Shown here piece after piece: positions 1 through 64,000 of a stretch of 64,000 nt of DNA. Position numbers and translations under genes: made by a program. Numbering within the stretch: the first letter of the stretch is position 1; every line of letters begins with the position of its first letter. The notes below the pieces were generated by a model. The model searched no databases. It had not been told where the DNA came from and saw nothing but the letters and a program-made list of their open reading frames with translations. Source of the stretch: an archaeon GW2011_AR20 (lineage in GTDB: Archaea; Nanobdellota; Nanobdellia; SCGC-AAA011-G17; GW2011-AR20); assembly GCA_000830315.1 (NCBI GenBank), contig CP010426.1, positions 261,156 through 325,155 of the forward strand, read 5' to 3'.

Positions 1-142
1 CATTCTCGGTATCTATAAAAATTACCTTGTTGAATTTGCTAAAATCCCTTGCTAGCATTAATGCCAGGGTTGTTTTTCCCGTTCCTCCCTCGCCATAAAT
101 TAAATTTATCCCCGATTTAAGATTCAATAATTCATTTAACAT
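1..142 (-). CDS. radB: RadB/RecA-superfamily ATPase, 5' part only
   Basis: The reverse strand reads from an ATG at 142 to the window edge, giving the first 47 residues. A P-loop, GEGGTGKT, lies at about residues 18-25, followed by TLALMLA and a beta strand ending IFIDTEN. This is the start of the RecA-like core found in archaeal RadB, an accessory recombinase paralog, with almost no N-terminal domain before the Walker A motif. That early P-loop fits RadB better than RadA. A KaiC-like ATPase cannot be excluded because the rest lies outside the window. It is divergent from the AbrB gene and shares its 60-bp promoter region. Confidence 0.6.
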   Translation of the reverse strand, partial: MLNELLNLKSGINLIYGEGGTGKTTLALMLARDFSKFNKVIFIDTEN

Positions 143-162
143 ATAAAAAACAGGACCCAAAC

Positions 163-170
163 ATTTATAT
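163..170 (+). promoter_or_regulatory. TATA box of the AbrB/cdc48 unit
   Basis: TTTATATA lies 34 bp before the ATG at 204. The palindrome at 177-199 sits between this box and the start codon, about where transcription should begin, so a bound repressor would block initiation. Inference from archaeal promoter spacing. Confidence 0.55.
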
Positions 171-176
171 ACCTGT

Positions 177-199
177 TGTATACACTAAAAGTGTATACA
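177..199. promoter_or_regulatory. Perfect palindromic operator
   Basis: TGTATACACT, then AAA, then AGTGTATACA: two perfect 10-base inverted arms with a 3-base spacer, ending five bases before the ATG of the AbrB-type regulator. A dimeric DNA-binding protein is the expected ligand, and autoregulation by the adjacent gene product is the simplest model. It also lies 35 bp from the divergent RadB-like start, so it could control both. Confidence 0.65.
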
Positions 200-203
200 C
201 AAA

Positions 204-578
204 ATGGCAGACATATTTGAAACCACGGTATTGTGCGAAGATTGCAATAAAAAGACGACAAAGCACGAATTATTCCGAGACGGATTTAGGATAAGAACCT
301 GGGAATGTCCTTCATGCGGCAGAGTCTGGCATCATCCAGGAGACAAGCAGTCTTATGATGAATTTCAGAAACTCAAGGAAAAGCAATTTCAGGTTAAATT
401 AAGAATGGTCGGCAATTCATACGCAATCTCAATTCCAAGGGAGATAATAGAATTTGAGGAAGAATCCCATCGTGAATTAAATAAATTAATTTCATTGAAT
501 GTAGAAGAGCCTGGAAAGGTATCATTGTTTTTGCATAAAAGAATTACAAAAGTTTTTAAAAACAACAGACCAAGGTAA
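204..578 (+). CDS. Zinc-ribbon / AbrB-fold transcription regulator
   Basis: 124 residues. The N-terminal part has two CxxC pairs (CEDC near 11-14, CPSCG near 35-39) forming a zinc ribbon. The C-terminal part (about 63-115) has the swapped-hairpin AbrB pattern VKLRMVGNSYAISIPREII, which is the SpoVT/AbrB DNA-binding signature. AbrB-fold proteins are dimeric DNA-binding regulators or antitoxins; no toxin gene is adjacent. It lies just downstream of a perfect palindrome and 5 bp before cdc48, so the two genes are probably co-transcribed. The target genes are not known; autoregulation is inference. Confidence 0.75.
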   Translation: MADIFETTVLCEDCNKKTTKHELFRDGFRIRTWECPSCGRVWHHPGDKQSYDEFQKLKEKQFQVKLRMVGNSYAISIPREIIEFEEESHRELNKLISLNVEEPGKVSLFLHKRITKVFKNNRPR

Positions 579-583
579 GAAAA

Positions 584-2869
584 ATGAAAGACCCAAAAGA
601 TGTTAAACTAAAAGTAATGGAAGCATTGCAGGAAGAAGCTTACAAAGGAATTGTAAGAATTGATTCAGAGACAATGCATTTAATTGGAGTTCATCCAGGA
701 GATGTTGTCCAGATTACAGGCGGAAGAGAAACAGTTGCTATTGTAGATCGGGCTTATCCTACAGATGTTGGACAAAATGTTATAAGAATGGATGGAATAA
801 TGAGAAGAAATGCAAAAACTTCTATAGGCGAATTTATTACAGTCAAGAAAGCAGAAGTAAAAGAAGCTAAAGATGTTGTCATAGCACCCGCGCAAAAAGG
901 AGTTATGGTAAAAGCAGATCCCAGGATTTTCAAGAAGGCTTTACTAGGAAGGGCAGTTGTTAAAGGAGATATTGTTGCACCCGGCGGAACAAGAACAAGG
1001 CACAGGACAATGTCTGAATCCCCATTTTTTGAAGAAGTATTCAGCATGTTTGAAGAAAGTTTTACAGCAGGTTTCGGACTGGCTGGATTAAGATTTATAA
1101 TTGCAAATACAAATCCAAAAACACCTGTAATAATTACAGAAAATACTGAATTAACATTAAATCCCAAGGCAGTCGAGGTTTCAGAGGAGAAAGTCCCAGA
1201 AGTTACTTATGAAGACATCGGCGGATTAAAGGAAGAGATATCAAAGATAAGAGAAATGGTCGAGTTGCCATTGAAACATCCGAATTTATTTTCTAAATTA
1301 GGAATTGAGCCTCCTAAGGGGGTTTTATTACACGGGCCGCCAGGAACAGGAAAAACTTTATTGGCTAAGGCAGTTGCAAATGAAAGTGAAGCTAACTTTA
1401 TTTTAGTCAATGGGCCAGAGATTATGAATAAATTTTACGGCGAATCCGAAAAACGCATCAGAGATATATTTGAAGAAGCTGAGAAAAACGCACCAAGCAT
1501 AATTTTTATTGATGAAATAGATGCAATTGCTCCAAAAAGAGACGAAAGTTATGGAGAATTAGAAAGAAGACTTGTTTCCCAATTGTTAACTATGATGGAT
1601 GGCTTAAAGGGAAGAGGAAAGGTTGTTGTTATTGGTGCTACTAACAGGCCAAATGCAGTTGACCCCGCCTTAAGACGCCCAGGAAGATTTGACAGGGAAA
1701 TATCAATTGGCGTTCCAAATAAATTAGGAAGGTTAAATATTTTAAAAATACATACAAGAAATATGCCCTTGGCAAAGGATGTTAATTTAAATAGATTAGC
1801 TGAGATTACCCATGGATTTGTTGGAGCAGATGTTGCTGCATTATCAAGAGAAGCTGCAATGAGTGTTTTAAGAAGGATTTTGCCAGAGATTAAATTAGGA
1901 GAAAAAGAAGATATTCCAGATGAGATATTGCAAAAATTGACAGTAACTGATTTGGATTTTAGGGAAGCTTTGAAATTAGTAAGGCCAAGTGCTATGAGGG
2001 AAGTTTTAATAGAAACACCAAACATACACTGGGAAGACATCGGCGGATTAGAACAGGTTAAACAGGAATTAAAAGAAGCTGTAGAATGGCCGTTAAAACA
2101 TCAGGATTCATTTAAAAGATTGGGAATTAAGCCTCCAAAAGGATTATTATTATATGGGCCGCCAGGAACAGGAAAAACTTTATTGGCTAAGGCAGTTGCA
2201 AATGAAAGTGAAGCTAACTTTATTTTAGTCAATGGGCCAGAATTATTAAACAAATGGGTTGGAGAAAGTTCAAGGGGAATAAGAAAGATATTTGAAAAAG
2301 CAAGGCAGGCATCCCCATGCATTATTTTCTTTGATGAGATTGATTCGATAGCTGCAAGACGCGGTACAGAATATGGAAATAAAACAATTGACCAAATGGT
2401 TAATACATTATTGGCTGAAATAGACGGGTTGCAGGAATTAAACGATGTTGTTGTAGTTGCCGCAACAAATAGGCCAGATATTATTGATCCGGGGTTATTA
2501 AGGCCTGGGAGATTTGACAGATTAGTTCTAATACCCCCCCCAAACAAGCAGGCAAGACTTGATATTTTGAATATTCACACGAAAAACATGCCTTTGGCGA
2601 AAGATGTTAATCTAGGAGAGATAGCCAAAGCAACAGAAGGTTTTGTCGGAGCAGATCTTGAGTCAGTATGCAGGGAAGCTGGATTGCTTGCTTTAAGAGA
2701 AGACATGAAAGTTAAGGAAGTTGGCAAAAAACATTTCGAAACTGCAATTAAAAAAGTTAATCCGAGTGTTTCGCCTGATTTGATGGACAAATACAAAGAA
2801 TTAGAGGAAAATTATCTTAGAAATGCCAGGGCAGGCTTGACGAAGGAAGTCCCGAATTATTTTGGCTAA
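584..2869 (+). CDS. cdc48: Cdc48/VCP-type AAA+ ATPase
   Basis: 761 residues, the usual length for archaeal Cdc48 (VAT). The N domain (about 1-185, double-psi barrel type) is followed by two AAA modules. D1 has Walker A GPPGTGKT at about 251-258 and Walker B IIFIDEID. D2 has Walker A at about 525-532 and Walker B IIFFDEID. Both carry the second region of homology ending in RRPGRFDR or LRPGRFDR with arginine fingers. The enzyme is a hexameric unfoldase that extracts and feeds proteins to the proteasome. An 86-bp stretch of D1 and D2 is identical in DNA sequence, which suggests recent gene conversion. Confidence 0.97.
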   Translation: MKDPKDVKLKVMEALQEEAYKGIVRIDSETMHLIGVHPGDVVQITGGRETVAIVDRAYPTDVGQNVIRMDGIMRRNAKTSIGEFITVKKAEVKEAKDVVIAPAQKGVMVKADPRIFKKALLGRAVVKGDIVAPGGTRTRHRTMSESPFFEEVFSMFEESFTAGFGLAGLRFIIANTNPKTPVIITENTELTLNPKAVEVSEEKVPEVTYEDIGGLKEEISKIREMVELPLKHPNLFSKLGIEPPKGVLLHGPPGTGKTLLAKAVANESEANFILVNGPEIMNKFYGESEKRIRDIFEEAEKNAPSIIFIDEIDAIAPKRDESYGELERRLVSQLLTMMDGLKGRGKVVVIGATNRPNAVDPALRRPGRFDREISIGVPNKLGRLNILKIHTRNMPLAKDVNLNRLAEITHGFVGADVAALSREAAMSVLRRILPEIKLGEKEDIPDEILQKLTVTDLDFREALKLVRPSAMREVLIETPNIHWEDIGGLEQVKQELKEAVEWPLKHQDSFKRLGIKPPKGLLLYGPPGTGKTLLAKAVANESEANFILVNGPELLNKWVGESSRGIRKIFEKARQASPCIIFFDEIDSIAARRGTEYGNKTIDQMVNTLLAEIDGLQELNDVVVVAATNRPDIIDPGLLRPGRFDRLVLIPPPNKQARLDILNIHTKNMPLAKDVNLGEIAKATEGFVGADLESVCREAGLLALREDMKVKEVGKKHFETAIKKVNPSVSPDLMDKYKELEENYLRNARAGLTKEVPNYFG
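1334..1419 (+). repeat. 86-bp identical repeat, copy in Cdc48 D1
   Basis: Covers Walker A and following residues of D1. It is base-for-base identical to 2156-2241, including silent positions. The flanks diverge at once: c versus t before, g versus a after. Confidence 0.95.
2156..2241 (+). repeat. 86-bp identical repeat, copy in Cdc48 D2
   Basis: Second copy of the 1334-1419 sequence, 822 bp downstream in the D2 module of the same gene. Identity at silent sites points to intragenic conversion rather than protein-level constraint alone. Confidence 0.95.
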
Positions 2870-2905
2870 ATTTTATACTACTTTAAAATGGTAATAATAG
2901 AAAGG

Positions 2906-2913
2906 TTTATAAA
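2906..2913 (+). promoter_or_regulatory. TATA box of the 2944 gene
   Basis: TTTATAAA, 31 bp before the ATG at 2944 and 37 bp after the cdc48 stop, so the variable-repeat gene has its own promoter. Confidence 0.6.
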
Positions 2914-2943
2914 CTCTTATTTTTATTAATTTTAAAGGTTAAA

Positions 2944-3618
2944 ATGAAAAGCCAATTGCCAATACCGCTAAAATTTAATCCAAGAATTAAAGGTAGCGAT
3001 TATATAAGAATTTTAGGAACAAATTCAGTTATTTCTAGATTTGAAACCACAAAAGGGCATAATTATCAAGAAACACATTTTGCTTTATCAGATAAAAGAA
3101 AGTACATGCCTTCTGCAAGATTATTCATGCCTTATTATTCACAAGTAATTAAGGCTAATGAAGGATTAGTAAAATTGTGCGATGCCAATAACCATCCAAT
3201 TCCATCAGATGAAGTTGAGGAATTATATAAAAAATTAACATCTGATTCATGGACGCGGTTAAATAATTATTTTATTCAAGATAATTTAGGAAGATTACTA
3301 AACGAATCTTTTATGAGTTTTAAGAAAAAAGAAGATAAGCAAATTATAACTTTAGAGAGAGATATGTTAGAGCAATGCGTTATGGAAGATTACGTTGTTG
3401 ATTTAGAATTTAATAAGCAAGGATTTCCTGTTAGAAAATCAAATGAACAAGATTATATCCGAGGTAAAAATATTAAATTTTGGTATCCAAGAAAAGATTC
3501 TGTCGCGAGGTTCTTCGCTAGCTCGGTCAGGGCTCTCCTCGACTGTAGTGGGAATCCCTCTGACTCGTTTGAGGGTCTCGGAGTGTTTGAATGCGCCGAA
3601 GGCGCGCCAAAAAATTAA
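2944..3618 (+). CDS. Putative DGR-diversified protein with C-terminal variable region
   Basis: 224 residues; no family recognised for residues 1-186. Residues 187-214 (V-A-R-F to G-L-G-V) are coded by an abrupt GC-rich, A-poor tract (10 A in about 85 bases) unlike the AT-rich body of the gene. Its codons can each be derived from AAC, AAT or AGG by changes at A only. Such a VR at the C-terminus is typical of targets of diversity-generating retroelements, where the region forms the ligand-binding face of a C-type-lectin fold. A GC hairpin follows directly, as at known DGR targets. The template repeat seen at 63376 is not its source. Target status is inference; the composition break is seen. Confidence 0.7.
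   Translation: MKSQLPIPLKFNPRIKGSDYIRILGTNSVISRFETTKGHNYQETHFALSDKRKYMPSARLFMPYYSQVIKANEGLVKLCDANNHPIPSDEVEELYKKLTSDSWTRLNNYFIQDNLGRLLNESFMSFKKKEDKQIITLERDMLEQCVMEDYVVDLEFNKQGFPVRKSNEQDYIRGKNIKFWYPRKDSVARFFASSVRALLDCSGNPSDSFEGLGVFECAEGAPKN
3502..3585 (+). repeat. Candidate remote DGR variable repeat
   Basis: 84 bases with about 12% A, inside a gene whose upstream part is strongly A-rich. The codons TTC, AGC, GTC, CTC, GAC, AGT, GGG, GAC and TTT occupy alternating positions where an AAC/AAT/AGG template codon would be expected, between fixed codons such as AGG, TCG, GCT, CTC, CCC and GAG. No matching template repeat was found in this window, so the assignment rests on composition, position and the adjacent hairpin. 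Confidence 0.6.
3593..3605 (+). other. GC hairpin just after the variable repeat
   Basis: GCGCC, loop GAA, GGCGC: a perfect 5-bp stem starting eight bases after the variable tract, within the last codons of the gene. In characterised DGRs (Bordetella phage BPP-1) a short GC-rich hairpin or cruciform a few bases downstream of the variable repeat promotes retrohoming. A weak terminator is an alternative, but no T-run follows. Confidence 0.55.
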
Positions 3619-3630
3619 TTAAAGTTTAAA

Positions 3631-4065
3631 TTAAACAGGATATCTGTTTTTTAATTTTTTGCTTAAATTTTTTAAAACAAATCTTCTTCTCTGTTCTCTG
3701 AAGTAATCAACAATATCCGTCTGCGTTACCAATCCCACGAACTTGCTGTTTTTTACAACAGGATAACGCTTATAGCCTTTTTCCTTCATTGTCCTTGCGA
3801 CAAAATAAATATTTGCATCAGGATTGATTGTTTCCACAGGTTTTGTCATGACATCCTTCGCCTTTGTTTTATTTACATCAAGATTTCTGGCAACAACCCT
3901 CTTAACCATGTCCCTTTCTGTTATTATTCCGATGGGCTTGTTATTTTTGACAACTATTGCGCATCCTAAATCATACTTGCCCATTTTTTTTGCAATGTTC
4001 CTTACAGAAGAATTCTCATTAAAAGCTATGAATCTTTTCCCCATTATATCCCTTATTTTTTCCAT
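3631..4065 (-). CDS. Two-CBS-domain protein
   Basis: 144 residues with two CBS modules (about 5-60 and 70-130). The linker DVMTKPVETINPDANIYFVA and the ends GIITERDMVKRVVAR and GLVTQTDIVDYF are typical CBS strand-helix units. CBS pairs bind adenosine nucleotides and regulate partner proteins; no partner domain is fused here. It stands alone: it is convergent with the variable-repeat gene 12 bp away, and separated from the MetAP gene by a short promoter region. The basic C-terminal tail (FREQRRRFVLKNLSKKLKNR) may contact nucleic acid or a partner. Confidence 0.9.
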   Translation of the reverse strand: MEKIRDIMGKRFIAFNENSSVRNIAKKMGKYDLGCAIVVKNNKPIGIITERDMVKRVVARNLDVNKTKAKDVMTKPVETINPDANIYFVARTMKEKGYKRYPVVKNSKFVGLVTQTDIVDYFREQRRRFVLKNLSKKLKNRYPV

Positions 4066-4099
4066 ATTATCAAGTTAAATTAGTTTTATATAAATCTTT

Positions 4100-4981
4100 T
4101 TAATCCGCTTTAGTAAGTATCTTTACATGATCTTTTACAAGCAAGGTATGTTCATGCTGGCTTACCAGACCCTTGCCCTGCTCTGGCAACTGCGGATAGT
4201 GATGAACTATATTTTCTTTCTCAAGCATTCTCAGGGCAAAACTTACCTTAAAGCCAGGGAAATTTTTTAATAACCATCTTTTGCAAAACGGCAAGACATT
4301 ATAATTATCCATGATAAATTTTAATATCTCCCTGGAATTATTGTCACGGATATTTTTTAAGTTAACAACCTTATAAATCCCGGAGAGCTTCCCATCTTTT
4401 ACCAATCCTGTCCCGTTTGTTGCAAAGGGTTCTATTGCAATAACCTGTCCTTCTTCTAATTCGGTGTTGTCCTTGTTGTTAAAATTTGGAATTGTGAACC
4501 CAGAATGCTCTTCATAAACATTTATCCCGTGCCCCGACAAATTTCTTATTGGTTTTATTCCTAAATCATTGTTTGTAATTGCATTTTCTATAACCTCTCC
4601 GATTTCCCATAGCTTTGTTCCCGGTCTAACAATTTTAATTGCCTCCTGCAAAGCCAGTTTAGACGCTTTAATCAATTCTTTATTATCTCCAAGATCAACT
4701 GTAAGGGCATTATCCCCTATATGGCCTTCAACATGCGCACCAACATCTAATTTTACAACATCATTTTCTTTAAATAGGAAATCATCCTCATTAATTGTAA
4801 AGTGAGCGGCCATGTCATTTATGGAAATCTGTACAGGAAACGCCGGCTTCCCATTTAAATCAAAGATTTTCTTTTCTGTTTTCTCAATTACATCTTTCAC
4901 ACCGGCATTTATTTTGATTAACTCGCTTCCATAATCCAAAGCTTCTGCTGCAATTCTTCCTGCTTTTTCCCAGTTATCCAT
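4100..4981 (-). CDS. map: Methionine aminopeptidase, type II
   Basis: 293 residues, full length for archaeal MetAP2. It removes the initiator methionine from nascent proteins. The di-metal ligands are visible: D79 (KLDVGAH), D90 (GHIGDNALTVDL), H151 (GHGI), E184 (IAIEPFAT) and a late Glu in SQHEHTLLV. H60 of AAHFT is also conserved. The helical insert after about residue 205 marks the type II subfamily. The ATG overlaps the polB stop by one base (TAATG), so the two are translated from one message. Confidence 0.96.
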   Translation of the reverse strand: MDNWEKAGRIAAEALDYGSELIKINAGVKDVIEKTEKKIFDLNGKPAFPVQISINDMAAHFTINEDDFLFKENDVVKLDVGAHVEGHIGDNALTVDLGDNKELIKASKLALQEAIKIVRPGTKLWEIGEVIENAITNNDLGIKPIRNLSGHGINVYEEHSGFTIPNFNNKDNTELEEGQVIAIEPFATNGTGLVKDGKLSGIYKVVNLKNIRDNNSREILKFIMDNYNVLPFCKRWLLKNFPGFKVSFALRMLEKENIVHHYPQLPEQGKGLVSQHEHTLLVKDHVKILTKAD

Positions 4982-7398
4982 TAAAACTCTCCAAGATGTT
5001 TCTGCTCCTTTAATATCAACTGCTCTTTCTTAATTCCAAAAACTTCAAAAATCTTTTCAACGCAAGGGATAATCTGATTTTCAATATAATATTTTTCATC
5101 ATAATCCTTGCATTCATTTGGAATCTTAGCCTTATCTCTTATAATTCCTTTTTCATTACCAACAATATAATAAATAGTTGCTCCAGGGCTAACATCATAA
5201 CCTTTGGCTTTCATTTTTCTGGCAACTGCAACGTGCGGACCAATTTGTCTATAGCTTTCCAGAGGCATCTTTAGTTGTTCACCAATAATCATCTTATCTA
5301 GGTTAACTTTTCTTTCAATTACATCCTTAATTATTTTTTTTAAATATTCAAGGGCATTCTCATGATTCCCTTCTTTTAGTATTAATTCAAGTACCTTTAG
5401 TTGCGTCTCTCTTGCAATTAAACTCCAGTCTTTTCTTACAGTTTCAAATCCGGTTATTTCTAAACCGCCATTTTCATTGATCAAAGCATATTTTTTCTTT
5501 GCACCCTGCGACTCGTTTTTCTTCGAGACAAAAATCCCTCTCGGATAAATGTCCTCTAATTCAAGCTCCATCAGACTTGGCAGATCTTCATTTACCTTAT
5601 CCATAAATTCATATGCTGATTTTCTGCTTTTTCCCTTTAATGTGATCGCCAACGAATCAGTATCAGAATAAATAACCTTAAAGCCTCCATCTTGGGCTTT
5701 TTTTATTGTTTTTTGTATATATTCTCTGCCAAAAGCAGTTATGCTTGCCGCGCACTCCCTGCAATAATATCTTGCCCCGAAAAACGCAAGCATTCCGTAA
5801 GTCGAATTAGCAACTGTCTTTAATGCATAGCTTCTTGCTTCCAGCAGGGGATTTTTTTCACCTTTCAAAATTTCCTTAATCCTGTTTCTCCTTATAATTA
5901 AATCTTTGACCACCTTGGGAATAAACCCTTCTGTCTTTGAGTCAAAATAATAATAAACCCTTTCCCCGTTTTCATTAATAATCTCGGGTGTTTTGTAGCC
6001 TCTTCTCTCTAAATTAAAACTTCCAGGATCTATGTTTTTTGTTATTATAATGCTTGGATACAATGACATAAAATCAAAAAATGCAACATCTTTGTAAAAT
6101 CCGGGTTCTGGTTCCATTACAAAAGCACCTTGATAAGTTATATTCATCCTTTCTCCGATGCTTGTATTGCTTGGCCTGGCCGGAACAATTTCATTAAATT
6201 CCTTTGCTTTCTTAATCAGATAATTCTCAACTAACTGACCATAACTCATTCTTGAAATGTCAAACATGCTCACCCCGATCAGCTTGACCAGCTCAGCCAT
6301 GTTTGGAAATATTTTTTCAAAAATCTTCAGGGTTAATTCCGTGTCTTTTATATTATATTCAGCATATGATTCAAGATCTTTGACTTCATCCCAGGCCTGC
6401 ATTATATTATCTATATTAATTTCCTTTTTCTTCTCATTTAATAATTCCTGCGAAACAACATTTAAGCTGTAAGAATCAAGCTGCAAACTTCCCGACATTA
6501 TTTTTTTGATGAATTTTAATATGTCAAGATGCAAAATTCCTTTAATTCTCGCTGTGTTTTCTCCTAATCCCCTCCTAAAACTTACGGTGCTATTATCCAG
6601 GCCCAAATCAAGGTTTATATCATATTTCTTGGCTCTCGCTTTAATGTAAGGAAAGTCAAAACCGTCTGAGAAATATCCGACAATACAATCAGGACAGTAA
6701 TTTTTAACAACCTCAACAAAACGTTCAATCATTTCAGCTTCTGAATTTACAAACTCGACGTAATCCGGGGCTTTGAATTTTTTCCACGTTATCACCTTTT
6801 TAATGTCTTTTCCGAACAAGCCAATCATTAATATTGGGTCGTTTTTTACCTTTTCAATTCCGCCATGGCTTCCATAAACCTCTATATCAAAAACTAAAGG
6901 TTTTAGGTTATCATAAAAATCCCGCGAACTTTGCCTCACTTCCCCCTCAATGCAAAAATCATACCTTGAATCATTTATAATTTCACCACTAACCTCGCTC
7001 AAAGTCAATGGTATGATTTCTTTATCAATCAGGTAACGTTTTGCAAAATTAATGTCATTTTCCTTAGCTTCTAAACCAAGTCTTTTAAGCTCCCTTGATA
7101 TGCTTTTTATTCCCTTAACACTATTCACCTCAACCTTTACGGCCTTGACATTTTTTCCAAGATAATTTTTATCATAAACTTTTGTGTTTAATATCTCAGA
7201 CTCATCATCCAATTTTATCTCATCAATCTTTTTCTTTATTTTTTCATCTCCAAGAATCCAGAAATAAGGCTTTAAACTATTATCATAGACACATATTTTT
7301 TTTCCATCCGGGGTTGTGCCAAAGATTCTTATGGTTCCTTGATTATTAAAATCCAAATCTACCGGATAAAAACTAATCTTAACCTCCTCGTTACCCAT
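4981..7398 (-). CDS. polB: Family B DNA polymerase
   Basis: 805 residues, normal for archaeal PolB. The 3'-5' exonuclease domain starts with VFDIEVYG (about 168-175) and includes YFSDGFDFPYIKARA. The polymerase domain has motif A DFMSLYPSII (about 440-450), motif B KTVANSTYGMLAF and motif C YSDTDS (about 579-584) with both catalytic aspartates. No intein interrupts these motifs, a common insertion site elsewhere. The C-terminal end has no clear PIP box. Probably the main replicative polymerase, as no other polymerase is in view. It heads an operon with map. Confidence 0.97.
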   Translation of the reverse strand: MGNEEVKISFYPVDLDFNNQGTIRIFGTTPDGKKICVYDNSLKPYFWILGDEKIKKKIDEIKLDDESEILNTKVYDKNYLGKNVKAVKVEVNSVKGIKSISRELKRLGLEAKENDINFAKRYLIDKEIIPLTLSEVSGEIINDSRYDFCIEGEVRQSSRDFYDNLKPLVFDIEVYGSHGGIEKVKNDPILMIGLFGKDIKKVITWKKFKAPDYVEFVNSEAEMIERFVEVVKNYCPDCIVGYFSDGFDFPYIKARAKKYDINLDLGLDNSTVSFRRGLGENTARIKGILHLDILKFIKKIMSGSLQLDSYSLNVVSQELLNEKKKEINIDNIMQAWDEVKDLESYAEYNIKDTELTLKIFEKIFPNMAELVKLIGVSMFDISRMSYGQLVENYLIKKAKEFNEIVPARPSNTSIGERMNITYQGAFVMEPEPGFYKDVAFFDFMSLYPSIIITKNIDPGSFNLERRGYKTPEIINENGERVYYYFDSKTEGFIPKVVKDLIIRRNRIKEILKGEKNPLLEARSYALKTVANSTYGMLAFFGARYYCRECAASITAFGREYIQKTIKKAQDGGFKVIYSDTDSLAITLKGKSRKSAYEFMDKVNEDLPSLMELELEDIYPRGIFVSKKNESQGAKKKYALINENGGLEITGFETVRKDWSLIARETQLKVLELILKEGNHENALEYLKKIIKDVIERKVNLDKMIIGEQLKMPLESYRQIGPHVAVARKMKAKGYDVSPGATIYYIVGNEKGIIRDKAKIPNECKDYDEKYYIENQIIPCVEKIFEVFGIKKEQLILKEQKHLGEF

Positions 7399-7432
7399 GA
7401 TACTTTTAAGTATTATAGATTTTTAAGCCTTG

Positions 7433-8077
7433 TTATAAGAATTCGAGTAAAGGCTTTGCATTAATCAAACTTAAATCTGGTTTAAATACATATGCATATT
7501 TTTGGTCAAAATAACCGCATCTGAAATTTTCCAGATTAATCTTTGTTCTCTGGCTCAGCATTAAAGCGTAAAAATAAATCTGGGTGGCAGCATATTTTTC
7601 CTCAATTGCATTTGGTTTATAATCCCAGATCCATATCTTCCCATCCTCTATCCTTAATATATCGATGTGGCCTGTTAAAGGCAATTTGCTCTTGAAGATA
7701 TGCGTGAACTCGTTTAATTCATCCGGATGTATCCATATCGGAACCTCCATCGCAATCGTATTATCATCATTCTCTAATAAAAAGACCTGTATTTTTGGAT
7801 GCTTATCCCTAAATCTTTCTTTATTAATCTCTAAGCCCTGCCTCGCCAAATCATTCATCTCGTGTCCCGAAATCTGATGCAGAACCAAGTTTAACCTGAA
7901 CTTCAATCCAGAACTTCTAGGGCCAAAATTAAAATATTCGTCCGGACAGTTAACGAACATATCATTCAAATAATTTTTTAAAGAACCAAAGCCGTTGCAA
8001 AGTTTATTTATTTTTGAATCATGAATCTTGTAATTATAGTACCCTCCTTTATGCTGCAATACAATATTTTTTATCAC
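7433..8077 (-). CDS. PD-(D/E)XK nuclease-like protein
   Basis: 214 residues. The C-terminal half has the nuclease core: GHIDILRIEDG (motif II Asp), IWIWDYKPN (D-Y-K, standing for the (D/E)XK motif) and ATQIYFYALML (QxxxY motif of the RecB/Cas4 branch). The N-terminal half includes HQISGHEMNDLARQGLEINK, probably a helical cap. The family cuts or processes DNA ends; no Cas genes or CRISPR lie nearby. It lies 34 bp upstream of polB on the same strand, so a role in DNA repair or replication is plausible but unproven. No Cys cluster of Cas4 type is seen. Confidence 0.7.
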   Translation of the reverse strand: MIKNIVLQHKGGYYNYKIHDSKINKLCNGFGSLKNYLNDMFVNCPDEYFNFGPRSSGLKFRLNLVLHQISGHEMNDLARQGLEINKERFRDKHPKIQVFLLENDDNTIAMEVPIWIHPDELNEFTHIFKSKLPLTGHIDILRIEDGKIWIWDYKPNAIEEKYAATQIYFYALMLSQRTKINLENFRCGYFDQKYAYVFKPDLSLINAKPLLEFL

Positions 8078-8113
8078 AAAGAATTAAGGAAATTAGAGTT
8101 AATATAAATTTTT

Positions 8114-8581
8114 CTAAATTTCGGGGAAAGCATCTTCTAATTTTGAATCCAAGTGCTCAGAAACATCTCCGGAATTAAATGGATTGATAGTGTTTTTTAG
8201 AGTTCCTGTGCTCCAGCCACGCTTACCATCTCCTCTTTGGTTCAAATTTCTTTCACTTATCCCTCCTCTTCTAAGGTAGTCATTAACAGAAAATTCGAAA
8301 CACGAGATTTTTTTTAATTCGCTTAGCTTGATTAATCCCTTGGATATTGGTTCTATACCCCTTAAATAAAGACTTCTTTCTAAATTACTGTTAAAAAAGA
8401 ATTCTGTATAAGTTGAAGCAGCGTCATATCCTAACGATCCTATTACGAGCCGGGCCTCATTTTCGCTTATGTCATATTTGGAAATTAAATTCCTGATTTT
8501 TTTATCTATCTCTAAATCATTAATTGGGAGGTTTAAATCGTTGCTTGATGCTCCCCGCTTATACTTTTCTCCATGACTCAT
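8114..8581 (-). CDS. Hypothetical protein
   Basis: 155 residues from the ATG at 8581; an in-frame TTG seven codons upstream is less likely. I do not recognise the family. The first half is helical and charged (DKKIRNLISKYDISENEARLVIG, shown here only by its ends: DKKIRN to RLVIG). The tail is Gly/Asn/Ser-rich and looks disordered. No signal peptide or membrane segment. It lies 37 bp upstream of the nuclease-like gene on the same strand and is divergent from fen1. Confidence 0.6.
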   Translation of the reverse strand: MSHGEKYKRGASSNDLNLPINDLEIDKKIRNLISKYDISENEARLVIGSLGYDAASTYTEFFFNSNLERSLYLRGIEPISKGLIKLSELKKISCFEFSVNDYLRRGGISERNLNQRGDGKRGWSTGTLKNTINPFNSGDVSEHLDSKLEDAFPEI

Positions 8582-8632
8582 TTTACTAGGTAATAAAGAC
8601 AAAATTTAATTTAAAAGTCTTTCGGTGTAAGG

Positions 8633-8640
8633 TTTATAAA
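8633..8640 (+). promoter_or_regulatory. TATA box of fen1
   Basis: TTTATAAA ends 22 bp before the fen1 ATG, so the message is expected to be leaderless. Confidence 0.6.
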
Positions 8641-8662
8641 CTTTTAAGATAATTAGATATCA

Positions 8663-9676
8663 ATGGGATTACAGATAACCGAATTAGTTCCGAAAAAGGA
8701 AATTTCGTTTAAGGATTTATACAATAAGAAGATTGCAATAGACAGCTCACAAATGATTTACCAGTTTCTTAGTTCAATAAGGCAGCAGGACGGAACCCCA
8801 TTGATGGATTCAAAACAGCGAATTACTTCGCATCTACAAGGAATAATCACAAGAATTACAAACTTGATGTCGCAGGGAATTAAATTATGCTTTGTTTTCG
8901 ACGGCAAGCCCCCATTATTGAAAGTTAAAGAGCAGGAAGAACGAGAATACAGAAAGCAAATGGCAGAAGAAAAGTTTAGGGAGGCAAAAGAATTGGGAGA
9001 TGAAGAGTCCATGTTAAAATATTCAAAGCAAAGCATAAGATTGAGCAGGGAAATGAGTGAAGAAAGCAAGGAGCTAATTCAAGCTTTGGGATTGCCTGCA
9101 ATTCAAGCACCAAGCGAAGCAGAAGCCCAATGCGCATTCATGAATGAGCAAGGGGATGTTGATTACGTTGGAAGTTCTGATTATGATGTATTATTGTATG
9201 GTGCACCAAGATTGGTAAAGAATCTAACAGTGTCGCAAAGAAGAAGAATCTCGTCGGGAGCGTATATAAATATTTCACCAGAAGTTATCGAGTTAAATGA
9301 GGTTCTGGATAATCTTGGAATTAATCAAGAGCAACTAATTGCGCTTGGAATATTGGTTGGAACAGATTTTAATTACGGGGTTCCGAGAGTTGGTCCAAAA
9401 ACAGCTTTAAGACTGGTAAGGCAGCATAAAAATTTTGATACGCTATTTAAAGAAGCAAAAGCGGATTTTAACTGGAAGGAGATTTATGCAGTTTTCAAAA
9501 ATATGCCCATAATTAAGAATTACAGGCTGAAGTTTACCAATCCAGATGTTGATAAAATAATGAAAATATTGGTGGATAAACACGAATTTAATCAGGAAAG
9601 AGTACAGAAAAATATCGATAGGATAATTAATGTCAAAAAAGCGAGCGAACAGGGAAGTTTAACTAAGTTTTTTTAG
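8663..9676 (+). CDS. fen: Flap endonuclease 1
   Basis: 337 residues, full length. FEN1 removes 5' flaps during Okazaki fragment maturation and base-excision repair. The N-terminal nuclease region has IAIDSSQMIYQFL and CFVFDGKPP. The internal region has APSEAEAQCA and VGSSDYDVLLYG, together giving the acidic two-metal site. The helix-hairpin-helix region starts at VGTDFNYGVPRVGPKTAL. The protein ends in QGSLTKFF, a PCNA-interacting PIP box. The gene is convergent with the membrane-protein gene downstream and overlaps it by 14 bases. Confidence 0.97.
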   Translation: MGLQITELVPKKEISFKDLYNKKIAIDSSQMIYQFLSSIRQQDGTPLMDSKQRITSHLQGIITRITNLMSQGIKLCFVFDGKPPLLKVKEQEEREYRKQMAEEKFREAKELGDEESMLKYSKQSIRLSREMSEESKELIQALGLPAIQAPSEAEAQCAFMNEQGDVDYVGSSDYDVLLYGAPRLVKNLTVSQRRRISSGAYINISPEVIELNEVLDNLGINQEQLIALGILVGTDFNYGVPRVGPKTALRLVRQHKNFDTLFKEAKADFNWKEIYAVFKNMPIIKNYRLKFTNPDVDKIMKILVDKHEFNQERVQKNIDRIINVKKASEQGSLTKFF

Positions 9677-10193
9677 AATAAGGCTTTTCATAGAAATGCA
9701 GCATTCTCCATATTCTTGGCAGTCTTTCAACTGGTCTTATGATTCTTCCAATTAGGGTGGTTCTTTCCAGCCTTGAAGCTTCTTGTATTTCTCTCAACAC
9801 CCTTGTCTCTTCGCTGACTTCTCTTGAAATTCTTCCTACTTCAACACCAGTATGCAATATTTTCTGCGATTCTCCCAGGGTTTCACTAATCCTTGTTAAA
9901 AGCAAGATCTCCTCGATTAACCTGAAAACTAAAAGGAACGGGAATACCGCGATGATATCTAGCCAGTATCTTTTAAGAAATGTCTTAGCATCCTTTACCC
10001 TGTAATACTTAAAGCCCAAATCTACTATAAAAACCATAACAATGAAATAATCCAAAATCAGAATTTGATTTTCATAAGGAAGGATTAAATTATGGTAAAA
10101 TATATCCAGTACAATTAATATTAATAAAATCACGACAAGATATGGTATTATTTTGTCAGATATAACTTCTACCTTATGGAGCCAGGGTTTCAT
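9663..10193 (-). CDS. Membrane protein resembling a voltage-sensor module
   Basis: 176 residues. Three hydrophobic segments lie at about 15-35, 45-62 and 70-95. The stretch RYWLDIIAVFPFLLVFRLI looks like S3 of voltage-gated channels. It is followed by an Arg-rich helical part (VGRISREVSEETRVLREI and RTTLIGRIIRPVERLPRIW) in place of S5, pore loop and S6. No selectivity-filter motif exists, so it cannot form a pore alone. Related small archaeal proteins are often named ion transporter. It may be a stand-alone sensor or a structural membrane protein. Divergent from the 10248 gene. Confidence 0.55.
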   Translation of the reverse strand: MKPWLHKVEVISDKIIPYLVVILLILIVLDIFYHNLILPYENQILILDYFIVMVFIVDLGFKYYRVKDAKTFLKRYWLDIIAVFPFLLVFRLIEEILLLTRISETLGESQKILHTGVEVGRISREVSEETRVLREIQEASRLERTTLIGRIIRPVERLPRIWRMLHFYEKPYSKKT

Positions 10194-10247
10194 TGATTTA
10201 ATAATGAAAACATAATATTTAAATATACCTAAAGTAAGAAATAATTA

Positions 10248-10679
10248 ATGGCTGAATTACAGTATATTGGACCTTTGGTAATGGGTGTTATTATCGGATT
10301 GTACGAACTAATTTTAATTCATAGAGATGAGAATTTTCGTGGAAGCCACTGGCTTTCTCACGGCATACACTCTGTTTCTTGGGCTATGCTGGCTGTATTC
10401 GCAACAATGAACGCAGAATATGTTTATGCTAACTTAACGTTTTTACAGAGTGTTCCTTATTTAAACAATATCATAGTTTTTAGAATTTTTATAGGATTAT
10501 TGACTATGATAAAGGTGCATTCTGCCTCGGCTGTAGTTAAAACAACGATCGGAAGCAGCAAGGGCTTAAAGGAAACCTGGGCCCATAGTTTTATTGTATC
10601 TGCCTTAGTTGTTGTTGCGCCTTACATATGGCCATTTGTCGAGCCTGTTGTAAATCCTTATTTAGGAGGAAGAAAATAA
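10248..10679 (+). CDS. Four-helix membrane protein, unknown function
   Basis: 143 residues with hydrophobic segments at about 5-24, 40-58, 75-95 and 110-130. Between them lie HRDENFRGSHWLSHGIHS, a His-rich loop, and KTTIGSSKGLKETWAHS. I do not recognise the family. The gene is divergent from the voltage-sensor-like gene and convergent with the coiled-coil operon, ending two bases before that operon's last stop. Confidence 0.6.
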   Translation: MAELQYIGPLVMGVIIGLYELILIHRDENFRGSHWLSHGIHSVSWAMLAVFATMNAEYVYANLTFLQSVPYLNNIIVFRIFIGLLTMIKVHSASAVVKTTIGSSKGLKETWAHSFIVSALVVVAPYIWPFVEPVVNPYLGGRK

Positions 10680-10681
10680 AA

Positions 10682-10891
10682 CTAAGAACTGGCGATTTCC
10701 TCTATTTTCTTTAATCTTTCATCAATATTTTCCAACTTGGCATTTATTGTTTCTAATCTGCTTAAAATTAGATCTTCTTTATTTAAACCAGAAACAGAAA
10801 AATTATCCCGCATTGGCAAATCCTGCTGCGGAGAATTATCTTCCGGCAATTCAGGTTCTTTCTTCTTAAATATTTTTAATGGATTGAACAT
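10682..10891 (-). CDS. Small coiled-coil protein
   Basis: 69 residues. A basic start (FNPLKIFKKKEPE), a Pro/Asn linker, then one heptad-type helix from about residue 37 (KEDLILSRLETINAKLENID continuing to EEIASS). The family is not recognised. It is the last gene of a three-gene set, 9 bp after the 181-residue gene, so it probably works with the two coiled-coil paralogs upstream, perhaps as an oligomerisation partner. Confidence 0.6.
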   Translation of the reverse strand: MFNPLKIFKKKEPELPEDNSPQQDLPMRDNFSVSGLNKEDLILSRLETINAKLENIDERLKKIEEIASS

Positions 10892-10900
10892 TATCTTTTA

Positions 10901-11446
10901 TTAAGGCGTTGTTGTGGCCGTATCCATAAGATTTCTGTTAATTTGTTTTTCCAACTGCTCTGCTTCCATGGCTTTTTTCTTTAAATCCTGTGCCGATTCT
11001 ATCGCTTTATTAATTAACATTTCTGCAAACTGGAAATCATTGGATTTAATGCTTGCATTTATATTTTCTATATTCGCCCTGTTTTGTTTGACAATACCGT
11101 CAAAATCTTTAGCAACAGTTTTCAATCTTTTTATCAAACCACCCACGGCTTTTCCTCTTCCTCTTGCTACACCCATCATAGAAACCCCTTGTTTTATTTG
11201 ATCAACCCTGCCGGCCATCTCTAATTGCTGTGTATCTAATTGGTTGAATAATTGTATTAAAGATTTAATCTTTTTTTCATCCTGCTTATAGACACCATCT
11301 TTTAAACTTTTTAACACGCTCGCCTCTCTCTCAGCAGTATCCATCGCATTCTTTGTTCCATATTTACGAATATCCAACTGCATTTGTGAAATGTTGTCTT
11401 CAGTACCCTCACGACGTAATTTTCTCCACCAGTCTAAAACACCCAT
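10901..11446 (-). CDS. Soluble coiled-coil paralog of the upstream membrane protein
   Basis: 181 residues, almost wholly helical and without membrane segments. Residues from about 45 on align with the C-terminal half of the 11456-12460 protein: VLKSLKDGVYKQD against VLKSLKDKVYKKD, then a Gly/Arg/Lys turn (GVARGRGK against GVPKGKKK), IKSNDFQFAE against IKANDFASAE, and a final QINRNLM against EINRLLI. The pair therefore arose by duplication, one copy losing or gaining the membrane anchor. Function unknown; a membrane-associated filament or scaffold is a guess. Confidence 0.65.
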   Translation of the reverse strand: MGVLDWWRKLRREGTEDNISQMQLDIRKYGTKNAMDTAEREASVLKSLKDGVYKQDEKKIKSLIQLFNQLDTQQLEMAGRVDQIKQGVSMMGVARGRGKAVGGLIKRLKTVAKDFDGIVKQNRANIENINASIKSNDFQFAEMLINKAIESAQDLKKKAMEAEQLEKQINRNLMDTATTTP

Positions 11447-11455
11447 TTTTCCTCC

Positions 11456-12460
11456 TTAAGGAGATATTAACAACCGATTTATCTCCAATTCTTTTTGAGC
11501 GATTTGCTTGCTCATCCTTTCTAAATCCTGCTCCTGGTTTAACGCATTATTAATTGAATTTTCAGCTGAAGCAAAGTCATTCGCTTTTATAAATGATTTT
11601 ACCTTTTCTACACCTGCTCTTATTTCTTTTACTTTTGATTCAAAATCACTTTCAAGCGTTTGAATATCCTTAACTAATTTATCAACCTGCTTTTTCTTTC
11701 CCTTTGGAACACCCTGCCTTGATATTCTGTCTAAAGTTCTATTTACACTCTGGTTTACAGAAAGTTGCCTGTTTACTAAATTATCGAATATTGTTAATAG
11801 ATTTTCAGTAGCATTCTTATCTTTCTTGTAAACCTTGTCTTTAAGGCTTTTTAATACCCCTCTTTCTTTTTTTGCAGTGTCATAATTTGTTGCAGTTTGA
11901 AAATAAGCAGTTCTCGCCTCTTTTGCTGCTTTTCCTGACTCATATCTGTTAGTAGCGAAATCTGAAATATATCCAATACCTGAACTTATAGATGTATGTG
12001 CTCCTAAATATCCAGCCCAGCCAATTAATATTATCGCAACTATAACAACAAAATAAACCAACGTTGTTGCAAAATAGTATATCAAGCTTGCAATATTTGT
12101 TGCAAATACTGTTAATAATGAAGCTGCTAATGTAAATATTATTGCAGGACCGCGGTTTTCATCGTTTTTAAATAAGTGGACTGTTTTTACTAAAATAAAA
12201 AGTATGCTGAAAACCATTGCAAATGTTAAAACCATCCCCCATAAAGGCACGCTGTCTGCTCCCGCTCCTATCGGCGTGCTAAGAAAGTCTCCGGCAACTT
12301 CCAAAGGATCAATTGGTAACCCAGTTATTCTGTTATCAATCAATAAACTGCTTTGGTTGATTAAAATAAACTGGCTTAAAATCCAGCCAAAAAACAACAC
12401 TAAAAATATATAAAGCAGCGGTTTTACTTCCCCCTTTTTATTATAAGCTCTCATCAGCAT
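11456..12460 (-). CDS. Membrane-anchored coiled-coil protein
   Basis: 334 residues. Four hydrophobic segments fall at about 13-32, 74-97, 107-128 and 132-152. A cytoplasmic-looking helical domain then runs to the end and is paralogous to the next gene. ATG at 12460; an ATG two codons later is equally possible. It opens a tight three-gene operon (9-bp gaps). No known family recognised. Together the operon could build a membrane-tethered cytoskeletal or cell-surface-interaction structure, but this is inference from architecture only. Confidence 0.65.
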   Translation of the reverse strand: MLMRAYNKKGEVKPLLYIFLVLFFGWILSQFILINQSSLLIDNRITGLPIDPLEVAGDFLSTPIGAGADSVPLWGMVLTFAMVFSILFILVKTVHLFKNDENRGPAIIFTLAASLLTVFATNIASLIYYFATTLVYFVVIVAIILIGWAGYLGAHTSISSGIGYISDFATNRYESGKAAKEARTAYFQTATNYDTAKKERGVLKSLKDKVYKKDKNATENLLTIFDNLVNRQLSVNQSVNRTLDRISRQGVPKGKKKQVDKLVKDIQTLESDFESKVKEIRAGVEKVKSFIKANDFASAENSINNALNQEQDLERMSKQIAQKELEINRLLISP

Positions 12461-12512
12461 GCCAATTTAAAATAATGATAAACTATATATAAACTTTGCT
12501 TTTTCATTTATT

Positions 12513-13277
12513 ATGGTTAATTCAAGTAAAATTCCAAGTTATGATATTATTGGGGATATCGCAGTATTCTCCAAACTGGATAAAAAACAAAATTTAACTG
12601 CAAAAAACTTATTGAGACTAAACCCAAATATTAAAACAGTTTTGTTAAAAATAAAGCAGTTCTCAGGAAAGTATAGACTGCCTAAATTTAAGGTCTTGGC
12701 TGGAAAAAAAACAAAGGAAACCTTATACAAGGAAAACAACGCAAGATTTAAGGTTGATTTGGAAAAATGTTACTTTTCCCCGAGATTAGGAAACGAAAGA
12801 TTAAGAATTAGCGATCGGGTTAAGCACAATGAAACAATTTTGGTTATGTTTTCTGGGATAGCAATTTACCCGATTGTGATAAGCAGGAATTCGAAAGCCA
12901 GAGAGATTTATTCTGTTGAAATTAATCCAACTGCGCATAAATATGCGATTGAAAATTTAATGCTAAACAAAATCGTGAATATTAAATTATTCAAGGGAGA
13001 TGTTAAAAAAATACTCCCGAAAATTAAAATTAAGTTTGACAGAATAGTCATGCCCGCTCCAAAAAATGCAGACGAATTCCTTTATTTAATAAAAAATAAA
13101 GTTAAAAAAAATACCATAATCCATTTTTATGATTTTAGCCAGGAGAAGGATTTTCCAAATCAAAGCATAAATAAAATAAAAAAATATTTCAGGAAGATTA
13201 AAGTTATCAACGCAGTAAAATGCGGCGCTTACGCCCCTTATATTTACAGGGTTTGTATAGACTTTCAGATTTTGTAA
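12513..13277 (+). CDS. trm5: Trm5-family tRNA (guanine-N1) methyltransferase
   Basis: 254 residues. The small N-terminal domain opens with YDIIGDIAVF, typical of Trm5. The Rossmann domain has FKVDLEKCYFSPRLGNER, ILVMFSGIAIYPI, VEINPTAHKYAIENLMLN (SAM-binding) and RIVMPAPKNADEFL, where the catalytic N-P-P-Y-type motif usually sits. Trm5 methylates G37 next to the anticodon to keep the reading frame. The protein is shorter than most Trm5 (about 330). Its motif IV reads MPAP rather than NLPK/NPPY, so activity on G37 rather than a related wyosine step is not certain. It overlaps the FtsJ-type gene by 13 bases at the 3' ends. Confidence 0.8.
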   Translation: MVNSSKIPSYDIIGDIAVFSKLDKKQNLTAKNLLRLNPNIKTVLLKIKQFSGKYRLPKFKVLAGKKTKETLYKENNARFKVDLEKCYFSPRLGNERLRISDRVKHNETILVMFSGIAIYPIVISRNSKAREIYSVEINPTAHKYAIENLMLNKIVNIKLFKGDVKKILPKIKIKFDRIVMPAPKNADEFLYLIKNKVKKNTIIHFYDFSQEKDFPNQSINKIKKYFRKIKVINAVKCGAYAPYIYRVCIDFQIL

Positions 13278-13825
13278 CCCAATGCAACAACATACATTTC
13301 TCTGCTCTTTTTTTTACTCGCTTCTGGTTTAGTTGCCTTGACAAAATGAAAATATTTTTTTATCTGATTTAAAAATTCCTCGAATTCTCTTCCCTGAAAT
13401 ATTTTGCAGACGAAATTGCCTTTATGATTTAACACATCTTTAGCAACGTTAAACGCAATCTGGCTTAATTCTAAAGAACGTTCTTGATCAAGCTGCTTAT
13501 TTCCAGAAGTATTCGGGGCTAAATCACTCAAGACAACATCAAATTTCCCGTAAGATTTAATCTTACCAACTGTTTTTTCGTCTTCTACTTTGCCTAAAAT
13601 AAATCTCACGCCAGGCATGCTGATAATTTGTTTTTTATCGACCCCTACAACATTCGCGTTTAAATTTTTAATTACCTGCAGCCAGGAGCCGGGATAACAC
13701 CCCAAGTCAAGAACTTTGTCATTTCTCTTTATTAATCTGTATTTCCTGTTCAAGAAAATTAATTTGTAAACGCTTCTTGCACGATAACCCTCTTCTCTTG
13801 ATCTACGAGCAAATTTATCAATCAT
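13265..13825 (-). CDS. rlmE: FtsJ/RlmE-family rRNA 2'-O-methyltransferase
   Basis: 186 residues, the full single-domain length. SAM motif I is VLDLGCYPGSWLQV and the acidic motif is DVVLSDLAPNTSGN. The K-D-K-E tetrad is supported by a Lys in YRARSVYKL, D of SDLAPN, K of FVCKIFQG and E of KKSREMYVVA. The family methylates the 2'-OH of U2552-type positions in 23S rRNA (A-loop). A tRNA 2'-O-methyltransferase role is the alternative. The start follows the membrane-protein gene 13827 by one base, so they may share a message. Confidence 0.88.
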   Translation of the reverse strand: MIDKFARRSREEGYRARSVYKLIFLNRKYRLIKRNDKVLDLGCYPGSWLQVIKNLNANVVGVDKKQIISMPGVRFILGKVEDEKTVGKIKSYGKFDVVLSDLAPNTSGNKQLDQERSLELSQIAFNVAKDVLNHKGNFVCKIFQGREFEEFLNQIKKYFHFVKATKPEASKKKSREMYVVALGYKI

Positions 13826-13826
13826 T

Positions 13827-14531
13827 TTATCTTATGCCCTTTACGTATTCATACATCGGTGCCCACATCAAACCAAAAGAAATAGAATACAGAAATTCTT
13901 CAATTGGGACATTGAATACTAAAATACCGCTAATATTTTTTAAGGTCCAATATGTGTTAACTGAATTTGGGAATAAAACAGAATAAAAAACCATAAATAA
14001 AAAGTAAAATATGGTAAAAGCTACGGCTCCCTTTAAGGAGTGTTTGATTAAATCTTTTCTTTGAATTATGATAATAATAAATCCAACCAAGCTTGAAATT
14101 ACCAAGTTATATATTATATTAAAATTAAAAGAAACAGCAATGATAAGATATGAGATTATAAAACCAATAATTGACAACAGATGACCTTTAATATGGCTTT
14201 TAGTCGGCTCTCTTTTGTAAAGTGCTTCATAAAATATGGTTATTATCCCTCCAGCAAAAAATATAAATAAAATATCTTCAATTCCACCTCCAATTTTTAA
14301 TCCAAGATCAAATAATTCTTTTGGGTTATAATAATCCGGAATCCAAATCCAACTTATTTTTATAAAATTTGATAAAAATTTTGTTAATAAAACCAATGGA
14401 ATTATTACAGAAGAATATAAAATTCCTCCAAAAATCATTTCTCTCCTTAAATTTTTGTTCTTAAAGTATAATAAGATCCAAAAAAATCCCAAGATTATGA
14501 CTCCAATTAAATACTCATAAACCATCTTCAT
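13827..14531 (-). CDS. Lycopene-cyclase-domain-like membrane protein
   Basis: 234 residues with about six hydrophobic segments. The last part, VFNVPIEEFLYSISFGLMWA, resembles the lycopene cyclase domain (CrtY c/d, CarR type), in which a P-x-E-E-F motif sits at a helix start. Other segments follow the repeated helix-pair pattern of that family. No other carotenoid genes are in view, so the substrate is unclear and it may be a scavenged or repurposed prenyl-lipid enzyme. Its start overlaps the HerA-like stop by four bases (ATGA), so it is translationally coupled to it. Confidence 0.5.
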   Translation of the reverse strand: MKMVYEYLIGVIILGFFWILLYFKNKNLRREMIFGGILYSSVIIPLVLLTKFLSNFIKISWIWIPDYYNPKELFDLGLKIGGGIEDILFIFFAGGIITIFYEALYKREPTKSHIKGHLLSIIGFIISYLIIAVSFNFNIIYNLVISSLVGFIIIIIQRKDLIKHSLKGAVAFTIFYFLFMVFYSVLFPNSVNTYWTLKNISGILVFNVPIEEFLYSISFGLMWAPMYEYVKGIR

Positions 14532-15829
14532 ATTTGCAATACTTGTTTTTTAATTTTGACAGCAGAAGGAGTATCCCCGCCATGCCAGCTCATTTTTGGT
14601 CTGGCTTTAATTGAGTAAATTCTTTCTGAATTATCATCCAATATGATTGCAGCACCCTTGACTTTCGGCAGATTATTCAAATTGCTTAAAATGCTTGAAG
14701 TAAGATAAGTCTGATTTATCATATTTAGCGCTTCTACATCGGGCTTAGCAGTTACCCTATGACTTATGACAATATCACTTTGTGTAATTACATCGCGGTG
14801 TATCTCACCCGGCTGCTGCGTGGCAAGGACCAGGGAAATTCCAGGCTGCCTTCCCTCCCTAATTATTTGTATTAAAGACGGCAGGGCAGCATTTATACCT
14901 TCTTTTGGCAATAGTTCATGAGCCTCATCAATAAATATCCACACCAGAGGATTTTCAGTCTTTTCTTCCCTTTCAAAAGTAAGATAATGCTGGGAATATT
15001 GTATTTCTTCTATTTCTTCCTGTTTTCTTGCAGTTATCCTTTCATTGAATAATTTCTTGCTTATTATTCCCACAGCCAGACTTTTAACATTCCAATCATC
15101 ATAGGCGCTTAAATCAAGCACTGTAACCTGACTGCCTTTAATAAGATCTTTGATTTCAAAACCATGAACATCAAATAAGCCCCACTCCTTTACAGCCCGA
15201 AATCTGTTCTCGGCGGCATTTTTAGTTAATTGATCGATTGAATTATCTTTTCTTATTTCAAAAATAATATCATTAATATCATAATTAATTTTTAGTTTAG
15301 TCAAAACTTTTTCAATTAGAACACCAATATTATCCGTAATCTTAATCTGGAAGACGTTGCACCAGTCTTCCGCTGTTAACTCGCCTGGTTTAATCGCGAA
15401 GCTATAATCAACATTTATCTCCTTTTGTTTATACTCCTGAAATTTGCCCTTCGGAACATAGACTTTTACAGGTAGTCCTTTTGGTTCTAACCCCCATGCC
15501 ATTAATTCCTCTCTCTGCGCGTAATTTGGGTATTTCATACTCCAGAATATTCCCATTGTATCAAAAATTAACACAGAAAGATTTTTGCTTACATCCTTGC
15601 TTAAATTTGCTATCTCTTCTGCAAGAACCCCTATGCTGTAAGATTTTCCAGACCCTTTCTTACCAGATATAAGGATTGTATGGGCTTTTGCAACATCAAT
15701 CAGGATATTGTTGCTTAATGATGAAGTTTGCCCCATCTTGACATAACTTTTTCCATAAAAAACAAGTCCTTTATTTCCAAGTTCCTTGTTCTCTTTTTCA
15801 GTCCTTCCAATCACAATATCATACGGCAT
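14528..15829 (-). CDS. HerA/DUF87-type P-loop ATPase
   Basis: 433 residues. Walker A is ISGKKGSGKSYS at about 55-66, Walker B WIFIDEAHELLP at about 297, and the sensor region reads LVLATQQPGEIHRDVITQS. These are hallmarks of the HerA-FtsK branch. HerA proteins are hexameric DNA translocases acting with NurA in end resection, but many archaeal members are uncharacterised ATPases. No NurA is adjacent, and the partner gene encodes a membrane protein. The N-terminal barrel (HAS) is reduced: only about 45 residues precede Walker A. Confidence 0.8.
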   Translation of the reverse strand: MPYDIVIGRTEKENKELGNKGLVFYGKSYVKMGQTSSLSNNILIDVAKAHTILISGKKGSGKSYSIGVLAEEIANLSKDVSKNLSVLIFDTMGIFWSMKYPNYAQREELMAWGLEPKGLPVKVYVPKGKFQEYKQKEINVDYSFAIKPGELTAEDWCNVFQIKITDNIGVLIEKVLTKLKINYDINDIIFEIRKDNSIDQLTKNAAENRFRAVKEWGLFDVHGFEIKDLIKGSQVTVLDLSAYDDWNVKSLAVGIISKKLFNERITARKQEEIEEIQYSQHYLTFEREEKTENPLVWIFIDEAHELLPKEGINAALPSLIQIIREGRQPGISLVLATQQPGEIHRDVITQSDIVISHRVTAKPDVEALNMINQTYLTSSILSNLNNLPKVKGAAIILDDNSERIYSIKARPKMSWHGGDTPSAVKIKKQVLQI

Positions 15830-15929
15830 AATATTAGGAACATAATGCGGAATATAAACCTTTTGAAGATGCTTTCTAAAACTTAATCTCTACAGAAAGA
15901 TTTTTAAAGATGAAACGGGTAATAAAAAT

Positions 15930-16484
15930 ATGGCAAATGCCTTATTAGTTATTATAATAATTTTAGCTGTATTTATCTTAGCTGTTATTGCAATTTATAA
16001 TAGTTTGATTAGGCTAAGAAATATTGCAGATACTTCTTGGGCGCAGATAGACGTTCAACTTAAAAGAAGGGCTGATTTAATTCCAAATTTAATTAGTTCT
16101 GTAAAGGGTTATGTTAAACACGAAAAACACACTTTAGCAGAACTTACCAGGGCAAGAACCGAAATCATGAAGGGGAAAGATATAAATAAAAAACTAGCCG
16201 CGTCAGACCAATTAAGCTCGGCATTAAAAACCTTATTTGCAGTTTCGGAAAATTATCCGGATTTAAAAGCAAATCAAAATTTTATGATGTTGCAGGAAGA
16301 ATTATCGGGAACAGAGTCTAAAATTGCATATGCAAGGCAGGCTTATAATGACAGTGTTTTAGATCTGCATAATAAATTACAGACATTCCCATCGAATTTT
16401 ATTGCTAACTTGTTTGGATTCAAGGAAAAAGAATATTTCAAAATAACAGAATCTGACAGGAAAAACATCAAAGTAGAATTTTAA
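15930..16484 (+). CDS. lemA: LemA family protein
   Basis: 184 residues. An N-terminal membrane helix (about 2-24) and a long four-helix coiled domain carry the LemA signature (YNSLIRLRN, WAQIDVQLKRRADLIPNL, and the YNDSVLDLHNKLQTFPSN region). The protein is anchored with its bulk outside the membrane. The gene is 21 bp upstream of htpX, a pairing common in bacteria and archaea, so a role in membrane or envelope stress is likely. Its molecular activity is unknown. Confidence 0.92.
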   Translation: MANALLVIIIILAVFILAVIAIYNSLIRLRNIADTSWAQIDVQLKRRADLIPNLISSVKGYVKHEKHTLAELTRARTEIMKGKDINKKLAASDQLSSALKTLFAVSENYPDLKANQNFMMLQEELSGTESKIAYARQAYNDSVLDLHNKLQTFPSNFIANLFGFKEKEYFKITESDRKNIKVEF

Positions 16485-16505
16485 AAACAATGATTCTTTA
16501 TTATT

Positions 16506-17408
16506 ATGAGTTTTTACAAAGAAATTCAAAGCAATAAAAGAAAAACTTACATCCTTTTAGTTTTATTTTCATTTATTGTTGTTATATTGGGAGGAGTTTT
16601 AGGACAAATTTTTTTTGGCAATTATATCTTTGGCATGATATTCGCTTTTATTATAGCAATAGTTTATTCTTTGATAGCATATCGGTCAGGAGATTCAATG
16701 ATATTAAGGTCTGCAAATGCAAATGAATTAAAAAAAGAAGATGACCCCTATTTATTTAATATTGTTGACGGATTAGCGATTTCTGCCCAAATACCTAAAC
16801 CAAGGATATACATGATAAAAGAAGATTCAATGAACGCCTTTGCTACAGGAAAAGACCCGGAGCACGCGTCTATTGCAGTTACTTCTGGCTTGAGAAAAAA
16901 AATGAATCGGCTGGAGCTGGAGGGAGTTATATCTCATGAAATGTCTCACATAAAAAATTATGATATACGGGTCATGATGTTGGTTACAATTTTACTCGGG
17001 GTTGTCGTTTTATTAAGCGATATAATCTTCCGCTCTTTTATATGGGCTCCTAGAAGTGGAAGAAAAAGTGAAAGCGGAGGCAGCGGAGCCTTAATTCTGT
17101 TAGCTATTGCAGTTGTTTTGGCTATCTTAGCACCAATTATAGCCCAATTAATGCGTTTGGCAATATCAAGAAAAAGGGAATATTTGGCAGATGCTACGGG
17201 GGCTAAATTAACTCATTATCCCGAAGGTTTGGCAAATGCCCTTGAAAAAATAAAAAATGATCACGACGTTACTGTAGACACTGCTAATAAAGCTACAGCC
17301 CATCTTTATATAGAAAATCCTTTAAGAGAAAAAAGAGGATTTACGGCTAAACTTTTCTCAACACATCCGGATATAAACGACCGTATAAGAAGACTCAGGC
17401 AAATGTGA
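16506..17408 (+). CDS. htpX: HtpX-type membrane metalloprotease (M48)
   Basis: 300 residues. Membrane segments lie at about 17-33, 36-56, 155-175 and 195-218. The zinc site HEMSH is at about 144-148 (VISHEMSHIKN), and the third ligand is the Glu of REYLADATGA. HtpX degrades misfolded membrane proteins. The lemA-htpX pair forms one operon, convergent with rfcL eight bases downstream. The C-terminus LFSTHPDINDRIRRL is the usual M48B ending. Confidence 0.95.
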   Translation: MSFYKEIQSNKRKTYILLVLFSFIVVILGGVLGQIFFGNYIFGMIFAFIIAIVYSLIAYRSGDSMILRSANANELKKEDDPYLFNIVDGLAISAQIPKPRIYMIKEDSMNAFATGKDPEHASIAVTSGLRKKMNRLELEGVISHEMSHIKNYDIRVMMLVTILLGVVVLLSDIIFRSFIWAPRSGRKSESGGSGALILLAIAVVLAILAPIIAQLMRLAISRKREYLADATGAKLTHYPEGLANALEKIKNDHDVTVDTANKATAHLYIENPLREKRGFTAKLFSTHPDINDRIRRLRQM

Positions 17409-17415
17409 TTAAATT

Positions 17416-18498
17416 CTAATATTTTAAGAAGGTCATGTATTGTAATTCTTTAGCCAATTTTTTGTTTGATAAATGCAGTTCAGGAGATAAATTATTAATA
17501 AACTCCTTTCTTTTTATGTTTTTTCTGTTATTAATCCAGATTTTTAATAACCTTTGTGTTCTTGTGTAATTTGTGAATTTGCTGCTCGGGTAATCCTTGC
17601 TTAATGCAATCCCAAAACTCATCAATAAATTCTGGTAATACAAGAATCTCCAATACTGCTGCTTAATAATCCTTTTTCTAAAGATATCAGCCTTGCTTAA
17701 ATGATAATATGCCTTTGCCAGTTCTTCATTACTATAATCTTTTGCAAGATTTTCATCAATCCATAAAAATATTTCATCTAAATTTTCCTTCGAATTATCA
17801 AAAACTTTTCTTAATGCTTCCGAATCTTTTGTTTTGAATATTGTCCTTAATATATTAAATATAGTTTCCTGTTTTTCGCGCTCATCAAGATGCGCAGTTT
17901 TGTCCAGCATAGCCAGATTTAAATCATTTATTGCTGCTCTTGCATCGCCTTTGCTTCTTATTGCAATTTGTTTTACCAATGCATCGTCCAAATCCAAATT
18001 TTCCTTTTTTATGATTTCATTTAAAATTATGATTGTTGTTTTATCATCCAAAACATTGAACTCGATTAATTTGCATTTTTTCCTCAATAAACTGAATTTA
18101 GAATTCCACGGATCATTTGCCGTAATAACAATCGGATAACTGCTGTTTTCCAGTTCCTTTAATAATTCAGTTAAACCACCTCGGTCTTCTGCATTTATCC
18201 CGTCAATTTCATCAATCAGAATAATTTTATCTCTTCCAAATAAGCTAGCCTGTTTTATGTTATTAATCACAACTTTCTGAATTTGTTCTTTGTTCCTTAA
18301 ATCAGAGGCATTAACCTCAAGAATCTCATAATTTAATTCATTTGCTAAAGTATAGACGCTTATTGTTTTGCCAACCCCGACTTTGCCGTGAATTAATACA
18401 GGCTGTTTTTTTAATATCGCATCTTTTAATTTCTCTAGTGGAATGCTCTGCCCATATATCTCATTCAAATTTTTTGGCTTATACTTATTGATTAACAT
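17416..18498 (-). CDS. rfcL: Replication factor C large subunit
   Basis: 360 residues, shorter than typical RfcL (about 400-480); the C-terminal tail that usually carries a PIP box is missing. Walker A GKVGVGKT lies at about 39-46, Walker B IILIDEIDG at about 97, and the start KYKPKNLNEIYGQ is typical. It has no SRC box, unlike RfcS, as expected for the large subunit. With RfcS it loads the PCNA clamp. The gene overlaps the preceding HELIH gene by seven bases. The cluster rfcS-x-y-rfcL is on one strand. Confidence 0.93.
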   Translation of the reverse strand: MLINKYKPKNLNEIYGQSIPLEKLKDAILKKQPVLIHGKVGVGKTISVYTLANELNYEILEVNASDLRNKEQIQKVVINNIKQASLFGRDKIILIDEIDGINAEDRGGLTELLKELENSSYPIVITANDPWNSKFSLLRKKCKLIEFNVLDDKTTIIILNEIIKKENLDLDDALVKQIAIRSKGDARAAINDLNLAMLDKTAHLDEREKQETIFNILRTIFKTKDSEALRKVFDNSKENLDEIFLWIDENLAKDYSNEELAKAYYHLSKADIFRKRIIKQQYWRFLYYQNLLMSFGIALSKDYPSSKFTNYTRTQRLLKIWINNRKNIKRKEFINNLSPELHLSNKKLAKELQYMTFLKY

Positions 18499-19058
18499 TT
18501 TTCCAAAAATTTTATTATACTCGTATCAAATTCATCATAAACTTCATTGACTTTTTCCCATTCATAAGCTAATTCCAGGTTATGATCATCTTTAATCAAA
18601 ACATTATTAAAGAATTTATTTCCGAATAAGTTCTCGATGACTTTTCGTTCAATTAATAGAACAGGGAAATGAATTTTAAAATCATTTTGATAAAAATTAA
18701 ATTTTTTCTTGACTAAAGTTAAGACTCTCTCGTTTTTATTCAGCATAACATGTATTAATTCATGTACTAGAACTGCTGTCAAATATTCGAAATCTCTGGT
18801 AAATTTTATTGTAAGCGGATATGAGATTGCCCTATATCCTAAATGCTTGACAATGAAACATCTTACCTCTTTACTAAGTTTTAGACCAGAAACTTTTTCA
18901 ATTTCTTTTTCAATTCTCTTTTCATTTTTTCTCCAATTTTTTTCGAATTCTAAAGTATTTCTTAACATCTCTAAATATTGTCTATTATCATAATTATTTC
19001 TTGACATGTAAGTCAGAAGTTCGTCATAAATTTGTGAATATTCAAAATTTATTCTCAT
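18492..19058 (-). CDS. HEXXH-containing protein, putative zinc peptidase fold
   Basis: 188 residues. A VLVHELIHVMLN helix at about 92-103 gives an H-E-x-x-H zinc motif. Upstream lie a charged helix (KNWRKNEKRIEKEIEKVSG) and a beta segment. No third ligand can be named with confidence; candidates are the Glu residues in LELAYEWEKVNEVYDEF. The gene is embedded in the RFC cluster, overlapping both neighbours by a few bases (ATGA type upstream), so it is co-translated with clamp-loader subunits. A link to replication or just co-transcription cannot be decided. Confidence 0.6.
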   Translation of the reverse strand: MRINFEYSQIYDELLTYMSRNNYDNRQYLEMLRNTLEFEKNWRKNEKRIEKEIEKVSGLKLSKEVRCFIVKHLGYRAISYPLTIKFTRDFEYLTAVLVHELIHVMLNKNERVLTLVKKKFNFYQNDFKIHFPVLLIERKVIENLFGNKFFNNVLIKDDHNLELAYEWEKVNEVYDEFDTSIIKFLEKC

Positions 19059-19387
19059 ATTAAGTATTCTTCAACTTTCTTTATTCGTTTCAATAGCTCT
19101 GCAAGCTGCGCTTTTTTCATTTTTTCGTAATCATTTTCTTTGAATCTCTTTGTCTTATACATTCCTAATAGTGTCGGTATTCCGATTGCAGCATTTCTTG
19201 CATTATCCCATTCAAATGCTTCTGTCTCATGTTTCCAGGGCGCTCTATCAAAAATCTTTACCATCTGTTCATTATAAAGATTACTCAGTGCTTTAATGCT
19301 TTCAATATCCTCTTTTTCAGCAGCATAATACATGTATTTTAATATTCTCAACAGTTCGTGCTTTCTATTGTCCCTTATAATTTCCAT
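19055..19387 (-). CDS. Hypothetical helical protein in the RFC operon
   Basis: 110 residues from the ATG at 19387, one base after the rfcS stop. A longer frame begins inside rfcS, but this ATG is the natural start. It reads MEIIRDNRKHELLRILKYM and is helical throughout, with conserved-looking APWKHETEAFEWDNAR in the middle. I do not recognise the family. It is coupled to rfcS upstream and the HELIH gene downstream. Confidence 0.65.
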   Translation of the reverse strand: MEIIRDNRKHELLRILKYMYYAAEKEDIESIKALSNLYNEQMVKIFDRAPWKHETEAFEWDNARNAAIGIPTLLGMYKTKRFKENDYEKMKKAQLAELLKRIKKVEEYLI

Positions 19388-19388
19388 C

Positions 19389-20330
19389 TTATTTTCCCAT
19401 AAAAGCCAAGAATGATTCCATCTGCACAAAATCATCGCTTCCCTCGACTAATCTGAATTCAATCTCGCCGCATTTGTCTATTAATTCAAGTTTCTTGCTG
19501 TCGTTTATGTTCAGATTTAAAACCTCTTTCTGAATCTGCTTGATTACATCTAACCCGGATAAGCCGTTTTTCAGCATCAAATCCAATAATTTGTTTCTAG
19601 ATTTCAAGAATTCTTTATTTAATGCAAGTTCTAAAATTTCCCCAACATCTCTCGGATTTGCAGTCGAAGTAATCTCATTAACTGATCTTTCTGTTACTTC
19701 GTTGCTTATTGTTGCACAGCTCTGCAAAATATTCTCAACTCTTCTTAAATCACCCTCAGAAACTTCATAAATTAATTTTATCACATTATCACTAACATCA
19801 AGCTTTTCTTCTTTCGCAATCCTTTTGACTATTGTTTTTACATCATCAAATACCAAAGGCTTGAACCTGAAGATGACGCATCTTGATTGTATCGGTTCTA
19901 TCACCTTACTTGAATAATTGCAGCTTAAAATGAACCGGCAGTTTTCAGCATACTGTTCCATTGTTCTCCTTAAGGCATTTTGCGCATCTCTTGTTAATGC
20001 ATCTGCTTCATCAAGCAAAACGATTTTTGGGATTTCTGTGCCCATTGGCTTTGTGCGCGCAAAATCTTTTATGTTTTCCCTGATAACATCTATTCCCCTG
20101 TCGCTGGAAGCGTTTGTTTCAAGAAAATTCTGTTTCCAGTTTTCCTTGAACAAAGTTTTTGCAATGATTAGGGCAATTGTAGTCTTTCCAGTGCCTGGCG
20201 GACCAGCAAACAACATATGCGGGATATTTTCCTGCTCTGTCATTGCCCTTATTCTGTTTACAATGATGTCCTGCCCAACTAGTTCATCAAACTTACTCGG
20301 GCGAAATTTTTCTATCCAAATTCCATTCAT
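19389..20330 (-). CDS. rfcS: Replication factor C small subunit
   Basis: 313 residues, full length. Start WIEKFRPSKFDELVGQ, Walker A GPPGTGKT at about 43-50, Walker B IVLLDEADAL at about 104, arginine finger box PIQSRCVIFRF (SRC) at about 150. Four copies plus one RfcL make the pentameric clamp loader. The C-terminal collar domain is present. A TATA-like stretch sits upstream at about 20345-20360. It opens the operon rfcS - helical protein - HELIH protein - rfcL. Confidence 0.96.
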   Translation of the reverse strand: MNGIWIEKFRPSKFDELVGQDIIVNRIRAMTEQENIPHMLFAGPPGTGKTTIALIIAKTLFKENWKQNFLETNASSDRGIDVIRENIKDFARTKPMGTEIPKIVLLDEADALTRDAQNALRRTMEQYAENCRFILSCNYSSKVIEPIQSRCVIFRFKPLVFDDVKTIVKRIAKEEKLDVSDNVIKLIYEVSEGDLRRVENILQSCATISNEVTERSVNEITSTANPRDVGEILELALNKEFLKSRNKLLDLMLKNGLSGLDVIKQIQKEVLNLNINDSKKLELIDKCGEIEFRLVEGSDDFVQMESFLAFMGK

Positions 20331-20407
20331 TGTTTAGAATAAAGCTGTAATATTTATAAAAGTTTGTAAAAAAAGAAAAAAAGAAATAGAATGAATGATA
20401 AAAATGA

Positions 20408-20791
20408 TTACTCTTCATCACCGAAGTCTTCAGAATCTTCTGTTTCGTCTGCTACTTCTTGGGTTTCTTCTTCAAAACTTTCGCTTCCTTGATCCGCCTG
20501 ATTCATTTCAGAAGATTCAGCAGATTCTTCAGATTTTGAGCTTCCTGTCCCTGCTACCTCACCAAAGCCGACTTTTCTAAGCACCTTGGTAATTCTAACT
20601 TTAACAGTTTCTCCCTGTTTTACGCCTGGAACGAAGATTACAAAACCTTTGACCTTTGCAATTCCATCCCCCTTTTCACCTACGGCCTCTATTTTTAACT
20701 CTATTTCATCTCCTACATTTACTGGTGCGAAGCTTCTTCCCCCACCACCATAACCGCCCCTATTTTCACCAAATCTTCTCTTATTGTACAT
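20408..20791 (-). CDS. TRAM-domain protein with acidic tail
   Basis: 127 residues. A Gly/Arg-rich start (RRFGENRGGYGGGGRS) precedes a TRAM beta-barrel (about 24-82: VGDEIELKIEAVGEKGDGIA, then FVIFVPGVKQGETVKVRI and VGFGEV). The tail is Ser/Glu/Asp-rich. Archaeal stand-alone TRAM proteins bind RNA and act as cold-shock-like chaperones; the acidic tail is unusual and may tune RNA affinity. An SD-like GGGAG lies about 12 bases before the ATG, and a structured leader at 20818-20850 precedes it. Confidence 0.85.
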   Translation of the reverse strand: MYNKRRFGENRGGYGGGGRSFAPVNVGDEIELKIEAVGEKGDGIAKVKGFVIFVPGVKQGETVKVRITKVLRKVGFGEVAGTGSSKSEESAESSEMNQADQGSESFEEETQEVADETEDSEDFGDEE

Positions 20792-20817
20792 ATTTCTTAC
20801 TCTCCCTTGAATTTATT

Positions 20818-20850
20818 ACATTGACAACTACAAGGAGTAGCCCCCAATGT
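20818..20850 (-). promoter_or_regulatory. Two-stem hairpin in the TRAM gene leader
   Basis: On the + strand ACATTG (20818-20823) pairs with CAATGT (20845-20850). Inside it CTAC (20828-20831) pairs with GTAG (20837-20840) around a five-base loop. It lies 27 bases upstream of the TRAM start codon, most likely within the 5' UTR. Autoregulation by the RNA-binding product is a possibility, not shown. Confidence 0.4.
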
Positions 20851-20873
20851 TAGTCTTTCTTTTAGAATTAATA

Positions 20874-20881
20874 TTTATAAA
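20874..20881 (+). promoter_or_regulatory. TATA box of ileS
   Basis: TTTATAAA, 35 bp before the ATG at 20917 and 56 bp before the ATG at 20938. The sequence is self-complementary and could also serve the divergent TRAM gene. Confidence 0.5.
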
Positions 20882-20916
20882 ACTTTGCTTTTTAAACCTC
20901 GAAAACTATTTAAATT

Positions 20917-23724
20917 ATGCTAATAATCTCTTTAAGAATGTATGATTTTAAGCATGTAGAACAGGAAATAAGCAAGTTATGGCAGAAACAAAGCAAGGAA
21001 ATAAAAAAAAGCTTGCAATACGATCCCGAAAAGAAATTATATTCTTTCTTGGAGGGGCCACCAACAGCTAATGCGCCCCCGGGATTGCATCACGTTGAAG
21101 TCCGTGTTTTCAAGGATTTATTTTGCAGATTTAAGTATATGCAAGGTTATACTGTTCCGAGAAAAGGAGGGTGGGATTGTCATGGATTGCCGGTAGAAGT
21201 TCAGATTGAAAAACAACTTAAGTTAAATTCTAAGAAGGATATATTGAATTATGGCATTGAAAAATTTAACAAGCAATGTAAAGAAAGTGTATTTTCTTAT
21301 ATTAAAGAATGGAATAGGTTAACAGATAGAATGGCTTTCTGGATTGATTTAGATAACCCATATATTACTTTAAATAATAACTATATTGAAAGTGTCTGGT
21401 GGTCATTGAAAGAATTATATAATAAGAAAATGTTATATGAAGGGCACAAGGTTGTTCCATTTTGTCCAAGATGCGAAACACCGTTAAGCTCTCATGAAGT
21501 TGCTCTTGGTTACAAAGACATTACAGAGCCAACAATTACTGTAAGATTCAAAATTAAAGGAGAAAATAGGTATTTATTAGCGTGGACAACAACACCATGG
21601 ACCCTGCCTTCTAATTTAGGACTTGCAATAAATCCAAAGATAGATTATGCAGTTGTTAAGCAGGATAATAATGAGTATATTCTAGCAAATGATTTAGTTA
21701 ATAAATATTTTAAAAATGTTAAGGTAATCAAAAAAATAAAAGGAAAAGAATTAATTGAATTAAAATATGAGCCAATTTTTCCCTATTTTAAAGATTTAAA
21801 GAATTCGTTTAAAATTATTTCAGGAGATTTTGTTTCTACAGAAGAGGGTACTGGAATTGTTCATATGGCTCCTGCATTTGGCGAGAATGATTATGAAGCT
21901 TGCAAATTAAATAAAATAGATTTTGTTAAACCGATAGATGAAACAGGACATTTTACTTCTGAAGTTTCTGATTTTAAAGGAATGTTTGTAAAAGACGCAG
22001 ATCCGAAAATTATAGAATATTTGGATAAAAAAGGAGTTTTATTTAAAAAAGAAGATTATATGCACACTTATCCATTTTGTTGGAGATGTAATACACCATT
22101 AATTTACTATGCAATGATTTCATGGTTCATCAAAGTTAGTTCTTTTAGAAATGAGTTATTAAAAAATAACGAGAAAATAAACTGGAGTCCTAAACATATT
22201 AAGGAAGGAAGATTTGGAAATTGGTTAGAGGGAGCAAAAGACTGGGCATTATCAAGAAAAAAATTCTGGGGAACTCCGTTGCCTATTTGGAGATGCAGTA
22301 AATGCAAAAATGAAATAATAATCGGGAGTGTAAAAGAATTAAAAGATTTATCCGAAATAAAGAAAGAAATTGATTTACATAAGCCAGTTATTGATGAAAT
22401 AAAAATAAGATGCAATAAATGTAAGAATTTAATGTCAAGAGTCCTAGATGTTATAGACTGTTGGTATGATTCTGGTTCTGCTACATTTGCTCAATATCAT
22501 TATCCATTTGAAAATAAAGAAATGTTTAACAAGAGTTTTCCATACGATTTTATAGCAGAAGCAATTGATCAAACTCGTGGATGGTTTTATACTTTGCACG
22601 TTCTCGGTACTTTATTATTTGGAAAGAATGCTTACAAAAATGTAGTTTGTGCAGGACATGTTGTTGATGAAAACGGGGAGAAGATGAGCAAAAGCAAAGG
22701 AAATATAGTTAATCCTTGGGAAACTTTTGATAAAGTTGGGATTGATGCAACAAGACTGCAGTTTTGTGTGAATGAGCCCGGAGATCAAAAAAGATTCAGT
22801 TTGAATTTGATTAATCAGCAAGTCACACCATTTTTAACAATATTATGGAACTCTTATCAATATTCAAAAAATCTTAAAGCAACAAATAAACCAAGATTAC
22901 AATTAGAAGATGAATGGATAATCTCTAGAATAAATACTTTAATCAATAATATCACGGAAGAATTAGAGAAACAAAATTATCATAAATGTCTTGCTTCATT
23001 TGTAGAATTTGTAAATGAAGATTTATCCAGAACATATATTAAATTAATTAGAAATAGAGTAGATAATAATGATTCAACTCTTGGTTATGTTTTTAATTAT
23101 GTTTTTGAAAGATTAAGCAAGTTATTAGCGCCATTTGCTCCGTATATCTCTGATTATATTTACAAAGGTCTTGAAAATAAAAGCGTTCATTTAACCGAAT
23201 GGCCTCTTACAGATAAAAGAAGGATAAAAGAAGATTTAGAGGATAATGTAAACCACGCGAGGAATACTATACAAGCAGTATTAAGCGAGAGAAATTTAAA
23301 ACAAATAGGCGTTAGATGGCCTTTGTTGGAGGTTGAAGTATTAACTAAAGATGATGCGGTTGTAAAAGCAGTCAAAAATTTACAAGATTTAATTAAATCG
23401 CAGGTTAACTGCAAAAAGATAATTGTTAAAAAGCAGCCAATGGACGAAGAATTCAGAATTACATTAAATACAAAATTAACCTCGGAATTAGAAAAAGAAG
23501 GTTATACAAGAGAAGTTCTAAGAAGAATTCAGGATTTAAGGAAAAAAGTTAAATTGAATAAGAATGATAAGATTGAATTATATTTAGAAAGTAAAATTTC
23601 ATTGGATCTAGAGTTAATTAAAAAAATAGCAAATGCAAAAATAGTAAAAAAGTTTAATACAAAGAGTTCTGAGAAGTTTAAAGTTAAAGAAAAAGAATTT
23701 GAAATAGGTTTTAATAAAATTTAA
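20917..23724 (+). CDS. ileS: Isoleucyl-tRNA synthetase
   Basis: 935 residues; an ATG at 20938 (MYDFKHVEQEISKLW) fits the family start better and may be the true one. It charges tRNA-Ile, whose triple-intron gene is in this window. The HIGH region reads GPPTANAPPGLHHVEVR, the G-I/L-H-H variant used by one IleRS branch. The editing domain (TTTPWTLPSNLG) is intact, and KMSKS appears as GEKMSKSKGN at about residue 590. The anticodon-binding domain follows. The end overlaps the convergent cfa gene by four bases. Confidence 0.96.
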   Translation: MLIISLRMYDFKHVEQEISKLWQKQSKEIKKSLQYDPEKKLYSFLEGPPTANAPPGLHHVEVRVFKDLFCRFKYMQGYTVPRKGGWDCHGLPVEVQIEKQLKLNSKKDILNYGIEKFNKQCKESVFSYIKEWNRLTDRMAFWIDLDNPYITLNNNYIESVWWSLKELYNKKMLYEGHKVVPFCPRCETPLSSHEVALGYKDITEPTITVRFKIKGENRYLLAWTTTPWTLPSNLGLAINPKIDYAVVKQDNNEYILANDLVNKYFKNVKVIKKIKGKELIELKYEPIFPYFKDLKNSFKIISGDFVSTEEGTGIVHMAPAFGENDYEACKLNKIDFVKPIDETGHFTSEVSDFKGMFVKDADPKIIEYLDKKGVLFKKEDYMHTYPFCWRCNTPLIYYAMISWFIKVSSFRNELLKNNEKINWSPKHIKEGRFGNWLEGAKDWALSRKKFWGTPLPIWRCSKCKNEIIIGSVKELKDLSEIKKEIDLHKPVIDEIKIRCNKCKNLMSRVLDVIDCWYDSGSATFAQYHYPFENKEMFNKSFPYDFIAEAIDQTRGWFYTLHVLGTLLFGKNAYKNVVCAGHVVDENGEKMSKSKGNIVNPWETFDKVGIDATRLQFCVNEPGDQKRFSLNLINQQVTPFLTILWNSYQYSKNLKATNKPRLQLEDEWIISRINTLINNITEELEKQNYHKCLASFVEFVNEDLSRTYIKLIRNRVDNNDSTLGYVFNYVFERLSKLLAPFAPYISDYIYKGLENKSVHLTEWPLTDKRRIKEDLEDNVNHARNTIQAVLSERNLKQIGVRWPLLEVEVLTKDDAVVKAVKNLQDLIKSQVNCKKIIVKKQPMDEEFRITLNTKLTSELEKEGYTREVLRRIQDLRKKVKLNKNDKIELYLESKISLDLELIKKIANAKIVKKFNTKSSEKFKVKEKEFEIGFNKI

Positions 23725-24836
23725 CGTATTGAATTATAGCCACCAGAAACGCCACTTTTAGAGAGAACAATCTGCCACAGCTGATTTTTTCTGGATAAAA
23801 ATGAACCAGCGCTAGATAATAAATAATAATTCCACATTCTGAAAAATCTTTCATCGTATCCTGATTTTAATTTATCCCAGTTTTTATTGAAATTATTATG
23901 CCAAGCCATCAGTGTTTTGTAGTAATAGATGCTAAAATTATGCCAGTCTTCCATAACAAATAAATTTTCAATTGATTTTCCTATTTGTTTTATAGAAGGC
24001 AACATCGAGTTAGGAAAAATATATTTCTGCGTCCATGGGTTTGTTGTTTTTACAGATACATTGCCCCCGATGGTATGCAGAAGAAACAAACCGCCGTCTT
24101 TTAAGCATTTATAAACAACCTTCATGAATGTTCTGTAATTCTTATATCCAACATGCTCAAACATCCCTATCGAGACTATCGCATCAAATTTTTCATTTAA
24201 GCTTCTATAATCCTGCAGCCTTAATTGAACCGGTAAGCCCCGGCATAATTTCTTTCCAAATTCCAATTGCTGTTTTGAGACGGTTATCCCGACAACATTA
24301 ACCTTGTATTTTTCAGCAGCATATTTTGCAAAACCTCCCCAACCGCAACCAATATCAAGAACCTTCATTCCTTTTTTTAATTTTAATTTCCTGCATATTA
24401 AATCAAGCTTTGCTTCCTGAGCCTCATTTAGATTCTTTGCATTTTTCCAGTAGCCGCAACTATAATTCATTCCTTTGTCAAGCATACTCTTATATAAATT
24501 ATTACCAATATCATAATGCCTCTCTCCGATGATAAACGCCCTTGATTTTTTCTGCAGATTGAACACCTTGCTCCCGATGAAATTTAAAATTAAGGGTAAG
24601 GAAACAACATTTCTATCAAGTTCTGCCCGCAAAACCCTCTCAAAAAATTTGTCTAATTCCTTGCAGTCCCACCAGCCATCCATATAAGATTCCCCCAATC
24701 CAATAGAACCGTTTTTTAAGACCCAATCATAAAATTTTTCATTATGAACTTTAATATCCCAAGGGAGGTTTCCATCCAACTCTATTTCTGCTTTGTCTAA
24801 TAATTTCCGGATATATCTTTTTGCTATTTTGCCCAT
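23721..24836 (-). CDS. cfa: Cyclopropane-fatty-acyl-phospholipid synthase
   Basis: 371 residues, full length. It uses SAM to add a methylene bridge to unsaturated acyl chains of membrane lipids. Seen: N-terminal region GSIGLGESYMDGWWDC, SAM motif VLDIGCGWGGFAKYAA at about 160, SIGMFEHVGYKNY and FLLHTIGG. This is a bacterial enzyme family acting on fatty-acid lipids, whereas archaeal membranes use isoprenoid ethers. The gene is therefore probably acquired and may act on unsaturated isoprenoid chains or on lipids taken from a partner. Divergent from tbp. Confidence 0.93.
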   Translation of the reverse strand: MGKIAKRYIRKLLDKAEIELDGNLPWDIKVHNEKFYDWVLKNGSIGLGESYMDGWWDCKELDKFFERVLRAELDRNVVSLPLILNFIGSKVFNLQKKSRAFIIGERHYDIGNNLYKSMLDKGMNYSCGYWKNAKNLNEAQEAKLDLICRKLKLKKGMKVLDIGCGWGGFAKYAAEKYKVNVVGITVSKQQLEFGKKLCRGLPVQLRLQDYRSLNEKFDAIVSIGMFEHVGYKNYRTFMKVVYKCLKDGGLFLLHTIGGNVSVKTTNPWTQKYIFPNSMLPSIKQIGKSIENLFVMEDWHNFSIYYYKTLMAWHNNFNKNWDKLKSGYDERFFRMWNYYLLSSAGSFLSRKNQLWQIVLSKSGVSGGYNSIR

Positions 24837-24878
24837 TTTAATCTTTATTAAGTAATTACACTTTATTTATAAACAACC

Positions 24879-24886
24879 TTTATATA
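24879..24886 (+). promoter_or_regulatory. TATA box of the tbp-mcm unit
   Basis: TTTATATA, 53 bp before the tbp ATG at 24939. A second TTTATAAA at 24866-24873 is self-complementary and is positioned 30 bp from the divergent cfa start. The tbp message thus has a short leader with an SD-like GGGGGTG at 24923-24929. Confidence 0.55.
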
Positions 24887-24938
24887 CTTTTCTGTTTATT
24901 TATAAATAAAACTTTAAGATTAGGGGGTGTATTATTTA

Positions 24939-25484
24939 ATGGCTAGAAATAAATCAAAAATAAAAATACAAAATATTGTTGTTTCTACAAGTTTAGAACA
25001 TGACATACCGTTGATAAAACTCGCAGAGGTTCTGCCAAACACAGAATATAATCCGGAGCAATTTCCTGGTTTGGTTATGAGGATTAAAACACCAAAGACA
25101 TCTGCTTTGATTTTTAGTTCTGGAAAAGTTGTTTGTACAGGCGCTAAGTCCATAAGCAAAGTAAAGGAAAGCATTGGGAAAATAATCGAGAACCTAAGAA
25201 AAATAAGAATTAAAATAAAGATAAAGCCAAAGATAAATATACAAAACATGGTTGCTTCCGGCACAATCAATATGGATTTAAATTTAAATTCATTGGCGAT
25301 GAAACTGGAAAATACAGAATATGAACCTGAGCAATTTCCCGGACTGGTTTATAAGCTGCCTGGGACAAGGGCAACATTCTTATTGTTCAGCAACGGAAAA
25401 ATAGTCTGCACAGGAACAAGATCCGAGACAAAACTTAGGGAAGCTGTCGCAAAATTAATAACAAATTTGAGAAAATTAAAGTAA
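24939..25484 (+). CDS. tbp: TATA-box binding protein
   Basis: 181 residues from the ATG at 24939, placed 9 bases after an SD-like GGGGGTG. A GTG four codons upstream lies inside that SD and is rejected. Two direct repeats of about 90 residues form the saddle. Each has an NTEYNPEQFPGLV- or NTEYEPEQFPGLV-type core, LIFSSGKVVCTGAKS or LLFSNGKIVCTGTRS, and a final basic helix. It nucleates transcription at the TTTATAWA boxes seen throughout the window. It stands one base before mcm. Confidence 0.97.
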   Translation: MARNKSKIKIQNIVVSTSLEHDIPLIKLAEVLPNTEYNPEQFPGLVMRIKTPKTSALIFSSGKVVCTGAKSISKVKESIGKIIENLRKIRIKIKIKPKINIQNMVASGTINMDLNLNSLAMKLENTEYEPEQFPGLVYKLPGTRATFLLFSNGKIVCTGTRSETKLREAVAKLITNLRKLK

Positions 25485-25485
25485 A

Positions 25486-27507
25486 ATGCATCTTGATGCC
25501 ACGGAGCAAATTGAAAAATTTAAAGATTTTGTTAATGCTGGCTATATTGATTCTTTGCATCATTTGGCAGCCCGTGGCATTAATGTATTAAAAATCGATT
25601 TTTCCGAATTAGCCAAGTTTGATCATGAACTCGCAGACCAGCTTTTGGAGGAACCAGAAGAAACAATAAGGGCCGTAGAATTGGCAATTGATGGATTTGA
25701 TATGCCCTTAAAAAATTTCAGGGTTCGTTTCTATAATCTTCCCCGCGATCAGTTTGTTTTTATTCGGGATATAAGGAGCACCCATTTAAATAAATTCATG
25801 ATAATGGAAGGAATTGTAAGGCAGAGTTCTGACGTAAGACCGCAAGTTACATCCGCTAAATTTGAATGTCCTTCTTGCGGAAATGCAATAACAATTCTAC
25901 AGCTGGATTCAAGATTTAAAGAGCCGTCTAGATGCTCGTGTGGAAGAAGAGGACATTTTAGATTAATAAGTAAAGATTTGGTTGATGCTCAAAGACTGGT
26001 TTTAGAAGAGATTCCAGAATCTTTAGAAGGAGGGGAGCAACCCAAGCGCCTAAGTGTTTTCTTAAGAGAAGATTTAGTTGAACCAAGGATGGAGAAAAAA
26101 ACGACTCCAGGAAGCAAGGTCGTTGTTTATGGAATTGTAAAGGAAGTTCCTATTTTGCTGAGAACAGGAGCTCAATCAATCAGATATGATTTAATGATGG
26201 AAGCAAATAATATAGAACCCATTGAAAAAGCATTTGGTGAGGTTGAGTTAGATGATTTGGATGAGAAAGAGATAAGGAAATTATCTGAAGATCCAAAAAT
26301 TTTCGAGAAATTGGTTAAATCAATTGCCCCGAGTATTTATGGTCATGAAAAAGTTAAGGAAGCCTTGGTATTGCAGTTAATGGGTGGAGTAAGGAAACAT
26401 AAGGAAGATGGCACAACAACAAGGGGAGATATGCACATTTTATTGGTTGGTGATCCTGGTGCTGGTAAATCACAAATGCTTACATTTATTTCAAAAATTG
26501 CTCCAAAAGCAAGGCTTGTTTCTGGGAAAGGTGCTACGGGTGCAGGTTTAACAGCTACAGTTGTTAAAGATGAATTTTTAAGAGGATGGGCATTGGAAGC
26601 AGGAGCATTGGTTTTAGCAAACGGCGGAATAGCGGTTATAGACGAGCTTGATAAAATGAATCCAGAAGACAGAGATGCATTACACGAAGCGTTGGAACAG
26701 CAAAGGATTAGCATTTCAAAGGCAAATATTCAGGCGACGTTAAGAGCAGAAACCACAGTTTTAGCCGCCGCAAATCCAAAATTAGGAAGATTTGATCCAT
26801 ATGCACCGATTGCTTCACAAATTGATCTTCCCCCAACTTTAATCAATAGGTTTGATTTAATTTTCCCTATAAGAGATCTTCCTAATAAGGAATTAGATGA
26901 AAAAATTGCAGGACATGTCTTAAACCTGCAACAGAATCCAGAAGATATAAAGACCGAAATTTCAGGGCAGTTATTAAGAAAATATTTATCATATGCAAAA
27001 CAGAAAATAATTCCTCAATTAAGCAATGAAGCAATTCAGGAGATTAAAGATTTCTATATAGATTTAAGGAATAGCGGGCAAAAAGGAGAAGGAGAAATTA
27101 GACCAATTCCAATAAGCGCGAGACAATTAGAAGCTTTGGTAAGACTTGCGGAAGCATCTGCTCGCAGCAGATTGAGCGATAAAGTTATAAGACAAGATGC
27201 AAAACGCGCAATTGAATTATTAAAACATTGCCTGATGCAGGTAGGGTTTGACTATGAAACAGGTCAAATTGATATAGACAGAATAACAACAGGGGTTCCG
27301 GCTTCACAAAGATCAAGAATTGTTTCAGTGCGTGAAATCATCAAGAAATTAGAGAATAAAGTAGGGAAGATGATTCCGATTGCAGATATTATTAATGAAG
27401 CAGCCGAACAAAATATAGATAATGCCCAAGTTGAAGAAATTATAGAGCAATTAAAGAGAGAAGCAGAAATATTTGAGCCACGCAGGGGCTTCATAAGCAG
27501 ATTATGA
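25486..27507 (+). CDS. mcm: Replicative MCM helicase
   Basis: 673 residues. The N-terminal domain includes a zinc-binding set (CPSCG and CSCGRRGH, about 126-157) and the OB fold that grips DNA. The AAA+ domain has Walker A GDPGAGKSQ, Walker B AVIDELDKMNPEDR, and the arginine finger in LINRFDLIFPI. The C-terminal winged helix is present. It is a homohexameric 3'-5' helicase. No intein is present. It lies between tbp (1-bp gap) and an OB-fold gene (4-base overlap). Confidence 0.97.
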   Translation: MHLDATEQIEKFKDFVNAGYIDSLHHLAARGINVLKIDFSELAKFDHELADQLLEEPEETIRAVELAIDGFDMPLKNFRVRFYNLPRDQFVFIRDIRSTHLNKFMIMEGIVRQSSDVRPQVTSAKFECPSCGNAITILQLDSRFKEPSRCSCGRRGHFRLISKDLVDAQRLVLEEIPESLEGGEQPKRLSVFLREDLVEPRMEKKTTPGSKVVVYGIVKEVPILLRTGAQSIRYDLMMEANNIEPIEKAFGEVELDDLDEKEIRKLSEDPKIFEKLVKSIAPSIYGHEKVKEALVLQLMGGVRKHKEDGTTTRGDMHILLVGDPGAGKSQMLTFISKIAPKARLVSGKGATGAGLTATVVKDEFLRGWALEAGALVLANGGIAVIDELDKMNPEDRDALHEALEQQRISISKANIQATLRAETTVLAAANPKLGRFDPYAPIASQIDLPPTLINRFDLIFPIRDLPNKELDEKIAGHVLNLQQNPEDIKTEISGQLLRKYLSYAKQKIIPQLSNEAIQEIKDFYIDLRNSGQKGEGEIRPIPISARQLEALVRLAEASARSRLSDKVIRQDAKRAIELLKHCLMQVGFDYETGQIDIDRITTGVPASQRSRIVSVREIIKKLENKVGKMIPIADIINEAAEQNIDNAQVEEIIEQLKREAEIFEPRRGFISRL

Positions 27508-28169
27508 TGGAACAAATCAGCAGATTAGTCGCGCATAAATTATGGCTTGGTGACTTAAAAGAAGAAAACTTTGTTCAAAGAAGCGGGGAATTCGAATCTA
27601 ATTATATTGCATTAAACAATAAACAAGTTACTAGGGTGAATATTGTTGCAAATGTTGTGAATAAATTCGAAAACGAGGATAAAAGTTATATCGGAATAAC
27701 TATGGATGACTCAAGCGCCCAGATAAGATTAAAAACCTGGCGAGAGGATACAAGGATTCTTGAAAATATTTCTATTGGAGATATTGTTTTAATCATAGGA
27801 AAAATTAAAAAATACAATGAGGAAATTTATATCTTGCCAGAAATTGTAAAGAAAGTTTCTCCAAATGATGAGATATTGAGAAAACTTGAATTAATCAAGG
27901 AATACGGAATACCGGAAAAAAATAAAATTGTTTTAATCAAAGAAAAAGAACCAGAAATAAGTTACGAGGAAATAAATTTCACCTCAAATAACTTAAGAAA
28001 TGAATTATTAAATTTAGTTGAAAGATATGAAGATAAACTCGGAATAACACTGGAAGAAATTAAATTAGAATTACATGCTAGCTTGGATGATTTAAATAAA
28101 GTTCTTGAAGAATTATTAAAAGAAGGACAAGTTTATGAAGTTAAGGGAAAATACAGATTATTATTGTAG
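27504..28169 (+). CDS. OB-fold single-strand DNA-binding protein (RPA-like)
   Basis: 221 residues. An OB fold covers about 28-115 (VNIVANVVNKFENEDKSYIG, SSAQIRLKTW, IGDIVLIIGKIKKYNEEIYI), and the C-terminal region (about 155-221) looks like a winged helix (LEEIKLELHASLDDLNKVLE, EGQVYEVKGKYRLL). That pairing is the architecture of RPA32 or archaeal RPA-associated proteins. Coupling to mcm by an ATGA overlap supports a role at the fork. No zinc finger is present. Confidence 0.8.
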   Translation: MMEQISRLVAHKLWLGDLKEENFVQRSGEFESNYIALNNKQVTRVNIVANVVNKFENEDKSYIGITMDDSSAQIRLKTWREDTRILENISIGDIVLIIGKIKKYNEEIYILPEIVKKVSPNDEILRKLELIKEYGIPEKNKIVLIKEKEPEISYEEINFTSNNLRNELLNLVERYEDKLGITLEEIKLELHASLDDLNKVLEELLKEGQVYEVKGKYRLLL

Positions 28170-28367
28170 TCCAGTATAACTTTGTTTTATAACATAGCAA
28201 AATGGTTTGTAATTTTTGAATGTGGCTTCTAAATCTACAAAATCTTTTAAAACATCTTCTTCTGAAGGATTTAAGATAAGACCTTCTAATTTTTTTGGAC
28301 CATAAAAATTTTCTAAAATTTCGTTGTCCATATAAACGATTCTTATAGCAGAATTTCTATTTGTCAA
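28161..28367 (-). CDS. Unrecognised small protein, possibly a gene fragment
   Basis: 68 residues from a TTG at 28367. Protein-like sequence in the same frame continues upstream to about 28447 (VLYEQLKWKNIEAS, then LRHYEVFG) but finds no ATG before a stop. A short ATG-started frame in another phase begins at about 28454. This looks like a degraded or frameshifted gene rather than noise, but no family is recognised. It overlaps the OB-fold gene by nine bases, tail to tail. Confidence 0.35.
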   Translation of the reverse strand: MTNRNSAIRIVYMDNEILENFYGPKKLEGLILNPSEEDVLKDFVDLEATFKNYKPFCYVIKQSYTGLQ

Positions 28368-28520
28368 TCCAAAGACTTCATAATGTCTTAATGGTTCGCT
28401 TGCCTCGATATTTTTCCATTTTAATTGTTCGTATAAAACCCTTGGAAATCATTCCAAAAAATATAAAAACCTACCTTAAGAATTAAAAACCTTTAAAAAA
28501 CCATATTCTTAATTATCTTT

Positions 28521-28931
28521 ATGGAAACTTATGAGAAATTATTGGAAAAGGCAAAGGCTAATCTTCCGGAGATAAAACAAACCACTGAAAGATTTGAAAT
28601 GCCTAAAGCAAAAGGGCACGTACAGGGCAATAAAACAATAATATCAAATTTCGCAGATATAGTAAAAACGTTTAATCGCGATCAGACCCATTTATTGAAA
28701 TATTTGTTAAGAGAGTTAGCCACCCCGGGTAATCTAGATGGTCCGAGATTAATACTTGGTAGAAAAATTTCCTCTTCACTGATAAATTCTAAAATCGAAC
28801 AATATGCACAGGAATTTGTACTTTGCAGGGTATGCAAAAAGCCAGACACGGTTTTAACAAAGGAGGAACGTGTTACGATAATGAAATGTACGGCGTGTGG
28901 CGCAAAGAATCCTGTAAGAACAAAAATATGA
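28521..28931 (+). CDS. eif2b: Translation initiation factor aIF2 subunit beta
   Basis: 136 residues. The central alpha-beta domain includes KTIISNFADIVKTFNRD and HLLKYLLRELATPGNLDGPR. The C-terminal zinc ribbon has CRVCKKPDTVL and MKCTACGAKNPV (two CxxC pairs). It belongs to the heterotrimer that carries initiator Met-tRNA to the small subunit. The N-terminal gamma-binding helix is present. Its stop overlaps the DUF424 start (ATGA). Confidence 0.96.
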   Translation: METYEKLLEKAKANLPEIKQTTERFEMPKAKGHVQGNKTIISNFADIVKTFNRDQTHLLKYLLRELATPGNLDGPRLILGRKISSSLINSKIEQYAQEFVLCRVCKKPDTVLTKEERVTIMKCTACGAKNPVRTKI

Positions 28932-29221
28932 TTTATTTAAAAATAAACAAAACAGAGCAAAATGAAATCATTGCATTATGCGACTCTAACTTGATAGGAA
29001 AGAGTTTCTCTGAAAAGGATTTAAATTTGGATGTTAATGAAAGATTTTATAAAGGAGATGTACTGGACGAGGATAAAATTGTGAAAATTTTAATGAATGC
29101 TAGAAACATAAATATTGTGGGCGAAGAGGCAATGAGATTGGCAGTAAAACATAATATTGTTGAGAAAGAGAATATAATAAAAATAAAAAACATACCCCAT
29201 TCCATAATTTTTGAAATATGA
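28928..29221 (+). CDS. DUF424 family protein
   Basis: 97 residues starting at the ATG that overlaps the aIF2-beta stop. A longer frame beginning inside that gene is rejected. Seen: ALCDSNLIGKSFSEKDLNLD, ERFYKGD, MNARNINIVGEEAMRLAVKH and IPHSIIF, matching the archaeal DUF424 pattern. Function unknown, but it is repeatedly linked with aIF2-beta and NMD3 genes, so a translation or ribosome role is likely. It overlaps the next gene by four bases. Confidence 0.85.
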   Translation: MIYLKINKTEQNEIIALCDSNLIGKSFSEKDLNLDVNERFYKGDVLDEDKIVKILMNARNINIVGEEAMRLAVKHNIVEKENIIKIKNIPHSIIFEI

Positions 29222-29532
29222 TATACACTAATTCAAGATCTTACGAAGGAATCCTACAGATAAGGCCAAATAACCAAGAAGTGCTGGATTATGTTAAAAG
29301 AGAAATTGAGAAAGCTGGACATGTTTTTATCACCCGTGAAATTATTAAAAAATTTGGCATAGACTTATATTTGACAAATAAGTATTTCCTCGTGCAGCTT
29401 GGCAGAAGATTGAAACAAAGATTTCCCGGAACAACAACACAATCAAGAACTTTATACAAAACAAGCAGACTTACAAGCAGGCAGGTATATAGAACAACAA
29501 TATGCTTTAGATTAAAAGAAAATTTTGAATAA
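29218..29532 (+). CDS. NMD3-like protein, C-terminal region only
   Basis: 104 residues. YEGILQIRPNNQEVLDYVKR, GIDLYLTNKYFLVQLGRRL and the end VYRTTICFRL match the central-to-C-terminal part of archaeal NMD3, a factor acting on the large ribosomal subunit. The N-terminal Cys-rich zinc ribbons of full-length NMD3 are absent, so this is either a reduced form or a split gene whose other part lies elsewhere. It is translationally coupled to DUF424 upstream. Confidence 0.8.
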   Translation: MIYTNSRSYEGILQIRPNNQEVLDYVKREIEKAGHVFITREIIKKFGIDLYLTNKYFLVQLGRRLKQRFPGTTTQSRTLYKTSRLTSRQVYRTTICFRLKENFE

Positions 29533-29566
29533 CAAGATTTATAGATTTTAACCTTATGTTAGTCTT

Positions 29567-30067
29567 ATGAGAGAGTGCATATTTGGAAGATTTGACTTGC
29601 TCAGTTATTATCACTATACTTCTCTTGTAATGAAGGATTGTTTGGAGGATACCATTTCTACCAGAGAAATCAAAAATAAGCAATATCCTCTTGGTATCTT
29701 ACGTTCAGCTATAGAACTCTTTAACAAAACTGTAAAACATATTAATATTGAAAAATACGGAACTTTGATTGATGGGGTGGAGGAAAATGTTTTGGAAGGC
29801 GACGTTCATTATTTACTTGCCATGAAACTGATAAAAGGAGCAGAAAAATTATCATGGAAGACAAAAGAGGATACAGAAAGGTTGGAATCAAGGATAATCG
29901 AATTTAACGAATTTAGCAGAACATTAGATAAACCAAGAGAACTTAACAAACAATCCTTAGAGATTACAAAAAGATTATTTTTATTTTTTTCCAGACTAGA
30001 GAAGATATCAAAAGGCAGTTCATATAATAACAGACTTGGAATTTACAGTGAATTTAGTTATTCATAA
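29567..30067 (+). CDS. Hypothetical helical protein
   Basis: 166 residues, mostly helical, with no signal peptide, membrane segment or motif I recognise. Segments such as YHYTSLVMKDCLED, LRSAIELFNKTVKHI and LAMKLIKGAEKLSWKTKED suggest a helical bundle, possibly an HEPN- or MazG-like fold, but the key motifs cannot be assigned. It lies between two translation-factor groups, with 34 and 44 bp on each side. Confidence 0.5.
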   Translation: MRECIFGRFDLLSYYHYTSLVMKDCLEDTISTREIKNKQYPLGILRSAIELFNKTVKHINIEKYGTLIDGVEENVLEGDVHYLLAMKLIKGAEKLSWKTKEDTERLESRIIEFNEFSRTLDKPRELNKQSLEITKRLFLFFSRLEKISKGSSYNNRLGIYSEFSYS

Positions 30068-30111
30068 TTTTAACAAAAGATTTATAAAACAACCCTCGTT
30101 TATTTCTTTGA

Positions 30112-30426
30112 ATGGAACAAACTCAGGAACAGCCGGAGTTCAGAATAAAAGTGCCAAGAAACAATGAAGTTCTTGGATTTATCGAACAAAGGCTTGGTGG
30201 CAGCAGAATGCGAGTAAGATGCTTAGATGGAAAAATTAGGATTTGCAGAGTTCCGGGAAGATTAAAAAGGAAATTATGGATTCGAGAAGGAGATTTATTA
30301 TTAATCGAACCTTGGGAATATGATAATGAAAAAGGGGATATAATCTTTAAATATCAACCAAACCAGGTTGACTGGCTAAAAAGAAAAGGTTATTTGAAAG
30401 AAGGAGAGATTCAAGAAGAATTCTAA
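30112..30426 (+). CDS. eif1a: Translation initiation factor aIF1A
   Basis: 104 residues: an S1-type OB fold with GSRMRVRCLDGKIRICRVPG, KLWIREGDLLLIEPWEY and GDIIFKYQPNQVDWLK. It binds the ribosomal A site and helps the initiator tRNA. The TATA-like TTTATAAAA at about 30080 lies about 30 bp upstream. The KH-domain gene follows after one base. Confidence 0.96.
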   Translation: MEQTQEQPEFRIKVPRNNEVLGFIEQRLGGSRMRVRCLDGKIRICRVPGRLKRKLWIREGDLLLIEPWEYDNEKGDIIFKYQPNQVDWLKRKGYLKEGEIQEEF

Positions 30427-30427
30427 T

Positions 30428-30949
30428 ATGGATGAAATTAGGATTCCAAAAGACAGAATCGCGGTTTTAATTGGCAAAAAAGGAGAGACAAAGAGAAAGA
30501 TAGCCAAACTAACAAATACTAAACTACAAATAAATTCAAGAGAGGGTGATATTATTATAATTGGGGATAACGGGCTTAACATTTATCTTGCCAAAAAAAT
30601 GATTAATGCTATTGGACGTGGTTTTAACCCCGAAATTGCATTAAATTTATTGGAAGATGACAAGGATTTAGAAATTATAGACATCTCTCACTTCTCAAGA
30701 AAAACTAAAAATGATTTGAATAGGGTGAGGGCACGCTTGATTGGAAGGGAAGGAAAAGCACGCCAGTTAATGGAAAAGCTTGGCGATGTTGAAATATCAA
30801 TCTATGGAAAAACAATCAGCATTATAGGAAAACACGTTGATCTTAATATCACAAGGCATGCCATAATCAATTTATTGCAGGGAAGCAGACATGGAAATGT
30901 CTACAATTATTTGGAAAAACAAAGAAGACTAAAAGATAAGCATAATTAA
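30428..30949 (+). CDS. KH-domain rRNA-processing protein (Pno1/Dim2-like)
   Basis: 173 residues with two KH motifs: IAVLIGKKGETKRKIAK (about 10-26) and ARLIGREGKARQLMEKL (about 102-118). Both have the G-x-x-G loop (GKKG, GREG). The ending NLLQGSRHGNVYNYLEKQRR is diagnostic for the archaeal Pno1/Dim2 relative, which helps mature the 3' end of 16S rRNA. It sits between aIF1A and top6B with one-base gaps. Confidence 0.9.
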   Translation: MDEIRIPKDRIAVLIGKKGETKRKIAKLTNTKLQINSREGDIIIIGDNGLNIYLAKKMINAIGRGFNPEIALNLLEDDKDLEIIDISHFSRKTKNDLNRVRARLIGREGKARQLMEKLGDVEISIYGKTISIIGKHVDLNITRHAIINLLQGSRHGNVYNYLEKQRRLKDKHN

Positions 30950-30950
30950 A

Positions 30951-32531
30951 ATGGCAGAAATAAAAGCATATGAATTAGCAAAGCAGCAACGCGAGATTAG
31001 CATCTCGGAATTTTTCTTGAAGAACAGGCATTTGCTTGGTTTTGATAATCCAACAAGAGCATTGATGATGGTTGTTAAAGAGGCTGTTGATAATTCTCTT
31101 GATGCTTGCACCGAAATGAAAGTTCTTCCTGAAATAAAAATTGAGATAAATCAAATTAATGAAAACAGATTTATAGTAATTGTCGAGGATAATGGTCCGG
31201 GAATTGTTAAGCAGCAGATTCCGAACATATTTGGTAAATTATTATACGGAAGCAAATTTCATTCAATGAGACAGTCCCGCGGACAGCAGGGAATAGGAAT
31301 TTCAGCAGCCGTACTTTATTCACAATTAACAACAGGAAAATCAACAAAAATTTATTCAAGGGTAAGCTCGAAAAGACCGGCACATTATTTTGAATTACAG
31401 ATAGATACGAAAAAAAACGAGCCTCATATTATAAAAGATGATGAAGTTAAATGGGATAAAGACCATGGGACAAAAATCGAGATTGAAATAGAAGGGAGAT
31501 ATTTGAAAGGAAAACAAAGCGTTGATGAATATGTAAAGGAAACCGCAATTGTTAATCCACATGCCACCTTTGTTTATGTAACGCCGGAAAAAGAAAAATT
31601 TGAATATAGGAGGGTTACAGAAGAGCTGCCGAGAGAAGCCAAAGGAATAAAACCACATCCTTATGGAATAGAGCTTGGGCAGTTAATGAAAATGTTGCAG
31701 GATACGAGGGCCAATACATTACAGGGGTTTTTGCAAAATGATTTTTCCAGAATTGGGCAGCAGACAGCACAAGAGATATGCAGTAAAGCAAAATTAAAGG
31801 CCGATAGAAAACCAAGGCAGCTTGAAAATAAAGAAATCGAATTATTGTTTAAATCGTTACAAGAAACTAAAATCATGGCCCCTCCCGGAGATTGTCTAAG
31901 CCCAATAACGGCAGAATTGTTAGAGAAAGGATTAAGAAAAGAGATTAATGCTGATTTTTACGCAACAGTTTCCAGAAGCCCGGTTGTTTATCGGGGCATG
32001 CCTTTTATCATTGAAGTTGGAATTGCTTATGGTGGGGAACTGGATAAAGAAGGGCAAATTAGATTAATGAGGTTGGCGAATAGGGTTCCGTTGCTTTATC
32101 AGCAAGGTGCCTGCGCAATTACAGAATCTGTTTCAGAAACAAGCTGGAAACCTTATGGATTAAATCAAAGCGGAAGTAACCTCCCAACTGGACCGGCAGT
32201 AGTTCTCGTTCATATTGCAAGCGTCTGGGTTCCATTTACGAATGAAGCCAAGGAAGCAATTGCGCATTATGATGAAATTATTAAAGAGATTAAGCTTGCA
32301 TTGCAGGAATGCGGAAGAAAATTAAGTATTTATATTCATAAGCACATCAAGGCAGCAGAACAACGAGAGAAAATAGACCTGTTTGAAAAGTATATCCCTG
32401 AACTGGCTGTTTCATTAAGTAATTTAACAGGTGATAAAAAAGAAATTTTACAGGATAGGTTACAGAAATTATTAAAAAAAGAGCTCCCATCCTTGGAAGC
32501 AGCAAATGGAGAAAATGGTAAAGAGAAATAA
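30951..32531 (+). CDS. top6B: DNA topoisomerase VI subunit B
   Basis: 526 residues, full length. The GHKL ATPase fold has VKEAVDNSLDACTE (N-box), EDNGPGI, and QSRGQQGIGISAAVLYSQ (G-boxes). The H2tH region and transducer domain follow, with the switch Lys in NQSGSNLPTGPAV-type sequence. With subunit A it makes a type IIB enzyme that relaxes and decatenates DNA. The end overlaps top6A by 26 bases. Confidence 0.97.
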   Translation: MAEIKAYELAKQQREISISEFFLKNRHLLGFDNPTRALMMVVKEAVDNSLDACTEMKVLPEIKIEINQINENRFIVIVEDNGPGIVKQQIPNIFGKLLYGSKFHSMRQSRGQQGIGISAAVLYSQLTTGKSTKIYSRVSSKRPAHYFELQIDTKKNEPHIIKDDEVKWDKDHGTKIEIEIEGRYLKGKQSVDEYVKETAIVNPHATFVYVTPEKEKFEYRRVTEELPREAKGIKPHPYGIELGQLMKMLQDTRANTLQGFLQNDFSRIGQQTAQEICSKAKLKADRKPRQLENKEIELLFKSLQETKIMAPPGDCLSPITAELLEKGLRKEINADFYATVSRSPVVYRGMPFIIEVGIAYGGELDKEGQIRLMRLANRVPLLYQQGACAITESVSETSWKPYGLNQSGSNLPTGPAVVLVHIASVWVPFTNEAKEAIAHYDEIIKEIKLALQECGRKLSIYIHKHIKAAEQREKIDLFEKYIPELAVSLSNLTGDKKEILQDRLQKLLKKELPSLEAANGENGKEK

Positions 32532-33600
32532 ATCTTCAGAAGAATTAAAAAATTTAGGACTAAAAGTAGTTAAGGATATTGAGAAAAATAAAAACCCTTC
32601 TGTTATTGTCCCAATAAGGGCTTTAAGCAATGTTATCTTCAATGAAAAAACAAAAACTTTGGAATTGGGAGATAAAACTTCGACAAGATATTTCTTCAAT
32701 GTTGCCCATGCTAAAAAATTCCTGCAAACTATTGAAGTAGCAAGTATAAGCAAAGATTTGATTAATGAAGAAAAACACGCAAGCTTAAGAGACGTCTTTT
32801 ACATGGCTAAGAGAACAATTCCTGGAACAAATGTTAATTTAGTTGACGAACAAAGTGAAAGCGATGATATTATTGAAGATTTAGAATTAATAACAGAAAA
32901 TTCAAGAGAGCAATTAAATGTTAATGCAAATAAGAATGGAAGCGTTGTTGGAAAAGTAACAATAGAAGATTCTGGAGATGTTATAAGATGGGATAAACTC
33001 GGATCAGGGGGATGGAGTATTCCAAGTAATGTTGAAGAAATTAAATTTAAGAAAGTAGACGCAAAATATATCATTTATATGGAAAAAGCAGCTGTTTGGG
33101 AAAGATTAAATGAAGATAAATTTTGGGACAAACAAAACTGCATTATAATAAGTTCACAAGGTCAGACAACTAGGGGAATAAGAAGATTATTGCAAAGATT
33201 GTATGAAGAGTTTAAACTTCCAATTTATGTCCTATGTGATTTTGATTCTTACGGATTTTATATTTATTCTGTACTTAAATATGGAAGTATCAATCTTGCA
33301 CATGCTTCAGAAAGATTAGCAATCCCAAGTGTAAAATATCTAGGAATCACATCAAATGATATAGAAAAATACGGCTTACAAAAACACCTAATTAAATTAA
33401 AAGATCATGATCTAGCTAGATTAAAACAAATTTCAGAATATGACTGGTTTAAAAACAACAAGCAGTGGCAGAAAGAATTTAAGGCTATGAAACAAAATGG
33501 TGCTAAAGCAGAAATCCAGGCTTTAAGTGCTCGAGGTATAACATTTATTTCTGAAAAGTACTTGCCGGAAAAAATTAAAAATAAAGATTTTATTGATTAA
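32506..33600 (+). CDS. top6A: DNA topoisomerase VI subunit A
   Basis: 364 residues. It is Spo11-like: LRDVFYMAKRTIPG carries the active-site Tyr, and the Toprim acidic motif is YVLCDFDSYGFYIY. The start at 32506 overlaps top6B; an ATG three codons later is equally possible. It makes the double-strand break in the topoisomerase VI reaction. A tRNA gene begins 47 bp after its stop. Confidence 0.97.
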   Translation: MEKMVKRNKSSEELKNLGLKVVKDIEKNKNPSVIVPIRALSNVIFNEKTKTLELGDKTSTRYFFNVAHAKKFLQTIEVASISKDLINEEKHASLRDVFYMAKRTIPGTNVNLVDEQSESDDIIEDLELITENSREQLNVNANKNGSVVGKVTIEDSGDVIRWDKLGSGGWSIPSNVEEIKFKKVDAKYIIYMEKAAVWERLNEDKFWDKQNCIIISSQGQTTRGIRRLLQRLYEEFKLPIYVLCDFDSYGFYIYSVLKYGSINLAHASERLAIPSVKYLGITSNDIEKYGLQKHLIKLKDHDLARLKQISEYDWFKNNKQWQKEFKAMKQNGAKAEIQALSARGITFISEKYLPEKIKNKDFID

Positions 33601-33646
33601 TTTATTTAGAAACCTTTTTAAAAGAATTTCTTATTTGTTTTAATAC

Positions 33647-33778
33647 GCCTCTCTAGCTCAGCCTGGTAGAGCACACATAGAAAATATGGCTCAGATGGCT
33701 GTTAACTAAACAGGATGGAGACCATGCGGTCATTTTCGTCAAGAAAACCGTAGGCAGGTTCAAATCCTGCGGGAGGCG
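33647..33778 (+). tRNA. tRNA-Asn(GTT) with three introns
   Basis: Acceptor GCCTCTC pairs with GGGAGGC, discriminator G; D stem GCTC/GAGC; T stem GCAGG/CCTGC. Removing 33675-33694 (20 nt, between 27 and 28), 33705-33720 (16 nt, 37/38) and 33732-33753 (22 nt, 48/49) leaves a 74-nt tRNA with stem CATGG/CCATG, loop CTGTTAA and variable loop CGGTC. Each junction is a bulge-helix-bulge cut after the second bulge base. The helices are GAGC/GCTC, CTGT/ATGG and GCGG/CCGT. The outer introns fold as CATA/TATG and TTTTC/GAAAA hairpins. Confidence 0.93.
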
Positions 33779-33896
33779 TTTTTATATTTTTAATTAAACT
33801 ATATCCTGTAAAATATATATTATTTCCCAATAACCCAAGTGACAACCGTGGTGGTTAAGTATTTAAATAAGAATATCTTAATTTTAACGACGTAAA

Positions 33897-34595
33897 ATGA
33901 AATTTGACTTATCTAAATTACAACCTAACAACGAAATTGTGTTACCAGAAAAATCTAGTGAAGAATTGGCTGAAGAAACTGGGTTGCATATTGGAGATGG
34001 TACTATGAACTTTTATAAAAATCAGAATAAAATTAAAGGAAGTTATGCTTTAAGGGGCCATATATTAGATGATAAAGAACATTATAACAAAATCATAAAA
34101 CAACTTTATTTTAAGTTGTATAATTTGAAGGTTAGCTTAAGGGATATGCCAAAAGATGGAGTTTATGGGTTTCAAAAATGGTCCAATTCCTTAGTAAATT
34201 TTAAGCATAATATTCTGGGTTTAACATTAGGTAAGAAAATTGATATAAAGATACCAGAAATTTTTATAGAGAAAGAGGAATTTATCTCAAGCACAATCAG
34301 AGGTATTTTTGATACAGATGGTACGATTTATTTAGAACCAAAATATGGAAAATTTTATCCAAGAATAGAAATTGCAACAATATCAGAAAATTTAGGTTAT
34401 CAGTTAAATAATTTAATAAGGAAAATTGGATTAAGATCTACAATTTATTTAGAATTAGTGAAAAATCCTGGGTGGAATGATAAATATCATATAAATGTTC
34501 GTGGAGAGGAAATGCTAAATAAATGGATGCAAATCATCAATCCTCATAATCCTAAACACATTAAAAAATTTGAATTCTATATTAATAATTCTTAG
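33897..34595 (+). CDS. Free-standing LAGLIDADG homing endonuclease
   Basis: 232 residues. Two LAGLIDADG-type helices, LAEETGLHIGDGTM (about 23-36) and STIRGIFDTDGTIYL (about 132-146), each carry the catalytic acidic residue. So this is a single-chain double-motif enzyme. It cuts a long asymmetric site to promote its own spread. It lies alone between two triple-intron tRNA genes, not inside an intron or intein. It has a TATTTAAATAA box at about 33860-33870. Its cleavage site is unknown; neighbouring tRNA genes are candidates. Confidence 0.88.
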   Translation: MKFDLSKLQPNNEIVLPEKSSEELAEETGLHIGDGTMNFYKNQNKIKGSYALRGHILDDKEHYNKIIKQLYFKLYNLKVSLRDMPKDGVYGFQKWSNSLVNFKHNILGLTLGKKIDIKIPEIFIEKEEFISSTIRGIFDTDGTIYLEPKYGKFYPRIEIATISENLGYQLNNLIRKIGLRSTIYLELVKNPGWNDKYHINVRGEEMLNKWMQIINPHNPKHIKKFEFYINNS

Positions 34596-34632
34596 AAATG
34601 TTTATAAATTAAGTAAAATGACTTTCTTTTAG

Positions 34633-34753
34633 GGGGCTGTAGCTTAGCCTGGCTGGAGCACTCGACAATTAGGGTGAAACTGATAGCTAAGGTTAGAGAT
34701 CGAGAGATAAAAAAACTTACTCGAAGTCGGAAGTTCAAATCTTCCCAGCCCCA
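34633..34753 (+). tRNA. tRNA-Ile(GAT) with three introns
   Basis: Acceptor GGGGCTG/CAGCCCC, discriminator A; D stem GCTT/GAGC; T stem GGAAG/CTTCC. Introns are 34665-34678 (14 nt, 30/31), 34686-34698 (13 nt, 37/38) and 34707-34725 (19 nt, 45/46). Splicing gives a 75-nt tRNA with stem CTCGA/TCGAG, loop CTGATAA and the standard variable loop AGGTC. Junction helices are CACT/GGTG, CTGA/TTAG and CGAG/CTCG, each with the 3-base bulges cut after base two. Confidence 0.93.
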
Positions 34754-34768
34754 CTTAATATTAATAAA

Positions 34769-35026
34769 ATGGCAACAATACCAAAACCAAATCAAGAACA
34801 GGAGAAAGCCGAGATAGAAAAAATTATCTTGGAAGAATATGGTTTGCCATCTAAAGTGAATATCCTTTCAGAGAATTTGACAAGTTTTGGAATCCCTAAT
34901 GAATATAATGTCTTATTAATAGAACTAAATCCAAGATATACCAATGATTATTTTGACATAAATTTTGATGGTAAATTTGAAAAATTCGGAATTAAATACA
35001 TAAAGTTCATTTCTGGGACTGCCTGA
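34769..35026 (+). CDS. Hypothetical protein
   Basis: 85 residues starting 15 bases after tRNA-Ile. Mixed alpha-beta sequence (helix EKAEIEKIILEEYGLPSKVN, then strands EYNVLLIELN and KYIKFISG). No recognised family, signal peptide or metal motif. It may be read from the tRNA transcript. Confidence 0.55.
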   Translation: MATIPKPNQEQEKAEIEKIILEEYGLPSKVNILSENLTSFGIPNEYNVLLIELNPRYTNDYFDINFDGKFEKFGIKYIKFISGTA

Positions 35027-35088
35027 ATTAGCAAGGCTTTTATACTTCAAACCTTTGTTATTTTTAACAAAAAGGAGGTGTTCTGATA

Positions 35089-35301
35089 ATGGCTATGATG
35101 AAAAGAGATATGGGTGGTATGTGCAGTTGTCCGCACCACAGTTGGTTTGGATGGATAGTTTTAGTTTTAGGTGTTTTGTTTTTACTGCAGGATTTAGGAT
35201 TGATAACCTGGTGGGGATGGTTAAATTGGTGGACGGCAGCATTTGTTTTGTTTGGTGTAGCTGGATTCTGCACCTGTTGTGGTAAGGGGAAATGTTTCTA
35301 A
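35089..35301 (+). CDS. Small Cys-rich membrane protein
   Basis: 70 residues. A CSCPHH cluster near residue 12 precedes two hydrophobic, Trp-rich helices (about 20-38 and 45-60), and the tail ends CTCCGKGKC. The paired Cys/His groups on the two ends suggest metal or redox chemistry at one membrane face, if both ends are on the same side. The ATG is placed by a strong SD, GGAGGTG at 35074-35080, eight bases upstream. SD sites are rare in this window. Function unknown. Confidence 0.65.
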   Translation: MAMMKRDMGGMCSCPHHSWFGWIVLVLGVLFLLQDLGLITWWGWLNWWTAAFVLFGVAGFCTCCGKGKCF

Positions 35302-35359
35302 TTTTCCCTTTTCTTTTTTATTGGTTAAGTTTTTATATTTTTAATTTCATATTATAATC

Positions 35360-36001
35360 ATGAAATTTAATGATCTTAATCTAGAATGGCTTGGACACGA
35401 TGGTTTTAAAATAAAAAATTCTAAAATAATCTATATCGATCCCTTTAAGATTAAAGACGATGAAAAGGCCGATTTAATTTTAATCACGCATGAGCATTAT
35501 GACCATTTGAGTCTGGATGACATTAATAAAATTTATACTACTAAAACAATTATAATAGCTAGCGAGGCGTGTAAAGACAATTTAAGTAATTTTAGAAATA
35601 TCAAATTAGCTAAACCAGGAGATAAATTAAAAATCAATGGTGTTGAAATTGAATCTGTTTATTCTTATAATATAAATAAATTTAGGTCTCCCGGAAACCC
35701 GTATCATAGAAAAGAAGATAAAAAATTAGGATATGTTTTAACGGTAAATAATACAAGAATTTATCATGCCGGAGATACTGATTTAATTTCTGAAATGAGC
35801 GATTTAAAGAACATTGATATTGCTTTATTGCCCGTATCTGGAAAGTATGTTATGGATGTTAACGAAGCGGTTGAAGCTGTTAAGGTAATCAAGCCAAAAA
35901 TCGCCGTACCGATGCATATTAACTCGATTATTGGGACAATGAAAGAGGCGGAAGAATTTAGGGAAAAAGCAGGCAAATATTGCAGGGTTGAAATTTTATA
36001 A
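35360..36001 (+). CDS. Metal-dependent hydrolase, UPF0173/beta-lactamase fold
   Basis: 213 residues. A metallo-beta-lactamase fold with the THEHYDHLS motif (HxHxDH, about 40-48), a later AGDTD metal ligand (about 138-142) and a C-terminal MHIN. UlaG-like members hydrolyse phosphodiesters or lactones; the substrate here is unknown. Single gene with a TATA-like TTTTTATATTTTT at about 35330. Its stop overlaps the end of the frameshifted minus-strand gene. Confidence 0.88.
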   Translation: MKFNDLNLEWLGHDGFKIKNSKIIYIDPFKIKDDEKADLILITHEHYDHLSLDDINKIYTTKTIIIASEACKDNLSNFRNIKLAKPGDKLKINGVEIESVYSYNINKFRSPGNPYHRKEDKKLGYVLTVNNTRIYHAGDTDLISEMSDLKNIDIALLPVSGKYVMDVNEAVEAVKVIKPKIAVPMHINSIIGTMKEAEEFREKAGKYCRVEIL

Positions 36002-36198
36002 GCCCTTCTTTTCCAAATCTCCTGAAAGTTCGCTAAATATTTTCATACATTCTTTTAGGTTTTTTCTAGCGTTTCAACTTGTTTTTTTGTAATAATCCCT
36101 TGTGGTATACCATGAGTTTTTAACCAGCTAACTGTATAAAGAACATCATTTAATTGACTTATTCTTGCAATTAGTGTTTCACCCACCTTTCTTGCCAT
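35996..36198 (-). pseudogene. Small helical protein with a one-base frameshift
   Basis: From the ATG at 36198 the frame reads MARKVGETLIARISQLNDVL and onward to VETLEKT, then stops at 36055. Adding one A to the six-base A-run before that stop (36061-36066 on the + strand as T) restores a frame continuing NLKECMKIFSELSGDLEKK to a stop at 35996, giving about 67 residues. The continuation is helical and protein-like, so a homopolymer sequencing slip or a recent frameshift is likely. Family not recognised. Confidence 0.5.
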
Positions 36199-36236
36199 GC
36201 TCTATTCATTATCTTAAATAAATATATATTTATCGT

Positions 36237-36557
36237 TTATTGAATAACAGCACCCTCTTTAATATCTTCATCGGGCGTTAATAAAATAACCTTATCATCT
36301 TTAACAGCAGCTAAAATCATCCCCTCACTTTTAATCCCCCTTAATTCTTTTTGCTCTAAATTTGTTATAACAACAACTTTCTTGTCCATCAATTCTTCTC
36401 TTTCATAATATCCTTTAATACCGGCAACAATTGTCCTTACTTCACCCCCAATATCAATCTTTAGAACCAATAATTTATCCGCTTTAGGATGATTATCAAC
36501 ATCTAATATTTTCCCTATTCTAATATCCATCTTCTTCCATTCGTTAAAAGGGATCAT
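36237..36557 (-). CDS. metG2: tRNA-binding OB protein, MetRS beta-type
   Basis: 106 residues: the EMAP/Trbp111 OB fold with MDIRIGKILDVDNHPKADKL, RTIVAGIKGYY and LRGIKSEGMILAA. In many archaea this domain is a separate MetRS subunit that improves tRNA binding. Here it is two genes downstream of metG in the same operon, which supports that role. Its start overlaps the 131-residue gene stop by four bases. Confidence 0.9.
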   Translation of the reverse strand: MIPFNEWKKMDIRIGKILDVDNHPKADKLLVLKIDIGGEVRTIVAGIKGYYEREELMDKKVVVITNLEQKELRGIKSEGMILAAVKDDKVILLTPDEDIKEGAVIQ

Positions 36558-36949
36558 ATTCTAGCCTCTGAAACAAATTTATTCATATCATTGAAAATTT
36601 TATCATAGTCTCCCTTAACATCATACTGTTTTACAAATTCAACCATCTTCTCGTCATTCAATAATTTTGCACAAAGGAAAGCATACTCATAATCATATTG
36701 CTTTAATGCATAATCCAATTCCTGTTTTAATTTTTTATCAACCATATTAATGTTTTTAGCTAAGGCATAAGGAACAACACAGTTAACCATGTAGCCTAGG
36801 CCATTAAACATAAGAAACTGCTCGCCATAACTTTCGTAAATAATCTTTCTCTGCTGTTCAGAAAACATTGAAGTATTAACGTTATGCACGCCTTTCTCCC
36901 TCATTAAAGTATGTAGCATTTTTAATTTATTTTCATCTAATATAAACAT
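36554..36949 (-). CDS. Hypothetical protein between MetRS subunits
   Basis: 131 residues, helical, not recognised. It contains KLKMLHTLMREKGVHNVNTS, EQQRKIIYESYGEQFLMFNG and several Tyr-rich helices near the end. It is coupled to both MetRS genes (one-base gap upstream, four-base overlap downstream). It may therefore act in tRNA-Met charging or simply share the transcript. Confidence 0.6.
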   Translation of the reverse strand: MFILDENKLKMLHTLMREKGVHNVNTSMFSEQQRKIIYESYGEQFLMFNGLGYMVNCVVPYALAKNINMVDKKLKQELDYALKQYDYEYAFLCAKLLNDEKMVEFVKQYDVKGDYDKIFNDMNKFVSEARI

Positions 36950-36950
36950 T

Positions 36951-38417
36951 TTACACCTTCCTAAACAACACCCCCTCTTTTTTTACCTTATATTGCTTAA
37001 TCAATCCAAATTTACAGTCTTTTAATAATCCTAGCTTAATACCCAATTGTTTATTAATCTTTTCACTTGTCTCAGGAATGAAAGGATAGAGCAAGATTGA
37101 AATGATTCTTAATGCTTCAGTTAAAGTATAAAGATGCTTTTCAAGTTCCCTTCCTTTTAGTTCCCATGGCTTTTCTTGATTAATATGCTTGTTTACCTCA
37201 TTTATAAATTTCCATATCTCAGCTAAAGTGTTATGTAACTCATATTTATTAACATAATTTTGTATTTTTTTAAAATTTAGTTTGGAAGTTAATTCTTTAT
37301 CCAGCTCATTTTTCTTTAATATTTTAAAATTTTTCTCAACCAAAGTTAGAACTCTAGAAACTAAATTTCCTAGATCATTTGCTAATTCATTGTTTATTCT
37401 TGCTTTTAATGCATCTTCTGAAAAATCCCCGTCTTGCCCAAAGGGTATCTCGCGAATTAAGAAATATCTTAATGAATCCGCACCATAAGTTTGTGCTAAT
37501 TCTACAGGATCTATTCTTATTCCAGCAGATTTACTTAGTTTTTGTCCTTTTAAATTTATAAAGCCATGGACAACAACTTTTGGTAGCTTAATGTTTAAGG
37601 CTTTTAAAAAGGAAAACCAAATTATACTGTGATGAAAAATTATGTCAACGCCGATTACATGAGTTGGTGGCCAAAAATCTTTATATTTTTTGTTCGGATA
37701 GTCAACAGTAGTTAAATATGAATTAAGGGCTTCTATCCATACAAACTCAGTCAAATTTTTATCAAAAGGTAAAGGAATGCCCCATTTTACTTCTTTCCTA
37801 CTAATGCTTAAATCCCTTAAAGGCTGTTTTAACTTATTTAGCATCTCTTTTCTCTTTTTTTCTGGCCAAATACAATCCGGATTTTTATTTATATAATCAA
37901 TTAAAAATCTTTGATATTTACTTAATTTAAAGAAATAACTTTCTTCTTTAACCTTTTCAACAGGTCTTTTATGAAATGGACAATTCCCTTCAACTAAATC
38001 TTTTTCAGTATAATAAGTTTCACAATCTACACAATAAGGGCCTTCGTAAATATCTTTGTAGATTTCACCTTTTTTATATAATTCATTAATAATATATTGT
38101 GCAACTTTTTTATGCCTATCTTCAATTGTCATTATAAAATCATCATAAGAAATATTCAGAACCTTGCATAATTCCTTAAATCCAGAAGAAATTTCTTTAA
38201 CAAATTCTAAGGGTGTTTTATCATTTTTTTCGGCAGCTCTCTGAATTTTTAAACCATGACAATCAGTGCCTGTAGAAAAATGAACTTTAAATCCTTGTAG
38301 TCTTTTCCATCTGGCCAACACATCTGTGCAAATTTTTTCATATCCATGTCCTAAATGGAATTTTTCTGAGGGATAGTCCACAGCCGTGCTAATCTGAAAA
38401 TAACCTTTCTTAGTCAT
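36951..38417 (-). CDS. metG: Methionyl-tRNA synthetase, catalytic subunit
   Basis: 488 residues. The HIGH motif is FHLGHGYEK at about 17-25, KMSKS appears as GQKLSKSAG at about 290, and WxDA-type WIEALNSYLT precedes it. The zinc knuckle is reduced to one segment with CVDCETYY and CPFH. The anticodon-binding domain is present, while the tRNA-binding OB domain is encoded separately at 36237. The ATG is three bases after the endonuclease stop, so the mobile gene has inserted directly upstream and probably shares its transcript. Confidence 0.95.
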   Translation of the reverse strand: MTKKGYFQISTAVDYPSEKFHLGHGYEKICTDVLARWKRLQGFKVHFSTGTDCHGLKIQRAAEKNDKTPLEFVKEISSGFKELCKVLNISYDDFIMTIEDRHKKVAQYIINELYKKGEIYKDIYEGPYCVDCETYYTEKDLVEGNCPFHKRPVEKVKEESYFFKLSKYQRFLIDYINKNPDCIWPEKKRKEMLNKLKQPLRDLSISRKEVKWGIPLPFDKNLTEFVWIEALNSYLTTVDYPNKKYKDFWPPTHVIGVDIIFHHSIIWFSFLKALNIKLPKVVVHGFINLKGQKLSKSAGIRIDPVELAQTYGADSLRYFLIREIPFGQDGDFSEDALKARINNELANDLGNLVSRVLTLVEKNFKILKKNELDKELTSKLNFKKIQNYVNKYELHNTLAEIWKFINEVNKHINQEKPWELKGRELEKHLYTLTEALRIISILLYPFIPETSEKINKQLGIKLGLLKDCKFGLIKQYKVKKEGVLFRKV

Positions 38418-38420
38418 ATT

Positions 38421-39749
38421 TTATTCTCCAAATTTTCTATTTCTTTCTAAAATATTATTTTTAGCTAATCTTAAATTCTTTACCTTTTTAGGATGTTTTA
38501 AATAAGGTTCTATTTTTAAGAGAAATTCGTAGAGAAAACTTTTTTTATTTAATCTTAAGAACCAACAATCTTTATTACTATAATAAGTTTTATCACCCTC
38601 AATTCTCGGTGTACCTTTTTCTGAACCCAAATACATCTTTGGACACTCTATTCCAATATTTATGAGTTTATTTCTAATATAATTTAAATATTTTTTATTT
38701 TGATTAACAACACTATAATACGCCATACCTTTACTAATGCCTATTGTTCCTTCGGCATCCGTAAAACCAGCTAAAAAAGCAAAGAAATTTTCCTTATCTT
38801 TAAGAAGATCTTCAGGAATTTTTTTGCTTAATAAAAATTCAAATGTTCTATTAAGATAGCATTCCATTTGCACTTTGCCTTTCTTATTTGGCTTACTAAT
38901 CCAAACTTGACCATAATCTTTAAACAAATTCTTTATTAGTTCTATTTGTTCTTTTATAGTGCTTCCACAATCAACATGAATTGTTTCACTATTTTCCCAA
39001 ATTTTTCTTACTCTTAAATCCCCTAATCTAAATCCAATAAGATAAGCTTTTTCTCTTAAATTTCCGCTAAAATCATTCTTTTGATAAATCATATGGGCAA
39101 TTGCCCTATTCCTTATCATTCCATATTCTCTTAATTTTCTATGCACCGTGCTTCTACTGTAACCATACCTTTTCTCTATTTCCCATGTTGATAATCTTTT
39201 ATTTAGATAATATTTTTCTAAAAATTCTTTAGAAGGAATTTTTGAATTTAACTCATGCGTGTTTCTTCTTTCAATATTGTATTGTTTTAATCTTTTCCAA
39301 ATAGTTGCTTGACAAGTACCATAAATATCAGCAATTTCATAGGTGTTTAACTTGTTTATTAAATATAATTTTTCTAACTCTTCTTTACTTATTTCTATTT
39401 TTTTACAATTAGAAAACCTATTAGTAATTTTATATTTTCTAAGTCTATTTAAGATAGTTGATATTTTACAATCATATTTTTTAGCTATTTTTCTTAATTT
39501 AAATTTTTTATTTATAGATAAATCATAAAGTTCACTTTTATCTATAAAAATTTCCGGTTTATTTACAAATAACCTCATAGATTGTGATTGATTCCTTATT
39601 CTTATATTATATTTTCTTAACCAATAAGCGATTGTATTTAAGGAGCATTTATATCTTGATTTTATCTCAGATAATGGCTGTTTTCTTTTTATATAAAGTT
39701 CTCTTAAAATCTCTTTTGGAATATGTATTTTGATTTTCCCACCTTTCAA
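38421..39749 (-). CDS. LAGLIDADG endonuclease with four HTH repeats
   Basis: 442 residues from a TTG at 39749 (no ATG fits until well inside). Residues about 8-215 hold four tandem helix-turn-helix units of about 45 residues, each built like LSEIKSRYKCSLNTIAYWLR, LRKIAKKYDCKISTILNRLR, TYEIADIYGTCQATIWKRLK and TWEIEKRYGYSRSTVHRKLR. The C-terminal part carries AYLIGFRLGDLRV and FFAFLAGFTDAEGTIGI, the two LAGLIDADG helices. The HTH array should lengthen the recognised DNA. It follows a small RHH gene by two bases and precedes metG. Confidence 0.85.
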   Translation of the reverse strand: MKGGKIKIHIPKEILRELYIKRKQPLSEIKSRYKCSLNTIAYWLRKYNIRIRNQSQSMRLFVNKPEIFIDKSELYDLSINKKFKLRKIAKKYDCKISTILNRLRKYKITNRFSNCKKIEISKEELEKLYLINKLNTYEIADIYGTCQATIWKRLKQYNIERRNTHELNSKIPSKEFLEKYYLNKRLSTWEIEKRYGYSRSTVHRKLREYGMIRNRAIAHMIYQKNDFSGNLREKAYLIGFRLGDLRVRKIWENSETIHVDCGSTIKEQIELIKNLFKDYGQVWISKPNKKGKVQMECYLNRTFEFLLSKKIPEDLLKDKENFFAFLAGFTDAEGTIGISKGMAYYSVVNQNKKYLNYIRNKLINIGIECPKMYLGSEKGTPRIEGDKTYYSNKDCWFLRLNKKSFLYEFLLKIEPYLKHPKKVKNLRLAKNNILERNRKFGE

Positions 39750-39751
39750 TT

Positions 39752-39883
39752 TTATCGCCTCTTTGTGAATTCTTCAATTAATCTTTCAACTTTTGTAGAA
39801 ATTTTATAACCCTCTCTTTTACAAATTTCTTTAAACTTATTTAAAATTTTTTCATCAATTGTTATGGTTAATCTAGTTTTCAT
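39752..39883 (-). CDS. Ribbon-helix-helix protein, CopG type
   Basis: 43 residues: MKTRLTITIDEKILNKFKEI starts with the RHH strand and is followed by REGYKISTKVERLIEEFTKR. This is a minimal dimeric DNA-binding fold. It ends two bases before the endonuclease start, so the two form an operon, and the RHH protein probably represses it. Both probably moved together as one unit. Confidence 0.75.
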   Translation of the reverse strand: MKTRLTITIDEKILNKFKEICKREGYKISTKVERLIEEFTKRR

Positions 39884-39971
39884 ATAAATTCATACTTATT
39901 AATACTTTAATGTTTAAATACTTTTCTATTGGAAACTTTTTTAAAAGATAAGTTTAATAATAATTAATTAA

Positions 39972-40057
39972 GCAGTAATAGTACAATGGTTCGTACTGGA
40001 GCTTCCCAATAACAAAGGAAAGAGCTTCGGATCCGGGTTCGATTCCCGGTTACTGCA
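39972..40057 (+). tRNA. tRNA-Gly(CCC) with one intron
   Basis: Acceptor GCAGTAA/TTACTGC, discriminator A; D stem GTAC/GTAC; anticodon stem GGAGC/GCTTC; loop TTCCCA plus A; T stem CCGGG/CCCGG; four-base variable loop GGAT. The 14-nt intron 40009-40022 sits at 37/38. Its bulge-helix-bulge has the perfect helix TTCC/GGAA. Confidence 0.9.
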
Positions 40058-40060
40058 TAA

Positions 40061-40148
40061 AGCCCTGTGGTCCAGTAGGTCAAAGACGGCAGGCTCTGGT
40101 TTATTAAAGAGAAACCTGCAAACGGAAGTTCGAATCTTCCCGGGGCTA
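40061..40148 (+). tRNA. tRNA-Gln(CTG) with one intron
   Basis: Acceptor AGCCCTG/CGGGGCT, discriminator A; anticodon stem GCAGG/CCTGC; loop CTCTGG plus A; T stem GGAAG/CTTCC. The 14-nt intron 40100-40113 at 37/38 uses the perfect helix CTCT/AGAG. It starts three bases after tRNA-Gly, so the two are one transcript. Confidence 0.9.
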
Positions 40149-40186
40149 CTCATAACTTTTATATACTAAAATATCATCTAAATATT

Positions 40187-40540
40187 ATGAAAAAGAGGTA
40201 TTTTATCTTAGTTTTATTATTTTTATTATTTATAGCGGGTTGTAGTTCTAGTAATAAAAATTCTGATAATCAAGCAAATACGCAAATAAATGGTATAAAT
40301 GTCAAAATAACTGGTTTTGCTTTTTCTCCAGCTGAGTTAACAGTAAAGGTAGGAGATACGGTTACTTGGGTAAACGAGGATAGTGTAAAACATACTGTAA
40401 CATCCGATTCTGGTAGTGAACTAAGCTCACCATTATTTGCAAAATCAGAAACTTATTCTCATACTTTTAATACGCCCGGAACATTTGCATACCATTGCAA
40501 TGTGCATCCTGATATGACTGGAAAAGTAATTGTTCAATAA
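40187..40540 (+). CDS. Cupredoxin (plastocyanin-like) lipoprotein
   Basis: 117 residues. A lipoprotein signal peptide ends FLLFIAGC (Cys19), followed by an Asn/Ser linker and a cupredoxin barrel. Type-1 copper ligands are visible: H69 (VKHTV), C104, H107 and M110 (YHCNVHPDM). Such proteins shuttle electrons outside the cell membrane. TATA-like TTTTATATAC at about 40155 gives a near-leaderless message. Convergent with the membrane protein gene one base away. Confidence 0.92.
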   Translation: MKKRYFILVLLFLLFIAGCSSSNKNSDNQANTQINGINVKITGFAFSPAELTVKVGDTVTWVNEDSVKHTVTSDSGSELSSPLFAKSETYSHTFNTPGTFAYHCNVHPDMTGKVIVQ

Positions 40541-40541
40541 A

Positions 40542-40937
40542 CTATTTTTTTACGAATCTAGATAATTCTAATCCTAGGAAGAATGCTAATGAATGGAATA
40601 TCCACCAAAAGAAGGGATGCAAAACTACTCCAAAAATTACAAATGCCGGAGGCGTATATCTAGCATAAGCTCCAAGTAGTTGAACTAATCCCGAATAAGA
40701 AGAAACTAAATAATAAGCAGATATCCATGTTCCAAAAACAAATGAGAAAAATAATTTCTTTAAGTGCTCTCTTTTATTGTATATTGAAAACCAAATAAAT
40801 GCGAATAATATGGAATTAGCAAGTTTTGAAATATAGTAATAGGTTGTTTCTCCAACACCTGTAAAATGTAATAAAAAATCAAGAATCCAGAAGGTTGCGA
40901 AGGTTATAATTATCTTATAGATTACCCCTTTTTTCAT
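40542..40937 (-). CDS. Four-helix membrane protein
   Basis: 131 residues from the ATG at 40937 (MKKGVIYKII). The frame is open for 15 more codons, but the TATA box (reverse strand, about 40953-40965) lies about where that extension would start, so the shorter form is preferred. Four hydrophobic segments. The motif FWWIFHSLAFFLGLELS is near the end. No family recognised. Confidence 0.55.
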   Translation of the reverse strand: MKKGVIYKIIITFATFWILDFLLHFTGVGETTYYYISKLANSILFAFIWFSIYNKREHLKKLFFSFVFGTWISAYYLVSSYSGLVQLLGAYARYTPPAFVIFGVVLHPFFWWIFHSLAFFLGLELSRFVKK

Positions 40938-41016
40938 GCAATGGTGTCGCAATCCAATATATTTAAATTTTGTTATCAGCAAAGAATATAAACTGTTAAT
41001 TATAGTAGATTAAAAA

Positions 41017-41088
41017 GCTCCTGTAGTCTAGTGGCAAGGACATCGGCTTCTCGAGCCGATAACCTGGGTTCAAATCCCAGCAGGAGCA
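41017..41088 (+). tRNA. tRNA-Glu(CTC)
   Basis: Acceptor GCTCCTG/CAGGAGC, discriminator A; D stem GTCT/GGAC; anticodon stem TCGGC/GCCGA with loop TTCTCGA; variable loop TAAC; T stem CTGGG/CCCAG. No intron. It ends nine bases before the ksgA ATG, so its 3' processing should also define the ksgA 5' end. Confidence 0.95.
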
Positions 41089-41097
41089 TTCACTCAG

Positions 41098-41739
41098 ATG
41101 AAATATGACCAGCACTTTATGATTGATGTAGAAATAGCTAGACAAATAGTTTCTTTTCTCGCGATTAAGGATAACGAAAAAGTTCTTGAAATCGGTCCAG
41201 GAAAAGGAGTTTTAACCCAGTTTTTGAAAGGAAACATTACTTTAATAGAAATAGATAAAAAATTATGCAAAGAATTAAAGGAAAAATTTCCAAACATAAA
41301 AATAATTAATAGAAATATTTTGAATTGTAACGAAAATTTTGACAAAATAGTTTCAAATGTTCCTTACTCTATTTGCGAGCCTTTAATGAATAAATTAATA
41401 AAAATGAATTTCAAAAAAGCAATCTTAGCAGTTCCAGATAAATTTCTAGAAAAAGGAGTTTTAAATCTCTCAATGAAGCATTTTTTTGAAATAAATAAAA
41501 TAATGGATGTAAATAAACACGCATTTTATCCGGTTCCAAAAGTAAACAGCAAAGTTATTGAGATAAAGCATAAGAAGTTAAATGAAAAAGAAGAATTATT
41601 AAAAAATATTTATATTCAATCAGATAAGAAATTAAAAAACGTTCTTAAAGAAAAATTAGATTTAGAGTTTTTAGAAAAAAGAATTTACCAGATGAATTTT
41701 AATGAATGGCAAAAATTAGTTAATGCTTTGGGCTTATAG
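41098..41739 (+). CDS. ksgA: rRNA adenine dimethyltransferase KsgA/Dim1
   Basis: 213 residues, shorter than usual (about 260), with a reduced C-terminal domain. It starts KYDQHFMIDVEIA. The SAM motif is VLEIGPGKGVLT at about 33-44, IEIDKKL follows, and the catalytic NVPYSI is at about 86-91. It dimethylates two adenines at the 3' end of 16S rRNA. It lies nine bases after tRNA-Glu and overlaps tRNA-Val by ten bases, so it is wedged between two tRNA genes. Confidence 0.92.
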   Translation: MKYDQHFMIDVEIARQIVSFLAIKDNEKVLEIGPGKGVLTQFLKGNITLIEIDKKLCKELKEKFPNIKIINRNILNCNENFDKIVSNVPYSICEPLMNKLIKMNFKKAILAVPDKFLEKGVLNLSMKHFFEINKIMDVNKHAFYPVPKVNSKVIEIKHKKLNEKEELLKNIYIQSDKKLKNVLKEKLDLEFLEKRIYQMNFNEWQKLVNALGL

Positions 41740-41800
41740 TCTAACGGTAAAATGCGACTTTCACGTAGTCGAGTTCCCGGTTCGATTCCGGGTAGGCCCA
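41730..41800 (+). tRNA. tRNA-Val(CAC), starting inside ksgA
   Basis: Acceptor GGGCTTA/TAGGCCC, discriminator A; anticodon stem CGACT/AGTCG with loop TTCACGT; four-base variable loop; T stem CCCGG/CCGGG. The D stem is weak (GTCT against AAAT, with one mismatch). The first ten bases are the last codons and stop of ksgA, so cutting out the tRNA removes the ksgA stop codon from that transcript. Confidence 0.85.
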
Positions 41801-41838
41801 TAATAAACTTTAAATACCCAAATAAAATTTCTAAGAAA

Positions 41839-42255
41839 ATGGCATTGGTAGAACCAAAATCAATGGACGAATGCGTATATTTTACCAACAGAGTTTTAGA
41901 TAAAGGTAAAATAAGATGCTGGGTTTTTAAAGAAAAATGTCCTAAATGCGGAAAAAGCTTAATGGGCAAGCCAAGAGACCCCAAAACTGGAAAGATACAG
42001 ATAAGGGCAAAAGAATATAAATGTCCTGAATGTAATTATACCTTACCAGAGCAGGAATATGAAGACACTTTAACGGCAAATATACAATACACATGTCCTT
42101 ATTGCAGTCATGATGGAGAAATACAGGTTCCATTCAAAAGAAAAAAAATTCAAATATTAAATGAAGAAACTGGAACAAAAAAGGCAGCCGAGAGTTTAAG
42201 GTTTCAATGTCAAAAATGCAATAAAAATTTGGATATAACAAAAAAGATGAAATAA
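41839..42255 (+). CDS. Multi-zinc-ribbon protein
   Basis: 138 residues from the ATG at 41839 (MALVEPKSMDECVYF). The upstream in-frame codons lie in tRNA-Val and are rejected. Four CxxC pairs (CPKCG, CPECN, CPYCS, CQKCN) make two zinc ribbons. The family is conserved in archaea but its function is unknown to me; a translation- or RNA-related role is plausible from context. The next gene follows after one base. Confidence 0.75.
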   Translation: MALVEPKSMDECVYFTNRVLDKGKIRCWVFKEKCPKCGKSLMGKPRDPKTGKIQIRAKEYKCPECNYTLPEQEYEDTLTANIQYTCPYCSHDGEIQVPFKRKKIQILNEETGTKKAAESLRFQCQKCNKNLDITKKMK

Positions 42256-42256
42256 A

Positions 42257-42532
42257 ATGGGAAGCAATGTAGATTTACGTGATCAATTGAATAATCCTCA
42301 AGTGAAAGATACTTTAGGACAATTATTTTCTGGAAAAAAAGGATATAAGGTTAAAGATGATATTATAATTAAGCCCTGTAAAAATTGTAGAAAACCAGTT
42401 AAGAGTACTGAAAAATTTTGCCAGGAATGCGGAACTAAAGTCGAAGACGAAATAAAGAGAAATTGTCCTTCCTGTAAAAAACCGTTAAAGGGAGTAGAGA
42501 AATTTTGTACAGATTGTGGGGCTAAAATTTAA
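42257..42532 (+). CDS. Double zinc-ribbon protein
   Basis: 91 residues. Two tandem ribbons: CKNCRKPVKSTEKFCQECG and CPSCKKPLKGVEKFCTDCG, each with two CxxC pairs of the zinc-ribbon 'zinc_ribbon_2' style. The N-terminal 35 residues are helical. Such domains often mediate protein contacts. It is paired with the preceding zinc-ribbon gene and convergent with the small helical gene, overlapping it by four bases. Confidence 0.7.
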   Translation: MGSNVDLRDQLNNPQVKDTLGQLFSGKKGYKVKDDIIIKPCKNCRKPVKSTEKFCQECGTKVEDEIKRNCPSCKKPLKGVEKFCTDCGAKI

Positions 42533-42732
42533 ATATTTTTTACCTTTATATCTGATATTATTATACTTAAATTAGCTCTTGTTGATCTAAGCCTTTGTTC
42601 AATTGCTAATAATTCTTGACTATCAAATGATCTTGCAGTTTTATGTAAAGGATCCTCTAAATCGCTTAACTGTTTTACTATTCCGTTTAATCTTGATAAA
42701 ATTCCTTCCATTTGTTTATTTGTAGTTCCCAT
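42529..42732 (-). CDS. Small helical protein downstream of histone
   Basis: 67 residues forming a likely helical hairpin: MEGILSRLNGIVKQLSDLED, then LLAIEQRLRSTRANLSIIIS. No known family. It follows the histone gene by nine bases on the same strand, so it is co-expressed with it and could be a chromatin partner. That is inference. Confidence 0.55.
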   Translation of the reverse strand: MGTTNKQMEGILSRLNGIVKQLSDLEDPLHKTARSFDSQELLAIEQRLRSTRANLSIIISDIKVKNI

Positions 42733-42741
42733 TTTTACCTC

Positions 42742-42948
42742 TTATCTTACAGCTAGTTTAATATCCTCACTTTTAATCGTTTTTCTTTTAGAATGCCTTG
42801 AAAACCTGACAGCTTTCTCGCCAATTTGCTCAGCCATTTTTTCGAGTTCTTCTCGCAATGCAACCTTGGCAGGATCAGAAACTCTTTCTGCACCTACTTT
42901 CTTTAATAACTTCTCCATTGCAGCTAAGGGTAATATTGCTCTAGGCAT
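42742..42948 (-). CDS. Archaeal histone
   Basis: 68 residues, one histone fold without tails. It begins PRAILPLAAMEKLLKKVGAE, continues SDPAKVALREELEKMAEQIG and ends KRKTIKSEDIKLAVR. The RKTI and loop residues needed for DNA wrapping are present. It should dimerise and stack into extended nucleosome-like filaments. The TATA box (TATATAAA at 42968-42975, read on the reverse strand) is 20 bp upstream. A TACACA box array lies beyond it. Confidence 0.96.
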   Translation of the reverse strand: MPRAILPLAAMEKLLKKVGAERVSDPAKVALREELEKMAEQIGEKAVRFSRHSKRKTIKSEDIKLAVR

Positions 42949-42967
42949 GAAAATATCATAATTTTAG

Positions 42968-42975
42968 TATATAAA
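42968..42975 (-). promoter_or_regulatory. TATA box of the histone gene
   Basis: TTTATATA on the reverse strand, 20 bp before the histone ATG; a leaderless message is expected. Confidence 0.6.
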
Positions 42976-42989
42976 AACCTTACCGTCTT

Positions 42990-43085
42990 TGTGTAAATAG
43001 TCTCGATAAATGCTGACTTTATACACAGTTTAGGGACTTTTTACACAACTTAATTACTTTATACACAAAAAAGACTTAATACACA
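42990..43085 (+). promoter_or_regulatory. Regular array of TACACA boxes between two divergent promoters
   Basis: Four direct copies of a CTTWWTACACA-like box have TACACA at 43022-43027, 43042-43047, 43062-43067 and 43080-43085, spaced 20, 20 and 18 bp. One inverted copy, TGTGTA, is at 42990-42995. The spacing is about two helical turns, so a protein could bind cooperatively on one face. The array lies between the histone and ribosomal-operon TATA boxes. Confidence 0.7.
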
Positions 43086-43105
43086 AAGACAACCTTACCA
43101 AAATC

Positions 43106-43113
43106 TTTATAAA
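43106..43113 (+). promoter_or_regulatory. TATA box of the ribosomal operon
   Basis: TTTATAAA, 124 bp before the uL3 ATG. Transcription should start near 43135, leaving a leader of about 100 bases, much longer than at other genes here. Confidence 0.65.
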
Positions 43114-43152
43114 TCCTCAGAAAAACAAAAATCTAACCCTACTGATTAAACA

Positions 43153-43232
43153 AAATAGCTTTAGGCTATTTAATAAGCCGCTGATTCTAAAGGCGAAATG
43201 GTCAGATGCCTTAAGACCAAGAGATTTAGAAT
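43153..43232 (+). promoter_or_regulatory. Structured leader of the ribosomal operon, possible pseudoknot
   Basis: AAATAGC (43153-43159) pairs perfectly with GCTATTT (43165-43171). Next, ATTCTAAA (43184-43191) pairs perfectly with TTTAGAAT (43225-43232), enclosing AAGGC (43190-43194)/GCCTT (43208-43212) and GGTC (43200-43203)/GACC (43215-43218). The last two pairs interleave as in an H-type pseudoknot. GGCT (43164-43167) can alternatively pair with AGCC (43176-43179), which would break the first hairpin. The structure ends five bases before uL3, so it could control its translation. Confidence 0.5.
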
Positions 43233-43237
43233 AAGAA

Positions 43238-44179
43238 ATGGGAAGAGCACATAAACCAAAAGCAGGAAGTATGCAATACTGGCCTAGAAAGAGGGCTAAA
43301 AGAATATATCCGAGATTAAGAGCTTGGGCTAATTTAGATACAACAGCTTTACTGGGCTTTCTTGGTTATAAAGCTGGTATGACACATGTGCAGGTTCAGG
43401 AAAACAATCCTGTGGCAAAACAGACAAAACTTAAATCCTATGCATGCACAATACTTGAATGTCCCCCGTTAAAGGTCTTAGGAATTAAATTCTACAAAAA
43501 CACATTATACGGGATAAAAAATCTCGGTCAGATAACGAGCGAGAACCTGGATAAGGAGCTTAAAAGAAAAATTAACCTGCCCAAAAAAATCAATAACAAG
43601 GAAATTAATGACTTTGATGACTTGAAATTAATTGTTTACACCCAGCCTAAATTAATTAGTCTAAAGAAAAAACCGGAAATTATTGAATTGGCCTTATCAG
43701 GAAGCAAAGAAGATAAATTAAATTATGCCAAGAACTTGCTTGGAAAAGAAATTAAAATTAATGACGTATTTAAGGCAAACCAAAATATTGATGTGCATGC
43801 TGTAACAAAAGGAAAAGGTTTTCAAGGGCCGGTTAAGAGATTCGGCATTGATCTTAAAGGGCATAAATCAGAAAAGAAGAGAAGGGCACCAGGTAACCTG
43901 GGATCATGGACACCGAAGAAAATTTTATTCACAGTTCCCCAAGCAGGACAATTAGGATTTCAGACAAGAACAGAGTTCAATAAAACAATATTAAAAATCT
44001 CCAGCAACGTAGATGAGATAAATCCAAAACCAGGATTAGAACATTATGGGTTTATAAAAAATGATTATGTTTTAGTCAAAGGATCTGTCCCTGGAGCAAG
44101 AAAACGCCTGATTGTATTAACACAGCCAACAAGGAAAAATACAGCATTGCCGATGGAGCTGAAATTTATTAAAAAATGA
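43238..44179 (+). CDS. rpl3: Ribosomal protein uL3
   Basis: 313 residues, first gene of the operon. It begins GRAHKPKAGSMQYWPRKRA, typical for archaeal uL3, and has KGKGFQGPVKRFGI and the APGNLGSWTP loop that reaches the peptidyl-transferase centre. It is an early assembly protein of the large subunit. The stop overlaps the uL4 ATG by four bases. The long structured leader upstream makes uL3 the likely point of autogenous control. Confidence 0.97.
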   Translation: MGRAHKPKAGSMQYWPRKRAKRIYPRLRAWANLDTTALLGFLGYKAGMTHVQVQENNPVAKQTKLKSYACTILECPPLKVLGIKFYKNTLYGIKNLGQITSENLDKELKRKINLPKKINNKEINDFDDLKLIVYTQPKLISLKKKPEIIELALSGSKEDKLNYAKNLLGKEIKINDVFKANQNIDVHAVTKGKGFQGPVKRFGIDLKGHKSEKKRRAPGNLGSWTPKKILFTVPQAGQLGFQTRTEFNKTILKISSNVDEINPKPGLEHYGFIKNDYVLVKGSVPGARKRLIVLTQPTRKNTALPMELKFIKK

Positions 44180-44976
44180 ACTTAGTTAATTTAGAAGGCA
44201 AAAAAGTAAAAGAAATTAATCTTCCTAGCCAGTTCAATGAAGAATATCACCCCAATTTAATTTGGAGAGCCTTCTTAACCATACAAGGAAATAAGAGACA
44301 GCCTTATGGTACAAATCCAGATGCTGGAATGAACTACTCGGCTAAACTTTCGCGTAGAAGAAGAGATTACAAAGGAAGTTATGGCCATGGAATCTCCCGT
44401 GTGCCGAGAAAAGTGTTATGGCGTCGAGGAACACAATTTGGCTGGGTTGGTGCAGAAGCCCCCGGAACAGTCGGAGGAAGAAGAGCCCATCCGCCAAAAT
44501 CTACCAAGATATGGGATAAAAAAATCAATTTAAAAGAAAGAAAGAAAGCAATCAGAAGCGCATTGGCTGCAACCTTGGACAAAAATTTAGTTATATTAAG
44601 AAATCATCAACTGCCAAGCATTTATCCTTTAGCAGTTGAGAATAAATTTGAAGATTTGTCAAAAACAAAAGACGTTATAAGGACATTAGAGAGCCTTGGA
44701 TTTAAAAAAGAGTTAGAGAGATTAGAAATTAAAAAAGTAAGATCTGGACGAGGAAAGAACCGAGGAAGAAGGTATAAAACCAAAACAGGACCTTTAATAA
44801 TCGTTTCAAATAAATGCAAGTTGGTTAATGCGGGAAAAAATATCCCCGGAATAAATGTAATTCCCGTTAATTTGGTTAATGTTGAATTGCTTGCCCCGGG
44901 TTCTCATGCAGGCAGGTTGACAATTTATACAGAAGGCGCTTTAGAAAGATTAGAGAAGGAGAATCTGTTTAAGTAA
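44176..44976 (+). CDS. rpl4: Ribosomal protein uL4
   Basis: 266 residues. The long loop that lines the exit tunnel is visible ([20 protein letters not shown], then [20 protein letters not shown]). The C-terminal globular part ends in [18 protein letters not shown]. Translationally coupled to uL3 by ATGA; uL23 starts one base after its stop. Confidence 0.97.
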
Positions 44977-44977
44977 A

Positions 44978-45229
44978 ATGCAAATAATAAAATATCCAAT
45001 ATCAACTGAAAAAGCAGTTCGCTTAATGGAGTTAGACAATAAGTTAACTTTTATAGTCGAGAGAAAGGCAACTAAAAATGATATTAAAAAAGAAATTGAA
45101 AAAATGTTTAATGTTAAAGTCACAAAAGTTAATACTTTAATTACATCATTGGGGATGAAAAAAGCCTATATTAAATTATCAAAAGAAACGCCTGCAATCG
45201 ACATTGCGACTAGATTAGGATTAATGTAA
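44978..45229 (+). CDS. rpl23: Ribosomal protein uL23
   Basis: 83 residues, the compact archaeal form: [16 protein letters not shown], then [20 protein letters not shown]. It forms the docking site for SRP and the SecYEG translocon at the tunnel exit; secY is further down the same operon. One-base gaps to both neighbours. Confidence 0.96.
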
Positions 45230-45230
45230 A

Positions 45231-45938
45231 ATGGGTAAGAGATTAGTAACACAACATCGCGGAAGAGGAGGTCCTAGATACAGGGCTCCCAGTCACAGGT
45301 TCCATCATAAAATTGATTATCCTCAAAGCAAAGAAAAAATGAATGGCTATGTTGTAGAAATAATTAAGGATCCTGCAAGAACTGCTCCAACCGCAGTAAT
45401 TGAATTTGAAAATAAAGCAAAGATAGCATTGCCTGCTCCGTTAAACATAAGAGAAGGCGATAATGTAAGCTATAATTCCGGAGAGATAAAGCCATTAACA
45501 ATTTTACCCTTATCAGAGATTCCAGAGGGCACTGAAATATTTAATATTGAAAGCAATCCTGGGGACGGCGGAAAATTCTGCAGGGCAGCAGGGACAGCCG
45601 CAAAAGTAATTGCTAAATTTAAAGAATATATCTTGGTTGTTTTGCCTTCGAAAAAACAACGCAAGTTTAATCCGAGTTGTAAGGCAACAATAGGAATAAT
45701 ATCCGCATTAGGGAGATTAGAAAAACCAATCCTGAAAGCGGGAAAAATGCATCACATAATGAAAGCCCGCAATAAACTTTATCCAAAGACTTCGGGTGTA
45801 GCAATGAATGCTGTAGATCATCCGTTTGGTTCAGGGCGTGGAAGACATGTTGGTAAACCAAAAACTCCTCCTAAGAATGCTCCTCCAGGAAGAAATGTCG
45901 GATTAATAAGGGCTAGAAGAACAGGAAGCAAGAAATAA
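45231..45938 (+). CDS. rpl2: Ribosomal protein uL2
   Basis: 235 residues. GKRLVTQHRGRGGPRYRAPS starts the basic N-terminal arm. The C-terminal VAMNAVDHPFGSGRGRHVG contains the conserved His implicated in 23S rRNA contacts near the peptidyl-transferase centre. Full length for archaea, one-base gaps on both sides. Confidence 0.97.
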   Translation: MGKRLVTQHRGRGGPRYRAPSHRFHHKIDYPQSKEKMNGYVVEIIKDPARTAPTAVIEFENKAKIALPAPLNIREGDNVSYNSGEIKPLTILPLSEIPEGTEIFNIESNPGDGGKFCRAAGTAAKVIAKFKEYILVVLPSKKQRKFNPSCKATIGIISALGRLEKPILKAGKMHHIMKARNKLYPKTSGVAMNAVDHPFGSGRGRHVGKPKTPPKNAPPGRNVGLIRARRTGSKK

Positions 45939-45939
45939 A

Positions 45940-46335
45940 ATGGCAAAAATTTTTACTTACAGGGGAAAAACAATAGAAGAACTGAAGAAGCTTGACTTAA
46001 ATGAATTTATAAAAATAATTCCTTCAAGGCAAAGAAGATCATTGAAAAAAGGATTTACAGAAGAACAAAAGAAATTCTTGATGAAGATAGATAAAACCCT
46101 AAAAGGTGAATATAAAAAACCCCTAAGAACGCATTGTCGCGATTTAGTTGTTTTACCCAAGATGGTTAATCTTACTATTCATGTTCATAATGGAAATAAA
46201 TTCGTCCCGGTTATGATATCCCCGGAAGCAGTTGGAATGTTCCTTGGAGAATTATCATTAACAAGACAAAAAGTTGAACACTCGGCACCGGGTATCGGAG
46301 CTACAAGATCCAGTGCTGCTGTGTCTGTGAAATAA
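45940..46335 (+). CDS. rps19: Ribosomal protein uS19
   Basis: 131 residues with the archaeal N-terminal extension (FTYRGKTIEELKKLDLNEF) and the core LRTHCRDLVVLPKMVNLTIH and HVHNGNKFVPVMISPEAVG. It is located in the small-subunit head with uS13. The end (HSAPGIGATRSSAAVSVK) reaches the decoding area in archaea. Confidence 0.97.
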   Translation: MAKIFTYRGKTIEELKKLDLNEFIKIIPSRQRRSLKKGFTEEQKKFLMKIDKTLKGEYKKPLRTHCRDLVVLPKMVNLTIHVHNGNKFVPVMISPEAVGMFLGELSLTRQKVEHSAPGIGATRSSAAVSVK

Positions 46336-46337
46336 AG

Positions 46338-46748
46338 ATGGAAGCTGTAATTAACGCAAAAAATCTCGAAATCTCAACTAAGAAAAGTATTGAGATCGCA
46401 AATTTTATTAGAAAAAAAAATATCGAGCAGGCTAAAAAAACATTGCAAAGGGTTATTGAAATGAAACAGGCAGTTCCATACAAACGCCATAATAAGGATA
46501 TTCCTCACAGATCGGGGATTATGGCAGGGCGTTATCCAATCAAAACATGCAAGACAATCCTACAGTTATTAAATAGTGTGAGGGCAAATGCACAGAATAA
46601 AGGCATGTCAAGTAATTTGATCATTTCAGAAATAATAGCTAATCAGGGCAATAAGCAGATGCATTATGGCAGGCATCGAGGTAAAATGAAGAGAACTCAT
46701 TTAAAAATAGTTGTTAAGGAAATGGAAAAGAAGGAAACTAAAAAATGA
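46338..46748 (+). CDS. rpl22: Ribosomal protein uL22
   Basis: 136 residues. The core with KSIEIANFIRKKNIEQAKKT and the tunnel hairpin (QAVPYKRHNKDIPHRSGIMA) are present. The end has HYGRHRGKMKRTHLKIVVKE. uL22 lines the exit tunnel opposite uL4. It overlaps uS3 by four bases. Confidence 0.96.
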   Translation: MEAVINAKNLEISTKKSIEIANFIRKKNIEQAKKTLQRVIEMKQAVPYKRHNKDIPHRSGIMAGRYPIKTCKTILQLLNSVRANAQNKGMSSNLIISEIIANQGNKQMHYGRHRGKMKRTHLKIVVKEMEKKETKK

Positions 46749-47470
46749 TTGAGAAACAGATAGTTGCAAAAAACTTGCGCGAATATTTGATTCAGGAGCA
46801 TGTGAAGAAATATCTTCCAAGAGGAAGCTACAGCAAAATTGATTTAAAGAAAACCCCTTTGGGAGAAAAAATAATTGTTCATACCGCAATGCCTGGTTTA
46901 GTTGTTGGAAGGAAAGGGGAGAATATCTCCGAATTAACCAGGATACTTAAGACAGTATTTAAAATGGAAAATCCCCAAGTGGAAGTTTCCGAAATTGAAA
47001 ATGTTAATCTTGACCCGATGGCAGTTGCACAGAGGATTGCTTCTTATTTCGAACGTTTTGGTCCAAAAAGATTCAAACTAATTGGATACAAGGAACTACA
47101 GAATATTATTGATGCGGGTGCAATAGGTGCAGAAATTGTCATTTCAGGAAGGGGGGTCCCTGGAGCAAGAGCAAAAAGCTGGCGTTTCCAAGTCGGACAT
47201 TTAAAAAAATCAGGAAATATCTCAGAGAATTATACTAGGAAAGCGATAAGCGTGGCAAACTTGAAATCGGGGACCATAGGAATAAAAGTCAACATATTAA
47301 CACCCGATGTTGTAATGCCTGATGAAGTCAGAATAAAACAAATTGCTCCAATTATAATTGTTGGAGAAGTTAAAGAAGAAAAGAAAGAAATAAAGGAAGT
47401 AAAAGAAAAGAAACCAAGAAAGAAAAGAGTAAAGAAAGATGAAGAAAATAGAACTGAAACAAATGAGTAA
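46745..47470 (+). CDS. rps3: Ribosomal protein uS3
   Basis: 241 residues. A type II KH domain with VVGRKGENISELTRIL at about 53-68 and the uS3 C domain (IISGRGVPGARAKSWRFQVG, given by pattern). The Lys/Glu-rich tail (EEKKEIKEVKEKKPRKKRVK) is longer than in many archaea and probably disordered. It lines the mRNA entry channel. Its end overlaps uL29 by 32 bases. Confidence 0.96.
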   Translation: MIEKQIVAKNLREYLIQEHVKKYLPRGSYSKIDLKKTPLGEKIIVHTAMPGLVVGRKGENISELTRILKTVFKMENPQVEVSEIENVNLDPMAVAQRIASYFERFGPKRFKLIGYKELQNIIDAGAIGAEIVISGRGVPGARAKSWRFQVGHLKKSGNISENYTRKAISVANLKSGTIGIKVNILTPDVVMPDEVRIKQIAPIIIVGEVKEEKKEIKEVKEKKPRKKRVKKDEENRTETNE

Positions 47471-47654
47471 AGATCAGCTAATGGAAAAATTAGTTGATTT
47501 AAGGAAGGATTTAATGAGGTTAAATACCCAGAGGGCGACAAAGACAGTTCCCGAGAATCCCGCAAATATCAAAAATTTACGGAGAAATGTTGCTAGAGTA
47601 TTAACATTTATGAAACAAAAGAACAGCATGGAGGTAAAAACTGAAAAGAAATGA
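47439..47654 (+). CDS. rpl29: Ribosomal protein uL29
   Basis: 71 residues, a two-helix protein: KIELKQMSKDQLMEKLVDLR, then NIKNLRRNVARVLTFMKQK. The start at 47439 lies within uS3; an ATG at 47463 would remove part of the first helix, so the longer form is preferred. It binds near the tunnel exit beside uL23. Confidence 0.93.
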   Translation: MKKIELKQMSKDQLMEKLVDLRKDLMRLNTQRATKTVPENPANIKNLRRNVARVLTFMKQKNSMEVKTEKK

Positions 47655-47962
47655 GCCAAATATGTCCCAAGTGCGGACTTACAAAGGACCTGTGCGTTTG
47701 TGAAACCATTGCTCTTGAATCACAGATTGTTAAAATAAAAACTGTGAAGAGAAGGTTCGGCAAACTGACGACTTTGATCGAGGGTATTGATGAAAAATCA
47801 GTAAACTTGAAAGAAATCGCGAAGAAGCTTAAGGAAAAGTTTGCCTGTGGCGGAACAGTGAAAGATGGGGTAATAGAACTCCAGGGAAACCATACAACAC
47901 AAGCAAAACAAGAGCTAGTAAAAATAGGTTTTGATGAAGACAGCATTAAAGTATCAAGTTGA
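47651..47962 (+). CDS. eif1: Translation initiation factor aIF1 (SUI1)
   Basis: 103 residues. A zinc knuckle (CPKCG and CVC, residues 5-17) precedes the SUI1 fold, whose end is VIELQGNHTTQAKQELVKIG. It guards start-codon selection in the P site. Its location between uL29 and rnp1 is the conserved archaeal order. Overlaps both neighbours by four bases. Confidence 0.94.
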   Translation: MSQICPKCGLTKDLCVCETIALESQIVKIKTVKRRFGKLTTLIEGIDEKSVNLKEIAKKLKEKFACGGTVKDGVIELQGNHTTQAKQELVKIGFDEDSIKVSS

Positions 47963-48147
47963 AACAAAAACAAATCATAGGAAAACTGATTGGAAAGTTT
48001 ATCAAAGTAACAAATGCAAAAAATAAAACTTTGGTGAATTTACAAGGCAGAATAATAGATGAAACAAGAAATACAATAACAATTCAAACAGATAAAAAAC
48101 AAGTCAAACTCATAAAATCACAAGTAAAAATCAAAAATGAAAACTAA
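47959..48147 (+). CDS. rnp1: RNase P protein component 1 (Rpp29/Pop4)
   Basis: 62 residues starting at a TTG that overlaps the aIF1 stop (TTGA). It is reduced compared with the usual 90-130, essentially only the Sm-like barrel: IGKLIGKFIKVTNAKNKTLV, NLQGRIIDETRNTITIQT. It belongs to RNase P, which trims tRNA 5' ends; many tRNA genes nearby need it. Its place in the operon is the conserved one. Confidence 0.85.
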   Translation: MKQKQIIGKLIGKFIKVTNAKNKTLVNLQGRIIDETRNTITIQTDKKQVKLIKSQVKIKNEN

Positions 48148-48466
48148 AACAATAGGAATTGAAGTTGAATTACCCAAGCAAGAGTGTAATGATTATCATT
48201 GCCCCTTTCATGGAACCTTGAAAGTTCATGGAAGAATTTTTAGTGGTAATATAACAAAGGTCGATGTGAATAAATCAGCAACGATCGAATTTGTTAATTT
48301 TTACTACATTCCAAAATATGAGAGATATGAGAAAAGAATAACCAGATTGAAGGTTCATAATCCACCCTGCTTAAGCGCCAAGATTGGAGATCATGTTAAA
48401 ATTATGGAATCCAAACCGATCTCAAAAACGAAAAACTTTGTTATAATAGAGGTAATGAAAAAATGA
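48137..48466 (+). CDS. rps17: Ribosomal protein uS17
   Basis: 109 residues. An OB-type barrel starting IGIEVELPKQECNDYHCPFH, with CNDYHCPFHG typical of archaeal uS17, and YIPKYERYEKRITRLKVHNP. An early binder of the 16S 5' domain. The start overlaps rnp1 by eleven bases, the end overlaps uL14 by four. Confidence 0.96.
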   Translation: MKTKTIGIEVELPKQECNDYHCPFHGTLKVHGRIFSGNITKVDVNKSATIEFVNFYYIPKYERYEKRITRLKVHNPPCLSAKIGDHVKIMESKPISKTKNFVIIEVMKK

Positions 48467-48864
48467 AATCGGTTGGCTCACGCATAACCAAAGGATTGCC
48501 TTTTGGAGCAAGAATAGGAGTTTGTGATAATTCAGGAGCCAAAACAATCAGAATATTCGCTGTTAAAGGACACAAGACAAAAAAGGGAAGATATCCTGCT
48601 GCAGGCATAGGCGATTTAGTTTATGCTTCAATTGTTAGGGGACGTCCTGGAATGAAAAAAGAAACTGTTTTGGCAATAGTAGTAAGGCAAAGAAAGGAAT
48701 ATAGGCGTGAATCAGGTGAGAGAATAAAATTTGAAGATAATGCCGCGGTTATATTAAAAGATGATAAAGGAAATCCAAAAGGCACGATATTTAAGGGTCC
48801 TATAGCAAAAGAAGCCGCCCTAAGATGGCCCGGCATCGCGAAAGTGGCTTCAATAGTGGTATAA
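48463..48864 (+). CDS. rpl14: Ribosomal protein uL14
   Basis: 133 residues. VCDNSGAKTIRIFAVKGHKT and GDLVYASIVRGRPGMKKETV are the hallmark strands, and KGTIFKGPIAKEAALRWPGI is the usual end. It sits at the subunit interface (bridge region). Followed by uL24 after two bases. Confidence 0.97.
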   Translation: MKSVGSRITKGLPFGARIGVCDNSGAKTIRIFAVKGHKTKKGRYPAAGIGDLVYASIVRGRPGMKKETVLAIVVRQRKEYRRESGERIKFEDNAAVILKDDKGNPKGTIFKGPIAKEAALRWPGIAKVASIVV

Positions 48865-48866
48865 AA

Positions 48867-49253
48867 ATGGAAAAATTATTTTCAAAACATTGGTTATCTA
48901 GCAAACAACCTAGAAAGCAAAGGAAATATTTGTATAATGCTCCCTTACATTTAAGGAGGAGATTTTTAAATGCATTGCTTTCAAAGGAACTGAGAAAAAA
49001 AATTGGGAGAAGAAGTTTGTCAATTATTAAGGATGATGAAGTAAAAATAATGAGGGGGCAATATAAGGGTAAGACTGGAAAAGTAATGAGAATAAACACG
49101 AAAAAAACGAGGGTGTATGTTGATCAGGCATATAGACTAAAATTGGACGGAAACAAAAGTTACTATCCAATCCACCCATCTAATGTAATGATAACAAGTC
49201 TTAATCTGAAAGATAAAAAGAGAATAAGCTTGAATAAGGAAGAGAAAAAGTAA
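48867..49253 (+). CDS. rpl24: Ribosomal protein uL24
   Basis: 128 residues from the ATG at 48867, two bases after uL14. An in-frame upstream start inside uL14 is rejected. It begins KHWLSSKQPRKQRKYLYNAP, then the KOW motif DDEVKIMRGQYKGKTGKVMR. An assembly initiator of the large subunit. Confidence 0.96.
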   Translation: MEKLFSKHWLSSKQPRKQRKYLYNAPLHLRRRFLNALLSKELRKKIGRRSLSIIKDDEVKIMRGQYKGKTGKVMRINTKKTRVYVDQAYRLKLDGNKSYYPIHPSNVMITSLNLKDKKRISLNKEEKK

Positions 49254-49254
49254 A

Positions 49255-49953
49255 ATGGCAAAAAGACACTTATTTGCATTGAATGCTCCGGTAAACTGGC
49301 CGATAAAAAGGAAAGAACAAAAATGGGTAATCAGACCAAGTCCAGGTCCCCATCCATTAAAAAGATGCCTTCCTTTAAATTTACTATTTACAGGAATATT
49401 GGATTACGCAAGAACATCAAGAGAAGTGAGAAAAATATTGCATGATGGAGAAATTTTTGTAGATGGAAGAAGTGTAAAAAATCAAAAATTCCCTGTTGGG
49501 GTAATGGATCATATTGGGATAAAAAGCAAAAATGAAAATTTCAGGTTATTCATAAACTCAAAAAATAAGTATATCTTAAAACCAATAAGCAAAGATGAAT
49601 CAAAGTTGAAGTTATGCAAGATTATAAACAAAAAAACACTTAAGAAAGGAACTACCCAGTTGAATCTTTATGACGGTAAAAATGTAATTGTAGATAAAGA
49701 TAGTTATAAAACAGGAGACACGGTTGTAATTGATTTAGAAAATAATAAAATCGTTTCTCACCTAAAACTGGAAAAAGGAGTTTATGTTTATCTGATGGGG
49801 GGAAAGTATATTGGTAACGTTGGCAGGGTTGAAAAAATAACAGAGAGAAAAAACCTGCAACCGGCTAAAATTTCAATCAACTCAGACAATAAAAATATTG
49901 AAACACTTAAAGAATATGCATTTGTGATAAATCAGGATACTTTGAAGGTATAA
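49255..49953 (+). CDS. rps4e: Ribosomal protein eS4
   Basis: 232 residues. It starts KRHLFALNAPVNWPIKRKEQ, followed by an S4-like domain (ILDYARTSREVRKILHDGEI), the central domain and a C-terminal KOW region (GGKYIGNVGRVEKI). Only archaea and eukaryotes have it. One-base gaps to both neighbours. Confidence 0.97.
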   Translation: MAKRHLFALNAPVNWPIKRKEQKWVIRPSPGPHPLKRCLPLNLLFTGILDYARTSREVRKILHDGEIFVDGRSVKNQKFPVGVMDHIGIKSKNENFRLFINSKNKYILKPISKDESKLKLCKIINKKTLKKGTTQLNLYDGKNVIVDKDSYKTGDTVVIDLENNKIVSHLKLEKGVYVYLMGGKYIGNVGRVEKITERKNLQPAKISINSDNKNIETLKEYAFVINQDTLKV

Positions 49954-49954
49954 A

Positions 49955-50482
49955 ATGGAACAAAATTTAATGAAACAAATAAGAATCGAAAAAATAACCT
50001 TAAACATGGGTGTCGGTGAATCCGGAGATAAATTAAGCAAAGCCATGAAGATTTTAGAGAAAATAACAAACTCAAAACCAATCCAAACTATAACCATGGA
50101 AAGGATTCCTGCATGGGGTGTAAGGCCTAAATTACCTATTGGATGTAAGGTAACCTTGCGAGGAAAAAAAGCAGAAGAAGTGCTGTCCAGATTATTTAAA
50201 GCCCTAGATAATAAGATTGATGAAAGAAAGTTCGATAAGTCCGGCAATTTTTCATTTGGAATTCACGAGTACATCGACATCCCGGGAGTAGAGTATGACC
50301 CTGTTATCGGGATTATTGGTTTAGAAATTGCAATTACCTTAGAAAGACCAGGTTATAGAATAAAGAGACGCAGATTAAGGACAAGAAAGATAACTTCAAA
50401 ACATCTTATTAAGAAAGAAGAAGCTAAAAATTTTATTAAAAATAAATTTGGAGTAGATATTGTTTCGGGAGAAATAGAATGA
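49955..50482 (+). CDS. rpl5: Ribosomal protein uL5
   Basis: 175 residues. [40 protein letters not shown], and [20 protein letters not shown] are family markers. It binds 5S rRNA in the central protuberance, together with uL18 encoded in the same operon. Overlaps uS14 by four bases. Confidence 0.97.
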
Positions 50483-50709
50483 GTTATAGCAATTGGGAAA
50501 AAGCATTGAAGCAATTAGAAGTAAAACCGTCTAAATTAAAGAAGTTTGTTAAACATAACTCTCCCAAAAACAGAACTTTTGGAATAGCTGTTAGAAGGTG
50601 CATGTTGTGCGGCAGAATTGGAGGACATATACGCTCATATAATCTTCATCTTTGCAGACAATGTTTTAGATTAAATGCAAAGAAAATGGGCTTCAAAAAA
50701 TACTCGTAA
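50479..50709 (+). CDS. rps14: Ribosomal protein uS14
   Basis: 76 residues, longer at the N-terminus than the typical 50-56. The zinc site is complete: [20 protein letters not shown] with CRQC following (C-x2-C ... C-x2-C). It lies in the small-subunit head. Coupled to uL5 by ATGA; uS8 follows after one base. Confidence 0.95.
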
Positions 50710-50710
50710 A

Positions 50711-51103
50711 ATGGCAATGAACGATCCATTATCAAATGTACTTTCACATTTATATAATTGTGAGAAGATTTCTAGAACAGAGTGTATAGCAAAACCAGTA
50801 TCAAAATTAATTGTGAATGTTTTAACCATTATGAAGAATCATGGCTACATCGGCGATTTTAATATAATAAATAACGGTCGTGGCGGATTAGTTCAGATAA
50901 ATCTTCTTGGAAACATAAACAGATGTGGCACAATAAAACCAAGATTTTCATTTACATTAAATGACTTAGAGAAATTTGAAAAAAGGTTCTTGCCGGCGAA
51001 AGATTTTGGTCTTCTTATTGTTTCAACATCAAAGGGATTAATGACACATTCGCAGGCCATAGAAAAGAAAGTCGGGGGGAGATTAATAGCATATGTCTAC
51101 TGA
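50711..51103 (+). CDS. rps8: Ribosomal protein uS8
   Basis: 130 residues from ATG at 50711 (MAMNDPLSNVLSHLYN); the frame extends upstream into uS14 but that is rejected. KRFLPAKDFGLLIVSTSKGL and the end VGGRLIAYVY are typical. It binds helix 21 of 16S rRNA and is a repressor of its operon in bacteria. Overlaps uL6 by eleven bases. Confidence 0.96.
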   Translation: MAMNDPLSNVLSHLYNCEKISRTECIAKPVSKLIVNVLTIMKNHGYIGDFNIINNGRGGLVQINLLGNINRCGTIKPRFSFTLNDLEKFEKRFLPAKDFGLLIVSTSKGLMTHSQAIEKKVGGRLIAYVY

Positions 51104-51647
51104 AAAGATTAAGAAAACAGCATTTAAGGAAGAAATTATTATCCCGGAGAATGTTGAGTTAAATATGGAGGGATCATTAATGATTGTTAAAGGCCCTCAA
51201 GGCAGCAATGAAAGAAGATTATCCGATCCAAAAATTAAAATTAAAAAAGAGGACAATAAATTAATCCTTACCTCAATGAGGTATACAAAGAAAGAAAAAA
51301 GGATATTAAAGACAATTAAGTCACATTTGAATAATCTGATTAAAGGTGTTATCAATCAATATATTTATACATTAAAAATTTGTTCTGGGCATTTTCCAAT
51401 GAATGTTTCGGTTTCTAATAATAAAGTTATAATTAAGAATTTTTTTGCTGAAAAAATACCAAGAGAAGCTAAGATACTGCCAAATGTTGAAGTAAAAATC
51501 AATGGAGATATTATTACTGTAAAGAGTGTTGACCTTGAGTTGGCAGGACAAACTGCATCAAACATAGAACAGGCTTGTAGAATTACCAATAGGGACAGGC
51601 GTATCTTTATGGATGGGATCTATATAACCTCAAAGGCTGAAAAATAA
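51093..51647 (+). CDS. rpl6: Ribosomal protein uL6
   Basis: 184 residues, two repeated alpha-beta domains. It includes MIVKGPQGSNERRLSD and the end EQACRITNRDRRIFMDGIYI. It lies near the sarcin-ricin loop at the base of the factor-binding site. One base before eL32. Confidence 0.96.
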   Translation: MSTEKIKKTAFKEEIIIPENVELNMEGSLMIVKGPQGSNERRLSDPKIKIKKEDNKLILTSMRYTKKEKRILKTIKSHLNNLIKGVINQYIYTLKICSGHFPMNVSVSNNKVIIKNFFAEKIPREAKILPNVEVKINGDIITVKSVDLELAGQTASNIEQACRITNRDRRIFMDGIYITSKAEK

Positions 51648-51648
51648 A

Positions 51649-52188
51649 ATGGAAGGCGTAATAAATACAAGAAAGAAAATTAAATTTAATAGATATAAAT
51701 CTGTTAATCAAGTTAAGCTAAAGAACCGCTGGCGTAAGCCAAAAGGAATGCATAATAAAGTAAGGCTGAAGAAAAAAGGTCATGTGCCGAAAGTTTCTAT
51801 AGGATACGGAACAAAGAAAAAATTAAGGAATTTTTATAATTCTACGGTAGATTATCAGATGATAAACAGCTTGAACGATTTAAATAACATGAACAAAAAA
51901 ACCATTTTAATCTCTAGATCTATTGGTCTAAGGAAGAGAATCGAGATATTAAAGAAGGCCAAGGAATTAGGCCTGAATGTTATTAAGGTTAAGGATATTG
52001 AATCTTTCTTGAAAACTATTCAGGAGAAACTGATTCAACATAAACAGGTTAAGGAGAAGAAAGAAAAGAAGAAGGAAGAATATCATAAAAAAGCCGAAGA
52101 AAAAGCTAAAGGCACGAAAGAGCTTACTCCGGAAGAAAAAGTCGAACATGAGAAAGAGGAGAAGAAAAAATTATTAGAAGGAAAATAA
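51649..52188 (+). CDS. rpl32e: Ribosomal protein eL32 with a long charged tail
   Basis: 179 residues, about 50 more than typical. The core (residues 8-125) has FNRYKSVNQVKLKNRWRKPK, KVSIGYGTKKKLRNFY and the KKAKELGLNVIKVKD end. The extra C-terminal 50 residues are Lys/Glu-rich (KEKKEKKKEEYHKKAEEKAK) and probably an exposed helix. Archaeal/eukaryotic specific protein of the large subunit. Confidence 0.94.
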   Translation: MEGVINTRKKIKFNRYKSVNQVKLKNRWRKPKGMHNKVRLKKKGHVPKVSIGYGTKKKLRNFYNSTVDYQMINSLNDLNNMNKKTILISRSIGLRKRIEILKKAKELGLNVIKVKDIESFLKTIQEKLIQHKQVKEKKEKKKEEYHKKAEEKAKGTKELTPEEKVEHEKEEKKKLLEGK

Positions 52189-52189
52189 A

Positions 52190-52648
52190 ATGAATTTAAA
52201 AGTCAAGAAAAGAATTGCGAAAGAATTGTTTCATGTCGGCGAAAAAAGGATTTGGATAGACCCGACTAGATCGAAAGAAGTAAAAGAAGCCATAACCAAG
52301 AAGGATATTAAAAGTTTGGTAAAGAAAGGAATAATTCTTGTGAAACAAGAGAAAAACCAATCAAGATTCAGGATAAGAAAATCAAAGATGCAAAAAAGCA
52401 AAGGCAGAGGGAGGGGAATCGGCTCAAGAAAAGGAGCAAGCAACGCAAGACTGAATAGAAAAATGCAATGGATTATCAAAATCAGAAATCAAAAGGATTT
52501 ATTAAAATCGTTAAGGGACAGGTCTTTAATTTCAAGAAGAAATTATAGGATTCTTTACAGAAAAGCTAAGGGGGGTTTCTTTAGAAGCAGGAGACACATT
52601 CAAATTTATCTTCAAGAGCATAAATTGATGGAAAATGGCACTAAATAA
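52190..52648 (+). CDS. rpl19e: Ribosomal protein eL19
   Basis: 152 residues: a long helical, very basic protein. KVKKRIAKELFHVGEKRIWI, KGRGRGIGSRKGASNARLNR and LRDRSLISRRNYRILYRKAK are family markers. It makes an inter-subunit bridge. Overlaps uL18 by fourteen bases. Confidence 0.97.
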   Translation: MNLKVKKRIAKELFHVGEKRIWIDPTRSKEVKEAITKKDIKSLVKKGIILVKQEKNQSRFRIRKSKMQKSKGRGRGIGSRKGASNARLNRKMQWIIKIRNQKDLLKSLRDRSLISRRNYRILYRKAKGGFFRSRRHIQIYLQEHKLMENGTK

Positions 52649-53222
52649 AAAATACACAGTTAAGTATAAAAGGAAGAAATTAGGACTGACCGATTATGTA
52701 GCCAGGCTTAAATTGCTCACATCGAGGAAAGTAAGACTCGTTGTCCGTAAGTCGCTTAATAATTTTACAGCCCAGTTAATTAGCTACGATTCTAAAGGCG
52801 ATAGGGTGCTCAAAACAATCAAGGCAAAAAGTTTAAAAGAATATGGCTGGAAATATCATCTGGGAAATTTACCTTCTGCTTATTTAACAGGCTTAGTGAT
52901 TGGATTAGAGGCAAAGAACTTAAAAATTAAAGAAGCTGTTTTAGATATTGGCTTGAGCGAATCACTAAAGGGATCTTCATTATACTCTCTCTTGAGGGGG
53001 GCATTGGACTCCGGATTAATTATTCCTCACAGTAAAGAGATATTGCCGAGTGAAGACAGGGTAAGCGGAAAACATATTCAAGACCATTATAACCTATTAT
53101 CTCAAGATATAAAAAATAAGCAATTTTCAAAGTATTTAAAAAACAACATTAACCCTGGAAATATAGTTAAAGATTTCCAAGAAGTGAAAAATAAAATATT
53201 AAACAAATACAAAAATGGCTAA
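52635..53222 (+). CDS. rpl18: Ribosomal protein uL18
   Basis: 195 residues, archaeal length. YTVKYKRKKLGLTDYVARLK opens the protein, followed by NNFTAQLISYDSKGDRVL and GALDSGLIIPHSKEILPSED. It binds 5S rRNA together with uL5. Overlaps eL19 and uS5. Confidence 0.97.
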   Translation: MALNKKYTVKYKRKKLGLTDYVARLKLLTSRKVRLVVRKSLNNFTAQLISYDSKGDRVLKTIKAKSLKEYGWKYHLGNLPSAYLTGLVIGLEAKNLKIKEAVLDIGLSESLKGSSLYSLLRGALDSGLIIPHSKEILPSEDRVSGKHIQDHYNLLSQDIKNKQFSKYLKNNINPGNIVKDFQEVKNKILNKYKNG

Positions 53223-53970
53223 AGAACAGGAAATACAAAAAGTGCAAGAAAAGGTTTTGGAAGAAGTTCCTTTAGGGGTTCAAAAGACCCGAGGATATAA
53301 TCTGGATAATTGGAATCCCAAGACCGAGTTAGGTAAGAGAATAAAAAATGGCGAATTGAATAATATTGATGAAGTACTTAATTCTGGAAAAAGAATTCTT
53401 GAAACAGAGATCGTTGATTATTTATTGCCTGATTTGCAAATAGAATTACTTTTAATAGGACAATCAAAGGGTAAATTTGGCGGCGGAAAGAGAAGCATAT
53501 GGAGACAGACGCAAAAGAAAACAAGCGAAGGAAATAAGCCAAAATTTGCCACATTAGCATTGGTCGGAAATAAAGACGGTTATGTTGGCATCGGTTTTGG
53601 AAAATCAAAAGAAACAATGCCTGCTAGGGAAAAGGCAATAAGAAATGCCAAATTGAATATTATCAAAGTTAAGCGCGGCTGTGGTTCTTGGGAATGTGGT
53701 TGCGGAAAAGAACATTCCATACCCTTTAAGGTTGAGGGTAAATCAGCTTCTGTTAGGTTAAGATTAATGCCTGCTCCAAAAGGGAGTAATCTAAAAGTTG
53801 AGAAAGAATGCCAGAAAATACTTAATTTTGCAGGCATAAAAGATATTTATTCTAAAACATCCAAATCAAAAACAAAGATGGGTTTAATCAAATCATGTTT
53901 TGATGCATTAAGAAGTTTATCACAAGTTAAAGTAAGAAATAGCACAATGGAGAAAGTGCAAAATGAGTAA
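53215..53970 (+). CDS. rps5: Ribosomal protein uS5
   Basis: 251 residues with an N-terminal extension. The double-stranded RNA-binding-like domain includes KFATLALVGNKDGYVGIGFG, and the C-terminal domain has SVRLRLMPAPKGSNLKVEKE. The segment GCGSWECGCGKEHSIPF holds three Cys, as is usual in archaeal uS5. It acts in decoding fidelity. Overlaps uL30 by eight bases. Confidence 0.97.
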   Translation: MAKEQEIQKVQEKVLEEVPLGVQKTRGYNLDNWNPKTELGKRIKNGELNNIDEVLNSGKRILETEIVDYLLPDLQIELLLIGQSKGKFGGGKRSIWRQTQKKTSEGNKPKFATLALVGNKDGYVGIGFGKSKETMPAREKAIRNAKLNIIKVKRGCGSWECGCGKEHSIPFKVEGKSASVRLRLMPAPKGSNLKVEKECQKILNFAGIKDIYSKTSKSKTKMGLIKSCFDALRSLSQVKVRNSTMEKVQNE

Positions 53971-54433
53971 AATAGCTGTCCTTAGGATTAGAGGAGATCT
54001 TAATGTAAGAAGAGATAAAAAGGATACCTTGAGATTATTAAGGTTATTTAATAAAAATTATTGTGTTGTTTTGGATAATAACCAGAATTACGTCGGAATG
54101 ATAGAAAAAATAAAAGATTATGTTACATGGGGGGAGCTTAATAAAGAAACATTTGAATTATTGCTTAAGGAGAGAGGAAGATTAGCAGGCAATAAAAGAC
54201 TTACAGCAGATTACTTAAAAGAAAAATTGAAAATATCTTTTGAAGATTTCACTAAAGATTTTTTTGAAGGAAAAAAATCATTTAAGGATATACCTGGATT
54301 AAAACAATTCTTTAGGTTAAGTCCTCCGATAAAAGGCTTTGAACGTGGAGGAATCAAGAAACCGTTTAGCCTAGGTGGCGCTTTGGGTTATAGAAAAGAA
54401 ACAATAAATAATTTGATAGAAAGGATGATTTAG
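53963..54433 (+). CDS. rpl30: Ribosomal protein uL30
   Basis: 156 residues, the long archaeal form. IAVLRIRGDLNVRRDKKDTL opens the ferredoxin-like fold, and FFRLSPPIKGFERGGIKKPF is typical of the archaeal C-terminal extension. One base before uL15. Confidence 0.96.
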   Translation: MSKIAVLRIRGDLNVRRDKKDTLRLLRLFNKNYCVVLDNNQNYVGMIEKIKDYVTWGELNKETFELLLKERGRLAGNKRLTADYLKEKLKISFEDFTKDFFEGKKSFKDIPGLKQFFRLSPPIKGFERGGIKKPFSLGGALGYRKETINNLIERMI

Positions 54434-54434
54434 G

Positions 54435-54881
54435 ATGATTAAGCACAGGAAAAAATTTACTAGAATGAGGGGAAGCCATACGCACGGTGGCGGAGCAAAG
54501 AAAAAAAGACGTGGCTCTGGACATCGTGGCGGATTTGGAATGGCCGGTAGCGGAAAAAGAGCCGATCAAAAAAAACCAAGCATACTGAAATTATACGGAA
54601 ATGAATACTTTGGGAAACATGGATTTGTCAGACCCCCAAAAATGGTTGCTAAGATTAAAGCAGTAAACCTTTCAGACATAGAAAAGAACTTGGATTCTTA
54701 TACCAATAAAAATCTAATCATAAAAGAGAAAGATGTTTATGTTTTGGATTTGAAGAAAATCGGGTATGATAAATTACTGGGTTCCGGAAATATAAATAAT
54801 AAATACAAAGTCGTCGGAAAGGTTTCAAAGAAAGCCAGATTAAAGATAGAAGAAGCAGGTGGCTTAATTGAGGAAAATTAA
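54435..54881 (+). CDS. rpl15: Ribosomal protein uL15
   Basis: 148 residues. The extended Gly/Arg-rich N-terminal arm contains SHTHGGGAKKKRRGSGHRGG, and the globular end has VSKKARLKIEEAGGLIEE. A late-binding large-subunit protein. The stop is immediately followed by the secY ATG. Confidence 0.96.
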   Translation: MIKHRKKFTRMRGSHTHGGGAKKKRRGSGHRGGFGMAGSGKRADQKKPSILKLYGNEYFGKHGFVRPPKMVAKIKAVNLSDIEKNLDSYTNKNLIIKEKDVYVLDLKKIGYDKLLGSGNINNKYKVVGKVSKKARLKIEEAGGLIEEN

Positions 54882-56264
54882 ATGTCTTTAATAACTAATC
54901 TATTAGCAAATCTGCCTGAGGTTAAAGGTCCAGAGCAAAAATATCTTTCATTTAATCAGAAACTTAAATGGACGGCCATAATACTCGTTGCTTATTTTGT
55001 TATGGGGGTAATTCCGTTATATGGTTTGGGGGTAAATGAATTAGCAAATTTTGAATTTCTTTCAATTATTTTAGGGGCACAATTCGGTTCTTTAATCTCG
55101 CTGGGTATTGGTCCGATTGTTACAGCATCAATTGTTTTGCAATTATTAAATGGTTCTGGAATATTAAAACTAGATACAACAACGCATGACGGAAGGGTAT
55201 TCTTCCAGGGGCTGCAAAAGTTATTGTCAATTTTCTTTATAATCTTTGAATCATTGATTTATGTATTCATGGGCGGTCTTAATCCAGAGGTTGGGTTTTC
55301 GCCGTGGATTATTGTGTCCCAGTTATTTATAGCAGGAATTTTAATATTGTATATGGATGAAGTTGTAAATAAATGGGGATTTGGATCAGGAATTAGTCTA
55401 TTTATCGCAGCAGGAGTAGCAAGCCAGATTTTTATAAGTGCATTCTCTCCTTTAACTACTACAGGAAATTTAGCTTTAGGGTCTGGACAATCGCCTGTTG
55501 GAAGAGTATGGGTAATGTTTATCTCATTGTTTAAAGGTTTGCCACAAGAAGCTTTACTGGCTTTTTTGGCAATATTTGCAACTGTTCTGATATTTTTAAT
55601 TTCAGTATATGTTCAATCAATGAAAGTCGAGATACCTTTATCATTTGGAAGAATCCGTGGTTATGGGGTAAGATGGCCGCTAAAATTTATTTATACTAGC
55701 AATATTCCTGTAATTTTGGTGGCTGCGTTTCTTGCCAATGTTCAGTTATGGGCAACTTTATTGGAGAAATGGGGGCGTCCCCTTCTCGGCACTTTTGTTA
55801 ATGGTACCCCTGTCTCCGGATTCGTATTGTGGATCTTCCCTCCGAATTTATTCCAGAATATTTTTACAGGTAATTTTGTATTCTTAGATTTGCTGAGGTC
55901 ATTGTCTTATGTTTCATTTATGGTTATAGGATCTGTCATATTTTCAATATTCTGGGTTCAAACATCTGGAATGGACGCGGGAACACAGGCAAGGCAAATT
56001 TTAGCCTCTGGTTTGCAAATCCCCGGATTTAGAAAAGATGAACGTGTATTAGAAAGAATTTTAAAGAGGTATATTACACCCCTAACTGTAATGGGTGCAA
56101 TTGCAGTAGGACTTTTGGCATCTTTGGCAGATGTCATGGGTGCATTGTCTCGTGGTACAGGCATTTTGCTTGCTGTAATGATTATATACAATTTGTATGA
56201 GCATATTGCACAACAGCATATGATGGACATGCATCCCACTTTAAGGAAGGTAATGGGAAAATGA
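54882..56264 (+). CDS. secY: Protein translocase subunit SecY
   Basis: 460 residues, ten membrane segments expected. Seen are the plug region start PEVKGPEQKYLSFNQKLKWT, TM2 area (IVTASIVLQLLNGSGILKLD), and the cytoplasmic loop VEIPLSFGRIRGYGVRWPLK that contacts the ribosome. It forms the protein-conducting channel. Start directly after uL15; overlaps the DUF106 gene by four bases. The adenylate kinase gene that often follows secY is not here. Confidence 0.97.
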   Translation: MSLITNLLANLPEVKGPEQKYLSFNQKLKWTAIILVAYFVMGVIPLYGLGVNELANFEFLSIILGAQFGSLISLGIGPIVTASIVLQLLNGSGILKLDTTTHDGRVFFQGLQKLLSIFFIIFESLIYVFMGGLNPEVGFSPWIIVSQLFIAGILILYMDEVVNKWGFGSGISLFIAAGVASQIFISAFSPLTTTGNLALGSGQSPVGRVWVMFISLFKGLPQEALLAFLAIFATVLIFLISVYVQSMKVEIPLSFGRIRGYGVRWPLKFIYTSNIPVILVAAFLANVQLWATLLEKWGRPLLGTFVNGTPVSGFVLWIFPPNLFQNIFTGNFVFLDLLRSLSYVSFMVIGSVIFSIFWVQTSGMDAGTQARQILASGLQIPGFRKDERVLERILKRYITPLTVMGAIAVGLLASLADVMGALSRGTGILLAVMIIYNLYEHIAQQHMMDMHPTLRKVMGK

Positions 56265-56710
56265 GTTTAGGAGATTCAATAACGGGTTTTTTCAATTTAA
56301 CTTTGGGACCTTTTTCTAGCTGGAGCCCTGCTGGTTCTTTATTAATTATATCTCTTATTTTAACCTTACTTACTACTTTAATATATAAGTATACAACAGA
56401 CCAGGAATTGATGAAAACATTTAAGGAAGAGAGCAAAAAAATGCAGCAGGAAATGAAATTATTGAAGGATGACCCGAATAAAATGATGGAAAAGAATAAA
56501 GAGATGATGGAAAAGAACATGAAAGTGATGAAGCAATCCTTCAAACCATTAATATATACTTTTATTCCGTTTGCAATAATTTTCTTCGGCCTTAGAAATA
56601 TTTATGAACCTTTCGGAAATATTTTATTCGGATTGAGCTGGATATGGATTTATATTATATCCTCGGTTATATTTAGCATAATAATAAGAAAAGTCTTAAA
56701 GGTGTACTAG
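56261..56710 (+). CDS. DUF106 membrane protein (EMC3/TMCO1, Oxa1 superfamily)
   Basis: 149 residues. One helix at about 25-43, a cytoplasmic Met/Lys-rich coiled coil (EESKKMQQEMKLLKDDPNKM and repeats of MMEKNKEMMEKN), then two helices at about 100-118 and 126-143. The DUF106 family belongs to the YidC/Oxa1 membrane-insertase superfamily; the coiled coil contacts the ribosome. Its place right after secY supports a role in membrane-protein insertion. Confidence 0.9.
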   Translation: MSLGDSITGFFNLTLGPFSSWSPAGSLLIISLILTLLTTLIYKYTTDQELMKTFKEESKKMQQEMKLLKDDPNKMMEKNKEMMEKNMKVMKQSFKPLIYTFIPFAIIFFGLRNIYEPFGNILFGLSWIWIYIISSVIFSIIIRKVLKVY

Positions 56711-56711
56711 A

Positions 56712-56978
56712 ATGCCAAGGCCAAACAAAAGATCAAGGACATTTAGGAGGGTTTATGTTAAGACCCCGTCTGGAGAAAACCTTATACATTATAAAAGAAG
56801 AAAACCTAAGGCAGCCCATTGCGCTAATTGCGGAGAAGTTCTTCACGGAATTTCAAGAGAACTTCCATATAAAATGAAGAGCATGCCAAAATCCCAAAAA
56901 AGGCCAGAGAGAATTTTTGGCGGAAATTTATGTTCAAATTGTACCAAAAGAGAAATAATAGAAAGGACAAGACAATGA
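56712..56978 (+). CDS. rpl34e: Ribosomal protein eL34
   Basis: 88 residues. PRPNKRSRTFRRVYVKTPSG at the start, then a zinc ribbon CANCGEVLHGI and CSNCTKR (two CxxC). Archaeal/eukaryotic large-subunit protein. Coupled to eL14 by ATGA. The cytidylate kinase gene usually found between these two is absent. Confidence 0.95.
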   Translation: MPRPNKRSRTFRRVYVKTPSGENLIHYKRRKPKAAHCANCGEVLHGISRELPYKMKSMPKSQKRPERIFGGNLCSNCTKREIIERTRQ

Positions 56979-57307
56979 TAGGAAAGATATGCGTAAAGTT
57001 GACTGGGAGAGAAGCAGGCAAAGCATGCGTTATTGTCAATAATTTAGATGATAATTTTGTTTTAATAGACGGAAATGTCAAAAGAAGAAAGTGTAATATA
57101 GACCATCTTGAATTTACAAATAAAATTTTACCCATAAAAAAAGACGCATCAACTATGGATGTATTGGACGCAATGAACAAAGCTGGAATAAAAACTCTTA
57201 AGTTAAAAGAATCAAGAAAAGAAGTCAAAGGGAAACCAAGAAAATCAAGAAAAATAAAACCTGATAAAACAGGATCAATTGCAAAAAATGTCAAAACAAA
57301 AAGATGA
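56975..57307 (+). CDS. rpl14e: Ribosomal protein eL14
   Basis: 110 residues from the ATG overlapping the eL34 stop. A longer frame beginning inside eL34 is rejected. IGKICVKLTGREAGKACVIV is the KOW-type start, followed by FVLIDGNVKRRKCNIDHLEF. The basic tail (KGKPRKSRKIKPDKTGSIAK) is longer than usual. Confidence 0.93.
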   Translation: MIGKICVKLTGREAGKACVIVNNLDDNFVLIDGNVKRRKCNIDHLEFTNKILPIKKDASTMDVLDAMNKAGIKTLKLKESRKEVKGKPRKSRKIKPDKTGSIAKNVKTKR

Positions 57308-57704
57308 AGAATTACAGAAAAAATATTTGGAATTGCAGATAATAGTCCAGCAAATTAACAATCTTCAGCAGCAATTCTCAAACATTCAAAATCAGATTCT
57401 TGAGTTAAATACTTTGAAAGATAGTCTAAATTCTATTAAAGACATAAAAGAAAATTCAGAGTCTTTCGTTCCAATAGGTTTTAACATATTTGCCAAGACC
57501 AAATTGCACGACACAAATGAGTTATTGGTGAATGTTGGAAGCAATGTTTTTGTGATAAAAACAGTAGAAGAAACAAATTCCTTAATTGACTCGCAAATTA
57601 GACAAGTTGAACTTATTATTAAGGAGATTGAAGACAAGTTATACGAATTAGAAAAAACAGGCGAGTTACTTCAATCCCAAATTATCGGTCTGTCAAATAA
57701 ATAA
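57288..57704 (+). CDS. pfdA: Prefoldin alpha subunit
   Basis: 138 residues from the ATG at 57288; an upstream TTG at 57279 is less likely. Two long coiled-coil helices (about 5-48 and 92-134) surround the beta-hairpin domain with FVPIGFNIFAKTKLHDTNEL and LLVNVGSNVFVIKTVEE. It assembles with beta subunits into the jellyfish-shaped chaperone delivering nascent proteins to the thermosome. Overlaps eL14 by twenty bases and closes the operon. Confidence 0.93.
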   Translation: MSKQKDEELQKKYLELQIIVQQINNLQQQFSNIQNQILELNTLKDSLNSIKDIKENSESFVPIGFNIFAKTKLHDTNELLVNVGSNVFVIKTVEETNSLIDSQIRQVELIIKEIEDKLYELEKTGELLQSQIIGLSNK

Positions 57705-57735
57705 ATATATAAATGTCTTTTACATAATTTAATCT

Positions 57736-60075
57736 ATGAAAAAGGGTGTTGTTGTAATAATATTATTGTTAATGATAATTCCAATCACTTATTCATTCTC
57801 AGTTAAGGACTTTTTAAATGATTTTGGCTTATTCATAAAAAATAAACAACTCGTCATAAGCGGATTTACAAGTTATGGTACATGCTCCGATGCCTGCTTA
57901 ATTTCTGGAGCAAAGGAATGCTCTGGAAATGGATACAGAACATGTGGGGATTACAACTTAGACTCTTGTTTAGAATGGAGCAGTGTAACAAGTTGTAATC
58001 TCAATCAAATTTGCAGTAATGGCAATTGCATTTGTAATCCAGACTGGCAATGCACATCGTGGACTTTATGCAACAATAATCAGCAAACAAGAACATGTAG
58101 TGATCTAAATAACTGCGGCACAATTTCTGGAAAACCCCTTGAAACGCAATCTTGTACATCATTTCAAGCAAGCAGTTATGGTTCTTGCTCTGATGAATGT
58201 GCCCAAAATTCGAGAGAATGTTCTGGCAACGGATATAGAATCTGCGGAAATTATGATTCTGATTCTTGTTTGGAATGGGGATCTGTTAGCCCGTGTATCC
58301 AGAACCAGATATGTGCAGGTGGTCTTTGCTCAGTGGTTGGGGGAGATGTTATTTCAAATAAATGTGCAGATGGCACAAATTATTCACAATGCTCAACCAC
58401 CCGACCAAAATTCTGCAATACAGGTACTTTAATTAATAAGTGCAGTGATTGTGGTTGCCCGAATAACGGACAATGCCAACCAGACGGCTCTTGTATCTCT
58501 TCTCCGCCAAGACTGCAATCAACCAACTTAAGTTTAATTAATGAACCCCCCATATTTTACTTTTTGCCCGAGTTAATCATCTCAAAAAGTCAAACGAACT
58601 TAAATAATCTGATTGAATTAGATAAATATTCAAGGGACCCTGAAAATAAAAAACTGGAATTTAATTTTGAGAAAAAGCAAAAAACTTTTGAGTCTGATTT
58701 AATAACCTGTTTTATTAATGATAATATTTTTGGATGTAATGAACCAGAGAGAGAAGGAAGCCTCCGATTAATTATTTTTGCTAGCGATGGTATTAAAGAT
58801 TCCTCTTCCCAGATTTTATTAAGAATTCTGCCGATTGCTGGTGGAGATGGATTAAGTGCAGAAAATAGAGCCCCTATTGCTAACGCAGGAGAAGATAAGG
58901 TTGTTTCCAGAGGGGGCCAATTCATCTTAGATGCTTCAAAATCTTATGACCTTGATAGCAATTTGCCAAATTTACCTTCGAATTATATTTGGTATGAAAA
59001 TGGCGAAAAAATTGGAAACGGTATTAATTTAAAAAAGACGTTTTCTTCAGGCACTCATACTATAACCCTGCAAGTGATTGATATCTCAGGATTAAGCTCT
59101 ACAGACGAAGTTGTTATTTCAGTTGAATCTAAAGATACTTGCAAAGATACAAACGCCCTCTACGTTCCAGATGATACTATCTGCAATAAAAAATGGCCTT
59201 CAAATGAAGGAAAAACAGTTGTTATAAATAGCAGAGGATACTCCTGCGATTTAGTTGAAGTCTGTAGCGAGAACCTAGATTTAATAGTAGAAGAGGCCAT
59301 TGATTGCTGTGACGGCACACCAATAATAGGCAATGAGGCGAGAATAAATTCCTGCAGTTTTGCCAATAAATATTCTACTTCAAATTCCAAGAGATGCCAA
59401 GCCCTATATCTAATTCAATCTTTGGGCGGAAATAGTATTTATATGAAGGATTATTTTGAAGCAGAAATGTGCTGTCGCGGAGTAACCGAACTTTGTAATA
59501 ACCAGAGAAATCTTTATTCAGCAAGACCATTGCCGAATACTGGAAAAGATTTAACCTCATTAAGATGCAATAATAACCCAGAGAATAATCCGCCCGGTGA
59601 ATGGATTTCCGATTCAAAACTGGATTTAAATAATATCGCATTACAGGATGTTCCAACGCACGTTAGTTTAAATGTACTATCTACAGGAACCTGTGTTGAT
59701 TATTCCTTTTCCCTAACAACATTGCTCAGAAAAGTAGGTTATAAAAGCGATGAAATTTATACTGTTGAAGCATACAATCATGCTTACAATCTAGTTAAGC
59801 TGCCTTTTGATAATAAATACACCCTTGTTGACACCACTGGAAATAATGACCCCGCCATAATCTTCGGGCATGTTCCATTGGGATATGATTATTGCGAAAA
59901 TATAAAAACATGCTATAATGATAATGGCGAAGCACTATGCCCGAGTTTTGATAATATTTATGGCTGTGAAAATGCAAAGCAAAGCATTGTAAAACAAGGT
60001 AAAGTCATAGGATTTAGAACAAACGAAATTATAAATAAGATTGTAGAGTTGGTTAGGGTGGAATTAGAAAGATGA
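57736..60075 (+). CDS. Secreted Cys-rich protein with PKD-like and transglutaminase-like domains
   Basis: 779 residues. Signal peptide 1-20 (VVVIILLLMIIPITYSFS). Two Cys-rich repeats of about 50 residues follow (SYGTCSDACLISGAKECSGN and SYGSCSDECAQNSRECSGNG as starts), separated by a thrombospondin-like WQCTSWTLC segment. An Ig/PKD-like domain lies at about 375-465 (NAGEDKVVSRGG, LDASKSYDLD). The C-terminal part has a transglutaminase-type triad: C653 (GTCVDYS), H682 (YNHAYNLV), D699 (TLVDTTGN). It may crosslink or cut proteins at the cell surface. A TATA-like AAATATATAAA lies upstream. Confidence 0.8.
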   Translation: MKKGVVVIILLLMIIPITYSFSVKDFLNDFGLFIKNKQLVISGFTSYGTCSDACLISGAKECSGNGYRTCGDYNLDSCLEWSSVTSCNLNQICSNGNCICNPDWQCTSWTLCNNNQQTRTCSDLNNCGTISGKPLETQSCTSFQASSYGSCSDECAQNSRECSGNGYRICGNYDSDSCLEWGSVSPCIQNQICAGGLCSVVGGDVISNKCADGTNYSQCSTTRPKFCNTGTLINKCSDCGCPNNGQCQPDGSCISSPPRLQSTNLSLINEPPIFYFLPELIISKSQTNLNNLIELDKYSRDPENKKLEFNFEKKQKTFESDLITCFINDNIFGCNEPEREGSLRLIIFASDGIKDSSSQILLRILPIAGGDGLSAENRAPIANAGEDKVVSRGGQFILDASKSYDLDSNLPNLPSNYIWYENGEKIGNGINLKKTFSSGTHTITLQVIDISGLSSTDEVVISVESKDTCKDTNALYVPDDTICNKKWPSNEGKTVVINSRGYSCDLVEVCSENLDLIVEEAIDCCDGTPIIGNEARINSCSFANKYSTSNSKRCQALYLIQSLGGNSIYMKDYFEAEMCCRGVTELCNNQRNLYSARPLPNTGKDLTSLRCNNNPENNPPGEWISDSKLDLNNIALQDVPTHVSLNVLSTGTCVDYSFSLTTLLRKVGYKSDEIYTVEAYNHAYNLVKLPFDNKYTLVDTTGNNDPAIIFGHVPLGYDYCENIKTCYNDNGEALCPSFDNIYGCENAKQSIVKQGKVIGFRTNEIINKIVELVRVELER

Positions 60076-60887
60076 AAAAAATAATTTTAATATTGTTGCT
60101 TGTAATTGGATTAGTAAATGCTCAGGGAACAAATGTTATAAAAGATACTCAAGGTATTGTAAAAGTTAATGAGGTTGTAGAAGTTAACATAAACATTAAC
60201 AATCCGAATGATTTTGAGAGTTCTTATGAGATAATAGAAATGATTCCTAATGGATTTAGTTTAATAGATCCGGGTCAGCCAGATGAGACACAGCAACGCG
60301 ACGCTATCTCTATTCGAATATATAAATGGATGATAAAAATCGATCCCCAAAAAATCTTTACAATAAAATATAAAATAAAACCAGATGAAGTTGGGGAATA
60401 CATAATCCCCCCAACAAAAGTAAATGATTTAAGAACAAGCGAAATATTCTTAAGCGAACCAAAGAAAATTTTAGTTTTATGCGTTCCTAATAATAAATGT
60501 GAAGGTAATGAAAACTCTTTCAACTGCCCAGAAGATTGTACAGGCGATTTAAGGGATGGCATCTGTAATTATAAAGCAGACGGAATATGCGATCCAGACT
60601 GTGAAGAAGAGCCGGATTGTAACAATGTTTATTCTTCAAATTATCTTTATACAGTTCTCATTAGTTTGGGTTTTCTGGTGTTAATTGTATTCATAATAAA
60701 CATTTTAAAAAAATCAAAAAAAAACGAAGAAAACCTAGACGATGATAAAGAAGCCGTTTTCCAAAAAGCAAGAGAATCTGTAAAATTATTTAGGGAGAAG
60801 GGATATAATAATAAACAAGTTAAAGAAGAATTTTTTAAGAAAGGATGGTCAAAAGAAGATATAGATAGAATATTTGAACATATCTAA
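60072..60887 (+). CDS. Secreted, C-terminally anchored Cys-rich protein
   Basis: 271 residues. Signal peptide 1-18 (IILILLLVIGLVNAQG), a beta-rich domain (about 25-130), a Cys-rich linker (CVPNNKCEGNENSFNCPEDC, then CNYKADGICDPDCEEEPDC), one membrane helix (about 195-215), and a cytoplasmic tail with a helix-turn-helix-like repeat (VKEEFFKKGWSKEDIDRIF). The Cys linker is a repeated motif of secreted archaeal proteins. Coupled by ATGA to the transglutaminase-like protein, so the two probably work together at the surface. Confidence 0.75.
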   Translation: MKKIILILLLVIGLVNAQGTNVIKDTQGIVKVNEVVEVNININNPNDFESSYEIIEMIPNGFSLIDPGQPDETQQRDAISIRIYKWMIKIDPQKIFTIKYKIKPDEVGEYIIPPTKVNDLRTSEIFLSEPKKILVLCVPNNKCEGNENSFNCPEDCTGDLRDGICNYKADGICDPDCEEEPDCNNVYSSNYLYTVLISLGFLVLIVFIINILKKSKKNEENLDDDKEAVFQKARESVKLFREKGYNNKQVKEEFFKKGWSKEDIDRIFEHI

Positions 60888-60931
60888 TCAAAACACTAAA
60901 AATTTATAAATGTTTATATTAAATTATTGTT

Positions 60932-62185
60932 ATGGACGCCTTGTTAAAGTATTATTCTAGAAGAGATGTTCAAAAAGCTATTTTTGAAAGTTCTATTAAT
61001 CGCGAAATTGCGGTAAAATTCGGTGAGAAAGGTTTTGGGAAACGACCCGATATTTTGCAGTACGAAAATGATGTCTATGAATTGGCAAAACAGGGAGCTA
61101 CCTCGTTTAATATTTCTGAGGAGAGATGGAAAAATCCGTTATCTTTAAAGACAGGAATGAATAGGAAACAGCTGGATAACTTGAGAACAGCATGGGATTT
61201 ATTAATAGATATCGACGGAGAATTTGAATATTCCAAAATAGCCGCTTATCTGATAGTTGAAGCTTTGAAATTCAATAATATCACCTCTCACTCAATAAAA
61301 TTTTCTGGAAATCGCGGCTTTCATATAGCCTTGCCGTTCGAGACATTCCCGAAAACATTGAATCAAATTGAAACCAAATTATTGTTCCCGGAATCTGCTA
61401 AAATAATCGTGGGTTATTTAAAAAGCATGATTAAAGACCATTTATTAGAAATGCTTTTAGAGAAAGACAATAAAATTAAGGATCCGTTTTCAATGGTTGA
61501 TGTTGATACCGTAGCAATATCCAGCAGGCATATGTTCCGTGCGCCTTACTCCTTTAATGAAAAATCAGGGTTAATTTCAATACCGATAAGAAATAAGGAT
61601 ATATTAAATTTTGACAGAGAAAACGCAAAATTAGAGAATGTTAAAACTGACATTAAATTCTTAGATTTAGAAAATGCTAATGCCAGTGAATCTCCCCGGT
61701 TAATAATTCAGGCTTATGACTGGTATCATAAGGTGATAAAGCATGAAGAGATTAATGAAACAAAAATTATGAAGAAAGATTTTGAGAAACCTCAAAACGT
61801 CCTAAATGAAAAATATTTTCCTCCGTGCATCAAAAACGGTCTTTTGGGTTTGGATGACGGCAAAAAAAGATTTTTATTTATCTTAATGAATTTTTTGAAA
61901 AACACGGGGTATGATTACGAAGAGATTAAGAATTTTACCTTGAATTGGAATAAAAAGAATAAAGAACCTTTGCGTGAAAATTACATCGTAGCGCAATTAA
62001 ATTGGCACAAGAGGCAAAACCAGAATATTCTTCCGCAAAATTGCCCAAAAGATAAAGAAAATCTTGGAAATAACTCAGATAATATTTACGTTGATATAGG
62101 TATTTGCAAGCCCGATAATTTATGCAGGTTAATTAAAAATCCTGTGAATTACGCGATAAGGAAATCAAGGATGAAATCTAATTAG
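60932..62185 (+). CDS. priS: Fused DNA primase, PriS catalytic + PriL C-terminal iron-sulfur domain
   Basis: 417 residues. Residues 1-240 are the small-subunit core: D93 and D95 in LLIDIDGEF (catalytic pair), SGNRGFHIALPF (about 129-140), and VDVDTVAISSRHMFRAPYSF. From about 290 the sequence switches to the PriL C-terminal domain: FPPCIKNGLLGL (C299), NCPKD (C371), GICKPDNLC (C392, C398), giving the four [4Fe-4S] ligands. A separate PriL is thus not needed. The fusion resembles that of Nanoarchaeum. It makes RNA/DNA primers for PolB. Confidence 0.9.
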   Translation: MDALLKYYSRRDVQKAIFESSINREIAVKFGEKGFGKRPDILQYENDVYELAKQGATSFNISEERWKNPLSLKTGMNRKQLDNLRTAWDLLIDIDGEFEYSKIAAYLIVEALKFNNITSHSIKFSGNRGFHIALPFETFPKTLNQIETKLLFPESAKIIVGYLKSMIKDHLLEMLLEKDNKIKDPFSMVDVDTVAISSRHMFRAPYSFNEKSGLISIPIRNKDILNFDRENAKLENVKTDIKFLDLENANASESPRLIIQAYDWYHKVIKHEEINETKIMKKDFEKPQNVLNEKYFPPCIKNGLLGLDDGKKRFLFILMNFLKNTGYDYEEIKNFTLNWNKKNKEPLRENYIVAQLNWHKRQNQNILPQNCPKDKENLGNNSDNIYVDIGICKPDNLCRLIKNPVNYAIRKSRMKSN

Positions 62186-62222
62186 TTTTGTTGTTTCTTT
62201 GAAGTGGTAATAAATTGAAAGC

Positions 62223-62230
62223 TTTATATA
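62223..62230 (+). promoter_or_regulatory. TATA box of the DGR target gene
   Basis: TTTATATA, 44 bp before the ATG at 62274. An SD-like AAGGGGG at 62257-62263 lies ten bases before that ATG. Leader plus SD is uncommon in this window, so this gene is set up for leadered translation. Confidence 0.6.
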
Positions 62231-62273
62231 CTAGTTAATTTCTTTAATCTTATATTAAGGGGGAATAAATAAA

Positions 62274-63161
62274 ATGAAAAGAATAAGATCAAAATCGCAA
62301 TTTCAACCATTAGAATTTGAATTAATTGCACAAGCTAGTTGTGAAGATCCAGCTTTTAGAGAAGCTTTAAAATGGGTTAGAGCAAATTATAAAAATCCGG
62401 CAATAGTTTTAGGCACTTATGATCTCCAAGCTAAACAAGGCCCTATAAGGGGAAGTTCATCTTATTCTAGATATCCATTAGTCGAAGGTTATAGAGAAGT
62501 AACTCAAGACCTTACCGCATTTCCAATCACACCAAGGCAAAGTGAGAGGGCTTTATCAAAAAATATGTTAATTACTCCAATAGAAACTTATGAAGATCTT
62601 GGTTTTATAGTTAAGCCTAGAAACATAAAAATTAATCCAAGATTATGCAATTATTTAATACAGCAAGTTAAAGCCGATTTTCCAAATGTTAATCCAGAAG
62701 AACCATTTATTCTTACAGGGTTACCACATATTACAGAACATGATGATTATGAAAATGGTTTAAAAGTTGATGCAAACAAATTAACAATAGTTTACAATAA
62801 TCCAATATTAAATCAGTCTAGTGATAATTTTGATTCAGATGATCCGGGTTTATTGGGCGATGGATTACCAAGTAAATTAGGTAAAGGAAAAAGAACCTTA
62901 TATAATTCAGATGTTGGTGGCGTCTTCAGGTTCTTTCGGAACAGGGACTTGGGCCTCGATGCCGGGCTCGGGGGCTTGGCTGGCTCGGTTGACGGTGGCA
63001 GGGTGAACGTCGCAAAAAATTTTCCCGGTGGAAATAATTTTAGTTTAGAAGATTATACTAAAAGAGCTGAAGAACGCATAGCAAAAAAATACCAAGCTGA
63101 AGTTGATAGACTAAAAAAAATTGTTGATAAAAGCATTGCTGAAATAAAAGCTTCAAAATAG
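62274..63161 (+). CDS. DGR target protein with an internal variable region
   Basis: 295 residues; no family recognised for the N-terminal 215. There is no signal peptide. Residues 217-244 (from V-F-R-F to G-R-V) are coded by the variable repeat 62921-63005 and are Gly/Leu/Asp-rich, unlike the rest. After it comes a Gly/Asn patch and a C-terminal charged helix (TKRAEERIAKKYQAEVDRLK). Targets normally carry the variable region at the very C-terminus; here about 50 residues follow. The diversified loop is presumably a binding surface; ligand unknown. Preceded by an SD site and a TATA box. Confidence 0.8.
   Translation: MKRIRSKSQFQPLEFELIAQASCEDPAFREALKWVRANYKNPAIVLGTYDLQAKQGPIRGSSSYSRYPLVEGYREVTQDLTAFPITPRQSERALSKNMLITPIETYEDLGFIVKPRNIKINPRLCNYLIQQVKADFPNVNPEEPFILTGLPHITEHDDYENGLKVDANKLTIVYNNPILNQSSDNFDSDDPGLLGDGLPSKLGKGKRTLYNSDVGGVFRFFRNRDLGLDAGLGGLAGSVDGGRVNVAKNFPGGNNFSLEDYTKRAEERIAKKYQAEVDRLKKIVDKSIAEIKASK
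62921..63005 (+). repeat. DGR variable repeat
   Basis: Aligns with the template repeat 63376-63481. 62921-62990 match 63376-63445 with 17 differences, and 62991-63005 match 63467-63481 with 4 differences. All 21 are at template adenines; 0 of 56 other positions differ. A 21-base template segment (63446-63466) is missing, an in-frame seven-codon deletion. The homology ends at 63005 with no clear unmutated block at the 3' side. Confidence 0.95.
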
Positions 63162-63251
63162 TTAAGCTTTAAAATTTTACTTCTTTTTTATTTTTACCTA
63201 GCTTTTCACCGATAGGTGTTTAAAAGTTAAGGTCACAAGTTTATCTATAGT

Positions 63252-63272
63252 GTGTTAATCAAAAATTAACAC
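63252..63272 (+). other. Hairpin upstream of the template repeat
   Basis: GTGTTAAT, loop CAAAA, ATTAACAC: a perfect 8-bp stem about 100 bases before the template repeat. It is not followed by a T-run, so a structural element of the template RNA is as likely as a terminator. The rest of 63162-63375 shows no gene; a smaller CACC-GATA-GGTG hairpin is at 63207-63218. No accessory avd-like gene is present there. Confidence 0.45.
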
Positions 63273-63375
63273 CATGAAATTCAACATTTTTAGTTAGTAA
63301 CTATAAAAGATCCTTGGGAAAGTCTTTCGTGAATACTAGAAATGTGGTGCTTATTAGTAGATAAGCTATACCGAA

Positions 63376-63481
63376 CGTCTTCAGGTTCAATCGGAACAGG
63401 AACTTGAACCTCAATGCCAGGAACGAGAACTTGGCTAACTCGAAATTTACAAAAGTAAACGAGACTGACAATGGCAGAATG
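63376..63481 (+). repeat. DGR template repeat
   Basis: Rich in AAC/AAT codons when read in the target frame: V-F-R-F-N-R-N-R-N-L-N-L-N-A-R-N-E-N-L-A-N. This is the classical template design in which adenine mutagenesis changes Asn codons to many amino acids without making stops. It lies between the target gene and the reverse transcriptase, 26 bases before the latter's ATG. Its transcript is the expected substrate of the enzyme. Confidence 0.95.
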
Positions 63482-63507
63482 ATCTTAACTAAGCTAGGAT
63501 TTTTACT

Positions 63508-64000
63508 ATGCAAACTTATAATAATATTTATCCTAAAATTTATTCTTCAGAAAACTTAAGATTAGCATATAAAAAAGCAAGAAGAGGCAAATCTAAGAAA
63601 AAATATGTTATAGAATTTGAAAATAATCTCGACGAGAATTTACTTAATTTACAACAAGAACTAATAAATCAAAGTTATCAACCAAGTCCATTAAACTTTT
63701 GTTATAAGGGACCCAAAACTAAGGAAGATTTCTAAATCAGAGTTTAAAGATAGAATAATTCATCATTCTTTAATTAAAATTATCGAACCGATTTTTGATA
63801 AAATCTTTATTTATGATTCTTACGCAAATAGAAAAAATAAAGGTAATTCTAATGCATTATTAAGATTAAAATATTTTATTAGAAAATTTAGCAAAAATAA
63901 TTATAAAAAAGTTTATTTTCTCAAAGCTGATATAAAGCATTACTTTGAAAGCATAAATCATGAAGTTTTAATTAACATTATTAAAAAGAAGATTAAAGAT
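63508..64000 (+). CDS. DGR reverse transcriptase, frameshifted and cut by the window end
   Basis: Reads MQTYNNIYPKIYSSENLRLA, AYKKARRGKSKKKYVIEFE and QQELINQSYQPSPLNF, the N-terminal pattern of DGR reverse transcriptases. The frame stops at 63735. Shifting by one base at about 63721 restores RKISKSEFKDRIIHHSL, IYDSYANRKNKGNSNALLR and KVYFLKADIKHYFESINHEV, containing the motif A region with its Asp. The catalytic YxDD box lies beyond the window. Either a one-base sequencing error, a real inactivation, or programmed frameshifting. It copies the template RNA with errors at adenines. Confidence 0.85.

Follow-up and report, generated by a model that had tools for sequence, protein, structure and literature searches.

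A tRNA-Asn gene with three bulge-helix-bulge introns

The 132-nt gene described here is, we are confident, a functional tRNA-Asn gene of a woesearchaeote, whose precursor would carry three bulge-helix-bulge (BHB) introns that the tRNA-splicing endonuclease and the RtcB ligase would process to a 74-nt tRNA. It lies on contig CP010426.1 of the archaeon GW2011_AR20, within a 64,000-nt stretch of DNA that was analysed as a whole and is called the window below. The gene and its candidate promoter element have the following coordinates in the window:

33614..33623 (+), candidate archaeal TATA box CTTTTTAAAA, approximately 24-33 nt upstream of tRNA-Asn (seen in the sequence)
33647..33778 (+), tRNA-Asn(GUU) precursor gene, 132 nt, three predicted BHB introns (splice solution, BHB chance tests, blastn)
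33647..33674 (+), exon 1, positions 1-27 (splice solution)
33675..33694 (+), intron 1, 20 nt, at 27/28; central helix GAGC x GCTC; bulges AC^A and AG^A (solver, shuffles, comparison)
33695..33704 (+), exon 2, positions 28-37 with anticodon GTT (splice solution)
33705..33720 (+), intron 2, 16 nt, at the canonical site 37/38; central helix CTGT x ATGG; bulges TA^A and AG^A (solver, shuffles)
33721..33731 (+), exon 3, positions 38-48 (splice solution)
33732..33753 (+), intron 3, 22 nt, at 48/49; central helix GCGG x CCGT; inner helix TTTTC x GAAAA; bulges TC^A and AG^G; no outer helix (solver, shuffles)
33754..33778 (+), exon 4, comprising the T arm, the 3′ strand of the acceptor and discriminator G73 (splice solution)

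The splice solution comes from a solver that enumerates BHB-bounded inserts (two 3-nt bulges around a 4-bp central helix, the cut following the second base of the bulge), removes every combination of them and scores the resulting cloverleaf. The combination of 20-, 16- and 22-nt introns ranked first among 96, and its product is a 74-nt tRNA with anticodon GTT in which every stem is paired, giving a perfect cloverleaf: GCCTCTC TA GCTC AGCCTGGTA GAGC A CATGG CTGTTAA CCATG CGGTC GCAGG TTCAAAT CCTGC GGGAGGC G. The first-pass annotation had placed a tRNA-Asn gene at 33647-33778 with introns of the same three lengths and cuts at 27/28, 37/38 and 48/49, and had predicted that their removal would yield a perfect 74-nt tRNA; our independent splice-and-fold search returned exactly these boundaries and this product.

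At all three junctions, 3-nt bulges flank a central helix in which four of four pairs form when G-U is allowed, and each intron begins with A and ends with AG. The annotation had further held that the BHBs could be drawn exactly, and although the junctions themselves were reproduced, this wording proved too strong, since two of the central pairs of intron 2 are G-U (C-G, U.G, G.U, U-A) and intron 3 lacks an outer, exon-side helix. The strict hBHBh′ form is thus not attained throughout, intron 3 taking the relaxed HBh′ form and the inner helix of intron 2 having only two pairs; for non-canonical introns, relaxed forms are regarded as acceptable.

When the inserts were shuffled one by one in place, an equally good BHB at the exact junction turned up in 0 of 20,000 trials for intron 1, 111 of 20,000 (0.0056) for intron 2 and 1 of 20,000 (5e-5) for intron 3. 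None of 400 versions of the gene with a shuffled middle part could be spliced to a cloverleaf of equal quality. Neither ARAGORN nor the Rfam tRNA model called a gene here. By blastn, the window gene is the sole full-length tRNA-Asn match in the genome (829,411 bp, single contig), and neither family search nor blastn found a second tRNA-Asn gene, so splicing of the window gene is presumably essential for the cell. All exons stand in order within 132 nt, which makes a split tRNA an unnecessary assumption. Upstream, AACCTTTTTAAA, resembling the candidate TATA box, also precedes tRNA-Asn at the relatives' loci L045 and L104, and a scan for bacterial-type promoters and terminators returned nothing exceeding chance. 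A search of phage records found no similar DNA.

Splicing enzymes encoded in the genome

The tRNA-splicing endonuclease is represented by one detected gene, encoding a 190-aa alpha-type protein that combines PF01974 and PF02778 in a single ORF. Its closest PDB match is 3iey chain A (the chain B of this entry is NEQ261), followed, among single-domain enzymes, by 1a79_A, and the FR-Y-D/E, H and RKK motif regions align with these matches. Across the genome, the PF01974 and PF02778 profiles, which a diverged beta subunit could escape, recovered no second subunit, and Pfam profiles found neither an epsilon2 three-unit enzyme nor a beta subunit. Given that the cutting of non-canonical introns has been linked to the (alpha-beta)2 and epsilon2 endonuclease types (PMC4033280), the single alpha-type gene points to either an undetected second subunit or an unusually permissive enzyme; a single-subunit-type endonuclease, if so, would challenge the accepted link of enzyme type to intron position.

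An RtcB ligase gene is also present (G000:C1 approximately 108969-107587, minus strand, loci L128/L129), and its reading frame is broken at two points, between CMPDGHW and GYGFP and between GIGFD and INCGMRLL. Each gap is a 32-nt insert with a BHB at its bounds, the removal of which restores the frame, so the joining enzyme appears to need BHB splicing itself.

BHB splicing of the tRNA-Asn precursor is very likely. A 132-nt transcript would form BHB structures at 27/28, 37/38 and 48/49, the endonuclease would cut every 3-nt bulge behind its second base, and RtcB would join the exons into the 74-nt tRNA-Asn(GUU). That this splicing takes place in the cell, and in what order, we infer from the DNA. 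Collectively, the perfect spliced cloverleaf, the absence of any other detected tRNA-Asn, the encoded endonuclease and RtcB, and the BHB introns of the orthologues make a functional three-intron gene the best reading.

Two other accounts of the gene were weighed. The tRNA-Asn could be real with one boundary drawn differently, intron 3 being 20 nt long (33733-33752) and leaving a 7-nt variable region, or the gene having two introns and an unusual variable arm. In favour of the shorter intron is its 4-bp Watson-Crick central helix, together with the missing outer helix of the 22-nt form; the longer intron, in turn, restores a 5-nt variable loop, CGGTC, as in the orthologue of genome G003, scores higher in the solver and has an exact junction that is rare among shuffles, and we therefore judge a shifted boundary to be improbable. 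Threefold interruption and the silence of ARAGORN and Rfam might instead suggest a decaying, non-functional copy, an account to which we give hardly any credence, as every stem of the spliced product pairs, the searches turned up no further tRNA-Asn, and different genera have kept the locus with its exons intact. The pseudogene was accordingly rejected on the single copy and the perfect fold, and we continue with the functional three-intron gene.

Introns across the tRNA genes of the genome

Beyond what the annotation had noted, the genome is rich in multi-intron tRNA genes, in some of which the predicted introns exceed three, and a homing-endonuclease gene stands at the tRNA-Asn locus. Splice solutions were obtained for 44 tRNA genes. 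Of these, 14 lack introns, 20 have a single predicted intron and six have a pair; Asn and Ile(GAU) have three each, Leu(UAA) four and initiator Met five. Thus ten genes carry at least two predicted introns, non-canonical sites being among those used. The predicted introns number approximately 47 and span 11-56 nt with a median of 19 nt; this total is an estimate, because the multi-intron solutions have more freedom than that of Asn and the 56-nt insert of tRNA-Tyr may be two nested introns. Single junctions of the iMet, Leu and Ile solutions are each improbable by chance (P 0 to 0.011). The two genes with the following coordinates illustrate the pattern:

34633..34753 (+), tRNA-Ile(GAU), predicted introns 34665-34678, 34686-34698 and 34707-34725 (14, 13 and 19 nt) (Rfam tRNA 42 bits, splice solution, per-junction tests)
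G000:C1:500638-500822 (+), initiator tRNA-Met at L118, five predicted introns (20, 22, 14, 28 and 24 nt) (splice solution)

The remark in the annotation that the introns of tRNA-Asn are near the lower limit holds only in a relative sense, as they are not exceptionally short for a genome whose predicted introns reach down to 11 nt. Its statement that three-intron tRNAs are rare and known mainly from Thermoproteales agrees with published surveys, in which the archaeal maximum is three introns per tRNA gene and Thermoproteales average 0.84 per tRNA gene (PMC4033280, PMC8450103). The record is held by Pyrobaculum calidifontis, with 71 introns in 46 tRNA genes (PMC8450103, PMC4033280). No report of tRNA introns in Woesearchaeota or of four-intron archaeal tRNA genes was found in the literature searched, subscription journals lying outside its scope.

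Several other features of the tRNA set were observed. The genes for tRNA-Pro(AGG) and tRNA-Leu(AAG) (L024, L025) have a genomic A34, unusual for archaea; no G34 version of tRNA-Pro or of tRNA-Leu(AAG) was seen in the genome, which contains one deaminase-like ORF (G000:C1:251137-251541, minus strand). AUA is read by a modified CAU tRNA in most archaea; this genome has a tRNA gene with anticodon TAT (Ile) (L013, G000:C1:595072-595177, minus strand) with a 32-nt canonical intron. In the window, tRNA genes Gly-CCC (39972-40057) and Gln-CTG (40061-40148) bear one 14-nt intron each, and Rfam matched an RT-16 RNA at 63197-63374 (+, 75 bits).

A conserved locus with changing introns

The surroundings of the tRNA-Asn gene are shared with relatives. 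Two neighbours define the locus together with tRNA-Asn and tRNA-Ile:

32506..33600 (+), topoisomerase VI subunit A, the upstream neighbour that anchors the conserved locus (homology)
33897..34595 (+), free-standing LAGLIDADG_3 homing-endonuclease-like gene, 232 aa (Pfam PF14528, 41 bits, cut-off 22.5)

The order topoisomerase VI subunit A, tRNA-Asn, LAGLIDADG_3 ORF, tRNA-Ile recurs, whole or in part, in G054, G009, G003, G013, G016 and other genomes, and the relatives of the topoisomerase subunit in named records are Nanoarchaeota/Woesearchaeota. Within this frame, the introns of tRNA-Asn vary. According to the solver, G003 has two (27/28 and 37/38) and lacks intron 3; G054, G027 and G004 have two each (30/31 and 37/38); G013 and G044 also have two each (D-loop and 30/31); G009 has three or four, and G038 and G031 have none. 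An intron at 27/28 is found not only in the tRNA-Asn of the window and of G003, but also in that of the distant G086 and in the tRNA-Tyr of the same genome. The BHB of this intron pairs in all four genes that bear it, with a compensatory change of A-U to C-G in the inner helix and two alternative fifth pairs; by pair count, 78 of 500 shuffles were as good, so the covariation is non-significant for four sequences, which are too few.

In three relatives, G016 (L104), G017 (L105) and G095 (L107), the anticodon loop of tRNA-Asn is instead split by a group I intron, between CTGT and TAA, with RF00028 scores of 84.8, 84.2 and 78.9 bits, respectively, all above the gathering score. Host genes at the 13 group I loci were read from the flanking sequence. 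In G016, an orthologue of the LAGLIDADG gene of the window follows the group I-bearing tRNA-Asn. The intron of G095 contains an ORF with HNH-like motifs recognised by eye and unscored by Pfam. A group I match also lies on the minus strand of the genome of the window itself, at 664120-664335, where a group I intron in the LSU gene of CP010426.1 has been reported at 664815-664111 (PMC6125680). As in that survey, related group I introns, often accompanied by LAGLIDADG genes, occur in Woesearchaeota and in further archaea; unlike the 39 archaeal introns of the 2018 survey, all of which lie in rRNA genes (Nawrocki et al. 2018, PMC6125680), those of the three relatives reside in the tRNA-Asn anticodon loop.

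LAGLIDADG genes beside tRNA genes

Orthologues of the LAGLIDADG gene of the window occupy the same tRNA locus in relatives, and the proximity to tRNA genes is general. Among the 20 LAGLIDADG loci retrieved for the order, 17 have a solved tRNA gene no more than 126 nt away, compared with approximately 2% expected if placed randomly, a comparison in which the loci share ancestry. The neighbouring tRNAs include Asn, Ile, Thr, His, iMet, Leu, Arg/Cys, Lys/Ser and others, and locus L063, additional to the 17, adjoins a tRNA-His with a weaker acceptor. Strong as it is, the association is incomplete, as the LAGLIDADG ORF at L122 has no tRNA neighbour within 126 nt in the census and the four-intron tRNA-Leu(UAA) has no LAGLIDADG neighbour.

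At L118, the C-terminus of a LAGLIDADG ORF (G000:C1:499696-500376, minus strand) runs into tRNA-Ser(GCU) at the 5′ end of that gene. The five-intron initiator tRNA gene is overlapped at its 3′ end by the 3′ end of another LAGLIDADG ORF, which lies on the strand opposite to the initiator tRNA. An additional copy of the tRNA-Ser 5′ end was seen near 500540 (minus strand), upstream of the ORF that runs into tRNA-Ser(GCU); this extra fragment could be a split half, a duplication or an insertion scar. In the window, a 442-aa ORF at 38421-39749 (minus strand) has helix-turn-helix repeats and a weak LAGLIDADG_3 match, and lies 222 nt from the Gly-CCC and Gln-CTG tRNA genes.

Origin of the introns

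How the introns arose is a separate matter that does not compete with the splicing explanation. Free-standing LAGLIDADG endonucleases may drive tRNA disruption by cutting intron-less alleles, after which repair would spread introns or leave intron-bearing alleles as the sole state that escapes cutting, a proposal that we place a little short of an even chance. It is consistent with the 17 of 20 loci near tRNA genes of many different kinds, with the location of the most disrupted tRNAs (Asn, Ile, iMet, Ser-GCU), which adjoin or overlap LAGLIDADG ORFs, and with the group I intron in the tRNA-Asn of G016 beside the orthologous gene. Nevertheless, some tRNAs beside LAGLIDADG genes are intron-less, tRNA-Leu(UAA) has four predicted introns and no such neighbour, the homology of the loci deprives them of independence, and tRNA genes attract insertions in general.

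This last property leads to the competing proposal, to which we grant nearly half the probability, that LAGLIDADG genes sit at tRNAs only because these are common insertion sites for mobile DNA, and that the introns spread independently, for example when intron RNA is copied from one tRNA to another, a route that has been suggested for Thermoproteales. The similar intron at the same site in tRNA-Asn and tRNA-Tyr of one genome argues for such independent spread, as do the same intron in the tRNA-Asn of G086, where no LAGLIDADG gene is apparent in the 3-kb flank, and the lack of LAGLIDADG neighbours for Tyr, Leu(UAA) and other multi-intron genes. Incidental insertion, however, fits poorly with the very tight and recurrent adjacency of LAGLIDADG genes and tRNAs and with the ORF that runs into the 5′ end of tRNA-Ser. 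A link between the LAGLIDADG gene of the window and the arrival of its introns is only conjectural, and stands about level with incidental hitch-hiking.

Discussion

By mechanism, the introns described here are archaeal BHB introns, and tRNA-Asn is a further multi-intron tRNA outside Thermoproteales. What is new is that some genes have more than three predicted introns, that the endonuclease seems to be of a single-subunit kind, and that BHB and group I introns share the occupancy of one tRNA site beside a homing-endonuclease gene. As in Thermoproteales (PMC8450103, PMC4033280), short BHB introns occupy canonical and non-canonical sites, two or three per gene, with a genome-wide load and with similar introns in different tRNAs; the present system differs in belonging to another phylum, Woesearchaeota, in the single alpha-type endonuclease detected, in its predicted four- and five-intron genes and in the LAGLIDADG genes beside tRNAs. 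With Nanoarchaeum equitans and ARMAN (PMC4033280), it shares the small DPANN-type archaeal host, non-canonical and multiple tRNA introns and an endonuclease nearest 3iey chain A. Unlike in those organisms, no split tRNA was identified here and no beta subunit or epsilon2 three-unit enzyme was found. Free-standing homing endonucleases of the phage T4 Seg/Mob type are encoded outside introns, adjoining their presumed target. The LAGLIDADG gene of the window is likewise located outside introns and beside its presumed target, but it and its relatives reside in cellular archaeal genomes, have tRNA genes as presumed targets and belong to the LAGLIDADG family.

The tRNA-Asn gene extends extreme tRNA disruption from the hyperthermophilic Thermoproteales to Woesearchaeota. 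Furthermore, an orthologous tRNA-Asn site beside one endonuclease family is occupied, depending on the genome, by BHB introns, by a group I intron or by no intron at all. This opens a long-standing question to direct test: how archaeal tRNA introns originated, and whether BHB introns took the place of group I introns. A bolder suggestion, which we hold tentatively and would sooner doubt than accept, is that the tRNA genes of Woesearchaeales are battlegrounds of free-standing LAGLIDADG endonucleases that select for any insertion destroying their target, such that a group I intron came to fill the tRNA-Asn slot in some genomes and two to four BHB introns in others, and intron number rose past the known limit in Leu-UAA (four) and initiator Met (five). 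If true, these genes would offer a living test of whether BHB introns replaced, or descend from, group I introns.

Follow-up and report, generated by a model that had tools for sequence, protein, structure and literature searches.

Archaeal tRNA genes carry introns in about 15% of cases, with lengths of 11-129 nt, according to the accessible text of PMC4090602, and positions 30/31 and 45/46 are among the listed sites (PMC4090602, PMC8450103). The accessible parts of three papers give three as the maximum number of introns per archaeal tRNA (PMC8450103, PMC4033280, PMC3293823). P. calidifontis is credited with 71 introns in 46 tRNA genes (PMC8450103), and in the Asgard Atabeyarchaeia and Freyarchaeia more than half of the tRNA genes are described as having multiple introns (PMC11291895). 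PMC4090602 describes the way in which archaeal tRNA introns spread as unknown; transposition among tRNAs is reported for Thermoproteales (PMC4090602, PMC4033280). The alpha4-type splicing endonuclease is described as having narrow or strict specificity (PMC6379350, PMC4033280), and relaxed introns as being removed efficiently only by (alpha-beta)2 and epsilon2 enzymes in the available portion of a review (PMC6379350).

In the window, by which we mean the whole 64,000-nt stretch of DNA analysed here, we detected a tRNA-Ile(GAT) gene with three introns downstream of a three-intron tRNA-Asn(GTT) gene (Table 1). We are confident that it is a functional, probably essential gene, whose transcript would carry three independent BHB-type introns.

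Table 1. Features of the tRNA-Asn and tRNA-Ile locus, in window coordinates
Feature	Position	Strand	Evidence
tRNA-Asn(GTT), introns of 20, 16 and 22 nt at 27/28, 37/38 and 48/49	33647..33778	+	Decoder; reassembly placed in window
LAGLIDADG protein, freestanding, 232 aa, between tRNA-Asn and tRNA-Ile	33897..34595	+	PF14528, 41 bits
TATA-box-like element TTTATAAAT	34601..34609	+	~28 nt upstream of tRNA-Ile; read from sequence
tRNA-Ile(GAT) gene, three introns	34633..34753	+	Rfam RF00005, 42.0 bits; decoder; exact reassembly
tRNA-Ile exon 1 (tRNA positions 1-30)	34633..34664	+	
tRNA-Ile intron 1, 14 nt, at 30/31	34665..34678	+	4/4 central pairs, 34659-34662 with 34673-34676
tRNA-Ile exon 2 (positions 31-37)	34679..34685	+	Anticodon GAT at 34682-34684
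tRNA-Ile intron 2, 13 nt, at canonical site 37/38	34686..34698	+	4/4 pairs, 5-bp outer helix
tRNA-Ile exon 3 (positions 38-45)	34699..34706	+	
tRNA-Ile intron 3, 19 nt, at 45/46	34707..34725	+	4/4 Watson-Crick pairs
tRNA-Ile exon 4 (positions 46-73)	34726..34753	+	

The Rfam tRNA model matches the entire interval above its gathering threshold of 29 bits. We parsed the gene with a decoder that combines a full cloverleaf with inserts, in which four bases near the 3' end of an insert pair with the exon bases two before the junction. The top parse is tRNA-Ile(GAT) with the inserts ACAATTAGGGTGAA (30/31), GCTAAGGTTAGAG (37/38) and ATAAAAAAACTTACTCGAA (45/46). Removing them leaves a 75-nt cloverleaf with all stems and invariant bases restored, and exons and introns reassembled give the window sequence with every letter identical. 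The segment from positions 26 to 48 of the spliced tRNA, ACTCGACTGATAATCGAGAGGTC, is uninterrupted in the loci of six relatives (L086, L087, L095 = L054, L096, L144 and L149), which fixes the intron boundaries to about one base without recourse to the splicing rule. The preliminary description had placed the gene and its three introns exactly so. ARAGORN in its bacterial setting reported three tRNAs in the window and missed both tRNA-Ile(GAT) and tRNA-Asn, a failure on multi-intron tRNAs that matters for annotation. Elsewhere in the window, an RT-16 RNA (RF03019) match lies at 63197-63374 (+, 75 bits); a second is in locus L092 (1789-1925, -, 102 bits).

Each of the three junctions has a 4-bp central helix of the BHB type, two 3-nt bulges and cuts two bases in, so the cut rule invoked earlier for this gene holds throughout. 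With the boundaries held as given, a central helix as good was obtained in 1.9%, 2.3% and 0.02% of 20,000 shuffles per intron for introns 1, 2 and 3 (0.0192, 0.0232 and 0.0002). The flanking helices are uneven: outer 2 bp and inner 1 bp at intron 1, outer 5 bp and inner 1-2 bp at intron 2, and outer 0 bp and inner 3 bp at intron 3. From this predicted pairing, introns 1 and 3 are relaxed BHB introns, because the inner helix of the former is short and the latter lacks an exon-side outer helix. The spliced RNA has a cloverleaf-like predicted fold (z -3.28). In the unconstrained minimum-energy fold predicted for the unspliced precursor, introns 1 and 3 show their central helices in the dot-bracket reading, and intron 2 pairs with the D-arm without forming its own motif, so that a splicing order or a chaperone may be needed.

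Covariation could be followed at the tRNA-Asn 30/31 introns of 12 genomes, where four different exon-side central-helix sequences occur and the intron side follows them in 47 of 48 pairs. Re-dealing the introns gave 41.1 pairs, and none of 3000 re-dealings reached 47; since these parses required at least 3/4 pairs, the total is biased upward, the re-dealing control less so. This covariation points to selection on central-helix pairing in this order. The test covers Asn 30/31 alone, the exon partner bases of the three tRNA-Ile introns being invariant between genomes.

As read from the sequence, splicing would proceed as follows. The TATA-like element TTTATAAAT lies about 28 nt upstream of tRNA-Ile, and the gene is therefore probably transcribed from its own promoter. 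At each junction of the transcript, a four-base stretch close to the intron's 3' end would base-pair with four exon bases, leaving three-base bulges. The tRNA-splicing endonuclease (EndA) would cut within both bulges, and a ligase would then join the exons into a standard 75-nt tRNA-Ile, presumably active in decoding.

Surveying the other tRNA genes, as the preliminary description had suggested, we found introns in 29 of the 43 genes of this genome (28 parsed, one by length), and 14 are intron-free. The 28 parsed genes hold 37 assigned introns, 18 of them at sites other than 37/38: 30/31 (five), 27/28, 19/20 and 59/60 (two each), and 15/16, 20/21, 22/23, 29/30, 45/46, 48/49 and 53/54 (one each). 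Among the parsed genes, only tRNA-Ile and tRNA-Asn have three introns. A lineage-wide burst, raised earlier as one explanation for the two neighbouring genes, fits this load and the intron-rich tRNA-Asn and tRNA-Ile genes across the order. The 13-nt intron had been called exceptionally short, a view that the lengths do not bear out: the 37 introns span 11-56 nt with a median of 16 nt (four of 11 nt and two of 12 nt), the published range also begins at 11 nt in the accessible text of PMC4090602, and at the Ile 37/38 site itself 12-13 nt is found in six of ten relatives.

These counts depend on successive decoders. The first, with anticodon-arm introns alone, left many tRNA genes unparsed. With the strict decoder, 14 of the 44 places had no parse; one of these (419279), inside protein-like sequence, was dropped as false, and a relaxed decoder permitting 3/4 central pairs resolved most of those remaining. 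A tRNA-Leu (C1:105227) and a 71-nt tRNA (C1:129977) stayed unparsed and were counted by length as intron-bearing and intron-free, respectively; the Gly-CCC gene (C1:301127) was parsed only by the decoder limited to anticodon-arm introns. For some D-loop introns (18/19, 19/20 and 20) the position is uncertain by one or two bases. The best parses of a tRNA-Leu (C1:674305-674400) and a tRNA-Pro (C1:618121-618207) place A at position 34 (AAG and AGG), which is unusual in archaea, and an alternative splice reading of both is possible. A single CAT tRNA (C1:135863) is present among the parsed matches, in which we did not identify both an initiator and an elongator Met tRNA.

Part of the order keeps topoisomerase VI A, tRNA-Asn and tRNA-Ile together as a block; we take this order to be Woesearchaeales-like, since most of the named relatives are MAGs carrying a Nanoarchaeota or Woesearchaeota label. 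Across our sample of relatives (67 loci and L031, many ending at contig ends), 12 of 37 tRNA-Asn genes are intron-free and 25 exceed 80 nt; 12 of 27 tRNA-Ile genes are intron-free and 15 are longer. Both tRNAs are intron-free in G038 and G034, where they lie 3 and 15 nt apart. At the other extreme, the tRNA-Asn of G021 and G145 carries four introns (15/16, 30/31, 37/38 and 43/44; the 37/38 intron with 3/4 central pairs) and their tRNA-Ile three each. The tRNA-Asn of G009 is similar but less clean, its fourth intron being assigned by homology to G021 with 2/4 central pairs. In G166 (L131 from 1721), the tRNA-Asn shows apparent introns at 9/10, 30/31, 37/38 and 48/49 by eye, and its odd 3' end may hide a fifth. 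Three tRNA-Ile genes (G089, G160 and G132) and four tRNA-Asn genes (G009, G151, G155 and G156), whose automatic parses have doubtful anticodons or variable loops, were used for length and intron presence alone; for G164 and G168 no parse of tRNA-Asn was obtained and length served for the count, and the tRNA-Asn genes of G142 and G166 were found by eye.

The tRNA-Ile gene belongs to a known kind of gene, in a lineage (Woesearchaeota) for which titles, abstract openings and the passages cited here yielded no published report of tRNA introns; nor did these mention any archaeal tRNA with four introns. Taken alone, the gene adds the Woesearchaeales to the lineages with multi-intron tRNAs. What makes the case interesting is the mismatch between endonuclease and introns, together with the relatives whose tRNA-Asn has four introns and the nuclease gene that occupies the spacer.

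For the splicing endonuclease, whose type the preliminary description had singled out for identification, we found a single short, alpha4-like EndA. One gene of 190 aa encodes it (PF01974 region C1:140604-140864), and no second PF01974 match was found in this genome even at E <= 10. Across 41 genomes (our own and 40 relatives) we found exactly one match in 37 and none in four. Within the phylum, 118 of 119 genomes gave a match, 115 of them one and three of them two (G043, G122 and G141), the pair in G043 being perhaps one gene split by a contig end. PF01974 thus detected no distinct structural beta subunit at this sensitivity, which a very divergent or truncated one could escape. The Y-H-K residues, which we take to be catalytic as in M. 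jannaschii, fall in invariant alignment columns. The closest sequence is the N. equitans catalytic subunit (3iey_A, 2e-37), and the closest fold is the M. jannaschii alpha4 enzyme (1a79, TM 0.70/0.77, 39% identity; model mean pLDDT 80.9). All six aligned EndAs (our own and five relatives) contain an acidic segment near the C-terminus (VDEEND, VDDEGD, VDDEND or VDEESD), which we assign from the alignment with M. jannaschii to L10, the negatively charged loop expected to let identical subunits pair in alpha4 enzymes.

The accepted rule links non-canonical introns to endonucleases that are fused or have two subunits, and this order appears to be an exception. Since an alpha4-like EndA is the sole match alongside relaxed introns, either the enzyme accepts more substrates than has been assumed or the search missed a divergent partner. 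An intron set of which half is non-canonical suggests that an alpha4-type EndA does not cleave canonical BHB motifs only.

The spacer between the two tRNA genes encodes a freestanding LAGLIDADG protein with two motif-like stretches (GLHIGDG and GIFDTDG), whose gene ends 37 nt before tRNA-Ile. Homologues occupy this spacer in genomes of several families. They directly follow tRNA-Asn in eight genomes (G178, G009, G003, G013, G144, G142, G164 and G155); the tRNA that comes next in G003 is Phe. In G159 a homologue precedes tRNA-Ile, with tRNA-Asn not found there; fragments occur in G167 and G160, and in G027 the homologue lies about 2 kb on. Many genomes have a predicted homing-endonuclease gene between two intron-rich tRNAs. 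We found no published report tying LAGLIDADG genes to archaeal tRNA introns among titles, abstract openings and the passages cited here.

One explanation for the introns is collaborative homing, in which the spacer nuclease would cut an intron-free allele of a flanking tRNA gene and repair would copy the introns along with the nuclease gene. Its recurrence in the same spacer accords with such a role, as does the distribution of tRNA-Asn introns, present in all 12 genomes with the LAGLIDADG gene (our own included) and in 16 of 28 without (one-sided Fisher 0.005, kinship ignored); for intact adjacent genes alone the count is nine of nine (Fisher 0.016, kinship likewise ignored). These tallies, like the one for tRNA-Ile introns below, were made by hand and disregard kinship; those for tRNA-Asn cover genomes in which that gene is known. 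Our own genome has another freestanding LAGLIDADG gene immediately 5' of the two-intron tRNA-Ser(GCT). However, tRNA-Ile introns show no association with the LAGLIDADG gene (six of ten with, 10 of 19 without), and no one intron position is common to all carriers. Moreover, the introns might merely shield a carrier from cutting, or tRNA spacers might be safe landing sites. We therefore consider it unlikely that this nuclease, whose cutting is predicted, drives intron mobility in the flanking tRNAs.

Further LAGLIDADG matches were seen. In locus L112 (our own C1:499000-502000), two more freestanding LAGLIDADG-like ORFs, 697-1371 (-) and 1753-2424 (-), lie immediately 5' of tRNA-Ser(GCT), and the nearer one extends into the tRNA gene. 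Divergent from the tRNA pair Gly-CCC/Gln-CTG (39972-40148) is the gene of a 442-aa protein (window 38421-39749, -), which matches several helix-turn-helix models and, weakly, a LAGLIDADG domain. LAGLIDADG_3 matches inside ORFs of 827-1203 aa (C1:206096, 355051, 606237, 650399 and 738195) are probably inteins. In L082, a stretch resembling a tRNA 3' end about 30 nt past the LAGLIDADG gene is possibly an insertion remnant.

The preliminary description had also proposed intron spread between the neighbouring tRNA-Asn and tRNA-Ile genes. Two triple-intron genes stand side by side, 0.9 kb apart, and their 37/38 introns give the weakest hint of likeness (p = 0.055), but none of the nine Asn-Ile comparisons stands out (p 0.055-1.0; 0.14-1.0 for the remaining eight) and the non-canonical sites differ (27/28 and 48/49 in Asn, 30/31 and 45/46 in Ile). 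Some introns are instead similar to those that other genomes carry in the same tRNA at the same position, with p-values uncorrected for the number of comparisons: Asn 27/28 in G003 (p = 0.0008), where the inner stem shows a paired change (CATA/TATG against CATC/GATG), Asn 48/49 in G166 (p = 0.017), Ile 45/46 in G021 (L099; p = 0.023) and Ile 37/38 in G026 (p = 0.035). Most other same-site comparisons with relatives are not significant. On the differing sites and the lack of Asn-Ile likeness we rejected spread between the neighbours, in either direction, as very improbable; same-site inheritance or exchange is favoured. In this order, individual tRNAs would then acquire, retain and lose introns at recurrent sites, and a neighbouring gene would not be the source of the copies. 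Within our own genome, 265 intron pairs were compared and p-values computed for the 25 top-scoring, none of which is significant at 5% after multiplication by 265. The lowest are Ala 59/60 against Ser-GCT 29/30 (p = 0.0003) and Asn 27/28 against Tyr 27/28 (p = 0.0007), and we therefore do not claim transposition among its tRNAs.

Three interruptions in a single gene could also mark a decayed tRNA-Ile whose function another gene supplies, and with the genome about 96% complete a missing Ile(GAT) gene is conceivable. An intact copy elsewhere had been named as the sign of a pseudogene; no second Ile(GAT) was found among the 44 tRNA-model matches (one of them false) of the 829-kb genome, and the locus is therefore probably no pseudogene. 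With the stems and invariant bases restored and the central helix intact at all three junctions, we rejected decay as highly improbable. For the tRNA at C1:595072 the anticodon is uncertain and may read TAT, TGC or TAG, so that Ile(TAT) is possible; by established decoding knowledge, Ile(TAT) would not substitute for GAT.

A tRNA-Phe(GAA) identity, with the middle intron cut at 35/36, is the second-best decoder parse and has 4/4 pairs at every junction, but we rejected it as scarcely credible, given its lower score (72 against 78), the canonical status of 37/38, the separate tRNA-Phe(GAA) gene (C1:351073-351167) and the mostly Ile(GAT) orthologues in the same synteny, although tRNA-Phe comes after tRNA-Asn in G003 and G004.

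Our broader reading is tentative, and we hold it to be possible rather than probable: Woesearchaeales may splice a tRNA intron load that is half non-canonical, with up to four introns in tRNA-Asn, using a homotetrameric-type EndA thought too strict for it, and intron gain may be linked to freestanding LAGLIDADG genes in the spacers.

Among known systems, the multi-intron tRNAs of Thermoproteales, such as tRNA-Pro(UGG) of Pyrobaculum islandicum, likewise combine BHB introns at canonical and non-canonical sites, with at most three per gene as far as the sources quoted above describe them. They belong to a different phylum with an (alpha-beta)2 endonuclease, whereas here one alpha-like gene was seen and nothing clearly indicates that a single intron has been copied into many tRNAs. 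The Asgard Atabeyarchaeia and Freyarchaeia share a very heavy load with many non-canonical introns, in a different lineage and, by the available text of PMC11291895, with introns in 92-95% of genes compared with 29 of 43 here. Nanoarchaeum equitans also has non-canonical introns, and its catalytic subunit is the best sequence match to EndA; it differs in having a second, structural subunit, none being found here with PF01974, and in a two-residue gap where our EndA keeps the acidic segment. Methanocaldococcus jannaschii has, as here, a single EndA gene of similar length (alpha4, 1a79) with an acidic C-terminal segment (here VDEEND), but its enzyme is reported as narrow in specificity in the accessible part of PMC6379350, while the organism studied here carries many non-canonical introns.
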